From the IMG/VR virus record IMGVR_UViG_3300027851_000029, positions 1-61,927 of that record: a stretch of 61,927 nt of DNA. The stretch is one strand, 5' to 3'. A model generated the notes under the pieces. The model searched no databases. It was not told where the DNA came from and saw nothing but the letters and a program-made list of their open reading frames with translations. Positions within the stretch are counted from its first letter, which is position 1. Every line of letters begins with the position of its first letter. Made by a program: the position numbers and the translations under genes. Shown piece after piece: positions 1-61,927 of the stretch. The stretch comes from a virus.

Positions 1-437
1 GCTGCACGGCCTGGACGGGCTACCAAGACCCGGAGCGCGGCCCGGTCATGCGAATCTCGCTCTTCGGCAAGAAGACCGGCATGGTGCGCCGCGTCATCTG
101 GGAAATGTCCACGGGCGAAAAACTGGGCGTGAACGAGCACATCAAGATGAAGCCCATGTGTGATGAAGGCTGCGTCGACCGCGAGCACATGCTCAAGGTT
201 CCCCGCTCGGTGGTCAATTCGGTGCCGAAAACCATCCCGTTCAAAATCAAGCAGTCGCTGGCGATGCAAAAGCGCTACGGCACCAAGCCGGAGCACATCG
301 AGTTGATCCGCTCCAGTGATGCGTCGATCACGGAGCTGGCCAAGCTCACCGGCTACAGCCGCGCGAACGTGCAGTGCATCAAGGAGTACAAGACGCTGCG
401 GTTTGTTCCCAACACCATGGCCTTGGGAGCGCTCTGA
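1..437 (+). CDS. HNH-like / HTH protein, 5' partial
   Basis: The frame is open from base 3 and the gene has lost its 5' end at the window edge. The N-terminal half has the layout of phage HNH homing-type proteins: a WTGYQDP strand, a GKKTGMVRRVIWE stretch, then CDEGC and REHML where those families have C-N-P-x-C and PEHL. The usual catalytic histidine before the cysteines is not obvious, so nuclease activity is doubtful. The C-terminal part (about the last 45 residues, ASITELAKLTGYSRANV) reads as a helix-turn-helix. I infer a DNA-binding regulator derived from an HNH endonuclease. It overlaps the next start by one base (TGATG). The first internal ATG is at 48, but homology-like sequence precedes it. 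Confidence 0.6.
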   Translation, partial: CTAWTGYQDPERGPVMRISLFGKKTGMVRRVIWEMSTGEKLGVNEHIKMKPMCDEGCVDREHMLKVPRSVVNSVPKTIPFKIKQSLAMQKRYGTKPEHIELIRSSDASITELAKLTGYSRANVQCIKEYKTLRFVPNTMALGAL

Positions 438-991
438 TGGGCAAGAAGATGTCCGCCTACACCCGCAAGCGCATGGGAAACCCGAACGCTGGCACGTTCA
501 ACGGCGCCGAGTTCCTGAACACTCTGCAGCGCTGCCGGCCCTACACCGACGAACCGCTGCCCGGTAGCTGGCTCGAAAGCACGCAGGACGCCGCCGACAA
601 CGCCCGCAACCATGTGAACCGTGCGCTGGGCGCGCTGGTGGGCCACAAGCTCAAACCAGAAGAGTCCGCTGAATTCGACCTGCTGGCGCACGCCATCGGG
701 GTTGCCCTGATCCGATCGCTCGAAATCGGCGGGGATGACTGCCAGCCGGTCGCAGATTGCCGGGAGGGCGCAAAAGCGCTGCGCAGCATCCAGACCCGCC
801 GTGACACACAGGGCCGCTGGGCTACCACGCGCCCGGAGCAGTTGGCCCTTGGTGAAGCGATCTTGGTCTATGAAGCCATCTTGCAGGCCAGCAGCCCGCA
901 GCAGATGGTCGACGCGACCCAGGCCCGGATGAAGATTCTCGAAGCCATGCAGTCGATGCAAAAACCCACCCACCAGGAGCCCCGCCAATGA
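437..991 (+). CDS. Hypothetical phage protein, 184 aa
   Basis: The ATG at 437 is chosen because it overlaps the preceding stop as TGATG. An upstream in-frame start would run back into the previous gene. The protein is soluble and mainly helical by eye, with a conserved-looking centre (IRSLEIGGDDCQPV) and a Gln/Met-rich C-terminus. No catalytic motif is recognised. It sits in a run of tightly coupled genes that ends the early rightward operon just before the terminase genes, where regulators and small nucleic-acid proteins are common. No function is assigned. Confidence 0.7.
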   Translation: MGKKMSAYTRKRMGNPNAGTFNGAEFLNTLQRCRPYTDEPLPGSWLESTQDAADNARNHVNRALGALVGHKLKPEESAEFDLLAHAIGVALIRSLEIGGDDCQPVADCREGAKALRSIQTRRDTQGRWATTRPEQLALGEAILVYEAILQASSPQQMVDATQARMKILEAMQSMQKPTHQEPRQ

Positions 992-1488
992 CGCCAACCC
1001 CCAAAGAGCAGAACGAGGAAAAATCCACGGACATGGTGCACCGAGCGGTCAAGGAACTCGCCGCCCTGGGTCAGTCGGCCAACCGCTACAGCGTCAAGGA
1101 CCTGACCGGGCTGGTGATGACGGTGGTGGATGACAGGCTTCGGGCACTGGCGCGCGACGGCGAGATTTTCCGCACCGCCCGCGGCAACTACGAAATCGTC
1201 AAGCTGTGGCCGGCCCCGCGCGCCATCAGCAAGACCGAGGTGGACGGCTGGGTGATCTACGAGGCCGGGGATCAGGTGATGCGCCTGACCCCCGAGGAAA
1301 ACCGCCAGATGGCGAAGATGTGTGCAGGCGAGGCCGCCCACGTTCTCACCCTGGACAGCACCCGAGAGCACCTGATGCTTGCCCACGACCTGGCGGGGAA
1401 GGTGAACTACCTCATGCAGCAGATCAAGGCGCTGCGGGAGAAGCAGGATCAGCGGCAGGGATTGCTGACGCTGGAAGAAGTCAACTGA
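988..1488 (+). CDS. Winged-helix-like hypothetical protein, 166 aa
   Basis: The start overlaps the preceding stop as ATGA, implying translational coupling. Residues about 15-70 look like a winged helix-turn-helix: a helical stretch, then YSVKDLTGLVMTVVDDRLRAL and the wing-like EIFRTARGNYEIV. The C-terminal third is amphipathic and could form a coiled coil. This suggests DNA binding and perhaps control of late transcription, since the gene lies directly upstream of the packaging unit. The regulatory role is inference from fold impression and position only. Confidence 0.65.
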   Translation: MTPTPKEQNEEKSTDMVHRAVKELAALGQSANRYSVKDLTGLVMTVVDDRLRALARDGEIFRTARGNYEIVKLWPAPRAISKTEVDGWVIYEAGDQVMRLTPEENRQMAKMCAGEAAHVLTLDSTREHLMLAHDLAGKVNYLMQQIKALREKQDQRQGLLTLEEVN

Positions 1489-1512
1489 ACAATCAACCCA
1501 CTGGAGCACGAC

Positions 1513-2007
1513 ATGGCAACGAAAAAAGAACTCACCCAAGACGAAGCGATCAAGCAGACCACCGAGAAGATGAACGAGGTGGCAAACGCCATCATCAGCC
1601 GCGTCATCCAAGCCCGAGAGGCGATGATGGCCGCAGTTCAGCCGCTGAACGACGACATGCGGAACATCCGCAATGGGGTTGAAAGTGCCAAGCGCGAACT
1701 GCTGGCCATCGAGGGGATTGCCGACAAGATGAATGGCCCCATCGCGAAATCGGCCAAGGCGCTCGCCGAGCGGATTGAGGACTTGGAGGGCAGGTTTTCA
1801 AACCTCGTTGCCCTGAGCGAAGACACCCTGGGCCTCATCGGGAAGCGCGTCAAACTGATCGGCGGCGACTTGGAGATGACTGCTGGCGCCATCGATGAGG
1901 ACGGCTTGGTCGTCTGCTACTACGAAGACGCGAACGGTATTGGAAACGCTTGCATCACCAGCACGACGGTTCATCACATGGCTTTGAAACTGGCGCTGGA
2001 GGATTGA
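1513..2007 (+). CDS. Hypothetical coiled-coil protein, 164 aa
   Basis: The ATG follows a purine-rich GGAG eight bases upstream. Residues about 10-105 are strongly helical with heptad-like spacing (MNEVANAIISRV, IRNGVESAKRELLAIEG), consistent with a coiled coil. The last 50 residues are beta-like. No enzymatic motif and no membrane segment are visible. It belongs to the same + strand early cluster as its neighbours. Function unknown. Confidence 0.7.
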   Translation: MATKKELTQDEAIKQTTEKMNEVANAIISRVIQAREAMMAAVQPLNDDMRNIRNGVESAKRELLAIEGIADKMNGPIAKSAKALAERIEDLEGRFSNLVALSEDTLGLIGKRVKLIGGDLEMTAGAIDEDGLVVCYYEDANGIGNACITSTTVHHMALKLALED

Positions 2008-2010
2008 TCC

Positions 2011-2232
2011 ATGAGCACCGCGACTGAAATCCTGGCCCAGATGATCGAGGCGAAGCGGGCGATTGAAGCCATGCCACCGGTTAAATCAGAGATGCGAATG
2101 CACCCGGATGACATCGAGGCGATGCGCCGACAGTGCGGGGCAACCAAAGTCAATGGCCCTGTCAATAGCTGGTCTGGGATCAAGATCATCCCGGATGAAT
2201 CCGCCGAGAGGCTTCCGAGGAAATGGCCATGA
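2011..2232 (+). CDS. Small hypothetical protein, 73 aa
   Basis: It starts three bases after the preceding stop and ends overlapping the next start as ATGA. It is hydrophilic, with an alternating-charge helix (residues 5-35) and no cysteine or membrane motif. Existence rests on tight spacing with neighbours on both sides. Function unknown. Confidence 0.55.
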   Translation: MSTATEILAQMIEAKRAIEAMPPVKSEMRMHPDDIEAMRRQCGATKVNGPVNSWSGIKIIPDESAERLPRKWP

Positions 2233-2360
2233 TCCGCTATCCCCGTGAAATCCCGCCGTACTGCATACCCATGCCATGGGGAGACTGGCTTGGCAACTAC
2301 AACCGCCTGTACCTGTACATGCGCTACATCTGGGGGTTCCGTGGGCAACATCCGCATTGA
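2229..2360 (+). CDS. Tiny hypothetical protein, 43 aa
   Basis: The ATG at 2229 overlaps the previous stop (ATGA). The product is rich in aromatic residues (WGDWLGNYNRLYLYMRYIWG). Its end overlaps the next gene by 20 bases. The coupled start and unusual but consistent composition make it a plausible gene. Function unknown. Confidence 0.5.
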   Translation: MIRYPREIPPYCIPMPWGDWLGNYNRLYLYMRYIWGFRGQHPH

Positions 2361-2544
2361 GACCACATTCACCAATGAGCAGATCGTGCAAGTGGTGACG
2401 GGACCGGAGCTCGACTGGCGCACAAACACCCGCGATGTCATTTCCCGTGAGGTGATGAACATCAAGGATCGGCAAGTCCGCGAGGCGCTGATCCGCATGG
2501 GGTGGACACCGCCAAAGGTGCCAGAAATGGATAATGACGCATGA
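2341..2544 (+). CDS. Small hypothetical protein, 67 aa, GTG start
   Basis: The GTG at 2341 is preferred over an upstream ATG at 2245. A GGGGG Shine-Dalgarno lies a few bases before it, and the upstream extension gives a low-complexity Thr/Cys stretch unlike real protein. The product (GNIRIETTFTNEQIV onward) is hydrophilic with no known motif. It ends in an ATGA overlap with the next gene. Confidence 0.6.
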   Translation: MGNIRIETTFTNEQIVQVVTGPELDWRTNTRDVISREVMNIKDRQVREALIRMGWTPPKVPEMDNDA

Positions 2545-2873
2545 CCACCGAAACCGCCATCATGAAGCTCAGTCCATTGGCCCAAGAGGTCGATTGTGCC
2601 GCTCGGTACTACGTAGACCGAATCGACAGGGATCACTACGGTGGCTACATGCCATCAGAGAAGGCACGCGAAGTGTATCGACTTAGCGTCGGTTCCACCG
2701 TGCAAAAGCGCATGTTTGAGGAATTGGAGCCCATCCGTAAAGCCGCTTCCAGAACGATGCTCATGTTTTTGAATCCAGTTCCAGAAATGCCAAAGGAATT
2801 GCGCGACCTGATGGAATCTGTGGAAAATAGGTGGGCTGCTGTGTTTGAAGAGTTGTGCAGCATCTCCGACTAG
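2541..2873 (+). CDS. Hypothetical protein, 110 aa
   Basis: Coupled to the preceding gene by an ATGA overlap. The protein is helical and charged, with a Tyr/Arg-rich segment at residues 22-35. It has no membrane helix, cysteine cluster or catalytic signature that I recognise. Base composition is slightly lower in GC than the terminase region. Function unknown. Confidence 0.6.
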   Translation: MTTETAIMKLSPLAQEVDCAARYYVDRIDRDHYGGYMPSEKAREVYRLSVGSTVQKRMFEELEPIRKAASRTMLMFLNPVPEMPKELRDLMESVENRWAAVFEELCSISD

Positions 2874-2882
2874 GTAGTGGGC

Positions 2883-3095
2883 ATGAAAAAGCCAGTTGAC
2901 CACTCAGACGCCACCCTGTTGTCCGTGATTTTCGTCATCACGATGGCAGTCCTTGCCTGGGTGGTTTGGGCCGCTCACAAAGACGCCCCAAGGATTCGAG
3001 AGGAATGTGAGGCACGAGGCGGAATGCTCATATCCACGCGGAATGAGCTTTACACCTGCGTTGGCCGACCAACGAAGCCGGTAGACCCGGCATAG
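2883..3095 (+). CDS. Small single-pass membrane protein, 70 aa
   Basis: The ATG at 2883 is chosen; a GTG six bases upstream is an alternative. One clear hydrophobic helix covers residues about 12-32 (LLSVIFVITMAVLAWVVWAA), followed by a charged tail containing two cysteines. The TAG stop is embedded in the first copy of the repeated CCCGGCATAGGGTT element, so the gene marks the end of the early unit. Role unknown. Confidence 0.55.
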   Translation: MKKPVDHSDATLLSVIFVITMAVLAWVVWAAHKDAPRIREECEARGGMLISTRNELYTCVGRPTKPVDPA

Positions 3096-3099
3096 GGTT
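3086..3099 (+). promoter_or_regulatory. Late-unit motif CCCGGCATAGGGTT, copy 1
   Basis: Perfect copy of the 14-base motif found at six transcription-unit starts. It lies 36 bases before the small-terminase start. I infer a phage-specific promoter or activator site. No consistent sigma-70 -35 box sits at fixed distance upstream. Confidence 0.55.
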
Positions 3100-3134
3100 A
3101 GACACCCAGCCAGCCAGCCCGGAGACTCCCGGGC

Positions 3135-3824
3135 ATGGCAACAAAACCCAGCGGGAAGAAGCCCGCGCCCACGCAGGCCCCCACTCAACCCACGAAACCC
3201 GCCCGACCAGCCAAAGGTTCGGCGGGTTCTGGCGTTTCCGCAAAGAAGCGCAAGCGGGTTGATTGGGACGCCGTGGAGCGCGACTACCGCACGGACCACT
3301 TCACCAACGTCGAAATCTGCAACAAGCACAGCATTGCCCCTGCAACCCTGAGCCGAAAGATCAAGAAGGACCAGGAGAAGGATTCGACCAGTTGGCAGAA
3401 AGACCTGTCCGCTGCTGTCAGGAAGGCCACCAATGCCGCTCTGATGGCCGATATGGTCAAGGCCAAGGTCAATGAGGGTCAAGAGCAGGTCAATTTCACG
3501 GTCAAGGCCGCTGCAGAAGTCAACAAACAGATCATTCTGAGCCACCGAGAACGACTTCGCACTATGCAAGCGGATGCCGACATGGTGCGCAACAAACTGC
3601 TGCAGATGGCCGACATGGTTTCGGATGTGCGAGAGGCTGCGACGCTTGTCAGTGCTCTTGAGGCATCAGCCAGGACGGCAAAGATCGTGATCGAAGCCGA
3701 GCGCAAGTCCTTTGGGCTGGATGAAGCCAACGCCGACAACAACCCGAACACGCCCGGCTACCTTCCGCCATCCGTCACGGTCACGTTTGTGTCGCCACCA
3801 GCGCGCGAAGAGGACGACGAATGA
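3135..3824 (+). CDS. terS: Terminase small subunit
   Basis: 229 residues. A basic, Pro/Ala/Lys-rich N-terminal tail (1-40) is followed by a helix-turn-helix (about 45-80, WDAVERDYRTDHFTNVEIC then NKHSIAPATLSRKIKKD) typical of small terminases that recognise packaging DNA. A long helical oligomerisation region spans about 95-200. It directly precedes and overlaps the large subunit by four bases, which supports the call. It would select phage DNA and deliver it to the packaging motor. Confidence 0.85.
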   Translation: MATKPSGKKPAPTQAPTQPTKPARPAKGSAGSGVSAKKRKRVDWDAVERDYRTDHFTNVEICNKHSIAPATLSRKIKKDQEKDSTSWQKDLSAAVRKATNAALMADMVKAKVNEGQEQVNFTVKAAAEVNKQIILSHRERLRTMQADADMVRNKLLQMADMVSDVREAATLVSALEASARTAKIVIEAERKSFGLDEANADNNPNTPGYLPPSVTVTFVSPPAREEDDE

Positions 3825-5107
3825 CCGAAGTCGCCGAACTCCCGCGCCTGGACATGCCCGAGAAGCTGGCCGGCATCTGGAAGCCACGCCGGTACAAGGC
3901 CATGCACGGCGGGCGAGGTGGCGGCAAGTCTTGGACCGTGGCCGGCGTGCTGCTGCTGATGGCCGCTGGCGCACCGCTGCGGGTGCTTTGCGCGCGTGAA
4001 ATCCAGAAGTCCATGAAGGACTCGGTTCACCGGCTGCTGACCGACCAGATCAACCGCCTGCACCTGCATGGGTTCTTCGAGGTGCTGGACACCGAGATTC
4101 GCGGCATCAATGGCTCGCTGTTCCTGTTCACCGGCCTGCAGAGCCACACCGTGGACTCGATCAAGTCCTTTGAGGGCGTGGACATCGTTTGGGTCGAAGA
4201 AGCCCACGGCGTGAGCAAAAAGAGTTGGGATGTGCTGATCCCGACCATCCGAAAGGAAGGCTCAGAAATCTGGCTCACCCTGAACCCGGACATGGAAACC
4301 GACGAGACCTATCAGCGGTTCATCGCCCACCCGAGCCCGGACACATGGGTTTGCGAAATCAACTGGCGCGACAACCCCTGGTTTCCCCGCGTGCTGGACG
4401 ACGAGCGAAAGAAGGCCAAGCGGACCATGCTCAAGGACGACTACGAGCATATCTGGGAAGGCAAAGCCCGCCGCGTGGCCGCTGGCGCCATCTACCGGCA
4501 CGAGGTCGAGACGATCTATCTTGATGGCCGTGTTTGCGCGGTGCCATATGACCCGATCCTGCCGGTGCACACGATATGGGACTTGGGCTGGAACGATGCT
4601 ATGACCATCGGCCTGGTGCAGAAGGGCCCACAGGACATCCGCATCATCGGCTACATCGAGGATAGCCACCGCACGCTCGATTGGTACGTGGCCAAGCTGG
4701 AGAAGCTGCCCTACCGCTGGGGCATCGACTTCCTTCCCCACGACGGCAAGACAAAGAACTTCCAGACCGCCAAGTCCACCGAGGACCGTATGAAAGAACT
4801 TGGGCGCAGGCCGTACCCCGGCTGCTTGCCCATGCAGAACGTCGAGGAAGGCATCAAGGCCGCGCGCATGGAGTTCCCGAAGTGCTACTTCGATGAACTG
4901 AAGACCGCGCGCCTGCTGGAGTGCCTGAAACGCTACCAGCGCCAGATCCACACCGTGACGAACGAGCCCATGGGGCCGCTGCACGACGAATTCAGCCATG
5001 GCGCCGATATGTTCCGCTACCTCGCCCAGGCGGTCCAGCTCATGAAGAACGAACCAGTGCACAGCAAACAGGAAGAAGAGCGCGTCACCGAAGACTGGCG
5101 CTTGTGA
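3821..5107 (+). CDS. terL: Terminase large subunit
   Basis: 428 residues, the usual size for the family. Walker A is GGRGGGKS at residues 30-37 and Walker B with the catalytic glutamate is VDIVWVEEAH at about 120-129. WLTLNPDMETDE (151-162) is the coupling-motif region. The C-terminal nuclease has an RNase-H-like first acidic motif WDLGW (Asp254) and a later FSHGADMFRY motif. The protein is the ATP-driven packaging motor and headful/cos cleavage nuclease docked on the portal. It overlaps terS and is followed seven bases later by the portal gene. Confidence 0.95.
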   Translation: MTEVAELPRLDMPEKLAGIWKPRRYKAMHGGRGGGKSWTVAGVLLLMAAGAPLRVLCAREIQKSMKDSVHRLLTDQINRLHLHGFFEVLDTEIRGINGSLFLFTGLQSHTVDSIKSFEGVDIVWVEEAHGVSKKSWDVLIPTIRKEGSEIWLTLNPDMETDETYQRFIAHPSPDTWVCEINWRDNPWFPRVLDDERKKAKRTMLKDDYEHIWEGKARRVAAGAIYRHEVETIYLDGRVCAVPYDPILPVHTIWDLGWNDAMTIGLVQKGPQDIRIIGYIEDSHRTLDWYVAKLEKLPYRWGIDFLPHDGKTKNFQTAKSTEDRMKELGRRPYPGCLPMQNVEEGIKAARMEFPKCYFDELKTARLLECLKRYQRQIHTVTNEPMGPLHDEFSHGADMFRYLAQAVQLMKNEPVHSKQEEERVTEDWRL

Positions 5108-5114
5108 GGACACC

Positions 5115-7322
5115 ATGAACAGCAATACCACCGACATCCGCGACGGCGCCAACCTGGCACTGTCCATCGAGGAATTCAAGCAGATCGTCAACGAGGCGAT
5201 CAGCCAGCCGCCATGGCGCCTGAATGCCGACATGGAGGCCGACTATGCCGATGGCAACCAGTTGGCGACCGACCTGCTGCAGAAACAGGCCGCGCTCGGA
5301 ATCCCGCCGGCCAAAGAAAACATCATCGGCCCGGCCATCGCCGCGGTGTGCGGCTTCGAGGCCAAGACCCGCACGGACTGGCGCGTGACGCCAGATGGCG
5401 ACCCGGGCGGCCAGGATGTTGCCGACGCCATCAACTACAAGCTGAACCTTGCCGAGCGCCACAGCAAGGCCGACCGCGCGATGTCACAGGCCTTCAAGCC
5501 GCAGATCGGTGTGGGCTTGGGCTGGGTCGAGGTGGCGCGCGCACCGAACAGCCTGATGTTCCCGATCCAGTCCCGCTACGTGCACCGCAACGAAATCTGG
5601 TGGGACATGAAGGACACCGACCCGGGCCTGACGAATGCCCGCTGGCTGTACCGCCGCCGCTGGCCCGAGCGCAGCAAGGCCGCCCAGATGTTCCCCGAGC
5701 ACAAGGACATCATCCTGAACAGCATCGAGCAGTGGGTTGGCGATGCGGCCGGCGACATGCTAGAAGGCGGTCAGTCCACCGGGTTGCAATCTGCGCTCGA
5801 AGCGCAGCGTGCCTGGACCAATGTCGAAGATACGTGGTTCAACACGGAAAACCGCACGGTGTGCATCACAGAGGTCTGGTATCGCCGCTGGGTGCCAACT
5901 CTGATCCTCAAGATGCGCGATGGCCGCGCCGTGGAGTACGACGAGGAAAACGTTGTGCACCAGGCTGCCGCCATGTCGGGCCGCGGCAAGGTGGTCGAGG
6001 AACTGATCCCCCGCATGCGCCGCGCATACTGGATGGGTCCGCACATGCTGCACGACGGCCCGACACCGTACCCGCACGACAAGTTCCCCTACGTCCCATT
6101 CTGGGGCTACCGCGAGGACATGACCGGCATCCCGTTCGGATTGGTCCGGGACATGATTTTCCCGCAGGACAACCTGAACAGCTCCATTGGAAAGCTGCGT
6201 TGGGGCATGAGTTCGGTCACGACGATCCGCACAAAGGGCGCGCTGGCGATGACCGACGCAGCGTTCCGTCAGATGGCTGCGCGAGCGAATGCCGACATCG
6301 TGCTGGATGCCGAACACATGTCGCAGCCCGGAGCGACGTTTGAGCGCAACAGGGATTTTCAACTCACAGATCAGCACTTCAACCTGATGAGCGACTCCCG
6401 TGCCGCCATCGGGCGCATGGGTGTGAGCCCATCGTTCCAGGGCCAGAAAGGCAATGCCACCAGCGGAATTCAGGAGGCGACCCAGGTTGAGCAGTCCGAG
6501 GTATCGCTGTCTGACCTGATGGACAGCTTCAAGGACTCGCGCACCATGGTCGGCGAACTCATCATGGCGCTGGTGATCGAGGACCTAGGCGAAGAAGAGC
6601 AGACGATCGTGATCGAGGGAGACGTCATCAACCCGCCGCGTACCGTGGTGCTGAACAAGCCAGAACTGGATCCGCTCACGAACATGGCCTACCTGTCCAA
6701 CGACATCCAGCGCACCCGCATGCGTGTGTCGCTGGAGGATGTGCCCAGTTCCAGCAGCTTCCGGGCGCAGCAGCTCAACGCGCTGTCCGAGAGCATCAAG
6801 TCGGCGCCGCCGGAGCTGCAGCAGGTGGTCATGCCGTTCATGGTGGACCTGATGGACTTGCCACGCAAGAAGGAGATTGTCGAGGCCATCCGGGCCGCCA
6901 AGCAGCAGGCCGACCCGGACCAGATGCGCGAACAGATCAAGCAGGAACTGATGCTGGAGCTCAAGACCCGCGAACTGGACATCAAGGAGCGCGTGAGCGA
7001 CGCCCAGATCCGCAAGCTGATGGCCGAAGCGGTGCAGACGGGTGTTGCCGCAGCGTTTGCAGCAATCCAGACTGGCGAAAAGATTGCAATCAATCCGCTC
7101 ATCGCTCCCGTTGGCGACGTCATCCTGCAGAACGCAGGCTATCAAAGGCCAAGCCCTGGAGGAATTGACCCAAATATGCCCGTTCCAGATGCGCCAATGG
7201 CTGTTGAGCAGGCTGGAGGAATAGAAGGCGACACAAGTCCAACAACACCTCAGTCTCCACTGGCTCCTGAAAGTGCAGTATTTGGCGTGAATCAGGGCAT
7301 CGAAACGCTGCGCGCAGATTAA
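5115..7322 (+). CDS. Portal protein (P22/Bcep22-like)
   Basis: 735 residues, matching the large portals of P22-like podoviruses. The N-terminal two thirds contain the characteristic NIIGPAIAAVCGFEAKTR, LMFPIQSRYVHRNEIWWD and QGQKGNATSGIQEATQVEQ segments. A long Gln/Glu-rich helical region (about 590-650) suits the crown or barrel. It forms the dodecameric ring at the packaging vertex. From about base 7075 to the stop, GC content drops and codon use changes. A displaced remnant of what looks like the original C-terminal tail lies at 8061-8201, beyond the inserted HNH gene. Confidence 0.93.
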   Translation: MNSNTTDIRDGANLALSIEEFKQIVNEAISQPPWRLNADMEADYADGNQLATDLLQKQAALGIPPAKENIIGPAIAAVCGFEAKTRTDWRVTPDGDPGGQDVADAINYKLNLAERHSKADRAMSQAFKPQIGVGLGWVEVARAPNSLMFPIQSRYVHRNEIWWDMKDTDPGLTNARWLYRRRWPERSKAAQMFPEHKDIILNSIEQWVGDAAGDMLEGGQSTGLQSALEAQRAWTNVEDTWFNTENRTVCITEVWYRRWVPTLILKMRDGRAVEYDEENVVHQAAAMSGRGKVVEELIPRMRRAYWMGPHMLHDGPTPYPHDKFPYVPFWGYREDMTGIPFGLVRDMIFPQDNLNSSIGKLRWGMSSVTTIRTKGALAMTDAAFRQMAARANADIVLDAEHMSQPGATFERNRDFQLTDQHFNLMSDSRAAIGRMGVSPSFQGQKGNATSGIQEATQVEQSEVSLSDLMDSFKDSRTMVGELIMALVIEDLGEEEQTIVIEGDVINPPRTVVLNKPELDPLTNMAYLSNDIQRTRMRVSLEDVPSSSSFRAQQLNALSESIKSAPPELQQVVMPFMVDLMDLPRKKEIVEAIRAAKQQADPDQMREQIKQELMLELKTRELDIKERVSDAQIRKLMAEAVQTGVAAAFAAIQTGEKIAINPLIAPVGDVILQNAGYQRPSPGGIDPNMPVPDAPMAVEQAGGIEGDTSPTTPQSPLAPESAVFGVNQGIETLRAD

Positions 7323-7329
7323 AATAAGC

Positions 7330-7364
7330 GAGCCCGCGAAGTGCTTCTAACACGACGCGGGCTC
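7330..7364 (+). terminator. Stem-loop after portal gene
   Basis: GAGCCCGCG at 7330-7338 pairs perfectly with CGCGGGCTC at 7356-7364 across a 17-base loop. No U-run follows, so it may be a weak terminator, an RNA-stability element, or part of the inserted HNH cassette. Confidence 0.5.
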
Positions 7365-7391
7365 TAACCAATTAGACTTACTGGAGTCATC

Positions 7392-8000
7392 ATGGCTACA
7401 TCTATCATAACAGCGCATGTTGCGTGCAAGAAGTGCGGCTGCGCCGACAGGTACAAGGACGGAAAATGCAAATCATGCGTAGCTGAGAGGGTGAAGAGGC
7501 GTGCAGATAAAATGCGAGAAGCTTTAAGAGAATATTCTCTCAAGTGGAGGGAGTTGAATATAGAAAAGGTCAGGGCTTTTGACAGAGAAAGATCTGCAAA
7601 ACTCCGACTTGAAAACCCAAAAAAACGCAAAGAAGTTACAGAAAGATATGCCACAAACAACAAAGACAAAATATCTGTCAGAAATCGCGCTTGGAAGAAA
7701 AATAACCCAGAATCGCGCAGGCTAACTGCAGCCAGAAGAAGACTTAGGGAGTCAAATAGCGGCGGTGTAGAAAGGCCGACAGCAGGATATATAAAGAATC
7801 TATTTATTCTGCAAAAAGGTCTTTGTGCATGCTGTAGAGAAAGCATCGCAGTTGAATATCACATAGACCATGTTATCCCGCTTGCGATGGGAGGAGAGCA
7901 CTCAACGCGCAATCTCCAGCTTTTGTGCCCTTCGTGCAATTTATCGAAGCACGCTCAGCACCCGGTAGATTTCATGCAGTCGCGAGGGTATCTGCTGTAG
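7392..8000 (+). CDS. HNH homing-type endonuclease
   Basis: 202 residues, strikingly AT-rich against its neighbours, which signals recent transfer. The N-terminus has a zinc-ribbon-like CKKCGC...CKSC, and the middle is a basic Arg/Lys-rich helix that would bind DNA. The C-terminus holds a full HNH domain: CACC, HIDHVIPLAMGG, an Asn in STRNLQLLC, and CPSCNLSKH. The enzyme would nick or cut DNA and is expected to spread by homing into phages lacking it. The insertion lies at the extreme 3' end of the portal gene and left behind the ancestral portal tail downstream. Confidence 0.9.
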   Translation: MATSIITAHVACKKCGCADRYKDGKCKSCVAERVKRRADKMREALREYSLKWRELNIEKVRAFDRERSAKLRLENPKKRKEVTERYATNNKDKISVRNRAWKKNNPESRRLTAARRRLRESNSGGVERPTAGYIKNLFILQKGLCACCRESIAVEYHIDHVIPLAMGGEHSTRNLQLLCPSCNLSKHAQHPVDFMQSRGYLL

Positions 8001-8060
8001 CCACTCAAGCAGGCCTAACAAATCGCGCTGTTGGCGGCTTTTTGTTCAAGACCGACATAA

Positions 8061-8201
8061 GGTTTGTCGCAGTGGATCATGCGCCTGAAACTTCAGGCCA
8101 ACACCAGCCCAGCATTCCCGCCAGTCCCGCAAGGACCGGAGCAGGGCATGCAGGGTATTGAAACCACCGCCACAGCTGACAACCTTGGAGCACCAGCATG
8201 A
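8061..8201 (+). pseudogene. Displaced remnant of ancestral portal 3' end
   Basis: In frame between a TAA at 8058 and a TGA at 8199-8201 the sequence encodes LQANTSPAFPPVPQGPEQGM, then QGIETTATADNLGAPA. This resembles the current portal end (GDTSPTTPQSPL, then NQGIETLRAD). Its stop overlaps the next start as ATGA, the junction style used between many genes here. It has no start codon or ribosome site of its own. I infer that this was the original portal terminus before the HNH cassette brought a replacement. Confidence 0.65.
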
Positions 8202-8695
8202 ACGACGCCACCACCGAACAAGCAATCCAGGCCGCGGGCGCGAACGTGGCGCCACGCATCACGCCGGACGACATCTCCGCCAACATCGTCAGTGAGCACT
8301 ACTTTACGGCAGCACAGGGTGCGCTGGGATTCGCCTGCAACCGCTCGTGGTTCGAGGGAAACGATGGCCCTTACGGCGAGCCCGGCCGCGAGCCGGGGCC
8401 TCTCGATCTGTTGACGCTGTGCGTCATCGTCCTGCGCAACGGCTTCACCGTGACAGGCGAGTCGGCTTGCGCCAGCCAGGAGAACTTCAACACCGAAATT
8501 GGCCAGCGCATCGCTCGCCAGAATGCCGTCGCCAAGATATGGCCTCTGATGGGCTATCAGTTGCGGCAGCACCTGCATGAGGCCCGAGACGTTGGTACAT
8601 ACGGCGCAGCCATTGAAGGCGGTGGGAGCCGGTCGCTCTGCACATGCGGACCAAACATGGCCTGCACCAACTGCTCCAACAAGCAATCGTCATGA
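8198..8695 (+). CDS. Gp49-family phage protein (N4 gp49 / Sf6 gp66-like)
   Basis: 165 residues. The core ITPDDISANIVSEHYFTAAQ, LTLCVIVLRNGFTVTGESAC and IARQNAVAKIWPLMGY is the hallmark of the N4 gp49/Sf6 gene 66 family, found in many tailed phages with unknown function. The C-terminus adds a cysteine cluster (CTCGPNMACTNC) that could bind a metal. ATGA coupling with the downstream gene and with the ancestral portal remnant suggests it belonged to the portal transcription unit. Confidence 0.85.
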   Translation: MNDATTEQAIQAAGANVAPRITPDDISANIVSEHYFTAAQGALGFACNRSWFEGNDGPYGEPGREPGPLDLLTLCVIVLRNGFTVTGESACASQENFNTEIGQRIARQNAVAKIWPLMGYQLRQHLHEARDVGTYGAAIEGGGSRSLCTCGPNMACTNCSNKQSS

Positions 8696-9096
8696 AAACC
8701 AATCCAGCATTCGCCCAAGGCGACATCGTTGAATACGTCAACCAGCCCGGCTGGGGTCAATTCTTGGTGCAAGACGTGGAGCAGGACAGCGTTGAAGGAA
8801 TTGTGTTCTACCGCCTGCACGTCAGTGGCGAGCGCAACGGCAACCAGATGACATTCCTCGAAGAGAACGCCGTCATGGTCAAGAAGTCCGATCGCATGCA
8901 ACCACACCAAGAGCGCGTGATCGCCGAGCGCGCCCGCGTCGATGGCGACACCGAGCGCCTGCATGCATTCACCGGAACCGAAACCATGCGAAGCCTCGAC
9001 CTGGCAGAACAGCACCGGCTTGTGCGACAGCTCAACCTGATGCGCCAGCTTCGCACGGTTCTTGACGAGCGCATCGCAGCCTTCACCCCAACCTAA
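8692..9096 (+). CDS. Hypothetical phage protein, 134 aa
   Basis: The ATG at 8692 overlaps the previous stop as ATGA; an earlier in-frame ATG lies inside the upstream gene. The N-terminal half is beta-rich (GDIVEYVNQPGWGQFLVQ). The C-terminal half carries a phage-typical helical segment (ERLHAFTGTETMRSLDLAEQ) that often accompanies Gp49-type proteins. It is likely cytoplasmic and of unknown role. Confidence 0.75.
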   Translation: MKTNPAFAQGDIVEYVNQPGWGQFLVQDVEQDSVEGIVFYRLHVSGERNGNQMTFLEENAVMVKKSDRMQPHQERVIAERARVDGDTERLHAFTGTETMRSLDLAEQHRLVRQLNLMRQLRTVLDERIAAFTPT

Positions 9097-9126
9097 ACCA
9101 CTATCACACACCATCAGGAGCCCACC

Positions 9127-10749
9127 ATGAGAAATATCCGCTACATCGGCAATTCCGCCATCAACAAGGCCTACTACCCACAGACCGGCATCATCTGGAC
9201 GCCTGGCATGGTTGATACCGTGCTTGACGACAAAGTGGCCGCTGAAATGCTGCTGCATCCTGATGTGTTTGAGGATGCTGGAGATTCGTTCGCCGTGAGC
9301 GGAGGCGCTATGTCGCTCGACCCCACCACCGGCGCAATGCAGATCGGCGGAGCTGCTCCGACTTCTGCGCAGCGTGCGGGCGTTCGGGCGGGGATTGGAT
9401 TTGCTGACGTTGCCTCGTTTTTGGCGAAGACGAAGGTGCTTGAACGTCCGCTTATTGATGAGCCAGTGACGGTGTCCATTACACCGCAGCCATCAACCGG
9501 AGACTACACAACATCACTGTCAGAATATCACGCGCTAATTACAAACTCCACCGGCAAGAGAAAAATACTGTTCACGAGCGCTGCGCTAGTACAGCAGAAC
9601 TTGGCAATTGCGCAGGAAATGAATGGTGGTGCTCCACAGATATTCTCTTCCGTACTCCAAGGAGTTCAAGGGCAGGGCGCTCCATTCACAGGCACCGCGA
9701 CCGGAAATTTCGGAAGGAGTTGTGTTAGGTTGATAACCCCTGCTCCAGTCATCACAATCGGATTTGTAGGGCAGTCAAACTATTCCTTCGCAAGAATACT
9801 TATCAATGGGAAGCGCCTTCCTGTCACGGCTCTTACTGGGGTGAACTTTAACGCGGCCCTGCTAGATGGCGCGGTTGGGATTCCGGCGCTCACCGCTGTG
9901 AGTGGAAACTTTGGGCGGACACTCACACTGACGTTTCAGTCAGCAGAGGTACGGACCATAGAAGTTGAAGACCTCCCAGGAGCCGCTATTATTACTGCAA
10001 TTGTAGTGGGACAAGAGTATCCAGTTGCTCCACTTGTTCGCCCGAAGATGCTTGTGCTTGGGGATTCGTTTGCAGGTTACGGAGGTCAGCTCGCAGGTGC
10101 AGAAAGTACGCTGCCAAGCGTTTCACTGACAACCGGAGTAGCCGAGGAGCTTGGCTTTGATGTGTGGCGCATGTCAACTGGGTCAACGGGTATTTATGCA
10201 CCAGGCCCAGGTGCATACCCAATGCGTTACATAAACCAACTTGCTCGAACCACGAACACCACGCTAGCTGATGGGACGCCAGGGGAAATGGGGTTTGCTG
10301 CAACATCTTATGGAACATATGCGCCCGATGTTATTTGGATTTACGGAACTGGAAACGATACAAGCGCCACCGTGGCAGAATATTCGCAGTACGCAGAAAA
10401 CCTGATTATTTGCGCAAAAGCGCTATACCCAGATGCAAAAATCATATGCACATCAATCTCCAGCGGGTTTACAGAAAGCGGTGCGGCTAGCCCACTTAAT
10501 GCCGTACTGCGTCAGATTTGCGAGTCCAACGGCGTGCTTTACATCCCAACGGGTGAAGATGAGCTTTCGCAGAGGTCTGCGTTATGGTCTGGAGCCGGGG
10601 AAATAAATGCGCCAGCAAACGACGGCGGGAACGCTGATTGGTATCTCGGTAAATATGGCGTTACTGGTGACAGGCACCCGGCGAAAATTGGTGTGCGCTA
10701 TGCGATTGCTTGGTTCACCAGGGAGATTGGGAAACGACTGAACTCGTAA
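9127..10749 (+). CDS. Virion-associated SGNH/GDSL hydrolase-like protein
   Basis: 540 residues. The first ~55 residues (KAYYPQTGIIWTPGMVDTVL) resemble small head or tail structural domains. Residues about 55-110 are Ala-rich, and from about 115 onward the DNA is noticeably more AT-rich, suggesting a fusion. The C-terminal domain fits an SGNH hydrolase: GDSF with Ser314 (block I), GTGND at 407-411 (block III), and DRHP with Asp515/His517. The acid is one position nearer to the histidine than in the usual DxxH, so catalysis is likely but not certain. Such domains deacetylate or de-esterify surface polysaccharide. I infer a receptor-modifying virion enzyme. Confidence 0.75.
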   Translation: MRNIRYIGNSAINKAYYPQTGIIWTPGMVDTVLDDKVAAEMLLHPDVFEDAGDSFAVSGGAMSLDPTTGAMQIGGAAPTSAQRAGVRAGIGFADVASFLAKTKVLERPLIDEPVTVSITPQPSTGDYTTSLSEYHALITNSTGKRKILFTSAALVQQNLAIAQEMNGGAPQIFSSVLQGVQGQGAPFTGTATGNFGRSCVRLITPAPVITIGFVGQSNYSFARILINGKRLPVTALTGVNFNAALLDGAVGIPALTAVSGNFGRTLTLTFQSAEVRTIEVEDLPGAAIITAIVVGQEYPVAPLVRPKMLVLGDSFAGYGGQLAGAESTLPSVSLTTGVAEELGFDVWRMSTGSTGIYAPGPGAYPMRYINQLARTTNTTLADGTPGEMGFAATSYGTYAPDVIWIYGTGNDTSATVAEYSQYAENLIICAKALYPDAKIICTSISSGFTESGAASPLNAVLRQICESNGVLYIPTGEDELSQRSALWSGAGEINAPANDGGNADWYLGKYGVTGDRHPAKIGVRYAIAWFTREIGKRLNS

Positions 10750-10847
10750 CCCAACCAACCACACCCAGAAGCCCTCCCGCGATGGCTTCCATCCCCGCAA
10801 GATCGGGCGTGACGTGCTGACCCAGCAATAGAGTCACGCCACAAAAG

Positions 10848-10869
10848 AACCCGCCTTGTGCGGGTTTTT
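10848..10869 (+). terminator. Rho-independent terminator
   Basis: AACCCGC at 10848-10854 pairs with GCGGGTT at 10860-10866 over a five-base loop and runs into a T-tract. It closes the packaging/portal unit 18 bases before the next late-unit motif. Confidence 0.85.
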
Positions 10870-10887
10870 GCATTCTTAGAGGCTTCG

Positions 10888-10901
10888 CCCGGCATAGGGT
10901 T
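10888..10901 (+). promoter_or_regulatory. Late-unit motif CCCGGCATAGGGTT, copy 2
   Basis: Perfect 14-base copy immediately downstream of a terminator. It begins the scaffold/capsid unit, with an unusually long leader of about 190 bases before the scaffold start. Confidence 0.6.
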
Positions 10902-11011
10902 TGCCGACACCCCAAGAAGCCCCGAGACTGTGAACCAAGCCCAAGGCCAAAAGCCGAAGGCGAAACAACCTGCTCGTGAGAGCCGGTAATTCCCGCAGCA
11001 GGAGGCGCGCG

Positions 11012-11033
11012 GGCCAGGTCTTCGGACCTGGCC
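11012..11033 (+). other. UUCG-capped hairpin in capsid-operon leader
   Basis: GGCCAGGTC, loop TTCG, GACCTGGCC form a perfect nine-pair stem within the untranslated leader (10902-11094) of the scaffold gene. No U-tract follows. The rest of the leader shows no convincing open frame. It may stabilise or process the mRNA. Confidence 0.6.
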
Positions 11034-11094
11034 AGTCGCCGAATGTGATGCCCATGCAGGCCGAGCCGGATAGCTCGGATGGAGCACGCAAGCA

Positions 11095-12072
11095 ATGACA
11101 GTTGAGCACAACGCAGCAGCAATGCTGGAGGCGGCTTTGAGTGGTGAACTGGCGCTGGATGGCGAACAGAAGACCGTTGAACCGCAAGTCGATGATGGTT
11201 TGAAGTCGGATCAGCAGGACGACACCGACGATGGCAAGACCAAAGGTGATGCAGGCGCGCAAGCGAATGACGAACCCGAAGGCGCACCCATTGTCAGCAA
11301 GTCAGGCGCTTACACGATCCCCTACGAGAAGTTGGCAAGTGCCCGCCAGGAGCGCGACCAGTTCAAGGCCAAGAGTGAAGAACTCGCCGCCCAACTCGCG
11401 CAACTGACCGAAGCACAGCAGGCCAATCTGGCGAAGGCAGCAGAAGGCGCACAGGCAAGGCAGGATGCCGGCCAGGCGCAAACGCAGTCTGACCAGACCC
11501 TGGCAGCAGCGCAGGCTGCGATTTCTCAAGGCGTTGACCCAGCCCTATTCGGGGATTTCTCCGAAGAAGGTATTGCCAACGGCATCAAGGCGTTACTGGC
11601 GCAGGCAGTCCCTGCCATTCGGGCCGAGTTGAAGGCCGAAATGGACAAGGAACTCGCACCCTTCAAACAGGTGCAGGTGAAGACCGCCGCAGATGCTCAC
11701 ATGACAGCGATCTACGCGAAGCACCCGGATGCCGACGAGTTGGTCGAATCTGGCGAATTCAAGAAGTGGATCGATAGCTTGCCCAGCTTTTCGCGCCAAG
11801 GCGTCGAAAAAGCCATGCAGGCCGGAACGACCGAGCAGATTGTCGAAGTTTTTGATTCGTTCAAGGCGCTGTCGGGCAAGCCCGCAGCCAACCCCAAGCC
11901 TGCACTGGATGTGCAACGCCGGGTCCCAACCTCGCTGTCGGAGATAGCCGGTGGATCGCCTGTGGACGTGACGCAGCAAACACTGGCCATGGCCGGAAAC
12001 CCGGGTGCCTTGCTGGACCGGATGGCCGACATGACCAAAGAACAGATTGATGCGGTGATGAACCGCGTTTGA
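11095..12072 (+). CDS. Scaffolding protein (probable)
   Basis: 325 residues, acidic and very Ala/Gln/Glu/Lys-rich, with a long predicted coiled coil (about 80-145) and a helical C-terminal segment. This is the composition expected of an internal scaffold. It lies immediately upstream of the major capsid gene, where scaffolds sit in P22- and N4-like head modules. There is no protease motif. It would direct procapsid assembly and be released. The assignment rests on position and composition rather than a sequence signature. Confidence 0.7.
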   Translation: MTVEHNAAAMLEAALSGELALDGEQKTVEPQVDDGLKSDQQDDTDDGKTKGDAGAQANDEPEGAPIVSKSGAYTIPYEKLASARQERDQFKAKSEELAAQLAQLTEAQQANLAKAAEGAQARQDAGQAQTQSDQTLAAAQAAISQGVDPALFGDFSEEGIANGIKALLAQAVPAIRAELKAEMDKELAPFKQVQVKTAADAHMTAIYAKHPDADELVESGEFKKWIDSLPSFSRQGVEKAMQAGTTEQIVEVFDSFKALSGKPAANPKPALDVQRRVPTSLSEIAGGSPVDVTQQTLAMAGNPGALLDRMADMTKEQIDAVMNRV

Positions 12073-12126
12073 GCAACACCGAGCTGCCCGTGATGGGTCG
12101 CTTCTATCCCAACGAAGGAGGTCAAC

Positions 12127-13422
12127 ATGACCACGAAATCCAGTGTGGCCGCGGGTTCGCCCAACGCCCAGTTTGTCCAAGCTGCCGGCCTGTTCGCACA
12201 GTCCATGCAGCGCAACTCGACGCTCGGTCGCCTGTCTGGCCCGATGCCCCGAAACGAAGCGGGTGCCGCCGAAGTCGTGCGCAAGCAGACATCGACCGAC
12301 ATGCCCATCGTCAAGGCAATGGACCTGACCCGCGGCAAGGGCGACGAAGTTGAATTCCAGTTCCTGCAACCGGTCGGCGCCTACCCCATCATGGGTTCGC
12401 GCACCGCCGAAGGCAAAGGCACTGGCCTGAGCTACGACAAGGCCCGTCTGCGCGTCAACCAGGCCCGCTTCCCGGTGGACCTGGGCGACACGATGACCGA
12501 CCTGCGCTCTGCTGTGGACTTCCGTCGCATGGGCCGCCCGGTGGCCCAGTCGCTGATGGATGGCTACATGGACCAGTCCACCCTGGTTCACGCTGCCGGC
12601 GCTCGTGGCTTTCACGACAACATCGAATGGCGCGTGCCCACCGCCGCCCACGCCGATTTCGCCGACATGATGGTGAACACGGTCAAGGCCCCCACCAAGA
12701 ACCGCCACTTCATGGCCGGCGGCGCCAACGGCATCGAGCCCTTCACCGTCAACGCGGGTGAAGTGCAGATCGCCACCACCGACCTCCTGACCATGGATGT
12801 CGTGGATGGTGTTCGCACCATGATCGAGTCGATTGCCCTGCCGCCCCCGGCAGTGAAGATCCCCGGTGATGTGGTGGCCGAAGACAGCCCGTTGCGGGTG
12901 ATGCTGGTTTCCCCGGCTCAGTACCACGCCTTCTCGCAGGATTCGAGCTTCCGCCAGTTCCAGGCGAACGCTCTGGCCCGAGCGACCAAGGCCAAGAACC
13001 ACCCGCTGTTCCTCGGCGAGTGCGGTCTGTGGAACGGCATCCTGCTGATGAAGATGCCCAAGCCGATCCGCTTCTACGCTGGCGACGCGATCATGTATTG
13101 CGCCGCCAACGACACCGAAACGGAAACCTCGTGCATCGTGCCTGCCGCGTTCAGCACGACCCACGCTGTTGACCGCGCCATCCTCCTGGGTGGTCAGGCC
13201 ATCGGCCAGGCGTTCGGCTCCAGCCGCCACGGCGGCATGCCCTTCTTCTGGAAAGAGAAGGACTTCGACCACGACGACAAGATGGAACTGCTGATCGGCG
13301 CCATTCAGGGCCTGATGAAGATCCGCTGGCTCGTGGACCAGGGCAACGGCTCGAAGCACTACACCGACCACGGTGTGATCGCCATCGACACCGCTGTGCC
13401 GATCCTGGGCGCTCGCTCGTAA
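12127..13422 (+). CDS. Major capsid protein (N4 gp56/DUF4043-like)
   Basis: 431 residues. The segment QFLQPVGAYPIMGSRTAEG, followed by DKARLRVNQARFPVDLGD and DYMDQ-like helices, matches the N4-type major capsid family found in Bcep22-like phages. A strong AAGGAGG ribosome site precedes the start, as expected for a highly expressed gene. The product forms the icosahedral shell. A UUCG hairpin follows the stop. Confidence 0.9.
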   Translation: MTTKSSVAAGSPNAQFVQAAGLFAQSMQRNSTLGRLSGPMPRNEAGAAEVVRKQTSTDMPIVKAMDLTRGKGDEVEFQFLQPVGAYPIMGSRTAEGKGTGLSYDKARLRVNQARFPVDLGDTMTDLRSAVDFRRMGRPVAQSLMDGYMDQSTLVHAAGARGFHDNIEWRVPTAAHADFADMMVNTVKAPTKNRHFMAGGANGIEPFTVNAGEVQIATTDLLTMDVVDGVRTMIESIALPPPAVKIPGDVVAEDSPLRVMLVSPAQYHAFSQDSSFRQFQANALARATKAKNHPLFLGECGLWNGILLMKMPKPIRFYAGDAIMYCAANDTETETSCIVPAAFSTTHAVDRAILLGGQAIGQAFGSSRHGGMPFFWKEKDFDHDDKMELLIGAIQGLMKIRWLVDQGNGSKHYTDHGVIAIDTAVPILGARS

Positions 13423-13429
13423 AGCAACA

Positions 13430-13449
13430 GGCAGGGCTTCGGCCCTGCT
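13430..13449 (+). other. UUCG-capped hairpin after capsid gene
   Basis: GCAGGGC, loop TTCG, GCCCTGC lie between the capsid stop and the next gene. No T-run follows, so partial termination or 3'-end protection of capsid mRNA is more likely than full termination. Confidence 0.6.
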
Positions 13450-13482
13450 GTTCCATCCCTTCATCAGATTTAGGAGCCCGAA

Positions 13483-13968
13483 ATGGCAACCATCACCAAA
13501 AACACCAAGGACGCCCGCGTGCAACTTGGCTCGACCCCTTGGGGCAACCTGTCGGCCCTTCCCTACAAGGTGCAGACCAACGCATCCGGCGCCGTCATCG
13601 GCTCGGACACGACCGCTGCCGTGGCCTCCGGCGACAAGGTTCGCGTGGGCCTGCTGCCCGCCGGCTTCCGGTTCGTTGACAGCGAAGTGATCGTGTCCGA
13701 CGCCTGGACCGCAGCCGTGACCGCCAACCTGGGCTTTGAATACGTCGATGGCGTGGACGATGCCGCCGTGCCGCAGTCTGCAACCTACTTCGGTAGCGCG
13801 CTGGCTGTGAACGCGCTGGGCCGTCTGCGCAATGCAACGACCAACGCTCCCGTTGTGCTCCAGAAAGAAGCCTGGTTGATCCTGACCACTGGCGGAGCGG
13901 CCAACGCTTCGGCGTCCGTGACCGACATCGTGGTGTTCGGCATCGCTGAAGGCACCGTCAACGGCTGA
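13483..13968 (+). CDS. Head decoration/structural protein (probable)
   Basis: 161 residues, beta-rich, Ala/Val/Thr-rich and without charged clusters, directly after the major capsid gene and with its own Shine-Dalgarno (AGGAG). Proteins of this size, composition and position are usually capsid decoration or stabilising proteins. No specific signature is recognised. It is flanked on both sides by UUCG hairpins, which may set its expression relative to capsid protein. Confidence 0.6.
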   Translation: MATITKNTKDARVQLGSTPWGNLSALPYKVQTNASGAVIGSDTTAAVASGDKVRVGLLPAGFRFVDSEVIVSDAWTAAVTANLGFEYVDGVDDAAVPQSATYFGSALAVNALGRLRNATTNAPVVLQKEAWLILTTGGAANASASVTDIVVFGIAEGTVNG

Positions 13969-13984
13969 TTTTTCGCCGGAACGT

Positions 13985-14010
13985 AGCGGGCTGGCTTCGG
14001 CTGGCCCGCT
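13985..14010 (+). other. Intergenic hairpin
   Basis: AGCGGGC at 13985-13991 pairs with GCCCGCT at 14004-14010, enclosing a small TTCG-containing inner loop. It is the third hairpin of this type in the head operon and again lacks a U-tract. Confidence 0.55.
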
Positions 14011-14023
14011 TCTGGAGACACAC

Positions 14024-14416
14024 ATGGAATTCGTCCGCATCAAGTACACCGGCTGGAAGCCCTACACCGACCGCACGCCTCTGAAAACCGCGTGGACGCC
14101 CGGTGACACCAAGCCCATCCCGGCCCAGTACGCGAAACCGCTGCTGCGCTTCGCCGAGTTCAAGGTGAGCGACGACACCACCGCCGCTCCCGAGCAAGAG
14201 CAGGCGATGGCCGAGGCCGCGACGCTGGCCGTTGAGCAGGAGAAGGACGACGAGCACCAGCAAATGGAATCCATGCTGCTGCATGTCGAGTCCATGGACA
14301 AGGACACGCTCGAAGCCTACGCCGAGAAGTACCAGACCAAGCTGGACAAGCGCCTGGGTGTCGCCAAACTGCGCGCCGAAGTCGCCAACCTGATCGAGCA
14401 GTTCGGGGTGCGCTGA
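14024..14416 (+). CDS. Head-region protein with C-terminal HeH/SAP-like helix pair
   Basis: 130 residues. The N-terminal ~45 residues (IKYTGWKPYTDRT...WTPGDTKPIP) resemble the short beta domain seen at the start of several phage head proteins, and a similar motif opens the SGNH protein of this phage. A Glu/Gln-rich linker follows. The last 40 residues (KDTLEAYAEKYQTKLDKRLG) look like a helix-extension-helix motif that often binds nucleic acid. A role in the head is inferred from position only. Confidence 0.6.
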   Translation: MEFVRIKYTGWKPYTDRTPLKTAWTPGDTKPIPAQYAKPLLRFAEFKVSDDTTAAPEQEQAMAEAATLAVEQEKDDEHQQMESMLLHVESMDKDTLEAYAEKYQTKLDKRLGVAKLRAEVANLIEQFGVR

Positions 14417-14417
14417 C

Positions 14418-15086
14418 ATGACGCTCGAAGAACTGATCCGCCGATTCCGCGTCAACGTGAACGACAAGGCGCTGCCTTACCTGTTCGAAGACCTGGATGT
14501 GACGGATTGGCTCAACGAAGCCCAAGAGCAGGCCTGCATCCGCGCCCGCCTGCTGCGTGACGACGCCACCGTGGCCGTCACACAAATTCCGCTGACCGTG
14601 GGCACGCACACCTATGCGCTGCACGAGTCGGTCTATGAGCTGATCTCGGTACGCCTGATCCACGCAAGCGGTGATGACCCGACACCGCTACCGATTCAGT
14701 CCCGTGAGTGGCTGGACAAGAACATCCCGGACTGGCGCGAGAGCGAAGAAGAAGCCTTCTGCATCGTGCAGGACGACACAAAGATTCGGGTTGTCGGCAC
14801 GTTTGTTGCCGATGACCGCATCGATCTGGAGTGCTACCGCCTTCCGCTGGAAGCGCTCGCCAACGACGCCGACGAGCCAGAGATTCACCGCGCGAACCAC
14901 ATCCACCTGATCGACTGGGCGATGCACAAGGGATTCAGCATCCCCGACATGGAGGTGTTCGACCCGGATCGTGCAAACAAAGCCGAGGCCCGCTTCACGC
15001 GCCACTTCGGCCCGCTGCCCGACGCCGACATGCGCCGCATCACGCGCCACGACGTCGAGCACGCCAACACATCAATCCTGCCATGA
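14418..15086 (+). CDS. Head-to-tail adaptor (probable)
   Basis: 222 residues. It begins MTLEELIRRFRVNVND, followed by a helical DWLNEAQEQACIRARLL segment and a beta region, the pattern of phage adaptor proteins that sit below the portal. Its place between head genes and the tail-hub gene fits P22 gp4-like connectors. It ends in an ATGA overlap with the next gene. The fold assignment is from resemblance, not a diagnostic motif. Confidence 0.65.
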   Translation: MTLEELIRRFRVNVNDKALPYLFEDLDVTDWLNEAQEQACIRARLLRDDATVAVTQIPLTVGTHTYALHESVYELISVRLIHASGDDPTPLPIQSREWLDKNIPDWRESEEEAFCIVQDDTKIRVVGTFVADDRIDLECYRLPLEALANDADEPEIHRANHIHLIDWAMHKGFSIPDMEVFDPDRANKAEARFTRHFGPLPDADMRRITRHDVEHANTSILP

Positions 15087-16309
15087 AGCCCGTCAAAGTA
15101 CCGGGCTTCACCGGCATCAACAACCGCGCGCCGGATGACCGCCTGCCCAAGGACCAGTCTGGCAAGAGCGCCGTGCGCGATGCGGTGAACGTGGACCTGA
15201 CGGAAGTCGGCACATTCCAGCGCCGGCCAGGCTCCGAGCGCATCGTGACAGGCTCCAATGTCCGAAGCCTGACGAGTTCGGGCGGTTATGGATACTACGC
15301 ATCGGGCGCCAGCCTGTACCGATTCGACGGCGTTGCGCCTTCCGAGTCCGTGGCGCAACTGGCGTCGGCCTTCGCCAACGTCTGCTACGCCGAAACACCG
15401 AACGGCCTCGCCTGGTCGGACGGCTTCACGCTGAACCTGATCCGAGGTGGATCGACGGCCCGCCTGGTGCCGGCCATGCCGAACCCGGCGCCGCTGTGTG
15501 TCGGCCAGGCTGGCGGTTCATTGCGCGAAGGCATGTACGCGGTGTGCTTCGCAACCGTGCTGGCCAGCGGCCTGCGATCGGCCCTGACCGAGCCCGCTTT
15601 TGTGCAGGTTCCCGAGAACGGGCGCATCCGCCTGACCATGGCCGCACTGGCTGCGACGGTTGATGTGTTCGTCACGGCGCCCGATGGCGACATCTTCTAC
15701 CGCGACCGCACGCTGCCGATCGGCACCACGCTGCAGGATCTGAGCGTCATCACATCCAGCGGTGAACCCGTGGTGCACGAGGTCACGGCCTCGCTTCCTC
15801 CTGCTGACATCCTGGCGTACCACAACGGGCGCCTGCTGTCGGCTCAAGGCCAGTTCGTGCGCTACTCGCTGCCCTACAGCCTGGGCCTGTACAAGCCCGG
15901 CACCGGCTACATCCCGTTCCCAGATCCAGTCACGCTGGTGGCAGCGGTCGAGGGTGGCGTCTACATGGCGACGGCGAAGAAGACATGGTTTTTCCCGGGT
16001 GGTGACGTGTCCAAGGCCGAAATGGCTGAAGTCGCGCCCTACGGCGCCACGCCCGGCACGCTCGCCACGATCCCGAACAGCAAGGATGTGACGTGGTTCA
16101 GCCCGCGCGGCCCCGTGCGTGCCGGCATCGATGGCTCGATCACGCTGCTGCAGGACAAACAGATCGCATTCGCACCGGCCGACTCCGGCGCATCCATCTA
16201 CCGCGAAACCAATGGTTTGCGGACTCTCATCACGGCGCTGTCTGGCAGTTCACCGGGCAGCGGTACGGCGGCTTTCGGCTGCTACATGACGGCGCGTTCT
16301 GTAACTTAA
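15083..16309 (+). CDS. Tail hub/nozzle-like protein (probable)
   Basis: The ATG at 15083 overlaps the preceding stop; a much longer upstream frame is rejected because it runs through the adaptor gene. The 408-residue product is beta-rich, with repeated short strands and GxY/GxW turns, compatible with the beta-propeller of P22 gp10-type packaged-DNA stabilisation or nozzle proteins. RRPGSERIV near the N-terminus is typical of this family in podoviruses. It would plug or extend the portal-adaptor stack. Confidence 0.65.
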   Translation: MKPVKVPGFTGINNRAPDDRLPKDQSGKSAVRDAVNVDLTEVGTFQRRPGSERIVTGSNVRSLTSSGGYGYYASGASLYRFDGVAPSESVAQLASAFANVCYAETPNGLAWSDGFTLNLIRGGSTARLVPAMPNPAPLCVGQAGGSLREGMYAVCFATVLASGLRSALTEPAFVQVPENGRIRLTMAALAATVDVFVTAPDGDIFYRDRTLPIGTTLQDLSVITSSGEPVVHEVTASLPPADILAYHNGRLLSAQGQFVRYSLPYSLGLYKPGTGYIPFPDPVTLVAAVEGGVYMATAKKTWFFPGGDVSKAEMAEVAPYGATPGTLATIPNSKDVTWFSPRGPVRAGIDGSITLLQDKQIAFAPADSGASIYRETNGLRTLITALSGSSPGSGTAAFGCYMTARSVT

Positions 16310-16321
16310 AGGAGGGTCGAA

Positions 16322-16735
16322 ATGATCCCGGTTGAAGGCTTGAATTACCTGTGGTCTGCCGCGCTCAAAGCGGGCACCCAATATCCGAACCTGTACGTCG
16401 GTCTGTACAAGGGCGACTACACGCCGCAGCCCGGCGACACCATGGCGACCTTCCCCGGGCTCGCCACCGAGCAGACGCTGTACTCGCAGACCACCCGGCC
16501 TGAACTGGTGCTGGGCGCCATCGCCGACGGCGCGGTGGACAACGAGGCATCCGTTGCCCTGTTCACCGGCACCACCGCCGCCGAAACCGCAACGGGCGGC
16601 TTTGTATCCACCTCGCCGACCAAGGGATCCACGACCGGCGTGCTGATCGCGGCCGTGCGCTTCCCGTCGCCGCTGCCGCTTGGTGTCGGCAACAAGATCG
16701 AAATCACCGCCCCCTTCACCGCAATCTCTGTCTAA
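16322..16735 (+). CDS. Virion structural protein, 137 aa (hypothetical)
   Basis: A small Thr/Ala/Gly-rich beta protein with a good GGAGG ribosome site. NLYVGLYKGDYTPQPGDTMA near the N-terminus resembles phage neck or tail proteins of Bcep22-like genomes. It is one of three similar-sized consecutive genes (16322-17650) between the tail hub and a large tail protein. No catalytic motif. Confidence 0.6.
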   Translation: MIPVEGLNYLWSAALKAGTQYPNLYVGLYKGDYTPQPGDTMATFPGLATEQTLYSQTTRPELVLGAIADGAVDNEASVALFTGTTAAETATGGFVSTSPTKGSTTGVLIAAVRFPSPLPLGVGNKIEITAPFTAISV

Positions 16736-16744
16736 GGAGCCATC

Positions 16745-17185
16745 ATGGCAAAACAATCAACCGGCCTGCGCAATTACATGCTCGACACGGGCAGCTTCAA
16801 GGCTGCCATGGACCTTGGTTTCGTCAAAATCTACGCCGGCACCATCCCGTCTTCGGCCAATGACAGCCTGGGCGGCGCGACGCTGCTGTGCACGATCAGC
16901 AACAACTCGACGGCCACGGGCCTAACGGTTGAAGCGGTTGCTGCCGATGGCGTAATCACCAAGACCGTCGCCGAAGTCTGGAGTGGCGTGAACGTGGCGA
17001 CCGGCACGGCATCGTTTTTCCGCTTTGTGACCGCCGCAGACGATGGCACCCTGAGCACCACGCAACGCCGCTGGCAGGGAACGGTCGGTATCGCCGGCCA
17101 CGACATGAACATCTCGGACACCGCACTGGTTTCCGCCGCGCCGCAGTTGATCGACTACGCGACCTTCGCACTGCCGACCGAGTAA
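16745..17185 (+). CDS. Virion structural protein, 146 aa (hypothetical)
   Basis: It starts after an AAGGAG site nine bases beyond the previous stop. A conserved-looking N-terminus (GLRNYMLDTGSFKAAMDLG and KIYAGTIPSSAND) precedes an Ala/Thr/Val-rich beta domain. Size and composition resemble tail or head-fibre subunits. It is directly followed by the next start (TAAATG). Function unknown. Confidence 0.6.
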   Translation: MAKQSTGLRNYMLDTGSFKAAMDLGFVKIYAGTIPSSANDSLGGATLLCTISNNSTATGLTVEAVAADGVITKTVAEVWSGVNVATGTASFFRFVTAADDGTLSTTQRRWQGTVGIAGHDMNISDTALVSAAPQLIDYATFALPTE

Positions 17186-17650
17186 ATGGCCGCGCTCTAC
17201 GTCAAGGTCGTTGTTCGTTCCACGTACTGGGACCACAACGACTCTTTTGCCAGCCTGAAGTTTTCACCAACAGGCGCAGGCACGTATGGCGACGACCTGA
17301 TCGAGGCCGCCAACTGGCTGTCAGGCCCATTTGGTCCAACCTACGACGGCATCACGGGCCAAGAAGGTCTTGTCGGTCCCGATGGAGGCCCCAGCGAGCT
17401 GGAGTTCGTCTTCCTGGCCCCGGATGGCATGCTGACGCTGCCATGCGATGCGCAGATGCTGTTCAGCTCATCGTATGACGCCCACGAGGTGGATGTCCTG
17501 ACGAGCCCCGATGGCGTGACCTACACGCTGTCTGCGACGGTTGAGGTTCCGCTGAGTGTGTCTTTCGACCTCATCGATTTCGCCATGAGTGGTTCTGCTG
17601 TTTTCGCCCCCTGGTGGACCGACCACAACAACACGCAGGAGACAGCGTGA
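17186..17650 (+). CDS. Hypothetical structural protein, 154 aa
   Basis: It starts immediately after the preceding stop and its stop is followed directly by the next ATG (TGAATG). Beta-rich and acidic, it contains GPFGPTYDGITGQEGLVGPD, a glycine-rich turn cluster, and a C-terminal WWTDHNN. The genes are packed so tightly that translation is probably coupled. No known domain. Confidence 0.6.
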   Translation: MAALYVKVVVRSTYWDHNDSFASLKFSPTGAGTYGDDLIEAANWLSGPFGPTYDGITGQEGLVGPDGGPSELEFVFLAPDGMLTLPCDAQMLFSSSYDAHEVDVLTSPDGVTYTLSATVEVPLSVSFDLIDFAMSGSAVFAPWWTDHNNTQETA

Positions 17651-19441
17651 ATGGCCCTGTACCCGAAACTGCCGGATGGCCCGAGTCCTGTCGGGACAGC
17701 GCAGGTGCGGGCGCAGCGGGTGGCCGGCGGTGACTGGCAGTTCAGCCAGCGCAACGCCACTACCAAGACGCGGGTCAGTGGCGAATTCAGCCGCGTCAAC
17801 ATCGAGCAACTCGGGTTCCTGACCTACGGCTACCCGAAGTCCGACATACAGCAGGGCCGAACGGTCACGCGCTACCAGCTTCCGGCACAGCCCATCCCGA
17901 CCCCGAAGACCGAGATTGCGGACGTGGCTCCGACGCCGGGAGCGACCTACTTCGGCGGCATCCTGCAGGACTACTCGCAATTCGACACCTTCGCCTACAC
18001 CTACACCTTTGACGCCGAGGTTCTGGGTGGTGGCACGGAAGAACAGACGCAGGAGGTTGATTACCGAATCATGCGCCGGCATGTGCAGATCGCCCGGTTC
18101 AACCAGTGGGGCGGGCACAAGGTCCTGGCCGATGTGTTCCCGGCGACCACGCTCCACCTGTACGACGGCTTCACCAGCGCCGACGCGCAACTGTTCCCGG
18201 TGTTTTCTCCGTGCATGGCCTTCGCCGGGAAGATCCCGAGCACGGTATCGGACGCCCATGTGAATGCGGTGTTCTGCGCCTACCCTCGGTTTTCCGAGCG
18301 GGTGGACACGGCGGGCCGGCCGCGCAATGACCCATCCGTCACCGTGGTGCAGCTGGGGCAGACGTCCTACAACTTCGCCATCGCATCCGAGGTGTTCGCC
18401 GACCCCGATGTGGAATTCGCGCAGTACATGCCGTGCATCGCCACAGAAAACCACCTGGCGGTGCTGATGCGGGAACGCTTCTACTGGACCGAGTACAGCG
18501 GTGCGCTGGACCCGCGCGACTACTCGCGCAAGTTCTGGATGCTGCGCGCCATCAACAAGAATTTCAGCACGCTGGAGGTGCTGGACCTGACGGCGCTGTT
18601 TGACGGCCAACTGTCCAACGAAACCTTCTGGTCGACGGCGGACTTCTACTACCCGGCGGCCTGGTTCACGCACATCGATGAACTCGCGGCCCAGCACATG
18701 CGGACGGTGGCGCTGCCGAACAACGTCTTCCTGCTGTCCTATTTCGTGATGAAGTACGGCGTGCTCGAAGGCACATTCAGGACGCACCACGACATCCGCA
18801 TTGCCCGCATCGACATGAGTGCAGGCGTCGCGGCATCGATCACCTACGACGAGCCCACGGTTCGCATGGGCGAGTTGTTCGACTCGCCTTCGCTGCCGTC
18901 CCTGTTCTGGCCCGGCCTGTTCGTGTCGTGCATGGTGCACCTGGGCGAGAACTACGTCTTGGCGAAGCTGGGCCACGGCCTGCAGCCATCGGCCAAGGCC
19001 TACAGCGACGCCGACGCGACACACCTGACGGTAACGCCGGGCGAAGAACCCCTGACGTTCATTCGAAGCACGGACGGCGGCCTGACTTGGGCCGACATCA
19101 CGCCGACCGGGTTTGATGCAGACCTTGAGCTCGGCAAGTTCGGCGACTTCACGGTGATCGAGCCGCGCAAGGATGGCGCTCCCGGGGTTGTGGCGGTCAA
19201 CTCATGGCGGGCAGAAACCAGCAGCTACCACGTCTACGTATCCAAGGATGACGGCCTGACGTGGACGCGCCAAAGCAAGATCATCACCGCCGAGACATTC
19301 CGGCGCATGGATGGGTCTTGGCGCGACACCCGCGGCCTGGTGCTGGACGGAGCCAAAGACCTGAACACATTCCGCCACCTGATCCCGACATCGGGCCTAC
19401 TGGACGTGACGATTCCCGAACGCTACACGGACAAACCATGA
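17651..19441 (+). CDS. Large tail protein with BNR/Asp-box motifs
   Basis: 596 residues, beta-rich throughout. The C-terminal quarter has two sialidase-type Asp-box motifs, STDGGLTW and SKDDGLTW, about 60 residues apart, each at a turn between strands. Asp-boxes mark beta-propellers in sialidases and in many carbohydrate-binding virion proteins. No sialidase catalytic Arg triad is evident, so a structural or glycan-binding propeller is more likely than an enzyme. The gene overlaps the following glycosyltransferase by four bases. Confidence 0.65.
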   Translation: MALYPKLPDGPSPVGTAQVRAQRVAGGDWQFSQRNATTKTRVSGEFSRVNIEQLGFLTYGYPKSDIQQGRTVTRYQLPAQPIPTPKTEIADVAPTPGATYFGGILQDYSQFDTFAYTYTFDAEVLGGGTEEQTQEVDYRIMRRHVQIARFNQWGGHKVLADVFPATTLHLYDGFTSADAQLFPVFSPCMAFAGKIPSTVSDAHVNAVFCAYPRFSERVDTAGRPRNDPSVTVVQLGQTSYNFAIASEVFADPDVEFAQYMPCIATENHLAVLMRERFYWTEYSGALDPRDYSRKFWMLRAINKNFSTLEVLDLTALFDGQLSNETFWSTADFYYPAAWFTHIDELAAQHMRTVALPNNVFLLSYFVMKYGVLEGTFRTHHDIRIARIDMSAGVAASITYDEPTVRMGELFDSPSLPSLFWPGLFVSCMVHLGENYVLAKLGHGLQPSAKAYSDADATHLTVTPGEEPLTFIRSTDGGLTWADITPTGFDADLELGKFGDFTVIEPRKDGAPGVVAVNSWRAETSSYHVYVSKDDGLTWTRQSKIITAETFRRMDGSWRDTRGLVLDGAKDLNTFRHLIPTSGLLDVTIPERYTDKP

Positions 19442-19968
19442 TCGACGTTCACGTCCTGACCCACGCTGGAACCCGGATCGACTGGCTGGCCGAATGCCTG
19501 CGCTCGCTGGAGGATGAGCCCTGCACGGTGCACGTCATCCGCAACATGGGCGGCACGGTGGGACATGGCCGCGCGCAAGGCTACCAGCGGGGCTCGCACC
19601 CGTTCGTGACCTACGTGGACAGCGATGACTTTGTGTACCCGGGCGTGATGGCGGCCGTCATCGAAGGGCTCAAGACACACGCCAGCGTCTGCACCCATGA
19701 GATTGCCTTGCACAACGGTGTAGGGTTTTTCAGAAAGCCTCGCGGTGGTCACAATCTGTTCGCAGCCCGTCGAGAGGCGATTGAACCGCTGCTGGACCAC
19801 ATGGAAACCATCGACTACCTGAGCGATGTCATGGTTCGAAGGCACCTGAAACCTGCGCAACTGGACTTTGTGGGCTACGCATGGCGGCTGCACGAAGGAC
19901 AGGCCCATAGGAACATCAACGGCGCCATGTTGCGCCAAGAGATTGAGAGGTGCCAATGGCGCAACTGA
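19438..19968 (+). CDS. GT-A (family 2-like) glycosyltransferase
   Basis: The ATG at 19438 overlaps the preceding stop; an earlier frame is discarded. The 176-residue product opens with MIDVHVLTHAG and LAECLRSLEDEP, the N-terminal Rossmann-like strand and helix of GT2 enzymes. It then has FVTYVDSDDFVYPG, whose DSDD is the metal/nucleotide-sugar-binding DxD. It is short for the family and lacks an obvious membrane anchor. Its position between two tail genes suggests it glycosylates a virion protein, or was recruited structurally. Both roles are inference. Confidence 0.75.
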   Translation: MIDVHVLTHAGTRIDWLAECLRSLEDEPCTVHVIRNMGGTVGHGRAQGYQRGSHPFVTYVDSDDFVYPGVMAAVIEGLKTHASVCTHEIALHNGVGFFRKPRGGHNLFAARREAIEPLLDHMETIDYLSDVMVRRHLKPAQLDFVGYAWRLHEGQAHRNINGAMLRQEIERCQWRN

Positions 19969-21767
19969 TTAAGAACCAAGCGATCACGTACATTCCCGGA
20001 ACCGCTGGGCGGCCAGGATATCCCGGCCAGCCCTATCGCTCGGCCAGGACGACGACATCCCGCGTGCAGGTGTGCAGTTACACGCCAGCCTTGCCGCTGA
20101 ATATTCTCACGCAATCGACGTACAACACCAGCTACCGCACCCCATCTGGCGGCAAGCGCTGCACCATGCAGACAGTCACGATCTACCAGGCCGAGCAGCC
20201 GTATATCGCACCCATCCCGTCGGTCCCCGCATCGCCGGCAACCATCATCTACAACTTCAAGCTGGGGTGGAATGGTCGCGCGCGCTCGATTGACTTCCTG
20301 AAAGGCCCGGGTCGCTTCACATTCACCATCCCGGTATCGGACGTCGGCGCCGTGGTCGGCCTGTCGCGCTCACCACAGAAGGAAGGCTTCAACGACATCC
20401 TGCACGGCTTCTATGTCGCGCACGGTGTCATCCGGGTCTACGAATCCGGCGTCGAGGTGTTGTACGTCGGCGGCATCCCGAATGCGGTGCTGTCGATCAC
20501 GCGCACCAATGGCACCATCGAATACCGGGTGAACGGCACGCTGGAGCACACCGGAACGGACGCGGGCGGGTCAATGTACCTCGCTGCCTCGCTGTATTCC
20601 GGCGGCGATTCTGTGCTCGCCTACAGCATGGTCGAATGGGGCGAGTCGGTGATGGATTCCGGCTTCAAGCCCATGCAGGGCTTCATGGGAACCGAGTCCT
20701 ATGCCGGGGCCGCTGGATCGTTCAAGCCCATGACAGGCAGCATGAGCAGCATCCGACGCGCGCAGATGTCGGGGTCAACGAAGCCCATGGTCGGCAACCT
20801 GGCGGACGGCACCGGGTATTGCCAGATCACCAGCTCATTCAAGCCCATGACGGACGAGGTGTATGGCTTCGGGCTGGAGCCTGAATACAGCCTTGGCTAT
20901 GGCTTCATGCTACCCATGCAGGGCGTGATGACCTGCCTCACGGGCCGCATCGCCAGCATGGCGAGCTCGACCAAGCCAATGTCGGGTTGGATGGCAGATC
21001 GACCATATGCCAGCATTCAGAGCGACCTCAGCCCCATGGTTGGCTACGCAGAAAACTACCTGCTGCCCGGCCAGGGCGTGCTGACCAACTACCTGTTCGG
21101 CGTCACCAACATGACGGCCGGCGTGACGCTGTACGCGATCATCGACGCCAACATGCAGGTGACCGGCCTGATGCAGGTGCAGACCACGGCCACCGGCAAC
21201 ATCCCGGTTGGGCTGTCGGCTTCGGCCTCGATGGAGGTGCAGCTCACGGTCAAGGCGTTCATCGAATCCCTGTTCCAGCCATCGGCGGGCGCTTTCGATC
21301 AGGCCGGCGAACCGCTGACGGTCTGGGCGCTGAACATGGACATGAACGGGTCCACCCGTTACGAGGGCTACGACTTCAACAGCTTCGCCGAAATTGGAGG
21401 CCTGTACTACGGCGCCAAGTACGACGGCCTGTACCTGCTGGAAGGCCCGGACGACGCCGGCACGGCGGTGGACGCCTCGGTGAATTTCGGCAACCTGAAC
21501 TTTGGCACCATCGCGCGCAAGGCGCTGCCGTACCTGTACTGCGGTGTGGCATCAAACGGAAACCTGATCCTCAAGGTGGTGGCCGAGGGCGCGACCCACC
21601 TCTACACCGTGCGCGACAACACCGAGCTTTTGAAGGCGCACCGCTTCGAGCCAGGGCGCGGCCTGCGCGCCAGCTACTACGACATCACGATCATGAACGA
21701 AGGCGGCACGGCGTTTGACCTGGCCGAAATCGAGTTCTTCCCGCTTGCACTTTCGAGGAAACTGTAA
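19956..21767 (+). CDS. Tail protein with seven KPM-type repeats
   Basis: The ATG at 19956 is preferred to the GTG at 19950 because GAGAGG lies five bases upstream of it. The product has 603 residues. Residues about 90-230 are a beta domain (IYNFKLGWNGRARSIDFLKG, DILHGFYVAHGVIRVYESG) reminiscent of concanavalin-like carbohydrate binding. Residues about 235-365 contain seven repeats around S-F/T-KPM-x-G. The C-terminal part contains VTNMTAGVTLYAIIDA and further beta structure. It is probably a tail or receptor-binding component. Start and end overlap neighbours. Confidence 0.6.
   Translation: MAQLIKNQAITYIPGTAGRPGYPGQPYRSARTTTSRVQVCSYTPALPLNILTQSTYNTSYRTPSGGKRCTMQTVTIYQAEQPYIAPIPSVPASPATIIYNFKLGWNGRARSIDFLKGPGRFTFTIPVSDVGAVVGLSRSPQKEGFNDILHGFYVAHGVIRVYESGVEVLYVGGIPNAVLSITRTNGTIEYRVNGTLEHTGTDAGGSMYLAASLYSGGDSVLAYSMVEWGESVMDSGFKPMQGFMGTESYAGAAGSFKPMTGSMSSIRRAQMSGSTKPMVGNLADGTGYCQITSSFKPMTDEVYGFGLEPEYSLGYGFMLPMQGVMTCLTGRIASMASSTKPMSGWMADRPYASIQSDLSPMVGYAENYLLPGQGVLTNYLFGVTNMTAGVTLYAIIDANMQVTGLMQVQTTATGNIPVGLSASASMEVQLTVKAFIESLFQPSAGAFDQAGEPLTVWALNMDMNGSTRYEGYDFNSFAEIGGLYYGAKYDGLYLLEGPDDAGTAVDASVNFGNLNFGTIARKALPYLYCGVASNGNLILKVVAEGATHLYTVRDNTELLKAHRFEPGRGLRASYYDITIMNEGGTAFDLAEIEFFPLALSRKL
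20661..21042 (+). repeat. Protein-level KPM tandem repeats
   Basis: Seven copies begin at about 20661, 20721, 20778, 20832, 20907, 20967 and 21027: GFKPMQG, SFKPMTG, STKPMVG, SFKPMTD, FMLPMQG, STKPMSG and DLSPMVG. Spacing is 18-25 residues, so each unit could be one strand or coil of a repeat fold. Confidence 0.75.
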
Positions 21768-22723
21768 TGGCCACCGTTGACCAAATCATTGACCGCTCCA
21801 TCGCGCTGGGCGACCTGAAAGCCGCGCAGTCCGAGGCCTACGGCGGGCAGGCCGTCAACGCCGCCACCGGGCACGGCGACGTGTTTGCGCCCAGCATCGA
21901 GAATACGCCGAACATCCGGGAACCCAGCGTCATCATCCCGAGCCGCGCAACAGGGGTGGACAGCGCTCTGTTCGACTCGACCTATGACAGGATCATGGGC
22001 GACTTCACGGACAAGTACGCGGACTTCATCGTCAGGTACTTCCCGTTGAACCCCGCCTTGATGGCCGCCGTTGAAAGCTGGTTGCAATCGGCCATCGCTG
22101 GCGGGACCGGCATCAATGCCAATGTGGAACGTGGCATCTGGCAGCGCGACCGCGACCGCATCACCAACGAGTTTCAGGCCGCGGCCGACGAGGCCGTGGG
22201 TTCATGGGCTGCGCGAGGCTTCCCGCTGCCTCCAGGCGCCGCGGTGGCCACGGTGCAGGACATCGCCCGCAAACGCTCCGCCGCCCTGGCCGCCGTTAGC
22301 CGGGACGCCGCCATCAAGGCCTTCGAGACTGAAATCGAGAACGTGCGCTTCGCCATCACAACCGCCATCGACTACCGCAGCAAGGCCATCAGCGCGGCCG
22401 GCGACTACATCCGGGCCCTGGCGCTGGGTCCGCAGCTCGCAACGCAACTGGCGACCGAGGCTTCCGGAGCGCAGGCCCGGCTGATTTCTGCCGCCGCCGG
22501 GTTCTTCAATGCCCGCATCAGCGCGGCACAGCTGGCGCAGCAGAAGAACATCGCCGAGGCCGACATGGAAATGCGCGCAGCCATTCAGACCGATGAGGGC
22601 CGGGTCCGGTACGTGCAGATCAAGTCGAACGCCGCGCTGGGTGTGGCGCAGTCGCTGGGCACCCAGGCCGCTGCCGCCCTGAACGCCGTCAACGCCACGG
22701 TTCAAAAGATCGTGAGCGAGTGA
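21767..22723 (+). CDS. Helical virion protein, probable ejection/tail component
   Basis: 318 residues, starting in a TAATG overlap. It is almost entirely helical after residue 60, with a long Ala-rich coiled-coil-like region (about 150-310) and no membrane segment. Such proteins lie just upstream of the internal (ejected) proteins in Bcep22-like phages. It ends just before the third late-unit motif. The role is inferred from location and composition. Confidence 0.6.
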   Translation: MATVDQIIDRSIALGDLKAAQSEAYGGQAVNAATGHGDVFAPSIENTPNIREPSVIIPSRATGVDSALFDSTYDRIMGDFTDKYADFIVRYFPLNPALMAAVESWLQSAIAGGTGINANVERGIWQRDRDRITNEFQAAADEAVGSWAARGFPLPPGAAVATVQDIARKRSAALAAVSRDAAIKAFETEIENVRFAITTAIDYRSKAISAAGDYIRALALGPQLATQLATEASGAQARLISAAAGFFNARISAAQLAQQKNIAEADMEMRAAIQTDEGRVRYVQIKSNAALGVAQSLGTQAAAALNAVNATVQKIVSE

Positions 22724-22736
22724 CGCCCATAGGGTT
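22724..22736 (+). promoter_or_regulatory. Late-unit motif, copy 3, separated from its gene by TnpB element
   Basis: CGCCCATAGGGTT keeps the CATAGGGTT core but varies before it. It lies right after the stop of the upstream gene. The TnpB element now separates it from the next phage gene by about 1.4 kb. Removing the element would put the motif about 50 bases before that gene. Confidence 0.5.
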
Positions 22737-22740
22737 CGAC
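22732..22740 (+). repeat. Left direct repeat GGGTTCGAC flanking TnpB element
   Basis: Nine bases identical to 24127-24135 on the other side of the TnpB gene. The left copy overlaps the late-unit motif. Confidence 0.55.
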
Positions 22741-24126
22741 GGGTCTATTCTCATTAGACAAGCTCCGAGGCATAATGCTGGCATGGATATCAATCAGTTC
22801 TCGGTTCGATGTTTGCTCGCCCGTTGAGCTGGAGGGCCTTGACCGCATGAGCGCGCCTGCCATCACACGAGCAACCGTGCTGCGCCTGTACCCAAATCAG
22901 CAGCAGGCATCGTCCCTGCGCCGATGGCAGGGAGTGCTGCGCTACGTCTGGAATGCAGCACTGGACTGCATGTTCACGTCACGCGACATCAACGGCCGCT
23001 GGCCCACGAAGGCCGAGATCCAGACCCTGATCGTTGGGATGAAGAAAATGGAGGGGACCGAGTGGATCTCCGACATCCCCGCTCACGCGCTGCTGACGCT
23101 GGCCGACGATCTGCACAAAGCGTTGCTCAACTGGTTCAACAGTCTCTCGGGCAAGCGCAAAGGCCCAAAGATTGCCCGACCACGCTTCCGAGGAAAGTTT
23201 GCCCGGCAGTTCTCGATCTACATGGTCAACCAGAACACTTCGTTCGGCGAGGGCCAGGTCAAACTGCCCAAGCTGGGCCTGGTGAAGTATCGGGGCGGCG
23301 ACCTCCCTTCCGGTCGCCTGCTGTCCAGTCGCGTCTACCGCGAGGCGGACAAGTGGTACATGGCCAGCATCTTCGAGTGCACTGCACCGGAGGTGAATGC
23401 CGCACCTGTTGAATGCGTTGGCATCGACATGGGCCTCAAGACGTTGGCCACCATCTATGACGGTCATAGCATCCGCGAGGTGCCAAAGTTGGGCGCCCTG
23501 CGAAAGCATGAGCAGAGGCTGAAGCGATACCAGCGACGGATGAGCCGCCGTGTCAAGGGGAGCAACCGCCGCAACCGTGCCAAGCTGGCCATCGCACGGC
23601 TGCACCAGCGCATCGCCAACATCCGCAAGGACTACGCGCACAAGGCCACCAGCGAGATCGTGGCCAGTGCGCAAACTATCAAGGTCGAGACCCTCAACGT
23701 CAAGGGCTGGGCGAAGAACCGAAGCATCTCCAAGAGCACCGCCGACGCCAGCGTCGGGATGTTCCTGAAAATGCTGCGCTACAAGGCCGCCTTGGCAGGC
23801 AGGAGCCTGGTTGAGGTTGGCCAATGGGAGCCGACCAGCAAGACCTGCAGCGACTGCGGTGCCCGTGAGCCCGGCGTGGTTCTGGGCGTCAGTCGATGGG
23901 TGTGCAGCGCCTGTGGCGCGATCCACGATCGCGATCACAACGCGGCAAAGAACATTTATGCGTACGGCGAGGAACGCCGAAACGTGACCGGCAACACGGT
24001 CGAAAGCGCGTGGACTGGTGGAGATCAGGCGGGAGCAATCTCGCCAGTGCCCCAGGTTGAAACGCGAATCTTGAAACGGGCCACGCGCGAGTCAAATCGC
24101 GCGCTTGCCTAAAGTAAATAATTCCG
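22741..24126 (+). mobile_element. TnpB-only insertion (IS200/IS605 or IS607 group)
   Basis: A single-gene insertion of about 1.39 kb bounded by GGGTTCGAC on both sides. It has no TnpA transposase, so movement would need a helper in trans. The short stretch after the stop (24113-24126) and the gene's 3' end are where an omega-RNA would lie. A possible promoter (TTCTCA, 17 bases, CATAAT) precedes the gene. The exact ends are inferred. Confidence 0.65.
22847..24112 (+). CDS. tnpB: TnpB RNA-guided nuclease (IS605 OrfB family)
   Basis: The ATG at 22847 follows GGAGGG by nine bases; an in-frame extension upstream is rejected. The 421-residue product has the N-terminal YPNQQQASSLRRWQGVLRYV module and all three RuvC acidic motifs: VGIDMGLKTLA (Asp194), VETLNVKGW (Glu281) and HDRDHNAAKN (Asp363). 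A zinc finger CSDCGA...CSACG lies between the last two motifs. The protein is therefore apparently catalytically intact, unlike TnpB-derived repressors that have lost RuvC residues. It cleaves DNA next to a transposon-adjacent motif under omega-RNA guidance, favouring retention of the element. Confidence 0.93.
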   Translation: MSAPAITRATVLRLYPNQQQASSLRRWQGVLRYVWNAALDCMFTSRDINGRWPTKAEIQTLIVGMKKMEGTEWISDIPAHALLTLADDLHKALLNWFNSLSGKRKGPKIARPRFRGKFARQFSIYMVNQNTSFGEGQVKLPKLGLVKYRGGDLPSGRLLSSRVYREADKWYMASIFECTAPEVNAAPVECVGIDMGLKTLATIYDGHSIREVPKLGALRKHEQRLKRYQRRMSRRVKGSNRRNRAKLAIARLHQRIANIRKDYAHKATSEIVASAQTIKVETLNVKGWAKNRSISKSTADASVGMFLKMLRYKAALAGRSLVEVGQWEPTSKTCSDCGAREPGVVLGVSRWVCSACGAIHDRDHNAAKNIYAYGEERRNVTGNTVESAWTGGDQAGAISPVPQVETRILKRATRESNRALA

Positions 24127-24135
24127 GGGTTCGAC
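24127..24135 (+). repeat. Right direct repeat GGGTTCGAC flanking TnpB element
   Basis: Matches 22732-22740 exactly. The following 50 bases lead to the next phage gene and would be the ancestral leader and, if the element is native, the TnpB guide-matching flank. Confidence 0.55.
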
Positions 24136-24184
24136 AAGCAAGTCTCGCACCAGAACAATCACTACATCAGAACAGGAGCCCACC

Positions 24185-26023
24185 ATGCAAGGCTTTCACC
24201 CGCAGAAACACAAGACCCAGCCGAAGAACTACGCCAATGGCGGCATCGTCAAGGGGCCAGGAAGCGGCACGTCCGATAGCGTTCCGGCCATGGTTCCCAA
24301 GGACGGCTACGTCATGCCAGCCGACTCCGTGCAGGCGCTGGGATTCAAGCCCGGCATGCGCGCTGTGCAGTTGAGTGATGGCGAGGCGGTGCTGAACCCG
24401 CAGCAGGTGCAGGCCGCTGGCGGGTTTCAGGCGCTGGATGCGATGAAGGCCGCCACGCACACGCCGGTACCCGAGCAGGGCGCAGAAGGGCAGAAGTTCT
24501 TTTTTGTCAACGGCGGGCCGCTGGACGATGAAAAGCGCAAGCCGTTCATGCCGACGCTGGCGCCCGAAGTGCAGCAGGGCATGACCAAGATGTACAGCGC
24601 CAGCATGCCGCCGCAGCCGCAGCCGACCCCAGCCGCCGTGCAGCCTCCTGCCGCGAGTGGTTTCGTTTCCAGCATGGAGCGGAATCAGCGCGCTCTTGAC
24701 GCATCGACGGCATCCGGCCCGGCAGTCCCGGCCGCAAAGCCGGTGAACCCGACAGAGGTCGAGGGCTGGAGAACCAAGGCGGTCATGGATGGGGCAGCCG
24801 AAGACGCGCAAGCCGCATGGGACCGCGGCCAGGTCGGGCAAGCTGCCGGCGCCGTGGCTCGTGGGGCCATCACAGCTGTACCGACAGCCATCGGAGAATT
24901 CGCCTACAACACCGTGGCGCCCGTTGCTGGTGCTGCGAAAGGCTTCTGGAATGGCCTGACTGGCGGTGCTGATGCCACTCAGATCCCGGTGACGCCGGCT
25001 CAGGCCGCGCCAGTTGTTCCGCCCGCCACCCAGGCGCAACCAGCCGATCGCCCGCCAGCCGCGACCCAGGCCGTGGCGCCATCCGGTCAGCCTGAAAAAC
25101 CAGGCACGCCAGCCGCCCAGGCGAACGCACAAGCCCCTGCTGTAACCCAAGTCGCACCCGGCGTGTTCCAGCACGGGCGCGGCCAGTTCAGCGACAACGC
25201 CGCCGGCATGGGCTTCAAGCCCGGCTTCACCGGCCAGCCCAGCGCGCAGAACATGGACGCCGCCGACAACCTGGCGCAGCGATCCGCTGCCCGTGGGTTC
25301 ACGCCGCAGGTTCAAGCCCCAGCGCCCGTGGCGTCTCAGAACCTCACGCCACCCGACACCGGGCAGGGCTATGGTTTCGGCCTGGCGAACTCCAGCCGCA
25401 TCCAGCAGCGCAACCTGTCGATGGATGTGCAGCAGAACAAGCCCGGTGCAAAACTGGCGCTCCAAGGATTCTTGCAGCAGCAGGCCGACGCACCAGGCCA
25501 GCAGATCGAGCGCGACCGACTGGCGCAGTCCGCGACCAACTCGGCCGCCGACCGTGGCTTCCGCTCGCAGGAACTGACCGCTCGCATGGGTGACTCAGCC
25601 GCCAATCGCGACCTGAAAGCACAGGAACTGGCCGACAACTCGGCGACGAACAGCATCAAGCGCGATGCCGCTGGCGTGGATCTGGAGACGGCGAAGCAGA
25701 TGCAGAAGCTGCAGAGCGACTACATCAATGCCAAGACGCCGGAAGCCCAGGCCGCAGCAGCGAAGAAGATCCAGACGCTGGCCGGCAAGCAGGACAAGGA
25801 CAACCGCTTCACGGTGGTTCCTGGCGGGCAGGAGTTCGATGCCGCGGCCGGCGTGATGCGCAACGTGCCTGCGCGCGTGCTGAACAACCAGACCGGGCAG
25901 TTTGTCGATGGTGGGCAAGGTGGGCAGGCGCAGCTTCCACCAGGCATGACGAAGCAAGTCGGGACATCGAACGGGAAGCCTGTCTATGAGGACGCCACCG
26001 GAAAGCGATTCATCGGAGGTTGA
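24185..26023 (+). CDS. Internal/ejection-type virion protein, Ala/Pro/Gln-rich
   Basis: 612 residues. The N-terminus contains ANGGIVKGPGSGTSDSVPAM and GYVMPADSVQALG, a signature seen in many phage internal or tape-measure-associated proteins (GPGxGTSDxxPA followed by a V/LPAD motif). The middle is low-complexity Ala/Pro/Gln with a central amphipathic stretch, and the C-terminal 180 residues are helical. It starts after AGGAG. It lies directly upstream of the giant polyvalent protein, so both may be packaged and ejected together. The convergent leftward membrane gene begins one base after its stop. Confidence 0.65.
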   Translation: MQGFHPQKHKTQPKNYANGGIVKGPGSGTSDSVPAMVPKDGYVMPADSVQALGFKPGMRAVQLSDGEAVLNPQQVQAAGGFQALDAMKAATHTPVPEQGAEGQKFFFVNGGPLDDEKRKPFMPTLAPEVQQGMTKMYSASMPPQPQPTPAAVQPPAASGFVSSMERNQRALDASTASGPAVPAAKPVNPTEVEGWRTKAVMDGAAEDAQAAWDRGQVGQAAGAVARGAITAVPTAIGEFAYNTVAPVAGAAKGFWNGLTGGADATQIPVTPAQAAPVVPPATQAQPADRPPAATQAVAPSGQPEKPGTPAAQANAQAPAVTQVAPGVFQHGRGQFSDNAAGMGFKPGFTGQPSAQNMDAADNLAQRSAARGFTPQVQAPAPVASQNLTPPDTGQGYGFGLANSSRIQQRNLSMDVQQNKPGAKLALQGFLQQQADAPGQQIERDRLAQSATNSAADRGFRSQELTARMGDSAANRDLKAQELADNSATNSIKRDAAGVDLETAKQMQKLQSDYINAKTPEAQAAAAKKIQTLAGKQDKDNRFTVVPGGQEFDAAAGVMRNVPARVLNNQTGQFVDGGQGGQAQLPPGMTKQVGTSNGKPVYEDATGKRFIGG

Positions 26024-26419
26024 TCATTCGCCGTCGAGCTTGCCGTGAAACGGCTTCAAGCCGGGTTGCGGTGCGTCGCTCAAAAACCTCTCAACCTCGC
26101 TTGGCTGGTCGGAATTCTCCACCGGCCTCGCGCGGTAGTCCTGCCAGTTGGCCAGAAGCATCAGCACCAGAATGAGCCAAGCCGACTTGATTGGCGTGTA
26201 CGGCCATGCGACCCTTGCTCGTTCAGGCGAAATCAGGGCCAGCACGCCGAACAGCACTGCCGCGATGATGGCCGCCCCAACGGGGAGCATGGCCCAGGCC
26301 TCAAACGGGCTGGAGTCGAAGTAGATCAACGGGTTTGCCAGCGCGATGACAGCCATGCCAGCGGCATGCCGGGCTACCGTGATTGCTATCGGTGTGCTTT
26401 TCTCTTGCGCAAGCTCCAT
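26024..26419 (-). CDS. Leftward three-helix membrane protein, candidate moron
   Basis: The ATG at 26419 on the minus strand has AGGAG six bases upstream. The 131-residue product has three hydrophobic helices (about residues 12-33, 43-63 and 75-93) and a charged C-terminal tail. It is the only leftward gene between 1 and 43.5 kb. It ends one base from its convergent neighbour and diverges from the giant gene. This isolated, opposite orientation is typical of morons expressed from the prophage. Superinfection exclusion or other lysogenic conversion is possible but unproven. Confidence 0.7.
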   Translation of the reverse strand: MELAQEKSTPIAITVARHAAGMAVIALANPLIYFDSSPFEAWAMLPVGAAIIAAVLFGVLALISPERARVAWPYTPIKSAWLILVLMLLANWQDYRARPVENSDQPSEVERFLSDAPQPGLKPFHGKLDGE

Positions 26420-26452
26420 GCCATTCTCCTGTTTGGCGCAATATAGCACCAT

Positions 26453-26466
26453 CCCGGCATAGGGTT
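26453..26466 (+). promoter_or_regulatory. Late-unit motif CCCGGCATAGGGTT, copy 4
   Basis: Perfect copy in the 81-base divergent gap between the leftward membrane gene and the giant polyvalent gene. It lies 34 bases before the latter's start. Confidence 0.6.
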
Positions 26467-26500
26467 GGACGCCGAGCGACGCACCCGCGAAAGTGCGGGG

Positions 26501-29500
26501 ATGGCGAACAACGACATCACTCCATTCGACGGCGAACTTGACGAAATCAAGCCAGCCACTATCAAACCGTTCGATGGGAGCCTGGATGGCGAAACACCAT
26601 CCCGAGGCTTCAAGGGTTGGGCGCAAGACATCGGCGCCACCGCATTGAAGGGTGCCATCGGCGTGCCCGAAGCCCTGGTTGGTCTGGCCGACATCCCAAC
26701 CGGTGGCGCAGTCGGAAAGTTCTTGGAGAACGAAGGCGGTTCTGTCGGCTTCCGGCCCAAGCAGGCCAAGGAAATCGCCAACGACTGGCACTCCGACGCC
26801 ACCAAGCAGGCGCAGCAGAAGTTCCAAGCCGCTGAAGGCATTGGCGGCAAGCTGCAGGCGGCCATCGAAAACCCCAGCATCATCGCCACGTCGATTGGCG
26901 AATCGCTTCCTGCCATGGGTGCCGGCGGTGTCGCAGCGCGCGGCCTGCTGGCGGCAACCCGACTCGGTGCCATGGGCGCCCAGGGCGCGGCCATTGCCGG
27001 CGCTGCCGGTGAAGGCGCGATGATGGCTGGCCAGCAGGCCGAATCCATCCGCCAGGAAACCGCCGATGGCTATCTGACGCCAGGACAGTCCGCTCTCGCA
27101 GCTGGAACCGGCCTGATCGGTGGCGTGGTCGGTGCTGCCAGCGGGCGACTCGCCAACAAGCTGGGCGTCGGCGACGTGGACACGATGGTTGCCCAGGGCG
27201 CCAAGGCCTTGAAGCCCGTCACGCCGCTGGTGCAACAGCAGGCCATCAAGAGCATTCCCAAGCAGATCATCCAGGGCGCCATCACAGAAGGTTTCCTCGA
27301 AGAATTGCCGCAGTCGGTGGCCGAGCAGGTGCTGCAGAACATCGCGCTGGGCAAAGACTGGCATCAGGACGTGGACGCCGCGATTGTGCTGGGCACCTTG
27401 TCGGGTGGCGCCATGGGTGGCGGTGCAGCCGGGTTCAAGGGCTACATGGACCGCAGCACAACAGGGCCGGCGCCTGTCACGCCGCCGAAGCCCGGCCTTG
27501 ACCGCATGCGCCAGGAGTACGAGGCCCGTCTCGCGCAGCTCGCGCAAGAGGAATCCGGCGAACCACAGGTACCCCAGACCACGCCGCCCAATGGCCGAGC
27601 CATCCTCGACGCTCAAGCAGCGCAGGCCAAGGCCGCCAAGGATGCGCAGACCGCAGCAAACCGCGCGGTGATGACGCCAGATGACGAGATTTTCCAATCG
27701 ACCGGCGCCACGGTGCCACGTTCGGTGCAGATGGGCCTGAACCCAGCCAAAGGCGCCATGAGCGCCGCCGCCGCCGTGGCCGTTGACACTGGCGCCGCCG
27801 ATCAGGTGCAGCAACAGAACGCGATGACACAGGCCGCAGAGGCTGCATCGCAGGAGGCAAAGAAGCCCGCCAAGAAGTACGCACACCGCGTCAATGGCAC
27901 GCTGGATGGCAAGCCGTTTCAAACCATGGTCATGGCCGAATCGCCAGATGAAGCCATGGTCGCAGCCGTCAAGGCATCGCATGGCCTGCAGCCTTCAGCC
28001 GCCGAACCCGTTTCCAAAACCGCAACCCCTACCGCAACCCCTACCGCAACCCCGGGAGAAACCACCCTTGAGCCTCAAGCCATTGAGCCCGTCCAAACAG
28101 TCGCGAAAGAACCGCAAGCACAACCAGCCGTCGAAGGAGTAACCGATGTTGCCGATCAAACCAAGGCCGTTGCTCCCATGGCGCAAGCGAGCGAACCTGA
28201 AACGCAGAATCCAGGCGGCGAAGGCGGCAGCCCAGAGTCTGGGCCAGCAAGCAGCGTACGCCCTGAAATCACTACAGCTCCCGCAGATCTGAAGCCACCG
28301 CGCGGCATCCTGGCCAAGAAGGCAGAAGCCGACGCAGCCCGAGCAGGAGCAAAGAATGAACAAGCCACCCAGCCCACCGCCGCCGACACCAGCCCAGCTA
28401 CGGCGCCAGCAGCAGGCCGCACTGGTGTTTCTGGAGTCGATGAACAGGGTGCCGTACCGGCATTGAGCAATGTCCAAAACCCACAGAGCCGACCCGCCGG
28501 AACCGAAACCCAAGCCGCGCCAGTTGAAGCGAGCACGCCAGCACGAGGCGATGCAGCCGCAGCCGCTGGAATTCCCGCAGCGGGACAAGACGCCGGTGTA
28601 CGGGCGGATGGGGTAAGCGACGAGGCGCCGACCGTACAGCAGTTGCGCGACATGCCGATTGACACAAAGGAGCAGGCCAAGGCCTACGCCGATGGCTACG
28701 CAAAACGACTGGCCGCAGAGGCCAAGTACGGGCAGGGCCGGTTCATCGGAGCCAATGAGAAGCCGTGGTCTGTTGCCAACGCTGACCTTGCAGAAAAGAA
28801 CGTCAGGGCCAATGAGGCGGCAGAACTGAACTACTGGCAGAAGCCATACGAAGATGCCATCAAGGAATTCCGATTCCAAGGATTGCCCCGCGCCAAGTGG
28901 GAAGCAGAGCGCAAGAAACGCGGCATGACAACCGAAGTTGCAGCACCTGGAGCCGGTGACGTCCAAGTCGATGGGGTGAAGATCGCCGAGGCCGCGCACC
29001 AGGCTGCGACCAGCCACAAGAACGACTTGCCGCAACCCACCGAGGCACAGAAAGAAGCTGGCAACTACGCCAAGGGCCACATCACGATCGGCGGCCTTGA
29101 CATCACGATCGAGAACCCAGCCGGCAGCAAGCGCCGCCCAGAGTGGCCCGCGCTCAAGAACCACTACGGCTACTTCAAAGGCTCCATTGGCGCCGACAAG
29201 GATCACGTTGACTTGTTCATGACCGACCGGGCTGGCGATGCCAGCCTGCCGGTGTTCGTGGTGGACCAGACCAACCGCGACGGCACGTTCGATGAACACA
29301 AGGTGATCATGGGCGCCGCCGACGAGGCCGAAGCCCGCGCGACCTACCTGCAAAACTACGAGAAGGGCTGGACCGGACTGGGCGCCATCACACAAATGTC
29401 GCAGGACGAGTTCAAGGCCTGGGTGCGCGACCCGGACAAGACAAAGAAGCCGGTGGCGCTCAAGCGTGGCGTGCTGGCGAAGATGGCAGCGCAGAAGGCA

Positions 29501-32500
29501 AAGGCCGACCAATCCAAGCCGAAGCCTGAAACCACCGCCAAGGCACCGCCAGCAGAGCCGGTGAAGCCTGAGCCAGCACCGCAGCCGAAGGCGGAGAAGC
29601 CTGCCAGCAAGACGCCGACCCTGGACGAGCACACCGCGGCCATCAAGGCGGTGCGCGCCGGCACGGCCAGCATTGAGTCTTACCAGGCCTCATTCGCGTC
29701 CATGGTTGACGACCCGTCTGCCGTCAAGGTTGAGCTGAACACGCTGAACAAGGAAACACTGCTGCGCTCCGGTGGCGCCTTCTTCTACCAGCGCTACAAG
29801 TCAGAAAACAAGGCCGATGTCATCGATGCCATGTACGACGCCCTGGTCAACGAGTACGCGCTGGGCAAGGAGTACGGCCCGACCGGCTACATGATGGGTG
29901 AGCGCAAGAGCTACGATGCCGCCAAGGCCAAAGCGCTGCGCGATCTGGTTGACGGTCAGACCGCCGAAACGCTGGCCGAGTTCGCATCCGAGGTGAAGAA
30001 GGCCAGCGACGAATACAAGGCAGAGCGCGAGACCAGGGCTAAAGCACTGGAAAACCCGCAAACCCTGGATGACTTCCGGGCCGTCATGCGCGAGCACATC
30101 AGAGGTGGAAAGACCCGCAAGGAAGCCTTCCTGATGTTCACGCCAGAACAGCGGGTCAAGTTCGATGAGATGGAGGCTGAGACCACCAAGGAGGCTCGCG
30201 AAACCCGCAAGCGCGAGCGCAAGACAGAAGTCCGTGCGGCAGGCCAGACCACGGGCGGAGAAGTCATTTCCACCAAGCACACCCGAGACGGCTACGACCT
30301 GTTCGTGGTGCAGTTGTCTGATCGCCTGAGCCGTGAGGACTACACGACCGTGCTGGCCAGCGCCAAGAAGTTGGGCGGTTGGTACAGCGCATTCCGCGTG
30401 AAGGGTGCCGTGCCAGGGTTCCAGTTCAAGGACAAGGCAAACGCCGAAGCGTTCTTGAAGCTGGCTGGCGGCGATACGACCGACGCACAAGCGCAGGCCG
30501 AGCAGCGCCGGGATGCCTTCGAGGACAACCGCAGCGAAACCGCAGTGGAGCGGCTGCGCGCCATGGCCGACAAGCTGACCGAGCAGGCTGCCGAGATTGA
30601 GGGCCGCGACCGCAAGACCAACACCGCGCGCCGCGCCCGCTTTGCATCAAGCGCACTGGCCGAGGCTTCCGGCATGAAGGCCAAGGCGCAGACCATGCGC
30701 AACGTGGCGCAAGCCATCGATGACGGCAAGGCAAAGTTTCTGGACGGAATCCGAACCAAGTCCCATGTGGACATGCTGACCGGCCTGGTGGCGACGGCCA
30801 AGAACAACGAGTTGATCGCCAAGTACGAGACCTACGCCGAACAGGAGAAGCGCAAAGGGGAGCCGCCGACCGCTGAGACGGCCGACTTTGCCGAGTTCCC
30901 GGCATTCACCGCCTACCGCTCAGACCTTGCCAGCCTGGCCCGCCAGATGCAGGACGTTGACGGCACGAAAAAACTGGGCGACCAGTTGATGAAGGTGGCC
31001 GACGACGTGTCAGACGCCTATCTGGCGTTCGCCAAGGATCCCGGAAATCTGTTCAAGCTGTCCACGTTCAGCGTGCGCCGCGGCGACGAGGTGAAGGCCG
31101 CCATTTTCCCGAGCAAGGATCTTGCCGAGCGTGCCATCAAGCGCAGCGGGTTGACCGGCAAGGCCATCGTGCTCGCCGAGAAGCGCGGCGTGAACCGCAT
31201 CATCATGAGTCCGAGCGAGGCCATCAATGCTGGCATCTGGACGGGCGACGGCGACAAGCGTATCACTCTGACCGTTGACGCCGGCAACACGCTGGTGGAT
31301 GCCATCGGCCGCCGCGGCAACAAGGCCAACGGTTTGACCGTGCCGTGGCAATTTCAGACCGCAAGCGATCGCCTGAAGGCCCTGGCCCGCATGGGAATCG
31401 AGACACCAGCCGAGTACCGATCGACCTTGCGCGAGTTCATCGGCATGCAGGAGCGTGCAGTCGCCAACAAGGTGCGAGAGATGGAACTTGCTATGGCCGG
31501 CAAGAAGAATGACGGCCTGGACTTCTTCCCGACGCCGGCCGAGGTGGCGGACCAGATGGTGGAGGCCGCCGACCTGTCGCCTGACATGGCGGTTCTGGAG
31601 CCCAGCGCCGGCATGGGGCACATCGCTGACCGCATCCGCGCGGCAGGCGCCGAGCCTGATGTGATCGAGATTTCTCCGGATCGGCGCGAGCTGCTGGAGG
31701 AAAAAGGCTACCACCTTGCCGAGACCGACGACTTCATGGCAATGCAGCCGCGCGGTTTCTTCACCTACGGCGACCGCTTCCGAGCGCCAGACGGCACCGA
31801 TGGGATCATGCGTGGTGTGAGCCAAAGCCGCGTGCGATTGGAAGATGAGCAGGGGAACCGACTGGGCCTGTACGACCGTGACGAATTGACCGGCATCGGG
31901 CACCGCGGCTCATGGAGCGGATACGACCGCATCATCATGAACCCACCGTTCAGCAAGCGCCAGGATGCCGAACATGTAAGGCACGCTTACACGTTGCTCA
32001 AGCCGGGCGGCCGGATTGTGGCGATCATGGGCGAAGGCGTGTTCTTCGGCCAGGACAAGAAGGCCCAGGATTTCCGAGACTGGCTGGACGAAGTTGGCGG
32101 AACCGCCGAGAAGTTGCCGGCCGGCAGCTTCATGGACCCGAGCTTGCCAGTAAACACTGGCGTGAATGCCCGCATGGTGGTGATCGACAAGCCTGCTGGC
32201 GATTTGAAGATGGCCCCGATCGATGACACGGAATCCGACACCACGGAAACCAAGGATGAAGCCAACTACGGCACCAAAGACCAAGCCCAAGGCACCCCCA
32301 CAGACCGCGCCGTCATGGCCATGGCCGGCGACGGCAAGAGCGCCGACGAAATCCTGCGCTTCATCGCCAACGCTTCGAAGTCCCAATTCAACCGCCAGAT
32401 TGCGAACCTGCTGCGCCGCACCAAGGCCAACCCGGCGGTTTCCATCGGTGGCGAAATGGGCGGTGGCGCTGGCTTCAAGTTCCTCGCCAAGTACAGCCGC

Positions 32501-35500
32501 AAGAATCACGAGGTCACGCTGTCCGAAGGCGCCAGCGGCAAGGCCGAGCAGATCCTTCTGCATGAGATGGTGCACGCCGCAACCCTGCTGGCGCTGGACC
32601 GTGGAGGCGAGCACGCGGCCCGCATGAGTGCGCTGTACGAGTCGGTGAAGGCTCAGGGCCTGGATGACGCCTACGGCATGAAGAACGTGGGCGAGTTCGT
32701 GGCCGAAGCGTTCACCAACCCAGAGTTTCAGAAGGCGCTCAAGGGCTACAAGGCCCCGGGCGGAACGGCATGGGATCGGTTCGTCGCAGCGGTGCGCCGC
32801 ATCCTGGGCCTGTCGGACAAGTCGCAGGACGCGCTGTCGGCTGCGCTGGAGCTGGGTGTCGAGGTGATGCGCGAGAACGTGCCGCTGCGCAAGGCGCGCA
32901 GTTTCAGCGCGGAAGATGCGCCGGAATACTTCGGCATGGCCGACGCTGCCAGCCTCAAGCAGTCCGCCCTGGACCAGATCCACCAGACCCTGAGCCACCC
33001 CGGCAAGGTGTCGGTCTGGGATAAAACGATCGGGACAATGCGAAATTTGTCCGAGCGCTCGCCCGCCTTCAAGCCGGTATTCGACGCCGCCCAGCGCTTC
33101 CTTGATGACGTTTCCCTGCTGGCCAACGAAGCCGCCGACGTGGCGCCGCGCCTGCTGCCGAGCGTGGAGTCCTGGCGCGACCTGACTAAGAAGCCGGTCA
33201 GCGCAGAAGACAACAAGGCAATCAGCAAGCCGATCTTTGAGGGCACGCTGATGTGGGGCCGAGACACGGACGGAAAACCCGTTCTGGTGGACGACATGGC
33301 GAAGAAGTACGCCGACCTGAGCACCGAGAAGCGCGCCAAGATGCTGATGGCCGCCGGCCGGCTGGACGACCGCGTGCTTCGCATGTGGCAGGGCCTTCCA
33401 TCGGATCAGTTTGACGCCCTGGTCAACAGCCGCTTCGAGAGCCAGATGCTGAAAGCTGGTGTGGTCTGGAAGGATGCCGAGCTGAAAGCGCTGTTCAACC
33501 TGAACGACCAGCAGATCAGCCTGTACCGCGAAGCCCGTCAGGCCATCGACCGCTCCATCGACCTGACGGCACGCGCCGACATGCTGCGCGCCGTGGGCAC
33601 CGGGTACGCCAGCATGCGAGACGCCGTGCTGGAGTTGCCGACGCTGGCCGACGCCCGCGACTTGTTGGTGGAAACGCTGCACGCCGACGCGCTGGACAAC
33701 GAAGACCAGGCCGACCGGCTGTCCGGGATGATCAACACCATCGCCGATCGGTTTGAGAAGGCGACCAGTCTGATGAAGGACGGTTACGCCCCGCTGTCTC
33801 GCTTTGGCCGCTACACGCTGGATGTGGTGGACGCCAGCGGAGAGCGCCAGTATTTCGGCATGCACGAAACCATCCGCGACGCGAACCTGGCGAAGATCCA
33901 GATGACCGCCGAATTCCCCGGCGCCACGGTCACGCAGGGCACCATGAGCGCGGAAGCCTACAAGCTGTTCGCCGGCATCACACCCGAGTCGCTGGAGCTG
34001 TTCGGCAACATGCTGGGCCTGGACGCCGAAGGTGGCGACGCCCGCGACAAGGCGTTTCAGGAATACCTCAAGCTGTCGAAGAACAACCACAGCGCATTGA
34101 AGCGCCTGATGCACCGAAAGGGCATCGCCGGTTACAGCGAAGACGTGGGCCGGGTGCTGGCGAGTTTCGTCTACTCCAACGCCCGCCAGGCTGCGGGTGG
34201 GCTGAACGCCGGGACCATCGAGGAAGCCGTCAACGCGATCCCGAAGGATCAGGGCGAACTGAAAGACGTTGCGATGGGCCTGCGCGACTACGTGCGCGAC
34301 CCGCAGGAGGAAGGCCAAGCCATCCGCGGCATGCTGTTCGCGCAGTACCTGGGGGGTTCGCTGGCATCGGCTTTCGTCAACACGACGCAGCCGTTCGCCG
34401 TGACCCTGCCGTGGTTGAGCCAGTTCGGCGGCATGAAGGTGGCCGGCAAGCACCTCGCCAAAGCCTTGAAGGACATGGCCGGCAAGGGCGCCTACGAGGC
34501 CGACCTGAAAACCGCGCTGGCCCGCGCCGAAGAAGACGGGGTTGTGTCGCCACAGGAAATTCACGCCCTGATGGCCCAAGCGCGCGGCGCTGGCGGCCTA
34601 CGATCGGGTGATGGCACCCGGGCCGGCAACGCCCGCGCATCCGCATCGAACGCCTGGGAGCGCACGAAAGTGGCATGGGGCCAGCCGTTCGCCCTGGCAG
34701 AGCAGTTCAACCGCCGGTCCACGTTCATCGCGGCCTACCGGCTGGCGAAGGAAAGAGGCATGCAGCGCCCGGACCAGTTCGCGCGCCGCGCGGTGCTGGA
34801 AACGCAGTTTCTCTACTCCAAGGCCAACAAGCCGAAGTGGGCGCGCGGCGCCATCGGAGGCACGCTATTCACCTTCAAGGTCTACAGCATCTCCTACCTT
34901 GAGCTGATGAACCGCATGTGGACGCAAGGCGGACCAGAAGGAAAGCGCTCCGTTGGCTGGGCGATGGTCATGCTGATGCTGATGGGTGGCGCTGGTGGCC
35001 TGCCGTTCTTGGAGGATCTGGAAGATCTGATCGACGGCATCGCGCAACTGATGGGCTACAACGTGAGTTCCAAGCAGTGGCGCAAGCAGGCCATTGAGGA
35101 TGTCATCGGCAAAGAACTGGGCGAGTTCGTCAATTCCGGCCTGTCTGGCCTGCCAGGCGCACCCATCGACGTGTCGGGCCGCCTGGGCATGGGCGACCTG
35201 ATCCCCGGCACCGGCCTGCTCATGACCAAGCAAAGCCGCGAGCGCGACCTGATGGAGATTGTTGGACCGGCCGGCGACTTGGTGGCGCGCGGATTCACCG
35301 GAGCCCGCAAGGCGCTGTCGGGCGACCTGGGTGGCGCGGCGCTGGAACTGTCCCCTGGTGCCGTTCGCAACGCGGCCAAGGGCATCGACATGATCACGTC
35401 GGGCCAGTACAAGGACGCCAAGGGCTACAAGGTGCTCGACACGACGCTACCAGAGGCCGCAGCCAAGCTGATCGGGTTCCAGCCGCGCAGCGTGGCCAAG

Positions 35501-35797
35501 GTGCAGGAGGCCAACAGCTTCATGATGCGCAGCAAGGCCTTCTACTCGCAGCAGAGCGGCGAAATCAAGGCCCAGTGGGCGCGCGCACTGTACGAGAAAG
35601 ACGATGGCGCGCTGCAGGATGTGCGCGATCGCCTGGCGACATGGAACCGGAACAACCCGGATCAGCCGATCGTGGTGAAGATGCCCGATGTCTGGAAGCG
35701 CGTGCGTGAAATGGGCAAGGACCGCACGGAGCGGATCGCCGACACCGCGCCCAAGGCGTTGCGCCAGGAAATGCGGGAGTTGGCACGCGACAACTGA
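26501..35797 (+). CDS. Giant polyvalent protein: pyrophosphatase-like, DNA methyltransferase, zincin protease, PLxRFG
   Basis: 3098 residues from the ATG at 26501 (a TTG 36 bases upstream is less likely). Order: two FDG(E/S)LD repeats (7-33); a Gly/Ala-rich helical, membrane-penetrating-like region (40-300); a disordered Pro/Ala/Thr linker; a polyvalent-type inorganic-pyrophosphatase-like domain (about 855-985, GADKDHVD at 897-904); coiled helices; a Rossmann methyltransferase with motif I VLEPSAGMG at 1698-1706 and NPPF at 1814-1817; a zincin peptidase HEMVH at 2021-2025 with Glu2065/2069 as possible third ligand; PLSRFG at 2431-2436; then a long C-terminal helical LPD-type region. Proteins of this class are ejected with DNA to protect it. 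No SF2 helicase motifs were seen, unlike DarB. Confidence 0.9.
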   Translation: MANNDITPFDGELDEIKPATIKPFDGSLDGETPSRGFKGWAQDIGATALKGAIGVPEALVGLADIPTGGAVGKFLENEGGSVGFRPKQAKEIANDWHSDATKQAQQKFQAAEGIGGKLQAAIENPSIIATSIGESLPAMGAGGVAARGLLAATRLGAMGAQGAAIAGAAGEGAMMAGQQAESIRQETADGYLTPGQSALAAGTGLIGGVVGAASGRLANKLGVGDVDTMVAQGAKALKPVTPLVQQQAIKSIPKQIIQGAITEGFLEELPQSVAEQVLQNIALGKDWHQDVDAAIVLGTLSGGAMGGGAAGFKGYMDRSTTGPAPVTPPKPGLDRMRQEYEARLAQLAQEESGEPQVPQTTPPNGRAILDAQAAQAKAAKDAQTAANRAVMTPDDEIFQSTGATVPRSVQMGLNPAKGAMSAAAAVAVDTGAADQVQQQNAMTQAAEAASQEAKKPAKKYAHRVNGTLDGKPFQTMVMAESPDEAMVAAVKASHGLQPSAAEPVSKTATPTATPTATPGETTLEPQAIEPVQTVAKEPQAQPAVEGVTDVADQTKAVAPMAQASEPETQNPGGEGGSPESGPASSVRPEITTAPADLKPPRGILAKKAEADAARAGAKNEQATQPTAADTSPATAPAAGRTGVSGVDEQGAVPALSNVQNPQSRPAGTETQAAPVEASTPARGDAAAAAGIPAAGQDAGVRADGVSDEAPTVQQLRDMPIDTKEQAKAYADGYAKRLAAEAKYGQGRFIGANEKPWSVANADLAEKNVRANEAAELNYWQKPYEDAIKEFRFQGLPRAKWEAERKKRGMTTEVAAPGAGDVQVDGVKIAEAAHQAATSHKNDLPQPTEAQKEAGNYAKGHITIGGLDITIENPAGSKRRPEWPALKNHYGYFKGSIGADKDHVDLFMTDRAGDASLPVFVVDQTNRDGTFDEHKVIMGAADEAEARATYLQNYEKGWTGLGAITQMSQDEFKAWVRDPDKTKKPVALKRGVLAKMAAQKAKADQSKPKPETTAKAPPAEPVKPEPAPQPKAEKPASKTPTLDEHTAAIKAVRAGTASIESYQASFASMVDDPSAVKVELNTLNKETLLRSGGAFFYQRYKSENKADVIDAMYDALVNEYALGKEYGPTGYMMGERKSYDAAKAKALRDLVDGQTAETLAEFASEVKKASDEYKAERETRAKALENPQTLDDFRAVMREHIRGGKTRKEAFLMFTPEQRVKFDEMEAETTKEARETRKRERKTEVRAAGQTTGGEVISTKHTRDGYDLFVVQLSDRLSREDYTTVLASAKKLGGWYSAFRVKGAVPGFQFKDKANAEAFLKLAGGDTTDAQAQAEQRRDAFEDNRSETAVERLRAMADKLTEQAAEIEGRDRKTNTARRARFASSALAEASGMKAKAQTMRNVAQAIDDGKAKFLDGIRTKSHVDMLTGLVATAKNNELIAKYETYAEQEKRKGEPPTAETADFAEFPAFTAYRSDLASLARQMQDVDGTKKLGDQLMKVADDVSDAYLAFAKDPGNLFKLSTFSVRRGDEVKAAIFPSKDLAERAIKRSGLTGKAIVLAEKRGVNRIIMSPSEAINAGIWTGDGDKRITLTVDAGNTLVDAIGRRGNKANGLTVPWQFQTASDRLKALARMGIETPAEYRSTLREFIGMQERAVANKVREMELAMAGKKNDGLDFFPTPAEVADQMVEAADLSPDMAVLEPSAGMGHIADRIRAAGAEPDVIEISPDRRELLEEKGYHLAETDDFMAMQPRGFFTYGDRFRAPDGTDGIMRGVSQSRVRLEDEQGNRLGLYDRDELTGIGHRGSWSGYDRIIMNPPFSKRQDAEHVRHAYTLLKPGGRIVAIMGEGVFFGQDKKAQDFRDWLDEVGGTAEKLPAGSFMDPSLPVNTGVNARMVVIDKPAGDLKMAPIDDTESDTTETKDEANYGTKDQAQGTPTDRAVMAMAGDGKSADEILRFIANASKSQFNRQIANLLRRTKANPAVSIGGEMGGGAGFKFLAKYSRKNHEVTLSEGASGKAEQILLHEMVHAATLLALDRGGEHAARMSALYESVKAQGLDDAYGMKNVGEFVAEAFTNPEFQKALKGYKAPGGTAWDRFVAAVRRILGLSDKSQDALSAALELGVEVMRENVPLRKARSFSAEDAPEYFGMADAASLKQSALDQIHQTLSHPGKVSVWDKTIGTMRNLSERSPAFKPVFDAAQRFLDDVSLLANEAADVAPRLLPSVESWRDLTKKPVSAEDNKAISKPIFEGTLMWGRDTDGKPVLVDDMAKKYADLSTEKRAKMLMAAGRLDDRVLRMWQGLPSDQFDALVNSRFESQMLKAGVVWKDAELKALFNLNDQQISLYREARQAIDRSIDLTARADMLRAVGTGYASMRDAVLELPTLADARDLLVETLHADALDNEDQADRLSGMINTIADRFEKATSLMKDGYAPLSRFGRYTLDVVDASGERQYFGMHETIRDANLAKIQMTAEFPGATVTQGTMSAEAYKLFAGITPESLELFGNMLGLDAEGGDARDKAFQEYLKLSKNNHSALKRLMHRKGIAGYSEDVGRVLASFVYSNARQAAGGLNAGTIEEAVNAIPKDQGELKDVAMGLRDYVRDPQEEGQAIRGMLFAQYLGGSLASAFVNTTQPFAVTLPWLSQFGGMKVAGKHLAKALKDMAGKGAYEADLKTALARAEEDGVVSPQEIHALMAQARGAGGLRSGDGTRAGNARASASNAWERTKVAWGQPFALAEQFNRRSTFIAAYRLAKERGMQRPDQFARRAVLETQFLYSKANKPKWARGAIGGTLFTFKVYSISYLELMNRMWTQGGPEGKRSVGWAMVMLMLMGGAGGLPFLEDLEDLIDGIAQLMGYNVSSKQWRKQAIEDVIGKELGEFVNSGLSGLPGAPIDVSGRLGMGDLIPGTGLLMTKQSRERDLMEIVGPAGDLVARGFTGARKALSGDLGGAALELSPGAVRNAAKGIDMITSGQYKDAKGYKVLDTTLPEAAAKLIGFQPRSVAKVQEANSFMMRSKAFYSQQSGEIKAQWARALYEKDDGALQDVRDRLATWNRNNPDQPIVVKMPDVWKRVREMGKDRTERIADTAPKALRQEMRELARDN

Positions 35798-35839
35798 TCG
35801 GGTAGGATTGAGCCTCCTAAACGTGAGTGCGTAGTTTTC

Positions 35840-35913
35840 GCGGATAAGCCCAAGGTGGGACGCCAGCCTTCCAAGCTGCGCTGAGTTCGGTTCGACTCCG
35901 ACTATCCGCTCCA
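35840..35913 (+). tRNA. tRNA-Gly (UCC), degenerate D-arm
   Basis: The acceptor stem GCGGATA/TATCCGC is perfect and a CCA end is encoded. The anticodon arm CAGC-CTTCCAA-GCTG gives anticodon UCC, and the T-loop is TTCGACT. Position 8 is A instead of U, and the D-arm is very short (CCC-AAGGT-GGG), so function is uncertain. It lies between the giant gene and a terminator. Confidence 0.75.
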
Positions 35914-35993
35914 GTGTCGAGCCAGAAGGTGTGCGGGGAGTCTCGCTGGCATCAAAGACAAAACCCCGAGAGTCGCAGCCTCACAGGCGACTG

Positions 35994-36031
35994 AAACCCC
36001 GCCATCTTCACAGATGCGCGGGTTTTCTTTT
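35994..36031 (+). terminator. Rho-independent terminator after tRNA
   Basis: AAACCCCGC pairs with GCGGGTTT (one bulged C), extended by CATC/GATG, and runs into TTTTCTTTT. The next late-unit motif starts at 36033, so terminator and motif abut. Apart from the tRNA-like gene, 35798-36080 shows no coding frame. Confidence 0.85.
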
Positions 36032-36032
36032 G

Positions 36033-36046
36033 CCCGGCATAGGGTT
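36033..36046 (+). promoter_or_regulatory. Late-unit motif CCCGGCATAGGGTT, copy 5
   Basis: Perfect copy directly after the terminator and 34 bases before the first gene of the fibre module. Confidence 0.6.
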
Positions 36047-36080
36047 GGCGCCCATCGCGTCTACCTGAGACAGTGTAGGC

Positions 36081-36503
36081 ATGAAACTCGCTCTGCGCCG
36101 TGGTCCCGCGACCGATGCAACGTGGATGGACAAGCTTGCGTCCAAGATCATCGCTGTCCGCTTGATGACCGAATACACGCACGCAGGCATCGTGATCGGC
36201 GACACGCTTTACCACGCGACCGCCAGGCTCGGCCTGCATTCGACGACCTACACGCCCGAGCGCTGGGAGCTGATCGACCTGGGAATGGGCCGCGACCTTG
36301 ACGCGCTGAGCCTATTTGCCAAGCACGATGGCGCGGGATACGACTGGTTTTCTCTGCTTGCCTTTGCACTGATCCCCGCCCGCGATTCGCGCCGCTTCTA
36401 CTGCTACGAGTGGTGCCACCTCGCCATGACCGGCAAGCACCCAACCGAGCGCGCGACGCCTGAGTCTCTGCTTGAACTCGCATTGAAAGCACGACATGGC
36501 TGA
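36081..36503 (+). CDS. Permuted papain-like (YiiX/NlpC-P60 superfamily) protein, tentative
   Basis: 140 residues. EYTHAGIVIGDTLYHATAR supplies a histidine in the HAGI context, and RRFYCYEWCHLAM supplies a downstream cysteine. This His-before-Cys order with a GDxLYHA strand is characteristic of circularly permuted NlpC/P60 hydrolases. Such enzymes cleave amide or thioester bonds, often in cell walls or lipids. It overlaps the next gene by eight bases and heads the fibre unit. The enzyme assignment is from pattern only. Confidence 0.55.
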   Translation: MKLALRRGPATDATWMDKLASKIIAVRLMTEYTHAGIVIGDTLYHATARLGLHSTTYTPERWELIDLGMGRDLDALSLFAKHDGAGYDWFSLLAFALIPARDSRRFYCYEWCHLAMTGKHPTERATPESLLELALKARHG

Positions 36504-36852
36504 TCCATTCAAGCACAACATCAAGATCATCCAGGGTGCAACGCTTTCGGATGTGACGACGTGGAAAGCCGGCACTCCTGCTGTTGCTGTTGACCTGACC
36601 GGCTGCACGGCCCGGATGCAGGCCAGAGCCAAGATCACCGACACCGCCACGCTGTTGAGCCTGACCACGGAGAACGGCGGCATCGCGCTGGGTGGTGCGG
36701 CTGGCACCGTCGCCATCAACATGGCCGCGGTAGCCACAGCAGCGCTCACATGGAAGTCGGCGGTCTACGACCTTGAGATTGTGTTCGCTGACGCCACGGT
36801 GCGCCGCCTGCTTGCCGGAAGCATTTCCGTGTCTCCCGAGGTCACACGATGA
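36496..36852 (+). CDS. Small beta structural protein near tail fibre
   Basis: 118 residues with IKIIQGATLSDVTTWKAGTP, VDLTGCTARMQARAKI and a C-terminal SISVSPEVTR. This pattern recurs in small phage proteins encoded beside fibres across many proteobacterial phages. It is predicted to be a beta-sandwich. It ends in an ATGA overlap with the collagen-like fibre, so the two are probably made together and may interact. Precise function unknown. Confidence 0.75.
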   Translation: MADPFKHNIKIIQGATLSDVTTWKAGTPAVAVDLTGCTARMQARAKITDTATLLSLTTENGGIALGGAAGTVAINMAAVATAALTWKSAVYDLEIVFADATVRRLLAGSISVSPEVTR

Positions 36853-38144
36853 CGCAGGAGGTTCTGGTTGTCTCAACGACCGAACTCTTGGTGCAGGAGG
36901 TTGGTGGTGAATCGCTGGTCGAGCAGGCTGTAACGCAGGAAGTCCTGACGGTTGCCGAACAGGGTCCACCCGGACCGCCTGGTGGTGGCGTCACGCTGCT
37001 GGGCCGGCTGGCGAACCTGGCCGCCTTACCGGTGTCTGGCGAACTTGGCGACCTGTACATCATCGAAGCCGAGGCGAACCACGGATACGTGTGGGACGGC
37101 GCGGCATGGACGGACACGGGGCCGATCCAGGGGCCGCAGGGCGATGCAGGACCTACCGGTGCAACCGGCGCCACGGGAGCGACCGGGGCCACGGGCGCCG
37201 CCGGAACCAACGGGACCAATGGAATCGACGGCCAGGATGGCGCATCTGCTTACGCGGTTGCCGTAGCCAATGGGTTCGTTGGCACCGAGGCGGCATGGCT
37301 GTCCTCATTGGTCGGCCCCACGGGTGCAACGGGAGCGACTGGATCGCAGGGAATTCAGGGCATCCAAGGCATTCAGGGGAGCGCTGGAGCGACTGGCGCA
37401 ACTGGGGCCGCAGGCGCTGATGGAACGGATGGGCAAAGCGCCTACGAACTCGCGCTGGTTGACGGATTCGTCGGCACGCTTGCGCAATGGCTTGATTCGC
37501 TTGTCGGCCCAACGGGCGCCACTGGCGCTACAGGAGCCGCCGGCAGCGATGGAGCACCCGGGGCAGACGGATCGCCCGGCGTAGGCGTTCCAATTGGCGG
37601 CTCCACAGGCCAGGTCCTGGCAAAGACCAGCGCCACGGACTACGCGACGGAATGGGTTGATCCTGCTGGTGGCGGCACGGTCACATCGGTCGGGCTCACG
37701 GTCCCTGCCGGGCTGGATGTTGCCGGATCGCCAGTCACTGGCAGCGGAACCCTGGCCATCAGCTACTCGGCAGGCTACTCGATCCCTGCTGATGCAGCGC
37801 AGGCCGACTGGAGCACGGCATTTGGCTGGGGCAATCACGCATCGGCAGGGTATTTGAACGGCGCATCCATTGGGTCTACCGTGCAAGCCTACGCGGCGAA
37901 TCTGACAAGCTGGGCGGCGCTCTCGCCTGCTGCGAAACAGGATGCGCTCGTCAGCGCCACCAACATCAAGACCATCAACGGTACAAGCCTGCTTGGCTCC
38001 GGGGACATCACGGTTTCTGGCGGTGGTGGCGTGACAGTTGCTGCAACCGCGCCGGCATCTCCAGCCGAAGGCGATCAGTGGTACGACACCACGAGCGGCA
38101 TCCAATACACCCGCGTTGCAACCTCTTGGGTGGAGCCTGTCTGA
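36849..38144 (+). CDS. Collagen-like tail fibre protein
   Basis: 431 residues. Three Gly-X-Y blocks (about residues 95-135, 155-200 and 220-250; GATGATGATGAAG, GIQGIQGIQG, GATGATGAAGSDG) are separated by two copies of a SAYxxAxxxGFVGTxxxWLxSLVGP module. A PADAAQADWSTAFGWGNHAS segment, common in fibre shafts, precedes the C-terminus (GDQWYDTTSGIQYTRV). The collagen-like parts should form a trimeric triple helix. It is the likely host-recognition fibre. It is followed at once by a small gene for a probable partner. Confidence 0.88.
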   Translation: MTQEVLVVSTTELLVQEVGGESLVEQAVTQEVLTVAEQGPPGPPGGGVTLLGRLANLAALPVSGELGDLYIIEAEANHGYVWDGAAWTDTGPIQGPQGDAGPTGATGATGATGATGAAGTNGTNGIDGQDGASAYAVAVANGFVGTEAAWLSSLVGPTGATGATGSQGIQGIQGIQGSAGATGATGAAGADGTDGQSAYELALVDGFVGTLAQWLDSLVGPTGATGATGAAGSDGAPGADGSPGVGVPIGGSTGQVLAKTSATDYATEWVDPAGGGTVTSVGLTVPAGLDVAGSPVTGSGTLAISYSAGYSIPADAAQADWSTAFGWGNHASAGYLNGASIGSTVQAYAANLTSWAALSPAAKQDALVSATNIKTINGTSLLGSGDITVSGGGGVTVAATAPASPAEGDQWYDTTSGIQYTRVATSWVEPV

Positions 38145-38145
38145 T

Positions 38146-38367
38146 ATGCCAGTTTCATTCCCATCCACCCCAGCGACGAACGACGAATACACCTTCGGCA
38201 CAACGACGTGGGTATTCAACGGCGTCGGATGGGAAGTCGCTCCGGCTGCATCGAGCGGCCCCAACTCATTTCAGGCAGCGGTAAAACAAAACTGGTATGA
38301 AACGCTTGTCACGACCGCACCGAATCCAGTTCAAAACATGACCGGCGTGCTGCTGCAATACGTCTAA
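38146..38367 (+). CDS. Small fibre-associated protein, 73 aa
   Basis: The ATG is two bases after the fibre stop (TGATATG). The TPATNDEYTFGTTTWVFNGVG segment is the strand-turn unit often found at the C-terminus of fibre proteins (TYTFNGRTWxWDG type). It may be a split-off fibre cap or an assembly chaperone. A frameshift separating it from the fibre cannot be excluded, but the frame has its own start. Confidence 0.65.
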   Translation: MPVSFPSTPATNDEYTFGTTTWVFNGVGWEVAPAASSGPNSFQAAVKQNWYETLVTTAPNPVQNMTGVLLQYV

Positions 38368-38376
38368 GGAAAACAC

Positions 38377-39306
38377 ATGCCTACCGCAACCCTCACTTGG
38401 TCCGCTCCGCACGGCGACAGCAACCTACAAAGCACGTTTGCGGCGACGAACCAGGGCGCTATTCAGTTGATGAACCAGTATTTCACAGCGCTATCCGCGT
38501 TCAGCGATTTCCCGTGGGAGGTTTGCAGCTTTGAAGGTACGACAGCGCCTTGGTTCGTCACGCTTCGTAGGAAGTCGCTGGCGGCTGGGCGGATTGTTTT
38601 CATTGCGGTCACTTCGGCGCCTGGGGCTACATACAACCCGCAGCTTGGGACGATAAGCTGGAGCGCTACTGGCGTCAGGGCTGCATTTTTCCCACTGGCG
38701 ACAAGTGACACGCCGGCAAACATTCTCGCAACCAGTGGAGATGTGTTCACAAACCCGTCTGGCAGCTGCGGACTTGGCCCAAACACCGCGATGACGACCG
38801 GAACAAACAGCCTCAATTGCATGGCCTGCGAGGATGGCTTGTTCATGAAGTATGGAGCGGCATCAACCACATCGACCGCTTTTATTGTCGGCGACTTGCT
38901 TGAGGACGATTCTGGATCGCAGGCTCCAATATCGATTCTCAGCTCTGGCGGAGGGCTTGATTCCATGAACCCCAGCCCAACTCCAACAATAGGTGGTGCT
39001 GGGGGGTTGGCAATCCAGGCTGGCGCAACGATTCACTTCGGAACCGGATTCCAGGCTCCAACTGCCATCGGAACCTATATGCGTGACAACGGGACAAAAG
39101 AAAGCTGGTTCCTGCCGCGCACGCTTTGCAGCTACAGCCTGCCGCTTGGGCAGTCTATGAAATACAAGCTGCGCCAGATTGCCTATGGGCCAACACCACT
39201 CGCGGCTTACGAAACAATGACTGACACCGGAGCCGTCCTGAAGGCGATCAGCACCTACCCGGCAGCGACAACAGGATTCCCATGGCTAACCAACTTCAAG
39301 GTCTGA
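38377..39306 (+). CDS. Fibre/receptor-binding candidate, 309 aa
   Basis: It follows an AAGGAAAA ribosome site. The protein is Ser/Thr/Gly-rich and beta-dominated with six cysteines, and the DNA is less GC-rich than the collagen fibre, as seen for exchangeable tip modules. No hydrolase motif is evident. Its position at the end of the fibre unit makes a distal receptor-binding protein plausible. The stop is followed immediately by the sixth late-unit motif. Confidence 0.55.
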   Translation: MPTATLTWSAPHGDSNLQSTFAATNQGAIQLMNQYFTALSAFSDFPWEVCSFEGTTAPWFVTLRRKSLAAGRIVFIAVTSAPGATYNPQLGTISWSATGVRAAFFPLATSDTPANILATSGDVFTNPSGSCGLGPNTAMTTGTNSLNCMACEDGLFMKYGAASTTSTAFIVGDLLEDDSGSQAPISILSSGGGLDSMNPSPTPTIGGAGGLAIQAGATIHFGTGFQAPTAIGTYMRDNGTKESWFLPRTLCSYSLPLGQSMKYKLRQIAYGPTPLAAYETMTDTGAVLKAISTYPAATTGFPWLTNFKV

Positions 39307-39320
39307 CCCACCATAGGGTT
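39307..39320 (+). promoter_or_regulatory. Late-unit motif, copy 6 (CCCACCATAGGGTT)
   Basis: It differs from consensus at two positions (AC for GG) but keeps CATAGGGTT. It begins right after the preceding stop, upstream of the lysis cassette. A 17-codon frame at 39380-39433 could be a leader peptide, with weak support. Confidence 0.55.
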
Positions 39321-39432
39321 TGTCCATGCTGCAGTGTGCGGTGAAACTGCCGTCAGTTTCAACCTAACCGGAGCCTGCCATGGGCAACCCATCAACAGAT
39401 CAACACCAGCCAAGCGGCATGAGAAGCCCGTC

Positions 39433-39642
39433 ATGGAACTTCTGATCTGGTATCTGGTGGTTGCGGCCTGGTTCGGCCTGTCCATCCGTGGGGCGTTCAA
39501 GCCGGCAAAAAAAATCACCCCGCGTAACTATGCGCGTGAATTCCTACAGCAAGTAACGCCGTACACCGAGCGCCAGAGCTGGTGGAGCGATTCGACATTT
39601 GACACAGAGCACAAGCATGGCCCCGCAAAGACCCACCACTGA
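39433..39642 (+). CDS. Small membrane protein, 69 aa
   Basis: The ATG at 39433 is chosen because the hydrophobic helix LLIWYLVVAAWFGLSI then sits at residues 3-18, followed by a basic, hydrophilic tail. The upstream in-frame ATG at 39334 would add an unlikely extension. It is the first gene of the lysis unit and overlaps the next gene. It could be an accessory lysis or holin-like protein; function unknown. Confidence 0.5.
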   Translation: MELLIWYLVVAAWFGLSIRGAFKPAKKITPRNYAREFLQQVTPYTERQSWWSDSTFDTEHKHGPAKTHH

Positions 39643-39955
39643 ACACCGCTGGCAATGGTTTCTCGACAAGGTTTTGCCTCAGTTGTTTGTCGCCCTGGTG
39701 CTGGCGGTGTCGGGTGGCATGTGGCTGACCTACACGACCGTCAACGTGATGGTTTCCAAGCTGGACAGTCAGGCGCGGGACATTTCGGAGGTTCGGGCAG
39801 ATATCGCCAGGGTGGAAGACAACATCAAACGGGTCGAGGCCAATTCCGTGACGCGCTCCGAGATTCTGGAAACGATGAAGCGCATCGAGCAGCAGATGCG
39901 GATCGCCATGCTGGAGGCCGGTGTTCGGCTTCCAAAAGACTTCTTGTCGCAATGA
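39617..39955 (+). CDS. Membrane-anchored coiled-coil protein, 112 aa
   Basis: An N-terminal helix (about residues 16-38, VLPQLFVALVLAVSGGMWLT) is followed by a typical coiled coil (LDSQARDISEVRADIARVED). This architecture occurs in small phage proteins encoded next to holins. It overlaps the next gene as ATGA. A role as lysis regulator or holin accessory is inferred from position. Confidence 0.65.
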   Translation: MAPQRPTTEHRWQWFLDKVLPQLFVALVLAVSGGMWLTYTTVNVMVSKLDSQARDISEVRADIARVEDNIKRVEANSVTRSEILETMKRIEQQMRIAMLEAGVRLPKDFLSQ

Positions 39956-40131
39956 CCACCGTGACCGACGTACTCAAGCAGCGCGGCAAGGTGGTTGCCT
40001 TGTTTGTGGTCTGCGGCGCCGTCGTTGCGGCCATGCACAAGGATGCGGCTGCGGCGATCTTCGCTGCGCTGGCGGTCCCTGTGGGTGCGCTGGCCGGCGT
40101 TGAGGCTTGGGCCTCGAAAGGCGTGGAATGA
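39952..40131 (+). CDS. Two-helix membrane protein, holin candidate
   Basis: 59 residues with two hydrophobic helices (about 13-29 VVALFVVCGAVVAAM and 32-52 AAAAIFAALAVPVGALAGV) joined by a short HKD turn. The size, topology and position immediately before another holin-like gene and the endolysin fit a class II holin or antiholin. It is coupled on both sides by ATGA overlaps. Confidence 0.6.
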   Translation: MTTVTDVLKQRGKVVALFVVCGAVVAAMHKDAAAAIFAALAVPVGALAGVEAWASKGVE

Positions 40132-40337
40132 AGCTCGTTGACAACTGGAAACTCATCGTCAAGAAGGCGTGGTCCGCCCGCTTGATGATCCTTGCGGCAA
40201 TCCTTTCAGGAGTCGAAGTTGTACTGCCTTTTCTTTCTGAGTCCATCCCTCGCGGCACGTTTGCTGTTCTCTCTGGCATCACCGTGGCCGCTGCTTTCGT
40301 GGCCCGACTCGTCGCCCAAAAAGGAATCAGCGAATGA
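40128..40337 (+). CDS. Holin-like protein (DUF7940 type)
   Basis: 69 residues. WKLIVKKAWSARLMILAAIL, VVLPFL, IPRGTFAVLSG and FVARLVAQKG match the pattern of a small holin-associated family seen upstream of GH24 endolysins in many proteobacterial phages. Two membrane helices are evident. It would permeabilise the inner membrane at lysis time. It overlaps both neighbours by four bases. Confidence 0.75.
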   Translation: MKLVDNWKLIVKKAWSARLMILAAILSGVEVVLPFLSESIPRGTFAVLSGITVAAAFVARLVAQKGISE

Positions 40338-40876
40338 AGCCGATCAGGATGCCTAAAGTACCGCCAGGACTCGCGCGCAAGGGTGCCATCCCCGCCGTAT
40401 TCATGGCCGCGCTGACCGGGCCGCTGGCGCACGGAACGCTGGTGCGCTGGGAGGGCGACATCCACAAGGTCTACTCCGACCACCTGGCCGGTGGCTTGCC
40501 CACGTTCTGCGCCGGCCGAACGGACTGGACGGCAAAGCCCGGCACGCTGCTGACCAGCGACTTCTGCCAGGAGGTCAACAAGATCACGCTGCTGGAGTAT
40601 GGCTTTGCCGTGCTGGCCTGCGCGAACTGGGATTACCTGAGCGCAACCCGCTTGGTCGGCCTGACGATCTTCTCCATCAACGTCGGCAAGGATGGCGCCT
40701 GCAATTCGCAGGCCGTGAAAAAGATCAACGCGGGCGACATCAAGGGCGGCTGCGACCTGATCGCCTACACCCCGGGCGGATCTCCGAACTGGAGCTTTGC
40801 CGGCGGCAAGTTCGTCCAGGGTCTGCACAACCGGCGCAAGGCTGAACGCGACCTTTGCCTGAGAGGCCTCACATGA
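40334..40876 (+). CDS. Endolysin, GH24 lysozyme with N-terminal signal anchor
   Basis: 180 residues. The muramidase centre is RWEGDIHKVYSDHLAGG with Glu40 and Asp49 and then LPTFCAG with Thr57, matching the E-D-T arrangement of phage GH24 lysozymes. The C-terminal FSINVG, KKINAGDIKGGCDL and GLHNRRKAERDLC segments are also typical. The first ~34 residues are basic then hydrophobic (AIPAVFMAALTGPLAHG), consistent with a signal-anchor-release or signal sequence. It hydrolyses peptidoglycan after the holin acts. Confidence 0.92.
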   Translation: MKPIRMPKVPPGLARKGAIPAVFMAALTGPLAHGTLVRWEGDIHKVYSDHLAGGLPTFCAGRTDWTAKPGTLLTSDFCQEVNKITLLEYGFAVLACANWDYLSATRLVGLTIFSINVGKDGACNSQAVKKINAGDIKGGCDLIAYTPGGSPNWSFAGGKFVQGLHNRRKAERDLCLRGLT

Positions 40877-41010
40877 ACTGGATTGACGAACCCGAAGAAG
40901 ACCGCCAGCTCGTGGAGCGCGGCGCCATCCTGGCTCAGAACGTAGCCCTGGCCGCTGCCGTGTTCTGCGCCTGCGGCTTCATTGCCACTCTGATTGGAAT
41001 CGCCATATGA
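40873..41010 (+). CDS. Tiny single-pass membrane protein, 45 aa
   Basis: An acidic N-terminus (NWIDEPEEDRQLVE) precedes one hydrophobic helix (VALAAAVFCACGFIATLIGI). ATGA overlaps with the endolysin and Rz genes argue that it is translated. It could tune holin action or be an unrecognised spanin accessory. Confidence 0.6.
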   Translation: MNWIDEPEEDRQLVERGAILAQNVALAAAVFCACGFIATLIGIAI

Positions 41011-41342
41011 ACGCACTGCTCGCCTGGTTCAACCCCACCCGCTGGATCGCGCTCGGCGTGGTCGTTGCGGTCATCGTGTCGGGCTACCTGTGGCACCGGC
41101 ATTCGCTGATCGAGATTGGCCGCGCTGAGTGCGAGGCCGCTCATAAAGCATCTGCCGCCGAGGCGGCAACAGTGCAGGCCGGCCAAGACACGGCGGCAAC
41201 CAAGGAGGTCATCGTCACCGAGACGATCACCGAGACGAAATACAAAGACCGCATCAAAGAGGTGATCCGCTATGTCCCAACGTCTGGCACTGTGTGCCCT
41301 GCTGACCCTGAGTTTGTGCGCCTGTTCAACGCTCAAGACTGA
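41007..41342 (+). CDS. Rz: Rz-like inner-membrane spanin
   Basis: 111 residues with one N-terminal membrane helix (about 11-29, ALGVVVAVIVSGYLW) and a periplasmic helical domain (EIGRAECEAAHKASAAEA...TKEVIVTETITETKYKDR), as in Rz proteins. The Rz1 gene starts inside its 3' end in another frame. Together they would fuse inner and outer membranes in the last lysis step. Confidence 0.85.
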   Translation: MNALLAWFNPTRWIALGVVVAVIVSGYLWHRHSLIEIGRAECEAAHKASAAEAATVQAGQDTAATKEVIVTETITETKYKDRIKEVIRYVPTSGTVCPADPEFVRLFNAQD

Positions 41343-41595
41343 GCCGGTCAAGCCGCAAATCAGCGACACGCTGCGCGCCGCGTGCGAGTCGCTACCCGCA
41401 CTGCGCGCCGAGGCCGGCCAGGACATGCGCCAGGCACTGCTGCAAAACCGTGCTGAGTCCGTGCTGGTGCACGAGCAATGCGCCGCCCGGCACCGTGGAG
41501 TGCTGGCCGCTGTCGGCGTCTCAACTGTCACCCCCGTGGCCAAGCCTGACCGCTGGGACGAATTTCGCAACCTGCTTGATGGAGTAAAACCATGA
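41272..41595 (+). CDS. Rz1: Rz1-like outer-membrane lipoprotein spanin
   Basis: Starts 71 bases before the Rz stop in a different frame, the classic overlapping spanin arrangement. The signal peptide ends in a lipobox (LCAC), so the mature protein would be lipidated at the cysteine. It is longer (107 residues) than lambda Rz1, with helical segments and a Pro-containing tail. Confidence 0.82.
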   Translation: MSQRLALCALLTLSLCACSTLKTEPVKPQISDTLRAACESLPALRAEAGQDMRQALLQNRAESVLVHEQCAARHRGVLAAVGVSTVTPVAKPDRWDEFRNLLDGVKP

Positions 41596-42065
41596 CCCGC
41601 TTTCTTACCATCTTGGTGATGTCGATCGGCTTTCTGCTGACCGGCTGCGCCACCCATGAAAAATACTACGAGGCCGTCAAGAGTGTCGAGGAGGCCAAGG
41701 CCAACGCCCAGGCCGCCCAGGCAACGGCCATCATGAAGCTGGCCGGTGATGGCGACGCGCAAGCCAAGGGCATGGCGCTGATGTTTTTTGCAATGCAGGG
41801 CGCCAAGGCCGGCGGCAATCAAACCGTGATGGCGCCTCCGGTTGATCCGGTTCTCGAATGGGTTCGCGTCCTGGCCGGCCCGGTTACGAACCTCTGGGGC
41901 ATTGTCGAGAACAACCGCACGCAGCGCCACGCGAGCGACAACTCTGTGGCCCTGCAGCAGATCAACATGGGCACACTTGGCAACGTCGCCAATACCGCGA
42001 TCACGCAGCCGCCCGTTGTCATCGGTCCGACCGAAGGGTTCGGTACGCTCTACCCTACCAACTGA
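41592..42065 (+). CDS. Phage lipoprotein, 157 aa
   Basis: The N-terminal signal MTRFLTILVMSIGFLLTGCA has a perfect lipobox (LTGC). The mature part is helical and Ala/Gln-rich, then beta-like. It overlaps Rz1 as ATGA and ends the lysis unit before two strong terminators. It may act as a third spanin-related component, or alter the envelope of infected cells. The role is unknown. Confidence 0.75.
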   Translation: MTRFLTILVMSIGFLLTGCATHEKYYEAVKSVEEAKANAQAAQATAIMKLAGDGDAQAKGMALMFFAMQGAKAGGNQTVMAPPVDPVLEWVRVLAGPVTNLWGIVENNRTQRHASDNSVALQQINMGTLGNVANTAITQPPVVIGPTEGFGTLYPTN

Positions 42066-42113
42066 GTTTTTCCGCAGATGTCTCCAGTCCGGTCCTGAGA
42101 GCTCCGGATTTTG

Positions 42114-42147
42114 GCCCGATGTGGGGATTCCCATGTCGGGCTTTTTT
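42114..42147 (+). terminator. Strong terminator after lysis cassette
   Basis: GCCCGATGTGGG and CCCATGTCGGGC form a 12-pair stem (two G-U pairs) with a GATT loop, followed by TTTTTT. It ends late rightward transcription. Confidence 0.92.
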
Positions 42148-42247
42148 GTTGGCACTGGTGTTGGCATCATGTCCTGATGACCGTGAAACACCGTTGATTT
42201 TGAAGCGAAAAACTGGCGAGCGTGGAATCCTCTCGCTCCGCCAATTT

Positions 42248-42290
42248 GCCCCAGCGTTACCCATCAGTAACGCTGGGGCTTTCTTTTTTT
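42248..42290 (+). terminator. Second strong terminator before integrase
   Basis: GCCCCAGCGTTAC and GTAACGCTGGGGC form a perfect 13-pair stem with loop CCATCA and a TTTCTTTTTTT tail. In tandem with the terminator 100 bases upstream, it insulates the integrase from late transcription. Confidence 0.93.
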
Positions 42291-42360
42291 CCCTCTATGA
42301 TCGCGGCTCCATCCACCAGGATAGCCCGACATTTCCAGACGTTCACGGCGATAGACCGTG

Positions 42361-42388
42361 TGGCATCGGTTGGCATCCGTGGTGGCAC
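42361..42388 (+). promoter_or_regulatory. Repeated TGGCA(TC) sites upstream of integrase
   Basis: TGGCATCGGTTGGCATCC followed by GTGGTGGCAC gives two TGGCATC copies and a third partial copy within 28 bases, 23 bases before the integrase start. They could be integrase/Xis arm sites or part of attP. No core was identified. The rest of 42291-42410 holds no gene. Confidence 0.4.
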
Positions 42389-42410
42389 GCAAAAAGTGAC
42401 AGGGATGCGG

Positions 42411-43565
42411 ATGCCTACAAACCAACTTACAGACGCCAAGTGCCGCGGCGTGAAGCCGACCGACAAGGCGCAGAAGCTTTTCGATGGTGGGTCACTTTTT
42501 CTATACGTTTCCCCAAAAGGCGCCAAGGTGTGGCGCCTGGCCTACAGGGTCAACGGCAAGCCGCAGACCCTGGTGATAGGCCCATACCCTGCAGTGAGCC
42601 TGCAGGAGGCCCGCCAGAAGCGCGAAGAGGCCAAGGCGGTACTCAGGGCAGGGCAGGACCCGAACGCGGCGCGCAAGGCCACGCGCAACGCCGTCACGCT
42701 GGACGAGGCCCACACCGCCTACTGGTCCGGCCGCAAAGACCTGTCCGCCTCCTACCTTGAGAACGAACGACGGGCATTCGAGATGCATGTTCAGCCGATG
42801 CTGGGCTCGAGGGTCATGAAGGACATCACCCGGGCCGACGTGCTGGCCACGCTGAACACACTGGACGCGCGCGGCAAGCACGACTACGTGCGCAAGGTCA
42901 GGATGTGGCTGGCCCAGCTCTGGGACTGGGCTATCGAGCAGGGCCACGCCACGGAGAACCCGCCGCGCAGCATCAAGCCTGAACGGGCCTTCGGGAAAAA
43001 GCAGGTGGGGCACTTCGCGGCGCTGGAGTTGCGCGAGGTGCCGGCGTTCATGGAGCGCCTGGCCATAGAGGGCGACATTCAATCCGTCCTGGCGCTGCGC
43101 CTGCTGGCCCTGACGTGGGTACGGACGAACGAACTGCGGTTTATGCGCTGGGATGAAATCGACGGAGACACATGGCTGATCCCGGCCGGCAAGATGAAGC
43201 GGCGCCGGGAGCATGTGGTTCCGCTGTCCAAGGCTTCGCAGGATCTGCTGGCGGTGCTCAAGCCACGCGCTGGCTCAAGCGTCTATGTGCTGCCCGCCGA
43301 GCACCGGCCTGACCGTCCGATTTCAGAGAATGCAATACTGGCGCTGCTGTACCGCATGGGATTCAAAGGTCAGATGACTGGCCACGGGCTGCGCTCGGTG
43401 GCCAGCACCTGGGCGAACGAGGCAGGCTATCCGCCCGACGTGATCGAGCGCCAGTTGGCGCATGTGCCTGGAGACAAGACCAGGGCTGCGTACAACCGAT
43501 CGATTTACCTCGATCAGCGCCGCGCCATGCTGGAGGCTTGGGCTATGTGGCTCTGTCGTGCGTAA
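42411..43565 (+). CDS. int: Tyrosine integrase (P4-type)
   Basis: The ATG at 42411 is chosen because AGGG lies six bases upstream; an ATG six bases earlier and a longer frame are alternatives. The N-terminal DUF4102-like arm-binding domain (LTDAKCRGVKPTDKAQKLFD, YPAVSLQEARQKREEAKAVL) is followed by a SAM-like core-binding domain. The catalytic domain has Arg in WVRTNELRFMRWDEID, Lys in GKMKRRREH, HGLRS, a downstream His in AHVPGDKTR and the Tyr nucleophile in AAYNRS. It mediates site-specific integration, so the phage is temperate. It is convergent with the leftward early operon, 15 bases away. Confidence 0.94.
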   Translation: MPTNQLTDAKCRGVKPTDKAQKLFDGGSLFLYVSPKGAKVWRLAYRVNGKPQTLVIGPYPAVSLQEARQKREEAKAVLRAGQDPNAARKATRNAVTLDEAHTAYWSGRKDLSASYLENERRAFEMHVQPMLGSRVMKDITRADVLATLNTLDARGKHDYVRKVRMWLAQLWDWAIEQGHATENPPRSIKPERAFGKKQVGHFAALELREVPAFMERLAIEGDIQSVLALRLLALTWVRTNELRFMRWDEIDGDTWLIPAGKMKRRREHVVPLSKASQDLLAVLKPRAGSSVYVLPAEHRPDRPISENAILALLYRMGFKGQMTGHGLRSVASTWANEAGYPPDVIERQLAHVPGDKTRAAYNRSIYLDQRRAMLEAWAMWLCRA

Positions 43566-43580
43566 ATGCTTGTGCCGGTG

Positions 43581-43799
43581 TTATGCGACGGGGTTGTCTC
43601 CTAATTTAGAGTTGGGCTGCGCTGAGTTTCGGCACTCGCGGACAACATCGCGAGCCACGGATCGGCTGGTCCAGCGGAAGTTCTCCAGCACCTCGCGGCC
43701 TGTTCGCGGATCACGGGCAATCCATCCCCAGCCTGGTTCATATTCGACGGTTCGCACGCGCCGCCCAACTCTGCAATCCATCGAATTCGCTTCGCTCAT
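43581..43799 (-). CDS. Hypothetical protein, 72 aa, end of leftward operon
   Basis: Coupled by ATGA to the gene upstream of it (to the right). Basic, with VEYEPGWGWIARDPRTGREV and an Arg-rich C-terminus. No motif known. It is the last gene of the leftward operon and faces the integrase tail to tail. Confidence 0.6.
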   Translation of the reverse strand: MSEANSMDCRVGRRVRTVEYEPGWGWIARDPRTGREVLENFRWTSRSVARDVVRECRNSAQPNSKLGDNPVA

Positions 43800-44260
43800 C
43801 GCTGATCTCCGGTGTTCTGCAGCGGGTTGCCTTGCATGTCGGTTTCAAACTCAGCGCCCCAAGTCCAGCCCTGGCCGTCGCAGTACATGCACAGGTCTTC
43901 TTCCTCAACCTCGCTGCCATCCATCACGAAATGCCCCCGCCCTAAGCAGGTTTCGCATTCGCACTTTGGAATCCAGGCAAGGCATGAGCCTTCGTCGTAG
44001 TGCATCACCTCCTGGCACTCGCATTCGTCGTGCAGCGGCTCGCCTTCTTCATCGACGGGCCAGACGTAGAGCATCCCGTCGTTAATAAGCTGCACCTCAA
44101 ACTGGTCAAGCATCCGGCGCCCGCCGTTGACGCCGACCCACAGCGCGTAGTCCGCCAGCTCGCGCCAGTCCAGCAGTTGGGTCGTTCCGAACCTGCTGCC
44201 GTCTTCAACAACCATCTGGATTGGTAGCTCTTTGGTGGTGTCGATCACAAGGTATTTCAT
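43796..44260 (-). CDS. Cys-rich zinc-binding hypothetical protein, 154 aa
   Basis: The N-terminal ~75 residues form an alpha/beta segment. The C-terminal part has CECQE, CECETCLGRGHF and CMYCDGQGW, resembling the CxxCxGxG zinc repeats of DnaJ-type domains. It is preceded by GGAGAGACGACC and so has a ribosome site. Function unknown; the zinc repeats suggest protein or nucleic-acid binding. Confidence 0.65.
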   Translation of the reverse strand: MKYLVIDTTKELPIQMVVEDGSRFGTTQLLDWRELADYALWVGVNGGRRMLDQFEVQLINDGMLYVWPVDEEGEPLHDECECQEVMHYDEGSCLAWIPKCECETCLGRGHFVMDGSEVEEEDLCMYCDGQGWTWGAEFETDMQGNPLQNTGDQR

Positions 44261-44296
44261 GGTCGTCTCTCCGGTTGTCCGTGCAGAACTCTGCGC

Positions 44297-44632
44297 TCAA
44301 GCGGGACCGCTGCGCGGCCCCTTAGCTTCGGTGTTCGGCGACTCGCGCCCCAGCCTAGCCTGAGCCTCCCAGGCTTCCCCGTTGTCGGTCCAGCTTGCAG
44401 CCATCGCGCTGCAGCACGCAGAGCACCAGCGGTAGTTCATCAGTGCTCCGTCAAACACAGCAGCTAGCAACCGAACGCGCTCGCCGGGCGTGATTTCTTG
44501 GCGACACATTCCGCAGGTTCCGCCCTTGCGTGCCGTGCCGATCTTGTCTTTAAGCACCCGGTCGCCCGGCGCCCCAAAGTCCCCCTCAAACGGGTTGACC
44601 TTCAGGCACTCAACTTCATCAAAATTCATCAT
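44297..44632 (-). CDS. Zinc-binding hypothetical protein, 111 aa
   Basis: Start at 44632 overlaps the preceding stop (ATGA). GTCGMCRQEITPGERVRLLA with a second pair CSACC forms a treble-clef-like or zinc-ribbon arrangement, known from small phage proteins. No catalytic residues are identified. Confidence 0.65.
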   Translation of the reverse strand: MMNFDEVECLKVNPFEGDFGAPGDRVLKDKIGTARKGGTCGMCRQEITPGERVRLLAAVFDGALMNYRWCSACCSAMAASWTDNGEAWEAQARLGRESPNTEAKGPRSGPA

Positions 44633-44847
44633 CGCGGCGCCAAATCTAGCGGTGCCGCGCAGCGCTTGCAGAGACCTGACGCATCCATGAATTGCTCGAC
44701 CTCGGTTGGTTGAGTGGCTGCCTTGATCGCCTCAATTGCATCGTCAATCGTCTGTAGGTCTTCTTTTGGGAGCCGACCGGCGCCGATAATCCTGACGTTG
44801 AGCAATCGACAAATCAGCGAATCATCCATCCTTGGAATGGCATTCAT
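44629..44847 (-). CDS. Hypothetical protein, 72 aa
   Basis: The ATG at 44847 is selected because AGGAGAG lies just upstream; a longer in-frame start overlaps a separate tiny gene. The protein is helical with a C-terminal CKRC that may pair with other ligands. Function unknown. Confidence 0.6.
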   Translation of the reverse strand: MNAIPRMDDSLICRLLNVRIIGAGRLPKEDLQTIDDAIEAIKAATQPTEVEQFMDASGLCKRCAAPLDLAPR

Positions 44848-44933
44848 AAGCTCTCTCCTAAAAACATCTCCACGCAACGTTTGCACAGGATCAGTCCACG
44901 CATCGCCGGTCGTCCGCAGTGTTCGCATTTCAT
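44844..44933 (-). CDS. 29-residue zinc-ribbon peptide
   Basis: The ATG at 44933 has AAGGA seven bases upstream and the stop overlaps the next start as ATGA. The product is CEHCGRP...LILCKRC plus a short tail, exactly the four ligands of a zinc knuckle. Its signals match those of larger neighbours despite the tiny size. Confidence 0.6.
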   Translation of the reverse strand: MKCEHCGRPAMRGLILCKRCVEMFLGESL

Positions 44934-44949
44934 TCGACATCCTTGTTCC

Positions 44950-45111
44950 TTAGTTGTCTGCAGTACAGATCGTCACGGCCTTGGTGGTTCCGTCTGTTTC
45001 AATCAGCAGGCCGCACACCTGTTCATCTGTTTCTGTGTCGCAGTTGTAGGCGTACACCGTCGCGTGCTGCGGCGCCTGTTTCAGTGCTTCAATGAGGTCC
45101 TCGACTGTCAT
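44950..45111 (-). CDS. Small acidic protein, 53 aa
   Basis: The ATG at 45111 follows AAGGGA. The sequence MTVEDLIEALKQAPQHATVY, then NCDTETDEQVCGLLIETDG, resembles short phage proteins with a helix followed by beta strands. Spacing with neighbours is regular. Function unknown. Confidence 0.6.
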   Translation of the reverse strand: MTVEDLIEALKQAPQHATVYAYNCDTETDEQVCGLLIETDGTTKAVTICTADN

Positions 45112-45179
45112 CGCGTGTCCCTTCTCGGCAGTGCCGAACTCTTAAATCGACCGGACCGAAGGCCGGTCATCGGTGGTGT

Positions 45180-45368
45180 TCAAACCTTCACCCCATGCGC
45201 AACCAGGGTGGACCGCTTCCAGCCCGAGGTCTTCCGCGAAAGGGCGACATCGTATGGCGGCAACTTGTTCGCCTTGTACATCTTGCGCACGGTGTCGCTG
45301 CACACATGGAGCATCTTCGGAAGATCGCCGCGCTTTATGATCTCGTTTGGGTCTTGTTCGGTTGTCAT
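45180..45368 (-). CDS. AlpA/MerR-like HTH protein, excisionase candidate
   Basis: 62 residues starting in an ATGA overlap. IIKRGDLPKMLHVCSDTVRK, then KANKLPPYDV, is the winged-helix pattern of small AlpA/excisionase-type DNA-binding proteins. It is the nearest such gene to the integrase and lies in the leftward operon expressed on induction, as expected for Xis. Direct evidence for excisionase function is lacking. Confidence 0.65.
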   Translation of the reverse strand: MTTEQDPNEIIKRGDLPKMLHVCSDTVRKMYKANKLPPYDVALSRKTSGWKRSTLVAHGVKV

Positions 45369-45526
45369 GGCCGTTGTTCTCCTTGGCAAACAGGGCACGG
45401 AAGCAGGTAGTCATTCCAAGGGTCGCGCCCATCACCATGACAGCGCTCGCACTCATCGTCGTAGTCATCATCGATGCACTCATCGCAGCCGTTGCATCCG
45501 TCCTCGCATGTTCGCTCTGTGGTCAT
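45365..45526 (-). CDS. Zinc-binding mini-protein, 53 aa
   Basis: The ATG at 45526 overlaps the upstream stop. CEDGCNGCDEC, CERCHGDG and CPVCQG give several CxxC pairs of the DnaJ zinc-repeat kind. Its 3' end overlaps the HTH gene. Function unknown. Confidence 0.6.
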   Translation of the reverse strand: MTTERTCEDGCNGCDECIDDDYDDECERCHGDGRDPWNDYLLPCPVCQGEQRP

Positions 45527-45879
45527 GCCTGCTCCTGTGTGCTTGTAATGGCTGCGTCGAATCCGATTAGCCATGACTCGTATCTCCCGCCAGTTCGCAA
45601 TTCAGACCATGGAGCTACGTCGCCGTTCATGTGCAGGCCTGCAACTCCGTGGCTGAAGTCGATCAGCGACTCCACTTCTGAAAGCCCGTGCTTCGCCTCT
45701 GCAAGCTGCTGCTCAAGCAGTGCGATCTTGTTGTTCAGTGGCTCGGTGAATCTGCGGACAAGCTCGATGTCTTCGTCCATTGGTGGAAGCCGCTCAAGCA
45801 GTGCGATCCGCTCGTTCAGAGCCTTCACCTCTGCATGGTGAGCGCTGGCCAGGTTCCGGCGTTGTGAGTCAGTTGGCAT
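45523..45879 (-). CDS. Coiled-coil protein paralogous to 46085-46747 gene, 118 aa
   Basis: The ATG at 45879 has AAGGA seven bases upstream, preferred to an ATG two codons earlier. The first 25 residues (MPTDSQRRNLASAHHAEVKA...) are almost identical to the start of the gene at 46747, and the DNA is near-identical too. The middle is a coiled coil. Function unknown; the shared start suggests gene duplication or shuffling. Confidence 0.65.
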   Translation of the reverse strand: MPTDSQRRNLASAHHAEVKALNERIALLERLPPMDEDIELVRRFTEPLNNKIALLEQQLAEAKHGLSEVESLIDFSHGVAGLHMNGDVAPWSELRTGGRYESWLIGFDAAITSTQEQA

Positions 45880-45881
45880 GG

Positions 45882-46088
45882 TCAATCCTTCAGTGCGGTA
45901 GCAACACAGTCGGTCAAGCGCTGAATCTCATCCTGCAGCCGACTGCACAGAACGCCCAACTCGGTAAGCTGTCGGGCCAGAAGTGGGCAAGGGCGTTGTT
46001 GAATAGATTGCTCACCAACAAGCTCTTGCAGGACCAGCAGGCGAGCGCGTATCTTTTCCTCGTCGCTGTAAAAGTGTTCTCGACTCAT
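45882..46088 (-). CDS. Small helical protein, 68 aa
   Basis: The ATG at 46088 overlaps the upstream stop (ATGA). The product is two amphipathic helices (SDEEKIRARLLVLQELVGE and LTELGVLCSRLQDEIQRLTD). No domain recognised. It ends three bases before the next gene. Confidence 0.55.
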   Translation of the reverse strand: MSREHFYSDEEKIRARLLVLQELVGEQSIQQRPCPLLARQLTELGVLCSRLQDEIQRLTDCVATALKD

Positions 46089-46747
46089 GGCGTCTCGCAT
46101 TTCTCGACCGTGGCCGGTGTGATGCCTTTTGCGCCGCGAACAAGCGGGAACCACTCGATGGCATCTGGGTGTACGGCGTAGTCCACATGCCAAAGCACTT
46201 GCCCGAATGGGCTCATCTTGCTGTAGTGGTAGCCGACAACCTCTTGGTCGGTCAGCGGCACCGCCTTGGGTGGCGCGGTGCAGAGCTGACGAATGGGCCA
46301 CGAACCATCCTTGATAGTGTTCTCTATGTGACGCTCGTCAACGAACCCGTGCCACGACCCGTCGCGCGCTTGGAACTGGTGCGTCACCGGCTGCGCTGCC
46401 TGCTCGACTTCCATATCCACGATCTTTGCGAGCAGCGGTGTGCAGGCTGCAGCGACAAGTGACTCAGTTTCTTTGCGGCACCGCTCGACTTGAGCCTCAA
46501 GGGCTGCGATGCGCTCCCGCACAGGTTCTGCGCCATGCCAGTTGCCGGGCTCGCCAGTTCCACCGCTGCACACCCGGTAAATCTCGGCGATAGTGGCGTT
46601 TGCCGTGCGAGCTTCCATGGCGTGCGCCTGGGCTTCCTGCTTGAGTCGCGCGGACATGCTTGAAAGCGCGCTGATCCGCTCGTTCAGAGCCTGCACCTCT
46701 GCATGGTGAGCGCTGGCAAGGTTTCGGCGTTGGGCGTCAGTTGGCAT
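46085..46747 (-). CDS. Hypothetical modular protein, 220 aa
   Basis: The ATG at 46747 follows AAAGGAG. It opens with the same MPTDAQRRNLASAHHAEVQA module as the gene at 45879. A coiled coil follows, then a C-terminal WHVDYAVHPDAIEWFPL region and the shared junction motif PATVEKCE. PPKAVPLTDQE is shared with the gene at 47218-47889. It appears assembled from interchangeable modules. Function unknown. Confidence 0.65.
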   Translation of the reverse strand: MPTDAQRRNLASAHHAEVQALNERISALSSMSARLKQEAQAHAMEARTANATIAEIYRVCSGGTGEPGNWHGAEPVRERIAALEAQVERCRKETESLVAAACTPLLAKIVDMEVEQAAQPVTHQFQARDGSWHGFVDERHIENTIKDGSWPIRQLCTAPPKAVPLTDQEVVGYHYSKMSPFGQVLWHVDYAVHPDAIEWFPLVRGAKGITPATVEKCETP

Positions 46748-46979
46748 CTGAGGCTCCTTTCTCGACGGCACACCGAACGCCACTGTCGAAAGGCTCAAGC
46801 GCATCACGCAGCGCATCGGCGTTCCAGACCAAAGATTCGGCCAGCGATTCGTCTGAGCTGGTGTTCAGCTTCTTTGCAATCTCGTCCAGAGGCTTCATGT
46901 GCTTTGCAATGGTTTCTGCCTTGCGCTTTGTGAGGCGTTGCAGCTCGGCCTCGTCGGCGGGTGTCCATTTCTCTTTCAT
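46737..46979 (-). CDS. Small helical protein, 80 aa
   Basis: The ATG at 46979 overlaps the upstream stop (TGATG). Lys/Glu-rich helices (PADEAELQRLTKRKAETIAK) are followed by a C-terminus ending CAVEKGASDAN, another copy of the VEKG junction. It overlaps the next gene by 11 bases. Function unknown. Confidence 0.6.
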   Translation of the reverse strand: MKEKWTPADEAELQRLTKRKAETIAKHMKPLDEIAKKLNTSSDESLAESLVWNADALRDALEPFDSGVRCAVEKGASDAN

Positions 46980-47218
46980 CACTCGCTCCCTTTCTCGACC
47001 GTGGGTCGCTCGTTGCTGTAGGGCGTGTACTCGCCATCGCCGATGTCGCACATATCCTCGAAGCACTCCGGGTGCATCTTGCTTGTGAACCACTTGCCGT
47101 CATAAACGCCGGTCTGGTGCACGTAGCCATCGCCCACATCGATGCTCTCGCCGCAATAGGTGCACTGGTGCGCCTTGCGGGCTACTCGGTTCTCATGCGG
47201 GTTGTAAAAGTCGGCCAT
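46979..47218 (-). CDS. Zinc-finger-like protein, 79 aa
   Basis: The ATG at 47218 overlaps the upstream stop as TGATG. HQCTYCGESIDVGDGYVHQT with a later MHPECFEDM supplies Cys/His ligands of a zinc-ribbon type found in small phage proteins. It ends in PTVEKGSE, the repeated junction. Function unknown. Confidence 0.62.
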   Translation of the reverse strand: MADFYNPHENRVARKAHQCTYCGESIDVGDGYVHQTGVYDGKWFTSKMHPECFEDMCDIGDGEYTPYSNERPTVEKGSE

Positions 47219-47889
47219 CACTCCCCCTCTTTCTCGACCGTGGCCGGTGTTCCGAACGCGGCCCACAGTCGTTTGCGCCACCAGTAAGCGCCTTGCTCGG
47301 TCGGGTGCTTGTCTCCGAACCACAGGCCATCAAGCGGGCCAGAGCCACCAAGAAACGACAGAATTGCTTGCTGCTCATCGGTCAGTGGCGCCGCCTTTGG
47401 TGGCGATGTGTAGAGCATCCTGACTTCGTATCCCGGCCACTCAACAGGATTGGCCTGAACCATGCGGACATGTTCAACAGTGCACCGTCCCCATGAAGCG
47501 CCAGTGAACCGAGATTGACCCTCCACCGGCTGCGCTGCCTGCTGTGCCGCAAGCCATCGACGGACCTCGCGGATGACGATGGAGAAAACTGAGCTATCCA
47601 ATCTAATGCCGATAGCGGTCTCAGCTTGATAGCGAACATCTTCCCAGTCAGGCTCTGGTCCTATGTCCTTCGGGACAACGACCGTCATCCATCCTGGCGG
47701 TAGTTCGGCCTGCTCGACTTGAGCTGTCAGGGCTGCGATGCGCTCCAGTAGTGGAGCTGTGGCTGCGAACCATGCGTGTCTGGCAACGTACTTGTCCAGC
47801 GGTCCGCGTTCCATTGCTGGCTTGAACTTCGTGCCATACCAGTTGTTGAATTCAGCTTCTTCTGGTCCAGGGGTAAGAGCCATGTTCAA
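47218..47889 (-). CDS. Hypothetical modular protein, 223 aa
   Basis: Contains LERIAALTAQVEQAE, then SPPKAAPLTDEQQAIL and FGTPATVEKEGE, the latter two shared in pattern with the gene at 46085. Many early phage genes of this kind carry the PPKAxPLTD module with unknown role. The start overlaps the previous stop by four bases. No enzymatic signature. Confidence 0.62.
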   Translation of the reverse strand: MNMALTPGPEEAEFNNWYGTKFKPAMERGPLDKYVARHAWFAATAPLLERIAALTAQVEQAELPPGWMTVVVPKDIGPEPDWEDVRYQAETAIGIRLDSSVFSIVIREVRRWLAAQQAAQPVEGQSRFTGASWGRCTVEHVRMVQANPVEWPGYEVRMLYTSPPKAAPLTDEQQAILSFLGGSGPLDGLWFGDKHPTEQGAYWWRKRLWAAFGTPATVEKEGE

Positions 47890-48563
47890 TCCTCCTTCTG
47901 TTGGTTGACTGGCTTGGGTTGCGCAATCACAGCACGCAAGTCCAGAATCTCACGCTCCATGTATTCGACCTTGAGCGCGTTCGGCCAATACTCTGGCTCG
48001 CTTGTGGGGTGCTCGTCTTTGATCCTGTCGTGCCACATGCGGATGATCGGCTGCGCCTGCACTGGCTGCGCCACTGAATTGCACTCAGCGCACGGAGATT
48101 CGACAAAGTGGCGGAACGTCTGGCACGTCACTCCATGGGACTCGTAGGCTTCAACGACCTTGAGCAGATCGAAGTAACGAGAGGCCAGAACTGCGTTCGT
48201 TTCATTGATGGACTCATGGGAATCTCCAGCGGGCTGCGCCACTGGTTGCGGCTGTGGTGCTGCGGAGAGAGCACGGTTGCGAATCGTTATGAAGTAGCGC
48301 AAGAAAACGTCATGGCTCAGGCCGAACGAAAGGGCCTCCTGATTCGCGCTGTGCGCCAGTTCGCTCAAGTCGTCGTCGCACAAGTCATCCGGCACCGCTG
48401 GCGTGTTGGCTTCGATAGCCGCGCACACTTGCCGGTGAAAATCCTCCAGTGTGTGCGGCAGGAACGTGTAGGCGACCTTTTCCAATTCGCTGCGGTGGCT
48501 GTACCGGCTGGCCGTGCGGTGCGCCAGCTCGGTGAATTTTTCGAGGCTGATCGGCGTGCTCAC
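47886..48563 (-). CDS. Hypothetical protein, 225 aa, GTG start
   Basis: The GTG at 48563 overlaps the upstream stop (GTGA), the coupling used by other genes here; a longer ATG frame runs into the neighbour. The product has a helical N-terminus, a Pro/Gln linker (APQPQPVAQPAG) and a CQTF...CAEC pair. Function unknown. Confidence 0.58.
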   Translation of the reverse strand: MSTPISLEKFTELAHRTASRYSHRSELEKVAYTFLPHTLEDFHRQVCAAIEANTPAVPDDLCDDDLSELAHSANQEALSFGLSHDVFLRYFITIRNRALSAAPQPQPVAQPAGDSHESINETNAVLASRYFDLLKVVEAYESHGVTCQTFRHFVESPCAECNSVAQPVQAQPIIRMWHDRIKDEHPTSEPEYWPNALKVEYMEREILDLRAVIAQPKPVNQQKED

Positions 48564-49084
48564 AGTTGCTCTCCTTGTGCTTTGGCAATCGCTGCGCGAC
48601 CGATCACGGCCCATTTTTTCAAGTTGCACCCCATGTCTGCGGGAACAGCCTCTGCATATTCGACGGACCAGTTCAGCGCCTCCAGCAGTTCCGCATTGAT
48701 TGCAGACAGGCGGTCGCGCTCGGCGATGAGTTCAAGTTCCTTGCCGTAGCTTTCGTTGATGAAAACCTTGATGGGGCGATCCATCTCAACGGATAGCGCC
48801 ATGCCAGCCGTGTCCAGTCCGTCGCAGTAGTTCCACGCAGCCACGAGGCGGCGGGCGTTGGCTTCGCGCATGTTCGGATTGTTTTCACCAAAGTCGATGG
48901 CAACGGCGACAAAGGCGTTCTTGTCAACGCCGACGATTACCGTCTCAGGACAGCCCTCGTTGTCAAAGAGAGATGCGGAAACGGCAAGTTTTCCCGGTGT
49001 GTGTTCGCTCATCTTCATTCCCTCGTATACCCGGTGCTCGCGCTGGTAGCGCTCTAGCAGGGTTTCGTCGTTGTGGGTTGGCAT
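48560..49084 (-). CDS. Hypothetical protein, 174 aa
   Basis: The ATG at 49084 overlaps the upstream stop (TAATG). Residues about 28-100 (TPGKLAVSASLFDNEGCPE, DKNAFVAVAIDFG, NARRLVAAWNYCDGLDT) match small phage proteins with an anthranilate-like beta fold often seen in early operons. The C-terminal half is helical. No defined activity. Confidence 0.65.
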   Translation of the reverse strand: MPTHNDETLLERYQREHRVYEGMKMSEHTPGKLAVSASLFDNEGCPETVIVGVDKNAFVAVAIDFGENNPNMREANARRLVAAWNYCDGLDTAGMALSVEMDRPIKVFINESYGKELELIAERDRLSAINAELLEALNWSVEYAEAVPADMGCNLKKWAVIGRAAIAKAQGEQL

Positions 49085-49281
49085 TACGCTGCCACCTGCA
49101 GAATGTTCATCTGATCCTGCACGCGCTTGGCGGCCTGAAGCTGCTCTTCGGTCATGCGGTCGTACTGGCCCAGGCCCAGCAGCGGGCGGATCTGTTGGCC
49201 GATGGGTGAGCTGGCGCCCTGGTGGTTCCAGAGCACGTAGCACAGTGAGGCGTGGACGTTGGGTTTCATGGGTTCGATCAT
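49084..49281 (-). CDS. Small hypothetical protein, 65 aa
   Basis: Starts at 49281 (an ATG four codons later is possible). It contains HASLCYVLWNHQGASSPIGQ, a pattern recurring in short phage proteins beside recombination genes. The 190 bases between this gene and rdgC (49282-49472) carry no clear gene. Confidence 0.6.
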   Translation of the reverse strand: MIEPMKPNVHASLCYVLWNHQGASSPIGQQIRPLLGLGQYDRMTEEQLQAAKRVQDQMNILQVAA

Positions 49282-49472
49282 GTTTTTCTCGTCGTGAATT
49301 TGGGTTGCCCGTTCCCCACCATTGGCCGCTATGAATTGCCAGCGGACCGGCCTGGTTGATCCATCCTCTGAGCCAAAGAAGTCTTGAGGGGGCTCATTGG
49401 TGAACTGGTGGGGCTTGTCACCTCGTGGGCAAGGCGAAGCTGAAAGGATTTGTCCGCTCCCTCTGTGTTGGG

Positions 49473-50414
49473 TCAGGTGGTGGGCGCAGGGTTGAGTGCT
49501 GGCGCCGGCTGAAACTCGCCGCCCAGTGCGCCAATCAGCGCCGGGATCAGCTTGCGAAGCTCTCCGGTGGCCAGCGCCACATCAGCATCAAAACCGCTCT
49601 CACTGTCGTCGGCCCGGTCATCGAACACGCCTTCGAGGAATGCAATCTTCTTGAGTCGCATGCAGTCGTCCAGCACGAAACCAACCCGGCCTTCCCAGCT
49701 CATGGCGGTCCACTTGGGCAGCTTTCCCTCGGTGATGTGCTTGCGAACTTCTTCGGTCTGGATGCTGTGGCGGTTGAACTTGACCACCGACTTCTCTTCA
49801 TCTGCCGATCGCAGCTCGCACGCGCGCTCGATGATGAAGCCGTGATCGACGTACAGTTCATCGGACACCTCCTGAGAGGCCAGCCACTGCGTTATGGCGC
49901 ATTGTGGCGTCATGGTGGTCTGCAGCAGGACCAGGGACAGGTCATTGAAGGCGTTGACCAGGGCCGTCACCAGTTCGTCGAGCTTGCCCTGGCTGCTGGC
50001 GTCGGTCATCAAAAGGCCCGCGGCCGGGTCGATCCAGACCAGCACCGAGGATTGCTTGGGGAATGCCTGCGGCAGCAGCGCCAGATAGGCGTCCTCGCGC
50101 AGTTCCTTCATCTGCTTCTTGCCTGGCTTGCGGCCGGTGGTGGCCTCGATGTGGTCGGCCTCGGCCTGCGCCTTCTCGCGCACCGTGGCGCCGGGCACGC
50201 TCTTGGTTTCGATGCGCAGCTTCATGATGCGCTGGCCGTCGATGGCTTCGACCATGGCGTCGTGCTCGTTGCCGCGTGGCGGCACCCAGCCAACGGACTT
50301 GTCTTGCGTGGCGCCGCAGGGCACGAACTGGTCGGCCATGAGTGCGGATTCCATGGCTTCCAGGGCGGGAGCCCAGCCAGAAGCGATGCGGTAGATCGTG
50401 AGGTTCTTGAACAT
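49473..50414 (-). CDS. rdgC: RdgC-like recombination-associated protein
   Basis: 313 residues, near the size of chromosomal RdgC. Family marks include MFKNLTIYRI at the start, SVGWVPPR, the REKAQAEADHIEATTGRKPG stretch with KKQMKELREDA, and AMSWEGRVGFVLDDCMRLKK. RdgC forms a ring on double-stranded DNA and modulates RecA activity. A phage copy beside RecT and a YqaJ exonuclease suggests control of host RecA during replication or recombination. Confidence 0.92.
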   Translation of the reverse strand: MFKNLTIYRIASGWAPALEAMESALMADQFVPCGATQDKSVGWVPPRGNEHDAMVEAIDGQRIMKLRIETKSVPGATVREKAQAEADHIEATTGRKPGKKQMKELREDAYLALLPQAFPKQSSVLVWIDPAAGLLMTDASSQGKLDELVTALVNAFNDLSLVLLQTTMTPQCAITQWLASQEVSDELYVDHGFIIERACELRSADEEKSVVKFNRHSIQTEEVRKHITEGKLPKWTAMSWEGRVGFVLDDCMRLKKIAFLEGVFDDRADDSESGFDADVALATGELRKLIPALIGALGGEFQPAPALNPAPTT

Positions 50415-50424
50415 GGTTGTCCGA

Positions 50425-50670
50425 TCAGTATTCGACTTGATCCCACTGCTTATCAGTGGGTGCTTCTTTGTGGGTGAAAACGGCCCAGTCGCCCTTGTGT
50501 TCTGGTCGCGGGTCCATGTGCAGGTGTCCTGGCTGGCATTCGCTCGGGTCCATTCCGCAGGGTTTCAGGTCTTCGAGGCTGCAGCCGCATGGCGCGTTTG
50601 GGTCCACAAGGCCGGTGAACCCGTTGTCTTGCAGGTATTGCTTGACGATCTTGATGACTGTTTGGCTCAT
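50425..50670 (-). CDS. Small Cys-rich protein, 81 aa
   Basis: CGCSLEDLKPCG, then CQPGHLHMDPRP, provides a compact Cys/His cluster likely to bind zinc. The N-terminus is a helix (VIKIVKQYLQDNGFTGLV). It overlaps the upstream gene's stop by four bases. Function unknown. Confidence 0.65.
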   Translation of the reverse strand: MSQTVIKIVKQYLQDNGFTGLVDPNAPCGCSLEDLKPCGMDPSECQPGHLHMDPRPEHKGDWAVFTHKEAPTDKQWDQVEY

Positions 50671-51041
50671 GCCGTCACCGCCTTCGCTTGCCGGCGCACG
50701 CCATCGGCAAAAGACCGGGCTCGGCCGCCGATGTTGTTCATGCTGCTGCGCGGCGGGCTGGTCAGCGTCACGGAATCGAACGCACGGGACATCGCATCGG
50801 CGCGCTGCTCAAGGCATTGGGTGGCCACGGCCTCGAAGTCCATGCCAAAGGTCTTGGTGAACCACTCGTCATAGCCACCAAACAGGAACATTGGCACGCT
50901 GTTCGCCTCGCCGGCGTCGGCGCCCAGCGCGTCAGCGCCGTACTTGCCATTGCCCAGGATGCAGACCATCACGGCAGCGATCTGCAGGTCTTCGGCCTCG
51001 AAGTGGTAGGCGTCGCTGGGGTTGATCAGGTTGAATTTCAT
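50667..51041 (-). CDS. Conserved phage protein, 124 aa
   Basis: The ATG at 51041 overlaps the upstream stop (ATGA). The start MKFNLINPSDAYHFEAEDLQ and the MFLFGGYDEWFTKTFG segment recur in small proteins near phage recombination modules. No catalytic motif. Its constant association with recombination genes hints at an accessory role. Confidence 0.7.
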   Translation of the reverse strand: MKFNLINPSDAYHFEAEDLQIAAVMVCILGNGKYGADALGADAGEANSVPMFLFGGYDEWFTKTFGMDFEAVATQCLEQRADAMSRAFDSVTLTSPPRSSMNNIGGRARSFADGVRRQAKAVTA

Positions 51042-51742
51042 ACGGCCTCCGTTTGTTCTGTTGGTGCAGTCGCGGTCTTCGCGTTGTCGTAGGTCTTGAT
51101 CCCCCAGGCGATGGCGTAGCAGCACCACAGGAAATCGAAGGTGTATTCGCGGCAGCTCCACTCCCAGCATTCGGACATGTCAAACGACACGCCGTCGATG
51201 CTGGTTGTGAAGTCGCGCGCAGAGTCATACGCCCGCACGTCACCGTCGTCCGCGTTGCACAACACGTCGATCTCAAGCTCTTCCCAGAGCTGGGCTGATT
51301 TGCTGGCGAACTCGTCGCGATCCGTCTGCAAGGCTTCGTCGTTCGGCTTCTCCATTTCGACCCAGTTGTCGTAGGCCTCCTTGACGTGCTGACGGAAAGA
51401 TTCGGCGCTGTATTCCTTGGCGTGGCGGCTGTTTGGCGCCCGCAGCTTCTCGCTCCAGTAGCCAGGGTTGATGGCGAGATGGGTTCCCTTGCGCGTCAGG
51501 TATTCGCGGTCAGTGCGGAAGAACTCGAACATGTCGTGCAGGCGACGAAACACGAAAGTTCCCATGTCTCCGTCGATGCACAGCGTTCCGTCCCAGGTGA
51601 TCAGGTCAAACCAGTAGGCGCTTTGATCCGGTCGTTTGAATCGCAGATGCCGGTGCACCCCATCGTTGCGGATGACTGTCATCTGGTGGTTGGCCGCGTC
51701 TTTCAGGAAGCGGTCTTCATCGCAGGCCTGGGTAGTGCTCAT
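51038..51742 (-). CDS. Conserved phage protein, 234 aa
   Basis: The N-terminal TVIRNDGVHRHLRFKRPDQS and YWFDLITWDGTLCIDGDMG, with a C-terminal FDFLWCCYAIAWGI, define a family common in proteobacterial prophages and of unknown activity. Soluble alpha/beta appearance. Coupled by four-base overlaps on both sides to recombination genes. Confidence 0.75.
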   Translation of the reverse strand: MSTTQACDEDRFLKDAANHQMTVIRNDGVHRHLRFKRPDQSAYWFDLITWDGTLCIDGDMGTFVFRRLHDMFEFFRTDREYLTRKGTHLAINPGYWSEKLRAPNSRHAKEYSAESFRQHVKEAYDNWVEMEKPNDEALQTDRDEFASKSAQLWEELEIDVLCNADDGDVRAYDSARDFTTSIDGVSFDMSECWEWSCREYTFDFLWCCYAIAWGIKTYDNAKTATAPTEQTEAV

Positions 51743-52554
51743 GCGGCCTCCAGCATCTTGGAAGCATTGGCGGCGATGGCGGGCTTGCTGCGCAGCGTGA
51801 ACTCATACCGGTCCACAAGGCGCATGAACTCGATCAGCTCGGATTCCAGCGCCTCGATATAGGCCTCGTCGCGCTCGACCACGCGCCAGTACAACTCCTT
51901 GCCGACGACGGACAGGGCCGGGCAGTACATGGCGAAGTGCCAGCGGGCGCGGCCGGTGATCCACATACAACCCTGGATCTGGTCGATGTACTTGCTGATG
52001 TCGTGGTCCAGCACCACGTCGCGCACACCTTCTGGCGACACGAGGCACTTGTATTCGCTGCCCGCGTCGTCAGAAATGAGGCCATCGGCGGATGCTCCGA
52101 ATTTTCCGTCGTCAGTGACCACGAACCCGGCGCGAAACACGACTTCACCGCTGGCCATCTCGTGCGCGGCGCGTGCCGCCGGCTCCAGCTCGTGGCCGCG
52201 CTTCATGGCCCACGTCTCGAAGCCTTCGTCCAGCGGCTTGCCGGCGATGCGCTCGACCGCTACGCGGAAGGCGTAGTTCTTGGCCGCCTCAGAGAAGTCG
52301 CCGATTGGCAGGCCTGCAATGGCGCGCTGCACGGTTTCCGTCAGCTTGGGCTTGGTCTTGTACTCGGCCATGGCCTGGGCAACCTCGGGCGGCTCGCCGG
52401 CCCGGATCGCGTCCACATACTTCTGCTGCTGCTCGGTCAGTCCGCCAACACGCTCACGCGCGACACGGAACATGCTGGCGGTGATCACCCCGGCCCTGGC
52501 GATGTGCCAGGATTCGGAGCCTTGTTCGCATTCAATGATTCGCATGCTGCTCAC
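51739..52554 (-). CDS. YqaJ/lambda-exonuclease-type nuclease
   Basis: 271 residues. It begins CEQGSESWHIARAGVITASM, the usual YqaJ opening. The PD-(D/E)xK core is visible as VVTDDGKFGASADGLI followed by GSEYKCLV (ExK). ISKYIDQIQGCMWITGR is the conserved helix after it. It digests double-stranded ends to leave single strands for RecT annealing. Overlaps recT by four bases, forming a two-component recombinase. Confidence 0.93.
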   Translation of the reverse strand: MSSMRIIECEQGSESWHIARAGVITASMFRVARERVGGLTEQQQKYVDAIRAGEPPEVAQAMAEYKTKPKLTETVQRAIAGLPIGDFSEAAKNYAFRVAVERIAGKPLDEGFETWAMKRGHELEPAARAAHEMASGEVVFRAGFVVTDDGKFGASADGLISDDAGSEYKCLVSPEGVRDVVLDHDISKYIDQIQGCMWITGRARWHFAMYCPALSVVGKELYWRVVERDEAYIEALESELIEFMRLVDRYEFTLRSKPAIAANASKMLEAA

Positions 52555-53528
52555 TCCCCACGGATCGCGGCCAGGCGCGTGTTGAACAGGGCTTCCAGCT
52601 CGGGGCGGGCGGCTTCACGCTCGGCCTCGGGTACGGCATCAAGCCAGTCCATCGAAACGTAAAGCGCATCCTCGGACTTCGCCGACTCCAGCTTCTTGCG
52701 CACATCGGCCACGGTGGTGACGATCTCGCCGGTTTCTTGGTTGGTCGCAGGCGGTGGCGTGGTCTTGGCTCCGGTTTCCACCGTGCGGGCGGCGTCGGCG
52801 CGCTGGGCCTGGTCTTTGAAGTCTTGATGCTCCTTGGTGCCGGCCAGCTTCTGCTGCACATCGGCGCCCAGGCTCTTCCAGAACGTCACGTAGGCCTTGG
52901 CGCCCTTGGCTGCGGCTTCGTCGGCTGCAGTGATCTGGTCGGGCGTCCATGCGCTCACGACTTCGGCGGTGCCCATGTCGCGGGGGATGTCCATCACCTC
53001 CTCGGCCACCGGCATACCGCGCAGCACGTCGGCGAAGACATCGCGCAGCGCAAAGGCGCGGGCGCGCATCTGGCGCATGCGCTTGGGGTACTGGGTCCAG
53101 GGGCCCTGCTTGCCCACCAGTCCGGCCAGCTTCGCGTCGTCCATGCTGAACGTGCGCACCTGTTCAGACTCTCCGCGGCGCTTCGTCTTGCAGGTCGCGG
53201 TGTGGCCGTCGTCGCTCTCCTGCACGTACTCGCAGGCTGGGCTGCTGCGCACCAGTGCGATCACGGCATCACCCCAAAGCGCGGCGCGTCCGTTGATGAC
53301 CGCGATGTTGGACAGGGCCTGCAAGGGCTTGAGGCCCAGCTCGGCGCCCCACTGCATGGCGATCAGGCAGTTGCCGGGCTTGCCCTTGAAGTCCTTGGGC
53401 ACAAGATCACTCTCGGCCAAGTAGTTCGAGAAGGTCAGCGCCTGCTCAAAGGTCTGAGGACTCAGATCGACCTGGCTGGCAGGCTTCACAGACAGAGCCA
53501 TGGATTCGGCGCGGGTGGTGGTGTTCAT
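52551..53528 (-). CDS. recT: RecT-family single-strand annealing protein
   Basis: 325 residues. SPQTFEQALTFSNYLAESDL, GNCLIAMQWGAELGLKPLQA, SNIAVINGRAALWGDA and WTQYPKRMRQMRARAFALRD are diagnostic RecT segments. The C-terminal ~100 residues are a variable Ala/Glu-rich tail. It pairs complementary single strands produced by the adjacent exonuclease, supporting phage recombination and end repair. Confidence 0.95.
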   Translation of the reverse strand: MNTTTRAESMALSVKPASQVDLSPQTFEQALTFSNYLAESDLVPKDFKGKPGNCLIAMQWGAELGLKPLQALSNIAVINGRAALWGDAVIALVRSSPACEYVQESDDGHTATCKTKRRGESEQVRTFSMDDAKLAGLVGKQGPWTQYPKRMRQMRARAFALRDVFADVLRGMPVAEEVMDIPRDMGTAEVVSAWTPDQITAADEAAAKGAKAYVTFWKSLGADVQQKLAGTKEHQDFKDQAQRADAARTVETGAKTTPPPATNQETGEIVTTVADVRKKLESAKSEDALYVSMDWLDAVPEAEREAARPELEALFNTRLAAIRGE

Positions 53529-53551
53529 GGGTGTTTCCTTTCGGGGTGAGG

Positions 53552-54772
53552 TCAGGCGATGTCAGCAACAGCCGGCGTCCATTCGATAAAGTCGTCAGCG
53601 CGGGCACACAGCCACTGGCAGGCGGTTTCTTGGTCGACTCCGTACTCGAAGGCGATGCACTTGATCAGCGAGGCGGCAGGCGGCGCGTCGGTGCTTGAAT
53701 CGATACTGGTGCGAGCAGCAGGTGCCGTGTCCACGAGGTCGGCATCAGGCAGGGCGCGGATGACGTTGATCTCCAGCGGCGCAGCCTGAAACTCGTTGAG
53801 CGCTGCGATTTCCTTCTCGGAAAACTGCAGGTCGTCGGCGATGGCAATGCCAACATCGGCGATCACGCAAACTGCGCCGGCCAGGGCTTTCTTCTCAGGC
53901 GCCACATCAGCGGGGATGGCTGCCTTGGCGGCCTCCAGATCGGCGCGCATCCGTGCCACCTCGGCCTGCTGCTCGGCCAGCTTGTCGGCGGCCTCTTGTT
54001 GCTGGCGGGCGAACTCGGCACGCTCGGCGGCCAACTTGTCGGCATCGGCTTTCTGCTGGGCCGCCAGCTCGTCGGCCTTCTGCTTGGCCTCGGCCTGCTG
54101 TCGGGCCAACTCTTCGCGTTCGGCCTTGAGGCGCGCGGCCTCGGCTTCCGTGGCCAGCCGGGTGTTCAGCGTGTTCTCGACCTGCTGGCGCGTTTCGGCG
54201 AACACGTTGACGGCCTCGGCCTCAAATTCCTCGAAGCCCGTCATGTCCAGGCCATTCATGCGCTCGACCAGCCGGCGCACGGCATCGCTGCTGCGGCAAT
54301 CCTGAGCCAGACGGGCAAATCCGCGGATATCCTGAATGCGCGCGCCCAGGTCCAGCAGGCGGGCACGCTCTTTCTCTTCGGCCTCCTTCTTGATGCGGGC
54401 CTGTTCATCGTCCCAGGCATCGCGCAGGGCCTTGAGGCGCTTTTCCTCGGATTCAACAATGGCGATCAGACGGGCCTGCTCTTCCAGCACCGCCTGGTTG
54501 AACTTCTTCGCGTCTTCGCGCACCTCGTCGCCGCGCGCCTTGACGCTGGTGCGTGCACGCATCAATTCCATGGCGGCACCATGCACCTGCTCGCGGCCAA
54601 CCTTGTCTTTGATCTCGACCAGCCCGGTGTGCTTGGCGGCCATGGCCAGCAGATCCTGCTCGGTCTGGGTGGAATTGAGCGCGACCAGCGCGCGGTCGGC
54701 CGGCGCCAGATCGGTGATGGACGGTGCGTCGGGCTGCGCCACGTCGATGGGGAGATGGGTTTCAGTGCTCAT
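53552..54772 (-). CDS. Long coiled-coil phage protein, 406 aa
   Basis: Residues about 90-300 are an almost continuous Ala/Glu/Lys/Arg/Gln coiled coil with low-complexity repeats. The N-terminal TDLAPADRALVALNSTQTEQ and the C-terminal globular end (IKCIAFEYGVDQETACQWLC) flank it. Such proteins often sit upstream of recT in prophages and may be structural partners of the recombinase. Role unproven. Confidence 0.7.
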   Translation of the reverse strand: MSTETHLPIDVAQPDAPSITDLAPADRALVALNSTQTEQDLLAMAAKHTGLVEIKDKVGREQVHGAAMELMRARTSVKARGDEVREDAKKFNQAVLEEQARLIAIVESEEKRLKALRDAWDDEQARIKKEAEEKERARLLDLGARIQDIRGFARLAQDCRSSDAVRRLVERMNGLDMTGFEEFEAEAVNVFAETRQQVENTLNTRLATEAEAARLKAEREELARQQAEAKQKADELAAQQKADADKLAAERAEFARQQQEAADKLAEQQAEVARMRADLEAAKAAIPADVAPEKKALAGAVCVIADVGIAIADDLQFSEKEIAALNEFQAAPLEINVIRALPDADLVDTAPAARTSIDSSTDAPPAASLIKCIAFEYGVDQETACQWLCARADDFIEWTPAVADIA

Positions 54773-54793
54773 GGTGTTCTCGTATGTGGTTGG

Positions 54794-55168
54794 TCAGGCG
54801 GAAAGGCCGGCAGCTTCCAGAAGCTCGGCATGCTCTTTGACTGCCTCTTCGGCGATGGCTTGAACGGCCTTTGCTTGGCGCTCCAGGGCGTCTATCAAAA
54901 GAGCCTGGAAGTTGGCCTTGATTGCGGCTTCAAGGTGCAGCTTCAGCGCCATGGGCATGGGGTGGTAGTTGGTGGCTCCGTCGCTGTACTGGTGGTAAAC
55001 GGTTGGCGCCGATTCGCCCGATGCGATTGAAAAACTGCGCAACGCTCCGATGCCGCCGCCGCCACCGTGATACCTGTCTCCGATCAATGCGGCCCATTTC
55101 GCAGAATCGCTGGCATCGCGTTTCGCTGCTTTGTATTGGTCAATCTTGGTGCTCATGGTGTTGCTCAC
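54794..55168 (-). CDS. Hypothetical protein, 124 aa
   Basis: The GTG at 55168 overlaps the upstream stop (GTGA); an ATG four codons later is an alternative. A Gly-rich stretch (DRYHGGGGGIGALRSFSIAS) is followed by a helical Ala-rich C-terminus. No recognised domain. Confidence 0.6.
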   Translation of the reverse strand: MSNTMSTKIDQYKAAKRDASDSAKWAALIGDRYHGGGGGIGALRSFSIASGESAPTVYHQYSDGATNYHPMPMALKLHLEAAIKANFQALLIDALERQAKAVQAIAEEAVKEHAELLEAAGLSA

Positions 55169-55428
55169 TTCGCGGAAACAAAAAGGGTTGCAGCCAGCAC
55201 CATGGAGAGAACAATCACCAGGGCGGCAATCTTGAGGTACTCCGCCAACAGGCGGACGGAAGCGATCGGCTCCGTCATTTCGACGGAGGAATCACCATTG
55301 ATCTGCGAGTCCATGAACGGGATGTCGATGACCGGCAGGCCAATCAGCCCGGTCTGTGCGCAATGGCACTCGGGAAATTTGCACGGTTCGTCGTTGGCGC
55401 CGACGCAGCGCTTCAAAGCTGTTTGCAT
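55165..55428 (-). CDS. C-terminally anchored membrane protein, 87 aa
   Basis: The ATG at 55428 follows GAGGATCGA. An N-terminal Cys cluster (CVGANDEPCKFPECHC) resembles that of the gene at 56176-56427 (CDFPEC). A C-terminal helix (LKIAALVIVLSMVLAATLFV) anchors it, probably in the inner membrane with the Cys domain inside. Function unknown. Confidence 0.65.
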   Translation of the reverse strand: MQTALKRCVGANDEPCKFPECHCAQTGLIGLPVIDIPFMDSQINGDSSVEMTEPIASVRLLAEYLKIAALVIVLSMVLAATLFVSAK

Positions 55429-55435
55429 TCGATCC

Positions 55436-55603
55436 TCACAAAACAAGAGCGGAAACAAAAGCCAGCGCAAGGCAGATGGCCACGGCGAGACTGGCGGAAC
55501 GGGTGCGAGCGAACAGCGGTCGCGAGACTTCGATTGCGCAGCCGTATTCGGGTCCGAACGGGAAGGCGTCTTGCATCGTGCGTGCGTATTTCTTGGTGTT
55601 CAC
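55436..55603 (-). CDS. Tiny C-terminally anchored membrane protein, 55 aa
   Basis: The GTG at 55603 overlaps the preceding stop (GTGA). A soluble N-terminus (MQDAFPFGPEYGCAIEVSRP) precedes a hydrophobic helix (LAVAICLALAFVSALVL) that ends the protein. The organisation mimics its neighbour at 55165-55428. Confidence 0.6.
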   Translation of the reverse strand: MNTKKYARTMQDAFPFGPEYGCAIEVSRPLFARTRSASLAVAICLALAFVSALVL

Positions 55604-55794
55604 TGCTCACCCCACTTGAGTTGTTCAGCCAATGCGCGGGCATCGTCGCGGCGGCGCAATTCGCCGCTGTTTTTCATTTCCATGTAGGCCAGGTCGGCGC
55701 GGCGCGCGGCTTCGTCTGCCTGGCGGCGGATGTCGCTGTCGGGCGGTGCGAACGGCGCCAATGCAATGGCCAGCGCGTCAGGGATTCGTTGCAT
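55600..55794 (-). CDS. Small charged helical protein, 64 aa
   Basis: The ATG at 55794 has AAGGA seven bases upstream. Arg/Ala/Asp/Glu-rich helices (DIRRQADEAARRADLAYMEM). It is the first gene after the two terminator-like hairpins of the leftward operon. Function unknown. Confidence 0.58.
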   Translation of the reverse strand: MQRIPDALAIALAPFAPPDSDIRRQADEAARRADLAYMEMKNSGELRRRDDARALAEQLKWGEQ

Positions 55795-55812
55795 GACGAT
55801 CCTTTCGGGAAG

Positions 55813-55862
55813 AAAAAAGCCAGCCACTGTTTCCAGGGCTGGCGAAAAGCACCGAAGTGCTT
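55813..55862 (-). terminator. Tandem terminator-like hairpins in leftward operon
   Basis: Read leftward: AAGCAC-TTCG-GTGCTT followed by TT, then GCCAGCC...GGCTGGC followed by TTTTTT. They lie between the second and third substantial leftward genes, so transcripts need antitermination or a second promoter to reach the recombination genes. Confidence 0.78.
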
Positions 55863-55915
55863 AGGGAGGTAATGTTTAACTACCTGATGCATCGGACGGA
55901 CAAGCCGCCGATGAT

Positions 55916-56161
55916 CTAGCGGTTAGCCGTCTTCATCTGGCGCAACGTATCGAGGTGCAGGATGTCAATCGCGGTGTGTATCTCTCTGCAATCACGCCCG
56001 CCCATGCTGCCGTCCTCGTGGCGCGTTGGCTTGCTGCATTCGGTCATCGCCATCGCAAACGCCTCAAGGCGCCCTTGCAATCTTGCAACGTCCATCGCCC
56101 GCGCAAAATCTTCGCGGTCGGCGCGTTCGGTTTCTGTCTCTTGCTTCAGTTCAATGTGCAT
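55916..56161 (-). CDS. Small early protein, 81 aa
   Basis: The ATG at 56161 follows AAGGGG; an ATG at 56179 coupled to the upstream stop is an alternative. Acidic-basic helical protein (ETERADREDFARAMDVARLQ) with two cysteines (MTECSKPT, GRDCREIH). Function unknown; first part of the leftward operon before the terminators. Confidence 0.6.
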   Translation of the reverse strand: MHIELKQETETERADREDFARAMDVARLQGRLEAFAMAMTECSKPTRHEDGSMGGRDCREIHTAIDILHLDTLRQMKTANR

Positions 56162-56175
56162 GTCGTTCCCCTTTT

Positions 56176-56427
56176 TCATGCGTGCGGCACCGGGCCGCCA
56201 TTTTTGTGTTGCTCGCGCATCAGTTTCCCAAGCTCGGCCGCGCCGTCTCCGGCAATCGTCATGCCCTCCTTCTGCTGCCTGTAGTCGGCGAGCATCGAGC
56301 ACTCCGGGAAATCGCAAAGCGGCCCATCCACATGCGCACAACTTCCAGCGCTCTTGTCGCGGTACAGGTCGCAGCTATACACCGGGTCTGTGCTGCGGTC
56401 GAACAGCCGTTTCAGCCATGCAAACAT
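56176..56427 (-). CDS. Cys-rich small early protein, 83 aa
   Basis: The ATG at 56427 has AAGGAG seven bases upstream. The N-terminus MFAWLKRLFDRSTDPVYSCD is amphipathic. CAHVDGPLCDFPECSM gives a Cys/His cluster similar to the gene at 55165. It is the first well-supported gene of the leftward operon, about 600 bases from the inferred PL start. Confidence 0.65.
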   Translation of the reverse strand: MFAWLKRLFDRSTDPVYSCDLYRDKSAGSCAHVDGPLCDFPECSMLADYRQQKEGMTIAGDGAAELGKLMREQHKNGGPVPHA

Positions 56428-56738
56428 CGTTTTCTCCTTCTGTCGTATGCCGGCTAACCCGTTGGTCAAGCCGACCGTCCTCCTGCGGCGTCCGTCGGCT
56501 TACCGCTGGCGTTAATAGATTTACAGCCAACACTCACTTAAAGCCGTGTTGACATTGGGACAGCGTAGCTGACACGCTGATTGCTGGCCATCAAATAGAA
56601 CCTCTTCGAGGTAGCCTATGCTTTCTCTCACCCGGACTTGATCGTTACGGTTACCGGCCTGAATAAGTTCCACTCTTTGACGGCACTGCGTTTGCAGTAC
56701 CTTTTCGTCGGCATCTCCCTATTGCTAGGCTCCGACTT

Positions 56739-56829
56739 GAGAGTGATTGAAGGTGGTGTCAGGTCTTAAAGGAAATAGCCCGCGTGTTACCGAAGACCCT
56801 CTCGCTGTCCACCACCTTCAATCACTCTC
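56739..56829 (-). repeat. 20-bp perfect inverted repeat with nested stem
   Basis: GAGAGTGATTGAAGGTGGTG at 56739-56758 is the exact reverse complement of 56810-56829. The 51-base loop contains a second pair, GGTCTT/AAGACC. It lies in the 465-base stretch (56428-56892) that has no convincing gene, about 195 bases downstream of the inferred PL start. It could be an RNA structure such as an antitermination site, an untranslated RNA, or a protein-binding site. Confidence 0.8.
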
Positions 56830-56892
56830 TAACTACACACAAACTAACCACCACGCAGCGGCCTATGTGCGGGACGGTCTACCGTCCACTGT

Positions 56893-57021
56893 TTACCGTC
56901 TCACGCCCGGTAAAGCGCTGGCTGTCGTCTGCTCCGAAGAGTGCGAACCGCCAGGTGCAAGTTTTGAAAGAACCCATGTCGCCGCGTCGATCCGGGGCTG
57001 CTCCGACTTGTTTGTCGGCAT
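56893..57021 (-). CDS. Possible leaderless 42-aa peptide from PL
   Basis: ATG at 57021 lies six bases after the PL -10-like TTAGAC, so the message would be almost leaderless, like cro on the other side. The product is polar (MPTNKSEQPRIDAATWVLSK...) with no motif. Coding status is uncertain. Confidence 0.35.
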   Translation of the reverse strand: MPTNKSEQPRIDAATWVLSKLAPGGSHSSEQTTASALPGVRR

Positions 57022-57030
57022 GGATGTAGT

Positions 57031-57066
57031 CTAACCTAGATAGACACAACAAACTAACAAGATTAG
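57031..57066 (-). promoter_or_regulatory. PL promoter with two operators
   Basis: Operators CTAACCTAGATAG (57031-57043) and CTAACAAGATTAG (57054-57066) are 23 bases apart. Read leftward, TTAGTT, 17 bases, TTAGAC forms a sigma-70-like promoter and is followed by TAC as in PR. The repressor should silence the leftward operon here. Confidence 0.75.
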
Positions 57067-57107
57067 ACCAAGCCGACAGACGGTAGCCTTCCGCGTTGCG
57101 CAGACGC

Positions 57108-57130
57108 AAAAAAACCCGCTCAGTGGCGGG
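57108..57130 (-). terminator. Terminator of repressor-lipoprotein operon
   Basis: Read leftward: CCCGC, loop, GCGGG, then TTTTTTT. It lies 26 bases past the lipoprotein stop and keeps lysogenic transcripts from entering the PL region. Confidence 0.85.
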
Positions 57131-57155
57131 CTTGGCTGTTGTTGTGTTGCTTAAG

Positions 57156-57599
57156 TCACTGCGATAGCTTTATCGAGACAATCCTGTCGCCCCACAAAGG
57201 GCCTCTACAGTCTATTTCTGAGTCTTTGTAGCCGTGCTTTTTTGCTTGGAAGCACTCGGATGCCCATGACCTAGACCGCTGAGGGTGAACAAGCTTTATT
57301 GGTGACACGCCTATGGGACGAAGTTCCTGCGCTGTCGGCCCTGAGAAAAACTGCGCCCCTGGAGGGTCTGTATCTAGAAGAAGAATCGCAGGCTCTACAT
57401 CATCAAGCGGCACATACCCGATCGATCGCATCGAGTCGGTGCAGCTTCTGTGAATCGACAAGGCCATAGGTGTTCCGATCCATCCCCAACCATGTGCCGA
57501 GCAGTTTCGGATTTCTCCCGTTGCTGTAGATACGTGCATGGTGCTTTTCACTGCGCAGCCCGTGAGAGCTACAGCTACAAGGACAAGGGCAACTTTCAT
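57156..57599 (-). CDS. Lipoprotein co-expressed with repressor, lysogenic conversion candidate
   Basis: The ATG at 57599 has AAGGAGG five bases upstream and overlaps the repressor stop (ATGA). The 147-residue product has a signal peptide ending in lipobox LTGCA (Cys15). Its mature part includes PAILLLDTDPPGAQFFSGPT, a PEGA-like beta motif often found in surface lipoproteins, and several cysteines. As the only gene between repressor and terminator it should be made in the lysogen, and may change the envelope or exclude other phages. That function is inference. Confidence 0.8.
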   Translation of the reverse strand: MKVALVLVAVALTGCAVKSTMHVSTATGEIRNCSAHGWGWIGTPMALSIHRSCTDSMRSIGYVPLDDVEPAILLLDTDPPGAQFFSGPTAQELRPIGVSPIKLVHPQRSRSWASECFQAKKHGYKDSEIDCRGPLWGDRIVSIKLSQ

Positions 57600-57997
57600 A
57601 AATCCTCCTTGATTGGTTTGGTGATCGGCATCTTACGCTCTACCTCTTCATCTGTGGCAGCTGTAGAGATGAAGGCCATCCAGAAGGCGCGAAGCTTTGC
57701 CCTTCTCTCTTCGGACAGTGAGTCGAAGTCGGCGGCAAACTTCATGGCATCTGGAGTGATGGAGTCCTCCCACAACAGGGCATCAGCAGCGACACCGTAA
57801 AGCTTCGCCAGCTCACGAAGCCTATATATACCCGGATCACCTAGGCCGGTCTCCCACGCAGAGACCGTTCCTTTTCCAATGCCGAAGTGCTTGGCAACCT
57901 GCTCCTGGCTCAACCCGTTCCTTATCCGCTCTGACTTCAGACGCAGGCCTACGCCTTGCCGTATAGGGTCATCACGTCGCTCGTCTTGAGTAGCCAT
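57596..57997 (-). CDS. XRE-family phage repressor (CI-like, no peptidase domain)
   Basis: 133 residues. The helix-turn-helix is at about 15-70 (LRLKSERIRNGLSQEQVAKH, GIGKGTVSAWETGLGDPG). The C-terminal half is helical (SLSEERRAKLRAFWMAF) and lacks the Ser-Lys autopeptidase domain, so induction would not be by self-cleavage. Divergent from cro with two operators between them. It should bind the CTAAC...TTAG sites and maintain lysogeny. Confidence 0.88.
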   Translation of the reverse strand: MATQDERRDDPIRQGVGLRLKSERIRNGLSQEQVAKHFGIGKGTVSAWETGLGDPGIYRLRELAKLYGVAADALLWEDSITPDAMKFAADFDSLSEERRAKLRAFWMAFISTAATDEEVERKMPITKPIKEDL

Positions 57998-58029
57998 GGC
58001 GCATCATCCCCTGCCGTTCATCGGACAAA

Positions 58030-58065
58030 CTAATCAAATTAGATGAAAGCGGCTAACTAGGTTAG
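58030..58065 (+). promoter_or_regulatory. PR promoter with two operators
   Basis: CTAATCAAATTAG (58030-58042) and CTAACTAGGTTAG (58053-58065) start 23 bases apart, the same spacing as at PL. TTAGAT, 17 bases, TTAGAC gives the promoter. Transcription would start about at the cro ATG, implying a leaderless message. Confidence 0.8.
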
Positions 58066-58074
58066 ACTACGGGC

Positions 58075-58326
58075 ATGAAAACAAACCCGGACCTACTTAA
58101 GTCAACCGCGCGTAGGGTGAATGAGCACTTTGGCGGACCTGCCGCTGTTGCTCGCGCTCTTGGCTATGACGACATGCGCAACGTCGCTTACTGGACCTCT
58201 GGTAAGCGCTGGTTCCCACCCAAGCACTGCGTAACGATTGAGCGCCTCAGCGGAGGGAAGATCACACGTAGCGAACTCAGGCCATACGACTTTTCCGAGT
58301 ACTGGCCTGACTTGGTTGGGGTGTGA
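58075..58326 (+). CDS. cro: Cro-like regulator (YdaS/Cro HTH)
   Basis: 83 residues with a helix-turn-helix (STARRVNEHFGGPAAVARAL, then YWTSGKRWFPPKHCVTIERL) like YdaS/Cro proteins. The ATG lies only nine bases after the PR -10-like TTAGAC with no Shine-Dalgarno, so translation is probably leaderless. Divergent from the repressor, it should compete for the same operators and favour lytic growth. Confidence 0.85.
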   Translation: MKTNPDLLKSTARRVNEHFGGPAAVARALGYDDMRNVAYWTSGKRWFPPKHCVTIERLSGGKITRSELRPYDFSEYWPDLVGV

Positions 58327-58329
58327 AGC

Positions 58330-58848
58330 ATGCAATACATCTACGTTTGCCTGTTCAGCAACGGTCACATCAAGGTAGGCAGAGCTGTCGACACCGCATC
58401 CCGTATTGCCACACACAAATATCGTGTTGCTTGCTTGGGAGTGAGCCTTGTAAGCCACGAAATCATTGCTTGTCCTGTTGATGTGAAGGACGCAGAAGCA
58501 GCACTCATTGATTGGTGTGTGCAGAACGCGGAAGAACGATTCATGAACGAATGGTTCTCCGGGCTCAATTACACAGATGTTGTCAACGAAGCTATCCGCT
58601 GCGCTGACGCAGACAAGTCTGCTGATTCTTCTACTGGATGGGCTGCTTATCTGATTCTGATCAAGCGTGCTGGCTACACACAAACACGCATTGCAGAACT
58701 GATTGGGTGCTCTCAGCCATCCATCGCCAACTTTGTCAGAGGAAGGAGTGAAAACCCATCCTTCAAGGTTGGATACGGTCTTATCCAGATCGGTCGCATG
58801 TGCGGAATTCCAGACCCTACCCACTTGTTCCCGATTCAGGAAGCCTGA
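58330..58848 (+). CDS. GIY-YIG-like (T5orf172/Mug113 type) and HTH fusion
   Basis: 172 residues. The N-terminus YIYVCLFSNGHIKVGRAVDT, then RIATHKY, follows the GIY-YIG-like pattern of T5orf172/Mug113 domains. The C-terminus (RAGYTQTRIAELIGCSQPSI) is an XRE-like helix-turn-helix. The gene occupies the position of cII after cro and starts three bases after its stop. It may be a DNA-binding regulator, or a nuclease-linked one; nuclease activity is uncertain. Confidence 0.72.
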   Translation: MQYIYVCLFSNGHIKVGRAVDTASRIATHKYRVACLGVSLVSHEIIACPVDVKDAEAALIDWCVQNAEERFMNEWFSGLNYTDVVNEAIRCADADKSADSSTGWAAYLILIKRAGYTQTRIAELIGCSQPSIANFVRGRSENPSFKVGYGLIQIGRMCGIPDPTHLFPIQEA

Positions 58849-58961
58849 ATGTTTTCCCACCACGCACACGCTGGCACCCACTGCCAATGCACGACCACCC
58901 AACAGCGTTTCTCCCTGCGCTTGGTCGGCGTTTTTCTGCGTGGTGGTTTCTTTTTTCATAA

Positions 58962-58993
58962 GAGTTGCGAAGTCTTTCACAACTCACTTTTTT
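58962..58993 (+). terminator. Early rightward terminator (tR1-like)
   Basis: GAGTTG (58962-58967) pairs with CAACTC (58980-58985), followed after two bases by TTTTTT. It lies in the 165-base gap between the GIY-YIG/HTH gene and the next gene, where lambda has tR1. Confidence 0.65.
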
Positions 58994-59013
58994 GTACATC
59001 ACCCATCGGAACT

Positions 59014-59322
59014 ATGAACAAAGCACCAGCATGTGATTCCAGCCAGTGGCCGTGCGGGACCGCCAAGTCCACCGGAAACGCCTTCACCATGCCTAAACGC
59101 AGCCTGTTTGCAGATGACCAAGCAGAGCGAGCAAAGGCAACGCTTCATTCGCGCAATGTGGCCGTACATGCTCCAACAGGCGGTCACGCAGTCCACGGCC
59201 TGACGAACCTCAGTAAGCGTGGCCAACGACTCCTTGCACCAGTCAAGGTTGGTTTTTGCACTCCAATCGAACCCGCTGGCTCTGGCATTCGTCGGCTGGC
59301 AATTCAGAAAGCGAGCATCTAA
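59014..59322 (+). CDS. Hypothetical early protein, 102 aa
   Basis: The ATG at 59014 is preferred to a far-upstream start that would pass through the terminator. Polar with a Ser/Thr/Pro content and a basic centre (MPKRSLFADDQAERAKATLH). Its stop overlaps the next ATG (TAATG). Function unknown. Confidence 0.5.
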   Translation: MNKAPACDSSQWPCGTAKSTGNAFTMPKRSLFADDQAERAKATLHSRNVAVHAPTGGHAVHGLTNLSKRGQRLLAPVKVGFCTPIEPAGSGIRRLAIQKASI

Positions 59323-59528
59323 TGGTCCCGAGCCAACGCCGACGCCTTGAAATGCTTCTGCGCCGCAAACGCGGTACGACAAGTTGGGAAGTGATGCAAG
59401 TTTGCCGCACTACCTGTCCTGGCAAACGAATCTCCGAACTCCGTCAAGCAGGCTGGACGATCCGCACTGAGTGGGTTGGTGAGCGCGAGTACATGCGGTA
59501 CTTCGGCGAAGCGCCTAAGGGATTCTGA
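59322..59528 (+). CDS. Helix-turn-helix protein, 68 aa
   Basis: RRRLEMLLRRKRGTTSWEVM, then CPGKRISELRQAGWTIRTEW and REYMRYFG, matches the small winged HTH family common near phage replication genes. It begins in a TAATG overlap and ends in a one-base gap before the replication gene. It may regulate replication or early transcription. Confidence 0.7.
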   Translation: MVPSQRRRLEMLLRRKRGTTSWEVMQVCRTTCPGKRISELRQAGWTIRTEWVGEREYMRYFGEAPKGF

Positions 59529-60322
59529 TGGCACGCATCAGGACCATAAAGCCAGAATTCTGGCGTGATGAGGACTTGTCAAGGATCAGCGCAGAAGCTG
59601 CTTTGCTGGCAATCGGGCTGCTCAACCACGCTGACGACGAAGGCTTCTTCAGTGCAAACACAAAGCTGATTGAAGCCGATGTTTTTCCACTACGGGAGTT
59701 GTCCGGTAGCGTTACTGGAATGGTAGAAGAGCTTCGCAGTATTGGTTATATCAAGGTGTTTTCAGGCTCTGACGGCAAGCGATACGGGCAAGTTGTCAAC
59801 TTTGAAAAACATCAGGTAATCAACAAGAAAAGTCCTAGCAAAATCAAAGACTTATGCGATTCTGAAGATGATTCCAGTAGTCCTACCGTAGTCCTACCTA
59901 CTGGAAAGGAAAGGAAAGGAAAGGAACATGGAACAGGGAGTGAGGAAAAGCCGCGCAAGCGCAGCCACTCTCCTGATTCTGATTCAAAAACCCTGAAGAC
60001 CTACCTTGCCGACTGCAAGGCCGCAGGTGCCAAGCCAATCCCCGATGACCACCACGTCAGAACCTGGGCAGCAGATGCCGGGATAACCGCCGACATGCTG
60101 CAGATCGCTTGGGTGCAATTCCGTGAGCGATACACAGAGGCCGAGAAAGGCAAGGGCAAGCGATACAAGGACTGGCCCGGTCATTTCGCCAACGCTGTCA
60201 AAGCGAATTGGTTCAAGTTGTGGTTTTCTGGCGACAAAGGGATGCAGTGGACCTCTGTCGGAATGACTCACAAAAACGTGCTGGATTCGCGTCTGGCTCA
60301 AAAGGAGACAGAACATGCGTGA
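59528..60322 (+). CDS. Phage replication protein (O/DnaT-like)
   Basis: 264 residues. The N-terminal IRTIKPEFWRDEDLSRISAE, then LLAIGLLNHADDEGFF, is typical of phage replication initiators with a winged-helix domain. A Ser/Lys-rich linker (about 115-160) carries the candidate origin repeats at DNA level. The C-terminus (TWAADAGITADMLQIAWVQF, KDWPGHFANAVKANWFKLW) is a DnaT/helicase-loader-like domain. It would open the origin and recruit the adjacent DnaB. Confidence 0.85.
   Translation: MARIRTIKPEFWRDEDLSRISAEAALLAIGLLNHADDEGFFSANTKLIEADVFPLRELSGSVTGMVEELRSIGYIKVFSGSDGKRYGQVVNFEKHQVINKKSPSKIKDLCDSEDDSSSPTVVLPTGKERKGKEHGTGSEEKPRKRSHSPDSDSKTLKTYLADCKAAGAKPIPDDHHVRTWAADAGITADMLQIAWVQFRERYTEAEKGKGKRYKDWPGHFANAVKANWFKLWFSGDKGMQWTSVGMTHKNVLDSRLAQKETEHA
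59874..59926 (+). promoter_or_regulatory. Candidate replication origin inside replication gene
   Basis: CCAGTAG (59874-59880) is inverted at 59898-59904 (CTACTGG), enclosing two direct repeats TAGTCCTACC (59878-59887 and 59889-59898). Immediately after come five GGAAA-type pentamers (59903-59926), a purine tract. Iterons plus an adjacent asymmetric tract inside the initiator gene echo lambda's O-gene origin. Confidence 0.5.
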
Positions 60323-61679
60323 TGACGAAACCGCAATCTTGCCTTGGTCGTTTGAAGCCGAGGCATCGGTTATCAGTTCGCTGCTGAATTCGCCGGATAC
60401 GTTCGACGTGGTTGGCGCGATCCTGAAGCCTGAAATGTTCCACGATGTGAACCACCGGGCGATGTACACCGCAATCGCCGGAATGGTGATGGCCTGCAAA
60501 CCCGTTGACGTGGTGACGGTTTTTGAATCGATGCAACAGGCCGGAAGTCTGGAAAACGTCAGCCTTCAGGACTTGAATGACGTTTGGCAGTATCTGCCAA
60601 GCCGTGGAAATCCCCTCCAGTACGCTCAGATCGTCGCAGAACGGGCTTTGATACGTGGGTTAATGGGTGCATCAGACCAAGCCCGAGAAATCGCTGTAAA
60701 ACCCGGATTGTCGGCATCGGAAAGACTGGACCAGTGCCAGCAGGCATTCCAGCAACTGACGGCGCAACGTGTGATGCGCGAGCCAAAGGTGGTCAGCGAG
60801 TTCGTTATCAGCCTGATCGACCGCCTTCAGGGCTTGGCCGATGGCACCGAGAAATCCGGGGTCAGGACGCGCATTCCGACGCTGGACATGATGCTGGGTG
60901 GTGGTTTCAAACCCGGCAAGCAAGTTGTCCTGGCGGCACGTCCTTCGGTCGGTAAGTCGGCCCTGGCGATGGAGTTCGCATACGCCTTCGCTGCGCAAGG
61001 CGTACCGGCTGCGTTTCTTTCGCAGGAAATGGAGTCATCCGAACTGGTTGACCGCCTGACAGCACGAATCGGAAGCATCGAACTCGGCAACCTGACAACC
61101 GGAAAGTTGACCGATAGCGAGTGGTCCAGCGTCACGGACGTGGTTGACCAGATCAGGGGCCTCCCGCTTTACATCGATGACCAACCGGGCCTAAGCCTTG
61201 GCGACATTCAGGCAAAAGCACGAAAGTTGGTGCGCGAGCATGGGATCAAGTTGTTGGTTGTTGACTACCTGCAACTGTGTTCACCAAGCGACGGAAAAGC
61301 AAGCCGACATCACCAGATCGAAGAAATCAGCCGCGGCCTGAAAGTGCTTTCAAAGCAATTGGGCATCACGACTGTTGTTCTGTCGCAGCTTAACCGTGAT
61401 GTTGAAAAGCGCGTCAGCGGAAAGCCTACGCTGGCCGACCTGAAGGAATCAGGCGCAATTGAAGAAGACGCCGACACGGTGATTTTGTTGAGCGCTGACG
61501 GCCAACGGGAAAACGGTGACGTGATCGTTAACGCTGAAGTCGCAAAGAACCGAGGCGGGAAAAAGGGATTCGTGAAGCTGGCCTTTGCTGGACGGTTTCA
61601 GAAGTTTGTCGAGACTATTGCTGATTCTCGTGAGTTCAGCACAGCAAAACCGCGCAACAAATACACAGAGGACGTTTGA
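60315..61679 (+). CDS. dnaB: Replicative DNA helicase, DnaB family
   Basis: 454 residues. The N-terminal domain (PWSFEAEASVISSLLNSPDT) is followed by the RecA-like motor with Walker A AARPSVGKSA (about 210-219) and Walker B LLVVDYLQL. VVLSQLNRDVEKR and IEEDADTVILL are further DnaB motifs. It overlaps the replication-protein gene by eight bases. It unwinds the fork as a hexamer. Confidence 0.96.
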   Translation: MRDDETAILPWSFEAEASVISSLLNSPDTFDVVGAILKPEMFHDVNHRAMYTAIAGMVMACKPVDVVTVFESMQQAGSLENVSLQDLNDVWQYLPSRGNPLQYAQIVAERALIRGLMGASDQAREIAVKPGLSASERLDQCQQAFQQLTAQRVMREPKVVSEFVISLIDRLQGLADGTEKSGVRTRIPTLDMMLGGGFKPGKQVVLAARPSVGKSALAMEFAYAFAAQGVPAAFLSQEMESSELVDRLTARIGSIELGNLTTGKLTDSEWSSVTDVVDQIRGLPLYIDDQPGLSLGDIQAKARKLVREHGIKLLVVDYLQLCSPSDGKASRHHQIEEISRGLKVLSKQLGITTVVLSQLNRDVEKRVSGKPTLADLKESGAIEEDADTVILLSADGQRENGDVIVNAEVAKNRGGKKGFVKLAFAGRFQKFVETIADSREFSTAKPRNKYTEDV

Positions 61680-61680
61680 A

Positions 61681-61902
61681 ATGGAAAACCTTTACGCACT
61701 CCTTTGGAGCAAATCGCAGAACTGCCTTCACATCGAGCCTGTGGATAACTGGTTGAGCAAAAACCGTCAGGCATATCAGGATGAAGCGAGGCTCTGCGAT
61801 TACCACCCGATTGTCATTGCAGACAAAGAGACATGCCACCAGACTGCGGATTCAATTCGACCGACTCTGAAAGAGCGAGAAATCGTAAAGGCGTATTTTT
61901 GA
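61681..61902 (+). CDS. Small hypothetical protein, 73 aa
   Basis: The ATG is one base after the helicase stop. It has WSKSQNCLHIEPVDNWLSKN and CDYHPIVIADKETCHQTAD; similar short proteins follow DnaB in other phages. Its stop overlaps a TTG start of the next frame (TTGA). Confidence 0.65.
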   Translation: MENLYALLWSKSQNCLHIEPVDNWLSKNRQAYQDEARLCDYHPIVIADKETCHQTADSIRPTLKEREIVKAYF

Positions 61903-61927
61903 CCGACCTAGACCGACTAAAGCAAGC
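61899..61927 (+). CDS. Start of next gene, 3' partial
   Basis: TTG at 61899 overlaps the previous stop (TTGA) and the frame is open to the window edge (LTDLDRLKQ). It may be the beginning of the gene whose 3' part opens the window. Direct end-to-start joining would put it out of frame with that part, so some sequence is probably missing. Confidence 0.35.

Follow-up and report, generated by a model that had tools for sequence, protein, structure and literature searches.

A removable long-stem domain in a predicted structured early leader RNA, with a boxA-like site, from an IMG/VR phage

A 20-bp perfect inverted repeat, here called LS1, forms one domain of a presumably transcribed, non-coding P_L leader of about 500 nt, which runs from about 57022 to 56520 on the minus strand of IMG/VR virus record IMGVR_UViG_3300027851_000029 (all 61,927 bp of which were analysed and are referred to as the window). 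The leader is a previously undescribed structured RNA, and on sequence comparison LS1 is a removable, modular long-stem domain of it. The explanation preferred here, which is given roughly an even chance, is that LS1 lies within a boxA-bearing structured P_L leader that probably loads Nus factors, LS1 itself most likely being cut by RNase III and clamping a variable interior. Transcription from P_L, Nus loading by boxA and RNase III cleavage of the duplex are steps that we infer. A role of LS1 in RNA processing or in holding a variable domain is more likely than one as an antiterminator.

The arms of LS1 (56739-56758 and 56810-56829) are complementary at 20 of 20 positions and lie 51 nt apart. 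With loops of up to 200 nt allowed, LS1 is the longest perfect inverted repeat in the window, the runner-up having 13 bp, and in each of 40 order-1 Markov simulations of the same composition the longest perfect repeat measured 11-15 bp. No further copy of the arm was found in the window at up to three mismatches, and none in shuffles. When 131 nt around LS1 were folded as minus-strand RNA, the energy was -53 kcal/mol (z = -4.9), which none of 200 shuffles equalled. The repeat is real and non-random. An earlier note on this DNA had described exact 20-base arms, a 51-base loop with GGTCTT and AAGACC inside it and the lack of a U-tract; the arms proved to be 100% complementary over 20 nt, both hexamers are contained in the 51-nt interior, and there is no U-tract directly after LS1. 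The same note had put the repeat early in the leftward transcript downstream of P_L, in a gene-poor stretch of 465 bases. It does fall in the P_L leader, with P_L positioned by homology, and the stretch measured about 500 nt (57022 to about 56520). LS1, a single long stem, begins about 190 nt into the presumed P_L transcript.

The large terminase of the window shares 69% identity with its counterparts in Pseudomonas phages H66 and E220 (Hollowayvirus). The immunity region is defined by an HTH repressor (57596-57997, minus strand) and a Cro/YdaS-like protein (58075-58326, plus strand), and to the left of the repressor follow a terminator, the presumed P_L, about 500 nt without good ORFs, small genes and RecT. 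No sigma70 consensus promoter was found at P_L in the window; P_L was placed by homology because -35-like and -10-like hexamers occur at the matching place in five related contigs (L005, L006, L025, L045 and L046), with differing operator-like sequences. The terminator motif (window 57105-57140) is constant between the window, L005, L006, L025 and L045, whereas the operators that separate it from the leader vary, a pattern that marks an immunity-cassette swap point. A protein-coding leader was considered and rejected, as indels of 1 nt and of 9-10 nt between relatives break the reading frames and the minus-strand ORFs are short. The leader as a whole (407 nt) folds better than its shuffles (z = -4.8). 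On the rightward side, an ORF with the conserved start MFSHHAHAGTHC is present at 58849-59322 (plus strand) in the window, 7616-8077 in L007, 7462-7572 in L025 and 11279-11596 in L045; it gave no Pfam match, resembles the Icd-like proteins annotated in many prophages, and may lie in another regulatory RNA region. The features of the leader and its surroundings are listed in Table 1.

Table 1 Features of the P_L leader and its surroundings in the window, in the direction of transcription.
Feature	Position	Strand	Description
Intrinsic terminator of the repressor/lipoprotein transcript	57112-57133	minus	just upstream of P_L; GCGGGxTTTTTTxCGTCT kept here in L005, L006, L025 and L045
Presumed P_L and operator region	57023-57066	minus	placed from consensus-like promoters that relatives have at the homologous position
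P1, 5' hairpin at transcript start	57003-57018	minus	CCGAC-AAACAA-GTCGG; resembles boxB in position only; covariation A-U to C-G
boxA-like site	56963-56973	minus	GTTCTTTCAAA; 10/11 to GYTCTTTAANA
Helices P4-P8 of the 5' domain	56836-56954	minus	56950-56954/56918-56922; 56908-56914/56892-56898; 56882-56887/56872-56877; 56866-56871/56836-56841; inner helix
LS1	56739-56829	minus	20-bp perfect stem; 51-nt interior with GGTCTT/AAGACC
H3, two-tier hairpin	56707-56736	minus	2x6 internal loop (AG/GAGAUG); GCAA tetraloop
H4 hairpin	56682-56701	minus	GGTACTGC-AAAC-GCAGTGCC; identical in L005 and L007
LS2, weaker long-stem domain	56587-56684	minus	closed by about 9+5 bp; L007 counterpart 22 bp with one mismatch
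Leader 3' end	56518-56593	minus	hairpin AGCGT-GTCAGCT-ACGCT, then conserved GTCCCAATGTCAAC; 78% identity to L007 4758-4838
Terminator inside the operon	55811-55875	minus	ACCTCCCT, two hairpins and a U-tract; 89% identical in L007

In IMG/VR the arm sequence of LS1 was restricted to three contigs of a single metagenome (L005, L006 and L007), always in this leader, and no second metagenome is known to contain the exact LS1 sequence. The window, L005 and L006 appear to come from one metagenome. Positions 1-127 of L006 are identical to positions 1-127 of the window, an exact shared end that indicates an assembly-graph overlap; because of it, L006 appears to be an alternative immunity allele within the phage population of the window. 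Relatives from other samples were L025, found by a helicase search and carrying a homologous leader, and L045 and L046, found with a pattern from the 5' domain. L046 has the order repressor-lipoprotein-leader and the repressor/cro arrangement of the window. Among 30 sources, a model of the 5' domain (R2) matched six leaders at E < 1e-30 and no others, the six being its own building sequences. Its match in L007 was weak but positioned (15.5 bits in a 511-base search), and the L007 leader is a distant relative. An HNH endonuclease gene lies between H3 and H4 of the L007 leader (5008-5481, minus strand); it is omitted from the L007 row of alignments A2 and A4, and intact L007 was searched again. 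L007 also has, at about 5700-5770 (minus strand), a short ORF of some 20 codons with a strong Shine-Dalgarno sequence, GGAGGTTTACGAATG, which runs into the 5' arm of the long stem and has no equivalent in the window.

The window showed no DNA similarity to GenBank phages and plasmids, and the P_L leader of the Pseudomonas F116-like phage H66 gave no match to R2. Rfam at the gathering threshold, with families including GOLLD, ROOL, C4 and tmRNA, gave no match in the window, and at relaxed thresholds nothing credible for the leader, the best sub-threshold leader matches being implausible. No tRNA or tmRNA was found in the window or in the leaders. The exact arm had a single match in a genome collection, to one arm only, inside coding-like sequence and at chance level. 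Among bacterial genomes, one small unrelated phylum was covered.

Compensatory changes are strong evidence, from sequence comparison, for an RNA structure in the leader. In the six-sequence alignment of the 5' domain, 95.3% of helix cells are paired, compared with 25-39% when the partners are slid, and 11 of the 34 pairs have changes on both sides. The covariation score was 0.31, shuffles giving 0.12 and slid partners no more than 0.09, in a sample of six to seven leaders that includes close kin and with a test not corrected for phylogeny. RNAalifold alone gave nearly the same helices. H3, which directly follows LS1 in the window, is 100% paired in six sequences, with double changes in four of nine pairs (GUCGG/CCGAC, GCAGG/CCUGC, GCUGG/CCAGC and GGUGG/CCACC), and its internal loop varies in a linked way, AG occurring with GAGAUG and AA with RAUAUG. 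A hairpin of other sequence occupies the H4 position in L045 and L046. An alternative pairing of P1 with H3, which are complementary in the window and L045, was rejected as the two are not complementary in L046.

A boxA-like site occupies one place in the 5' domain of six of the seven leaders, between flanks that have otherwise diverged. Scored against the boxA consensus GYTCTTTAANA (PMC5725501), the site of L025 (GTTCTTTAAAA) matches at 11 of 11 positions, and those of the window, L006 and L045 (GTTCTTTCAAA), L005 (GCTCTTTAAAC) and L046 (GTTCCTTAACA) at 10 of 11. Because about two 10/11 matches are expected per window by chance, the argument rests on position and conservation rather than on the match. 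The L007 leader has no boxA-like site. In rrn antitermination boxA is the most important element, and the 5' to 3' order is boxB-boxA-boxC (PMC10250234). Here too a hairpin, P1, with loops of AAACA type, stands 5' of the boxA-like site, in the same order as rrn boxB and boxA. No PHROG named N, as in lambda-type antitermination, was present among the ORFs examined.

The long stems of the relatives show that these domains are modular. In their leaders or early left operons they are unrelated in sequence and similar in length, at 15-22 bp. L045 has the leader and H3 and no long stem at the LS1 position. In L025 and L046, H3 directly follows the 5' domain and long stems of other sequence stand further on: L025 has a stem of 21-22 bp around 133 nt and a second one of 15-19 bp, and L046 has a stem of about 15 bp that belongs to this second type and is separated from it by one double change (C-G to A-U). 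These two share the stem and an adjacent hairpin, and their interiors have diverged. In L007 the LS1 arms of the window recur with a single G-U change and enclose an unrelated interior of some 118-120 nt; a second stem, 22 bp long and with one mismatch, lies beyond H4, at the place of a weaker stem in the window. LS1 is identical in the window and L005 at 91 of 91 positions, between flanks that are 86% and 80% identical, which may reflect either constraint or recent exchange. Lack of conservation of the stem in relatives had been named in the earlier note as a result that would refute its reading, and the outcome was mixed: the stem is exact in L005 and L006, nearly so in L007, absent from L045 and replaced in L025 and L046. 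Long stems are also present in the early left region of two more distant helicase relatives, L032 and L036. The early left operons of L025 (4235-4409, minus strand) and L036 (2910-2987 and 3340-3537, minus strand) contain multi-branched RNAs closed by very long stems, whose interiors end next to the 3' arm in tRNA T-arm-like hairpins (GGTTCGAGTCC, GGTTCGATTCC and GGGTTCAACTCCC). ARAGORN found no tRNA in these interiors; that of L036 gave a sub-threshold mascRNA match.

Under the preferred explanation, the P_L RNA would begin with a constant part made of the 5' hairpin, boxA, five further helices and then H3 and H4. By analogy with rrn and lambda leaders, this part probably loads the host Nus/NusB-S10 complex, and the Nus-loaded polymerase would pass Rho-dependent termination in the long untranslated RNA while the RNA folds. 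The two-turn duplex of LS1 would most likely be cut by RNase III, again by analogy, splitting the leader from the downstream mRNA, and the stem would meanwhile clamp the variable interior. RNase III sites are found between nutL and N in lambda P_L and in the leader-trailer stems of rrn operons. An uninterrupted duplex of about two turns, as in such sites, is present in LS1 (20 bp, perfect), and the other stems have 15-22 bp; RNase III favours uninterrupted duplexes (PMC3997798). Cleavage by this enzyme is the simplest common denominator because the stems are long, perfect and diverse in sequence and lie between the leader and the genes. Against the preferred explanation stand the stem of only about 15 bp in L046, the boxA match of 10/11 in the window, the L007 leader with no boxA-like site and the lack of an identified N-like protein. 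The arms are also near-identical in the otherwise diverged window and L007, and the whole of LS1 is identical in L005, which tells against a pure RNase III site because such a site needs no conserved sequence.

Near-identical arms around variable interiors in the window and L007 are what RNase III explains least well, and they feed an unlikely alternative in which LS1 and its counterparts clamp a cargo slot, a constant stem holding a fast-changing interior RNA that acts in trans (a decoy, sRNA or tRNA mimic), for example against host defences. The unrelated interiors of 51 and 118-120 nt within common arms, the diverged interiors of L046 and of the second L025 stem, and the T-arm-like hairpins of L025 and L036, with the one mascRNA match, all suit it. 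The sequences are few, however, the L005 interior is the same as that of the window, and no target was found, there being no complement of at least 12 nt elsewhere in the window. Also unlikely is the idea that a leader resembling that of a small rRNA operon (5' hairpin, boxA and long clamp stems) serves as an RNA cassette slot, its scaffold staying constant while fast-changing, sometimes tRNA-like domains with trans-acting interiors are swapped between phages. The different interiors between common ends, the variable positions of the module and L045, which resembles an empty site, would fit a miniature mobile element, bounded by terminal inverted repeats and inserted in the leader by chance. 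That origin is quite improbable: no target-site duplication was seen, the arms occur in IMG/VR in this leader only and in the genome collection as one lone arm in coding-like sequence, and in L025, L046, L032 and L036 this role is taken by unrelated stems.

It is likewise improbable, if slightly less so, that LS1 itself is a put-like RNA antiterminator, which binds RNA polymerase and lets it pass downstream terminators. Its location in the P_L leader, the conserved terminator-like element downstream at 55811-55875 and the terminator-like hairpins at the ends of the L025 and L045 leaders speak for this, but LS1 is missing from the leader of L045, which is the same in other respects, and in L025 and L046 other stems stand at other positions. 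Moreover, put measures about 70 nt and consists of two adjacent stem-loops with which the P_L transcript begins (PMC9378689), and R2 had no match in HK022 26-31 kb, a stretch presumed to include put. For antitermination, the boxA-bearing 5' domain is the better candidate. A DNA-level site, either a repressor-looping pair or a cruciform, has very little probability; close to operators, the two arms of a perfect inverted repeat could each be bound by a dimer, yet the neighbouring RNA helices carry compensatory changes, helical phase is not preserved among interiors of 51, 118 and 133 nt, and the operators change between immunity types whereas the leader does not. An assembly artefact is scarcely credible. 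The apparent common metagenome of the window, L005 and L006 and the exact L006 overlap, which suggests k-mer edges in one assembly graph, would allow for one, but three contigs with different flanks carry LS1, and contigs from other samples have comparable stems.

The earlier note had offered an RNA-based antitermination element or an untranslated regulatory RNA as the function. The first idea fits the leader, with its boxA-like site in six of seven cases and its long untranslated RNA, and is not supported for LS1 as the antiterminator; of the second, what stands is that the element is RNA and not coding, given the compensatory changes around LS1 and the frame-breaking indels. The two hairpins that it had placed at 55813-55862 are present within 55811-55875, about 870 nt downstream of LS1 and past small ORFs. 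They form a good terminator, follow the lead ACCUCCCU and have a counterpart in L007 (4694-4756, minus strand); this stretch is among the best conserved between these two otherwise diverged phages. Readthrough here could be the purpose of antitermination, but rrn-type antitermination complexes act mainly against Rho. The terminator has the same layout, CCUCC, hairpin, hairpin and U-tract (anti-Shine-Dalgarno type), as RF02278 (Betaproteobacteria toxic sRNA) and RF02837 (anti-hemB), but scores 16-19 bits against a gathering threshold of about 50.

If confirmed, the leader would represent, outside the enterobacterial lambdoids, a new family of large and structured leader RNAs in phages, would tie early-operon control to host rRNA-type Nus antitermination, and would provide a simple system for asking why the earliest transcript of phages repeatedly exchanges long-stem RNA domains, of which some have tRNA-like arms. 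The known kind of element that it most resembles is a structured early leader with probable Nus-dependent antitermination. With GOLLD and ROOL it shares the character of a large, multi-helix, non-coding, phage-associated RNA (PMC12286853), but it is a cis-leader of an operon and has no Rfam match at the gathering threshold. HK022 putL is likewise a structured RNA with which a P_L transcript begins, with possible antitermination in cis; put, however, has a length of about 70 nt, forms two stem-loops and acts by binding to the beta' zinc-binding domain (PMC9378689), whereas the 5' end of the present leader is a 5-bp hairpin with a boxA-like site, which points to Nus factors. The rrn leaders have the same order of hairpin and boxA, long helices closing a downstream structured RNA and a long untranslated RNA; they differ in the rRNA that they enclose, the present leader having a phage promoter and no established boxC. 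Lambda P_L, with nutL boxA and boxB and then an RNase III site before N, is the familiar system for comparison. The leader described here differs from it in its length of about 500 nt, its many more helices, the hairpin before boxA, the interchangeable long stems and the lack of an identified N homolog, and resembles it in being an early leftward leader with a boxA-like site near its start, a long duplex before the first gene and a divergent repressor/cro pair.
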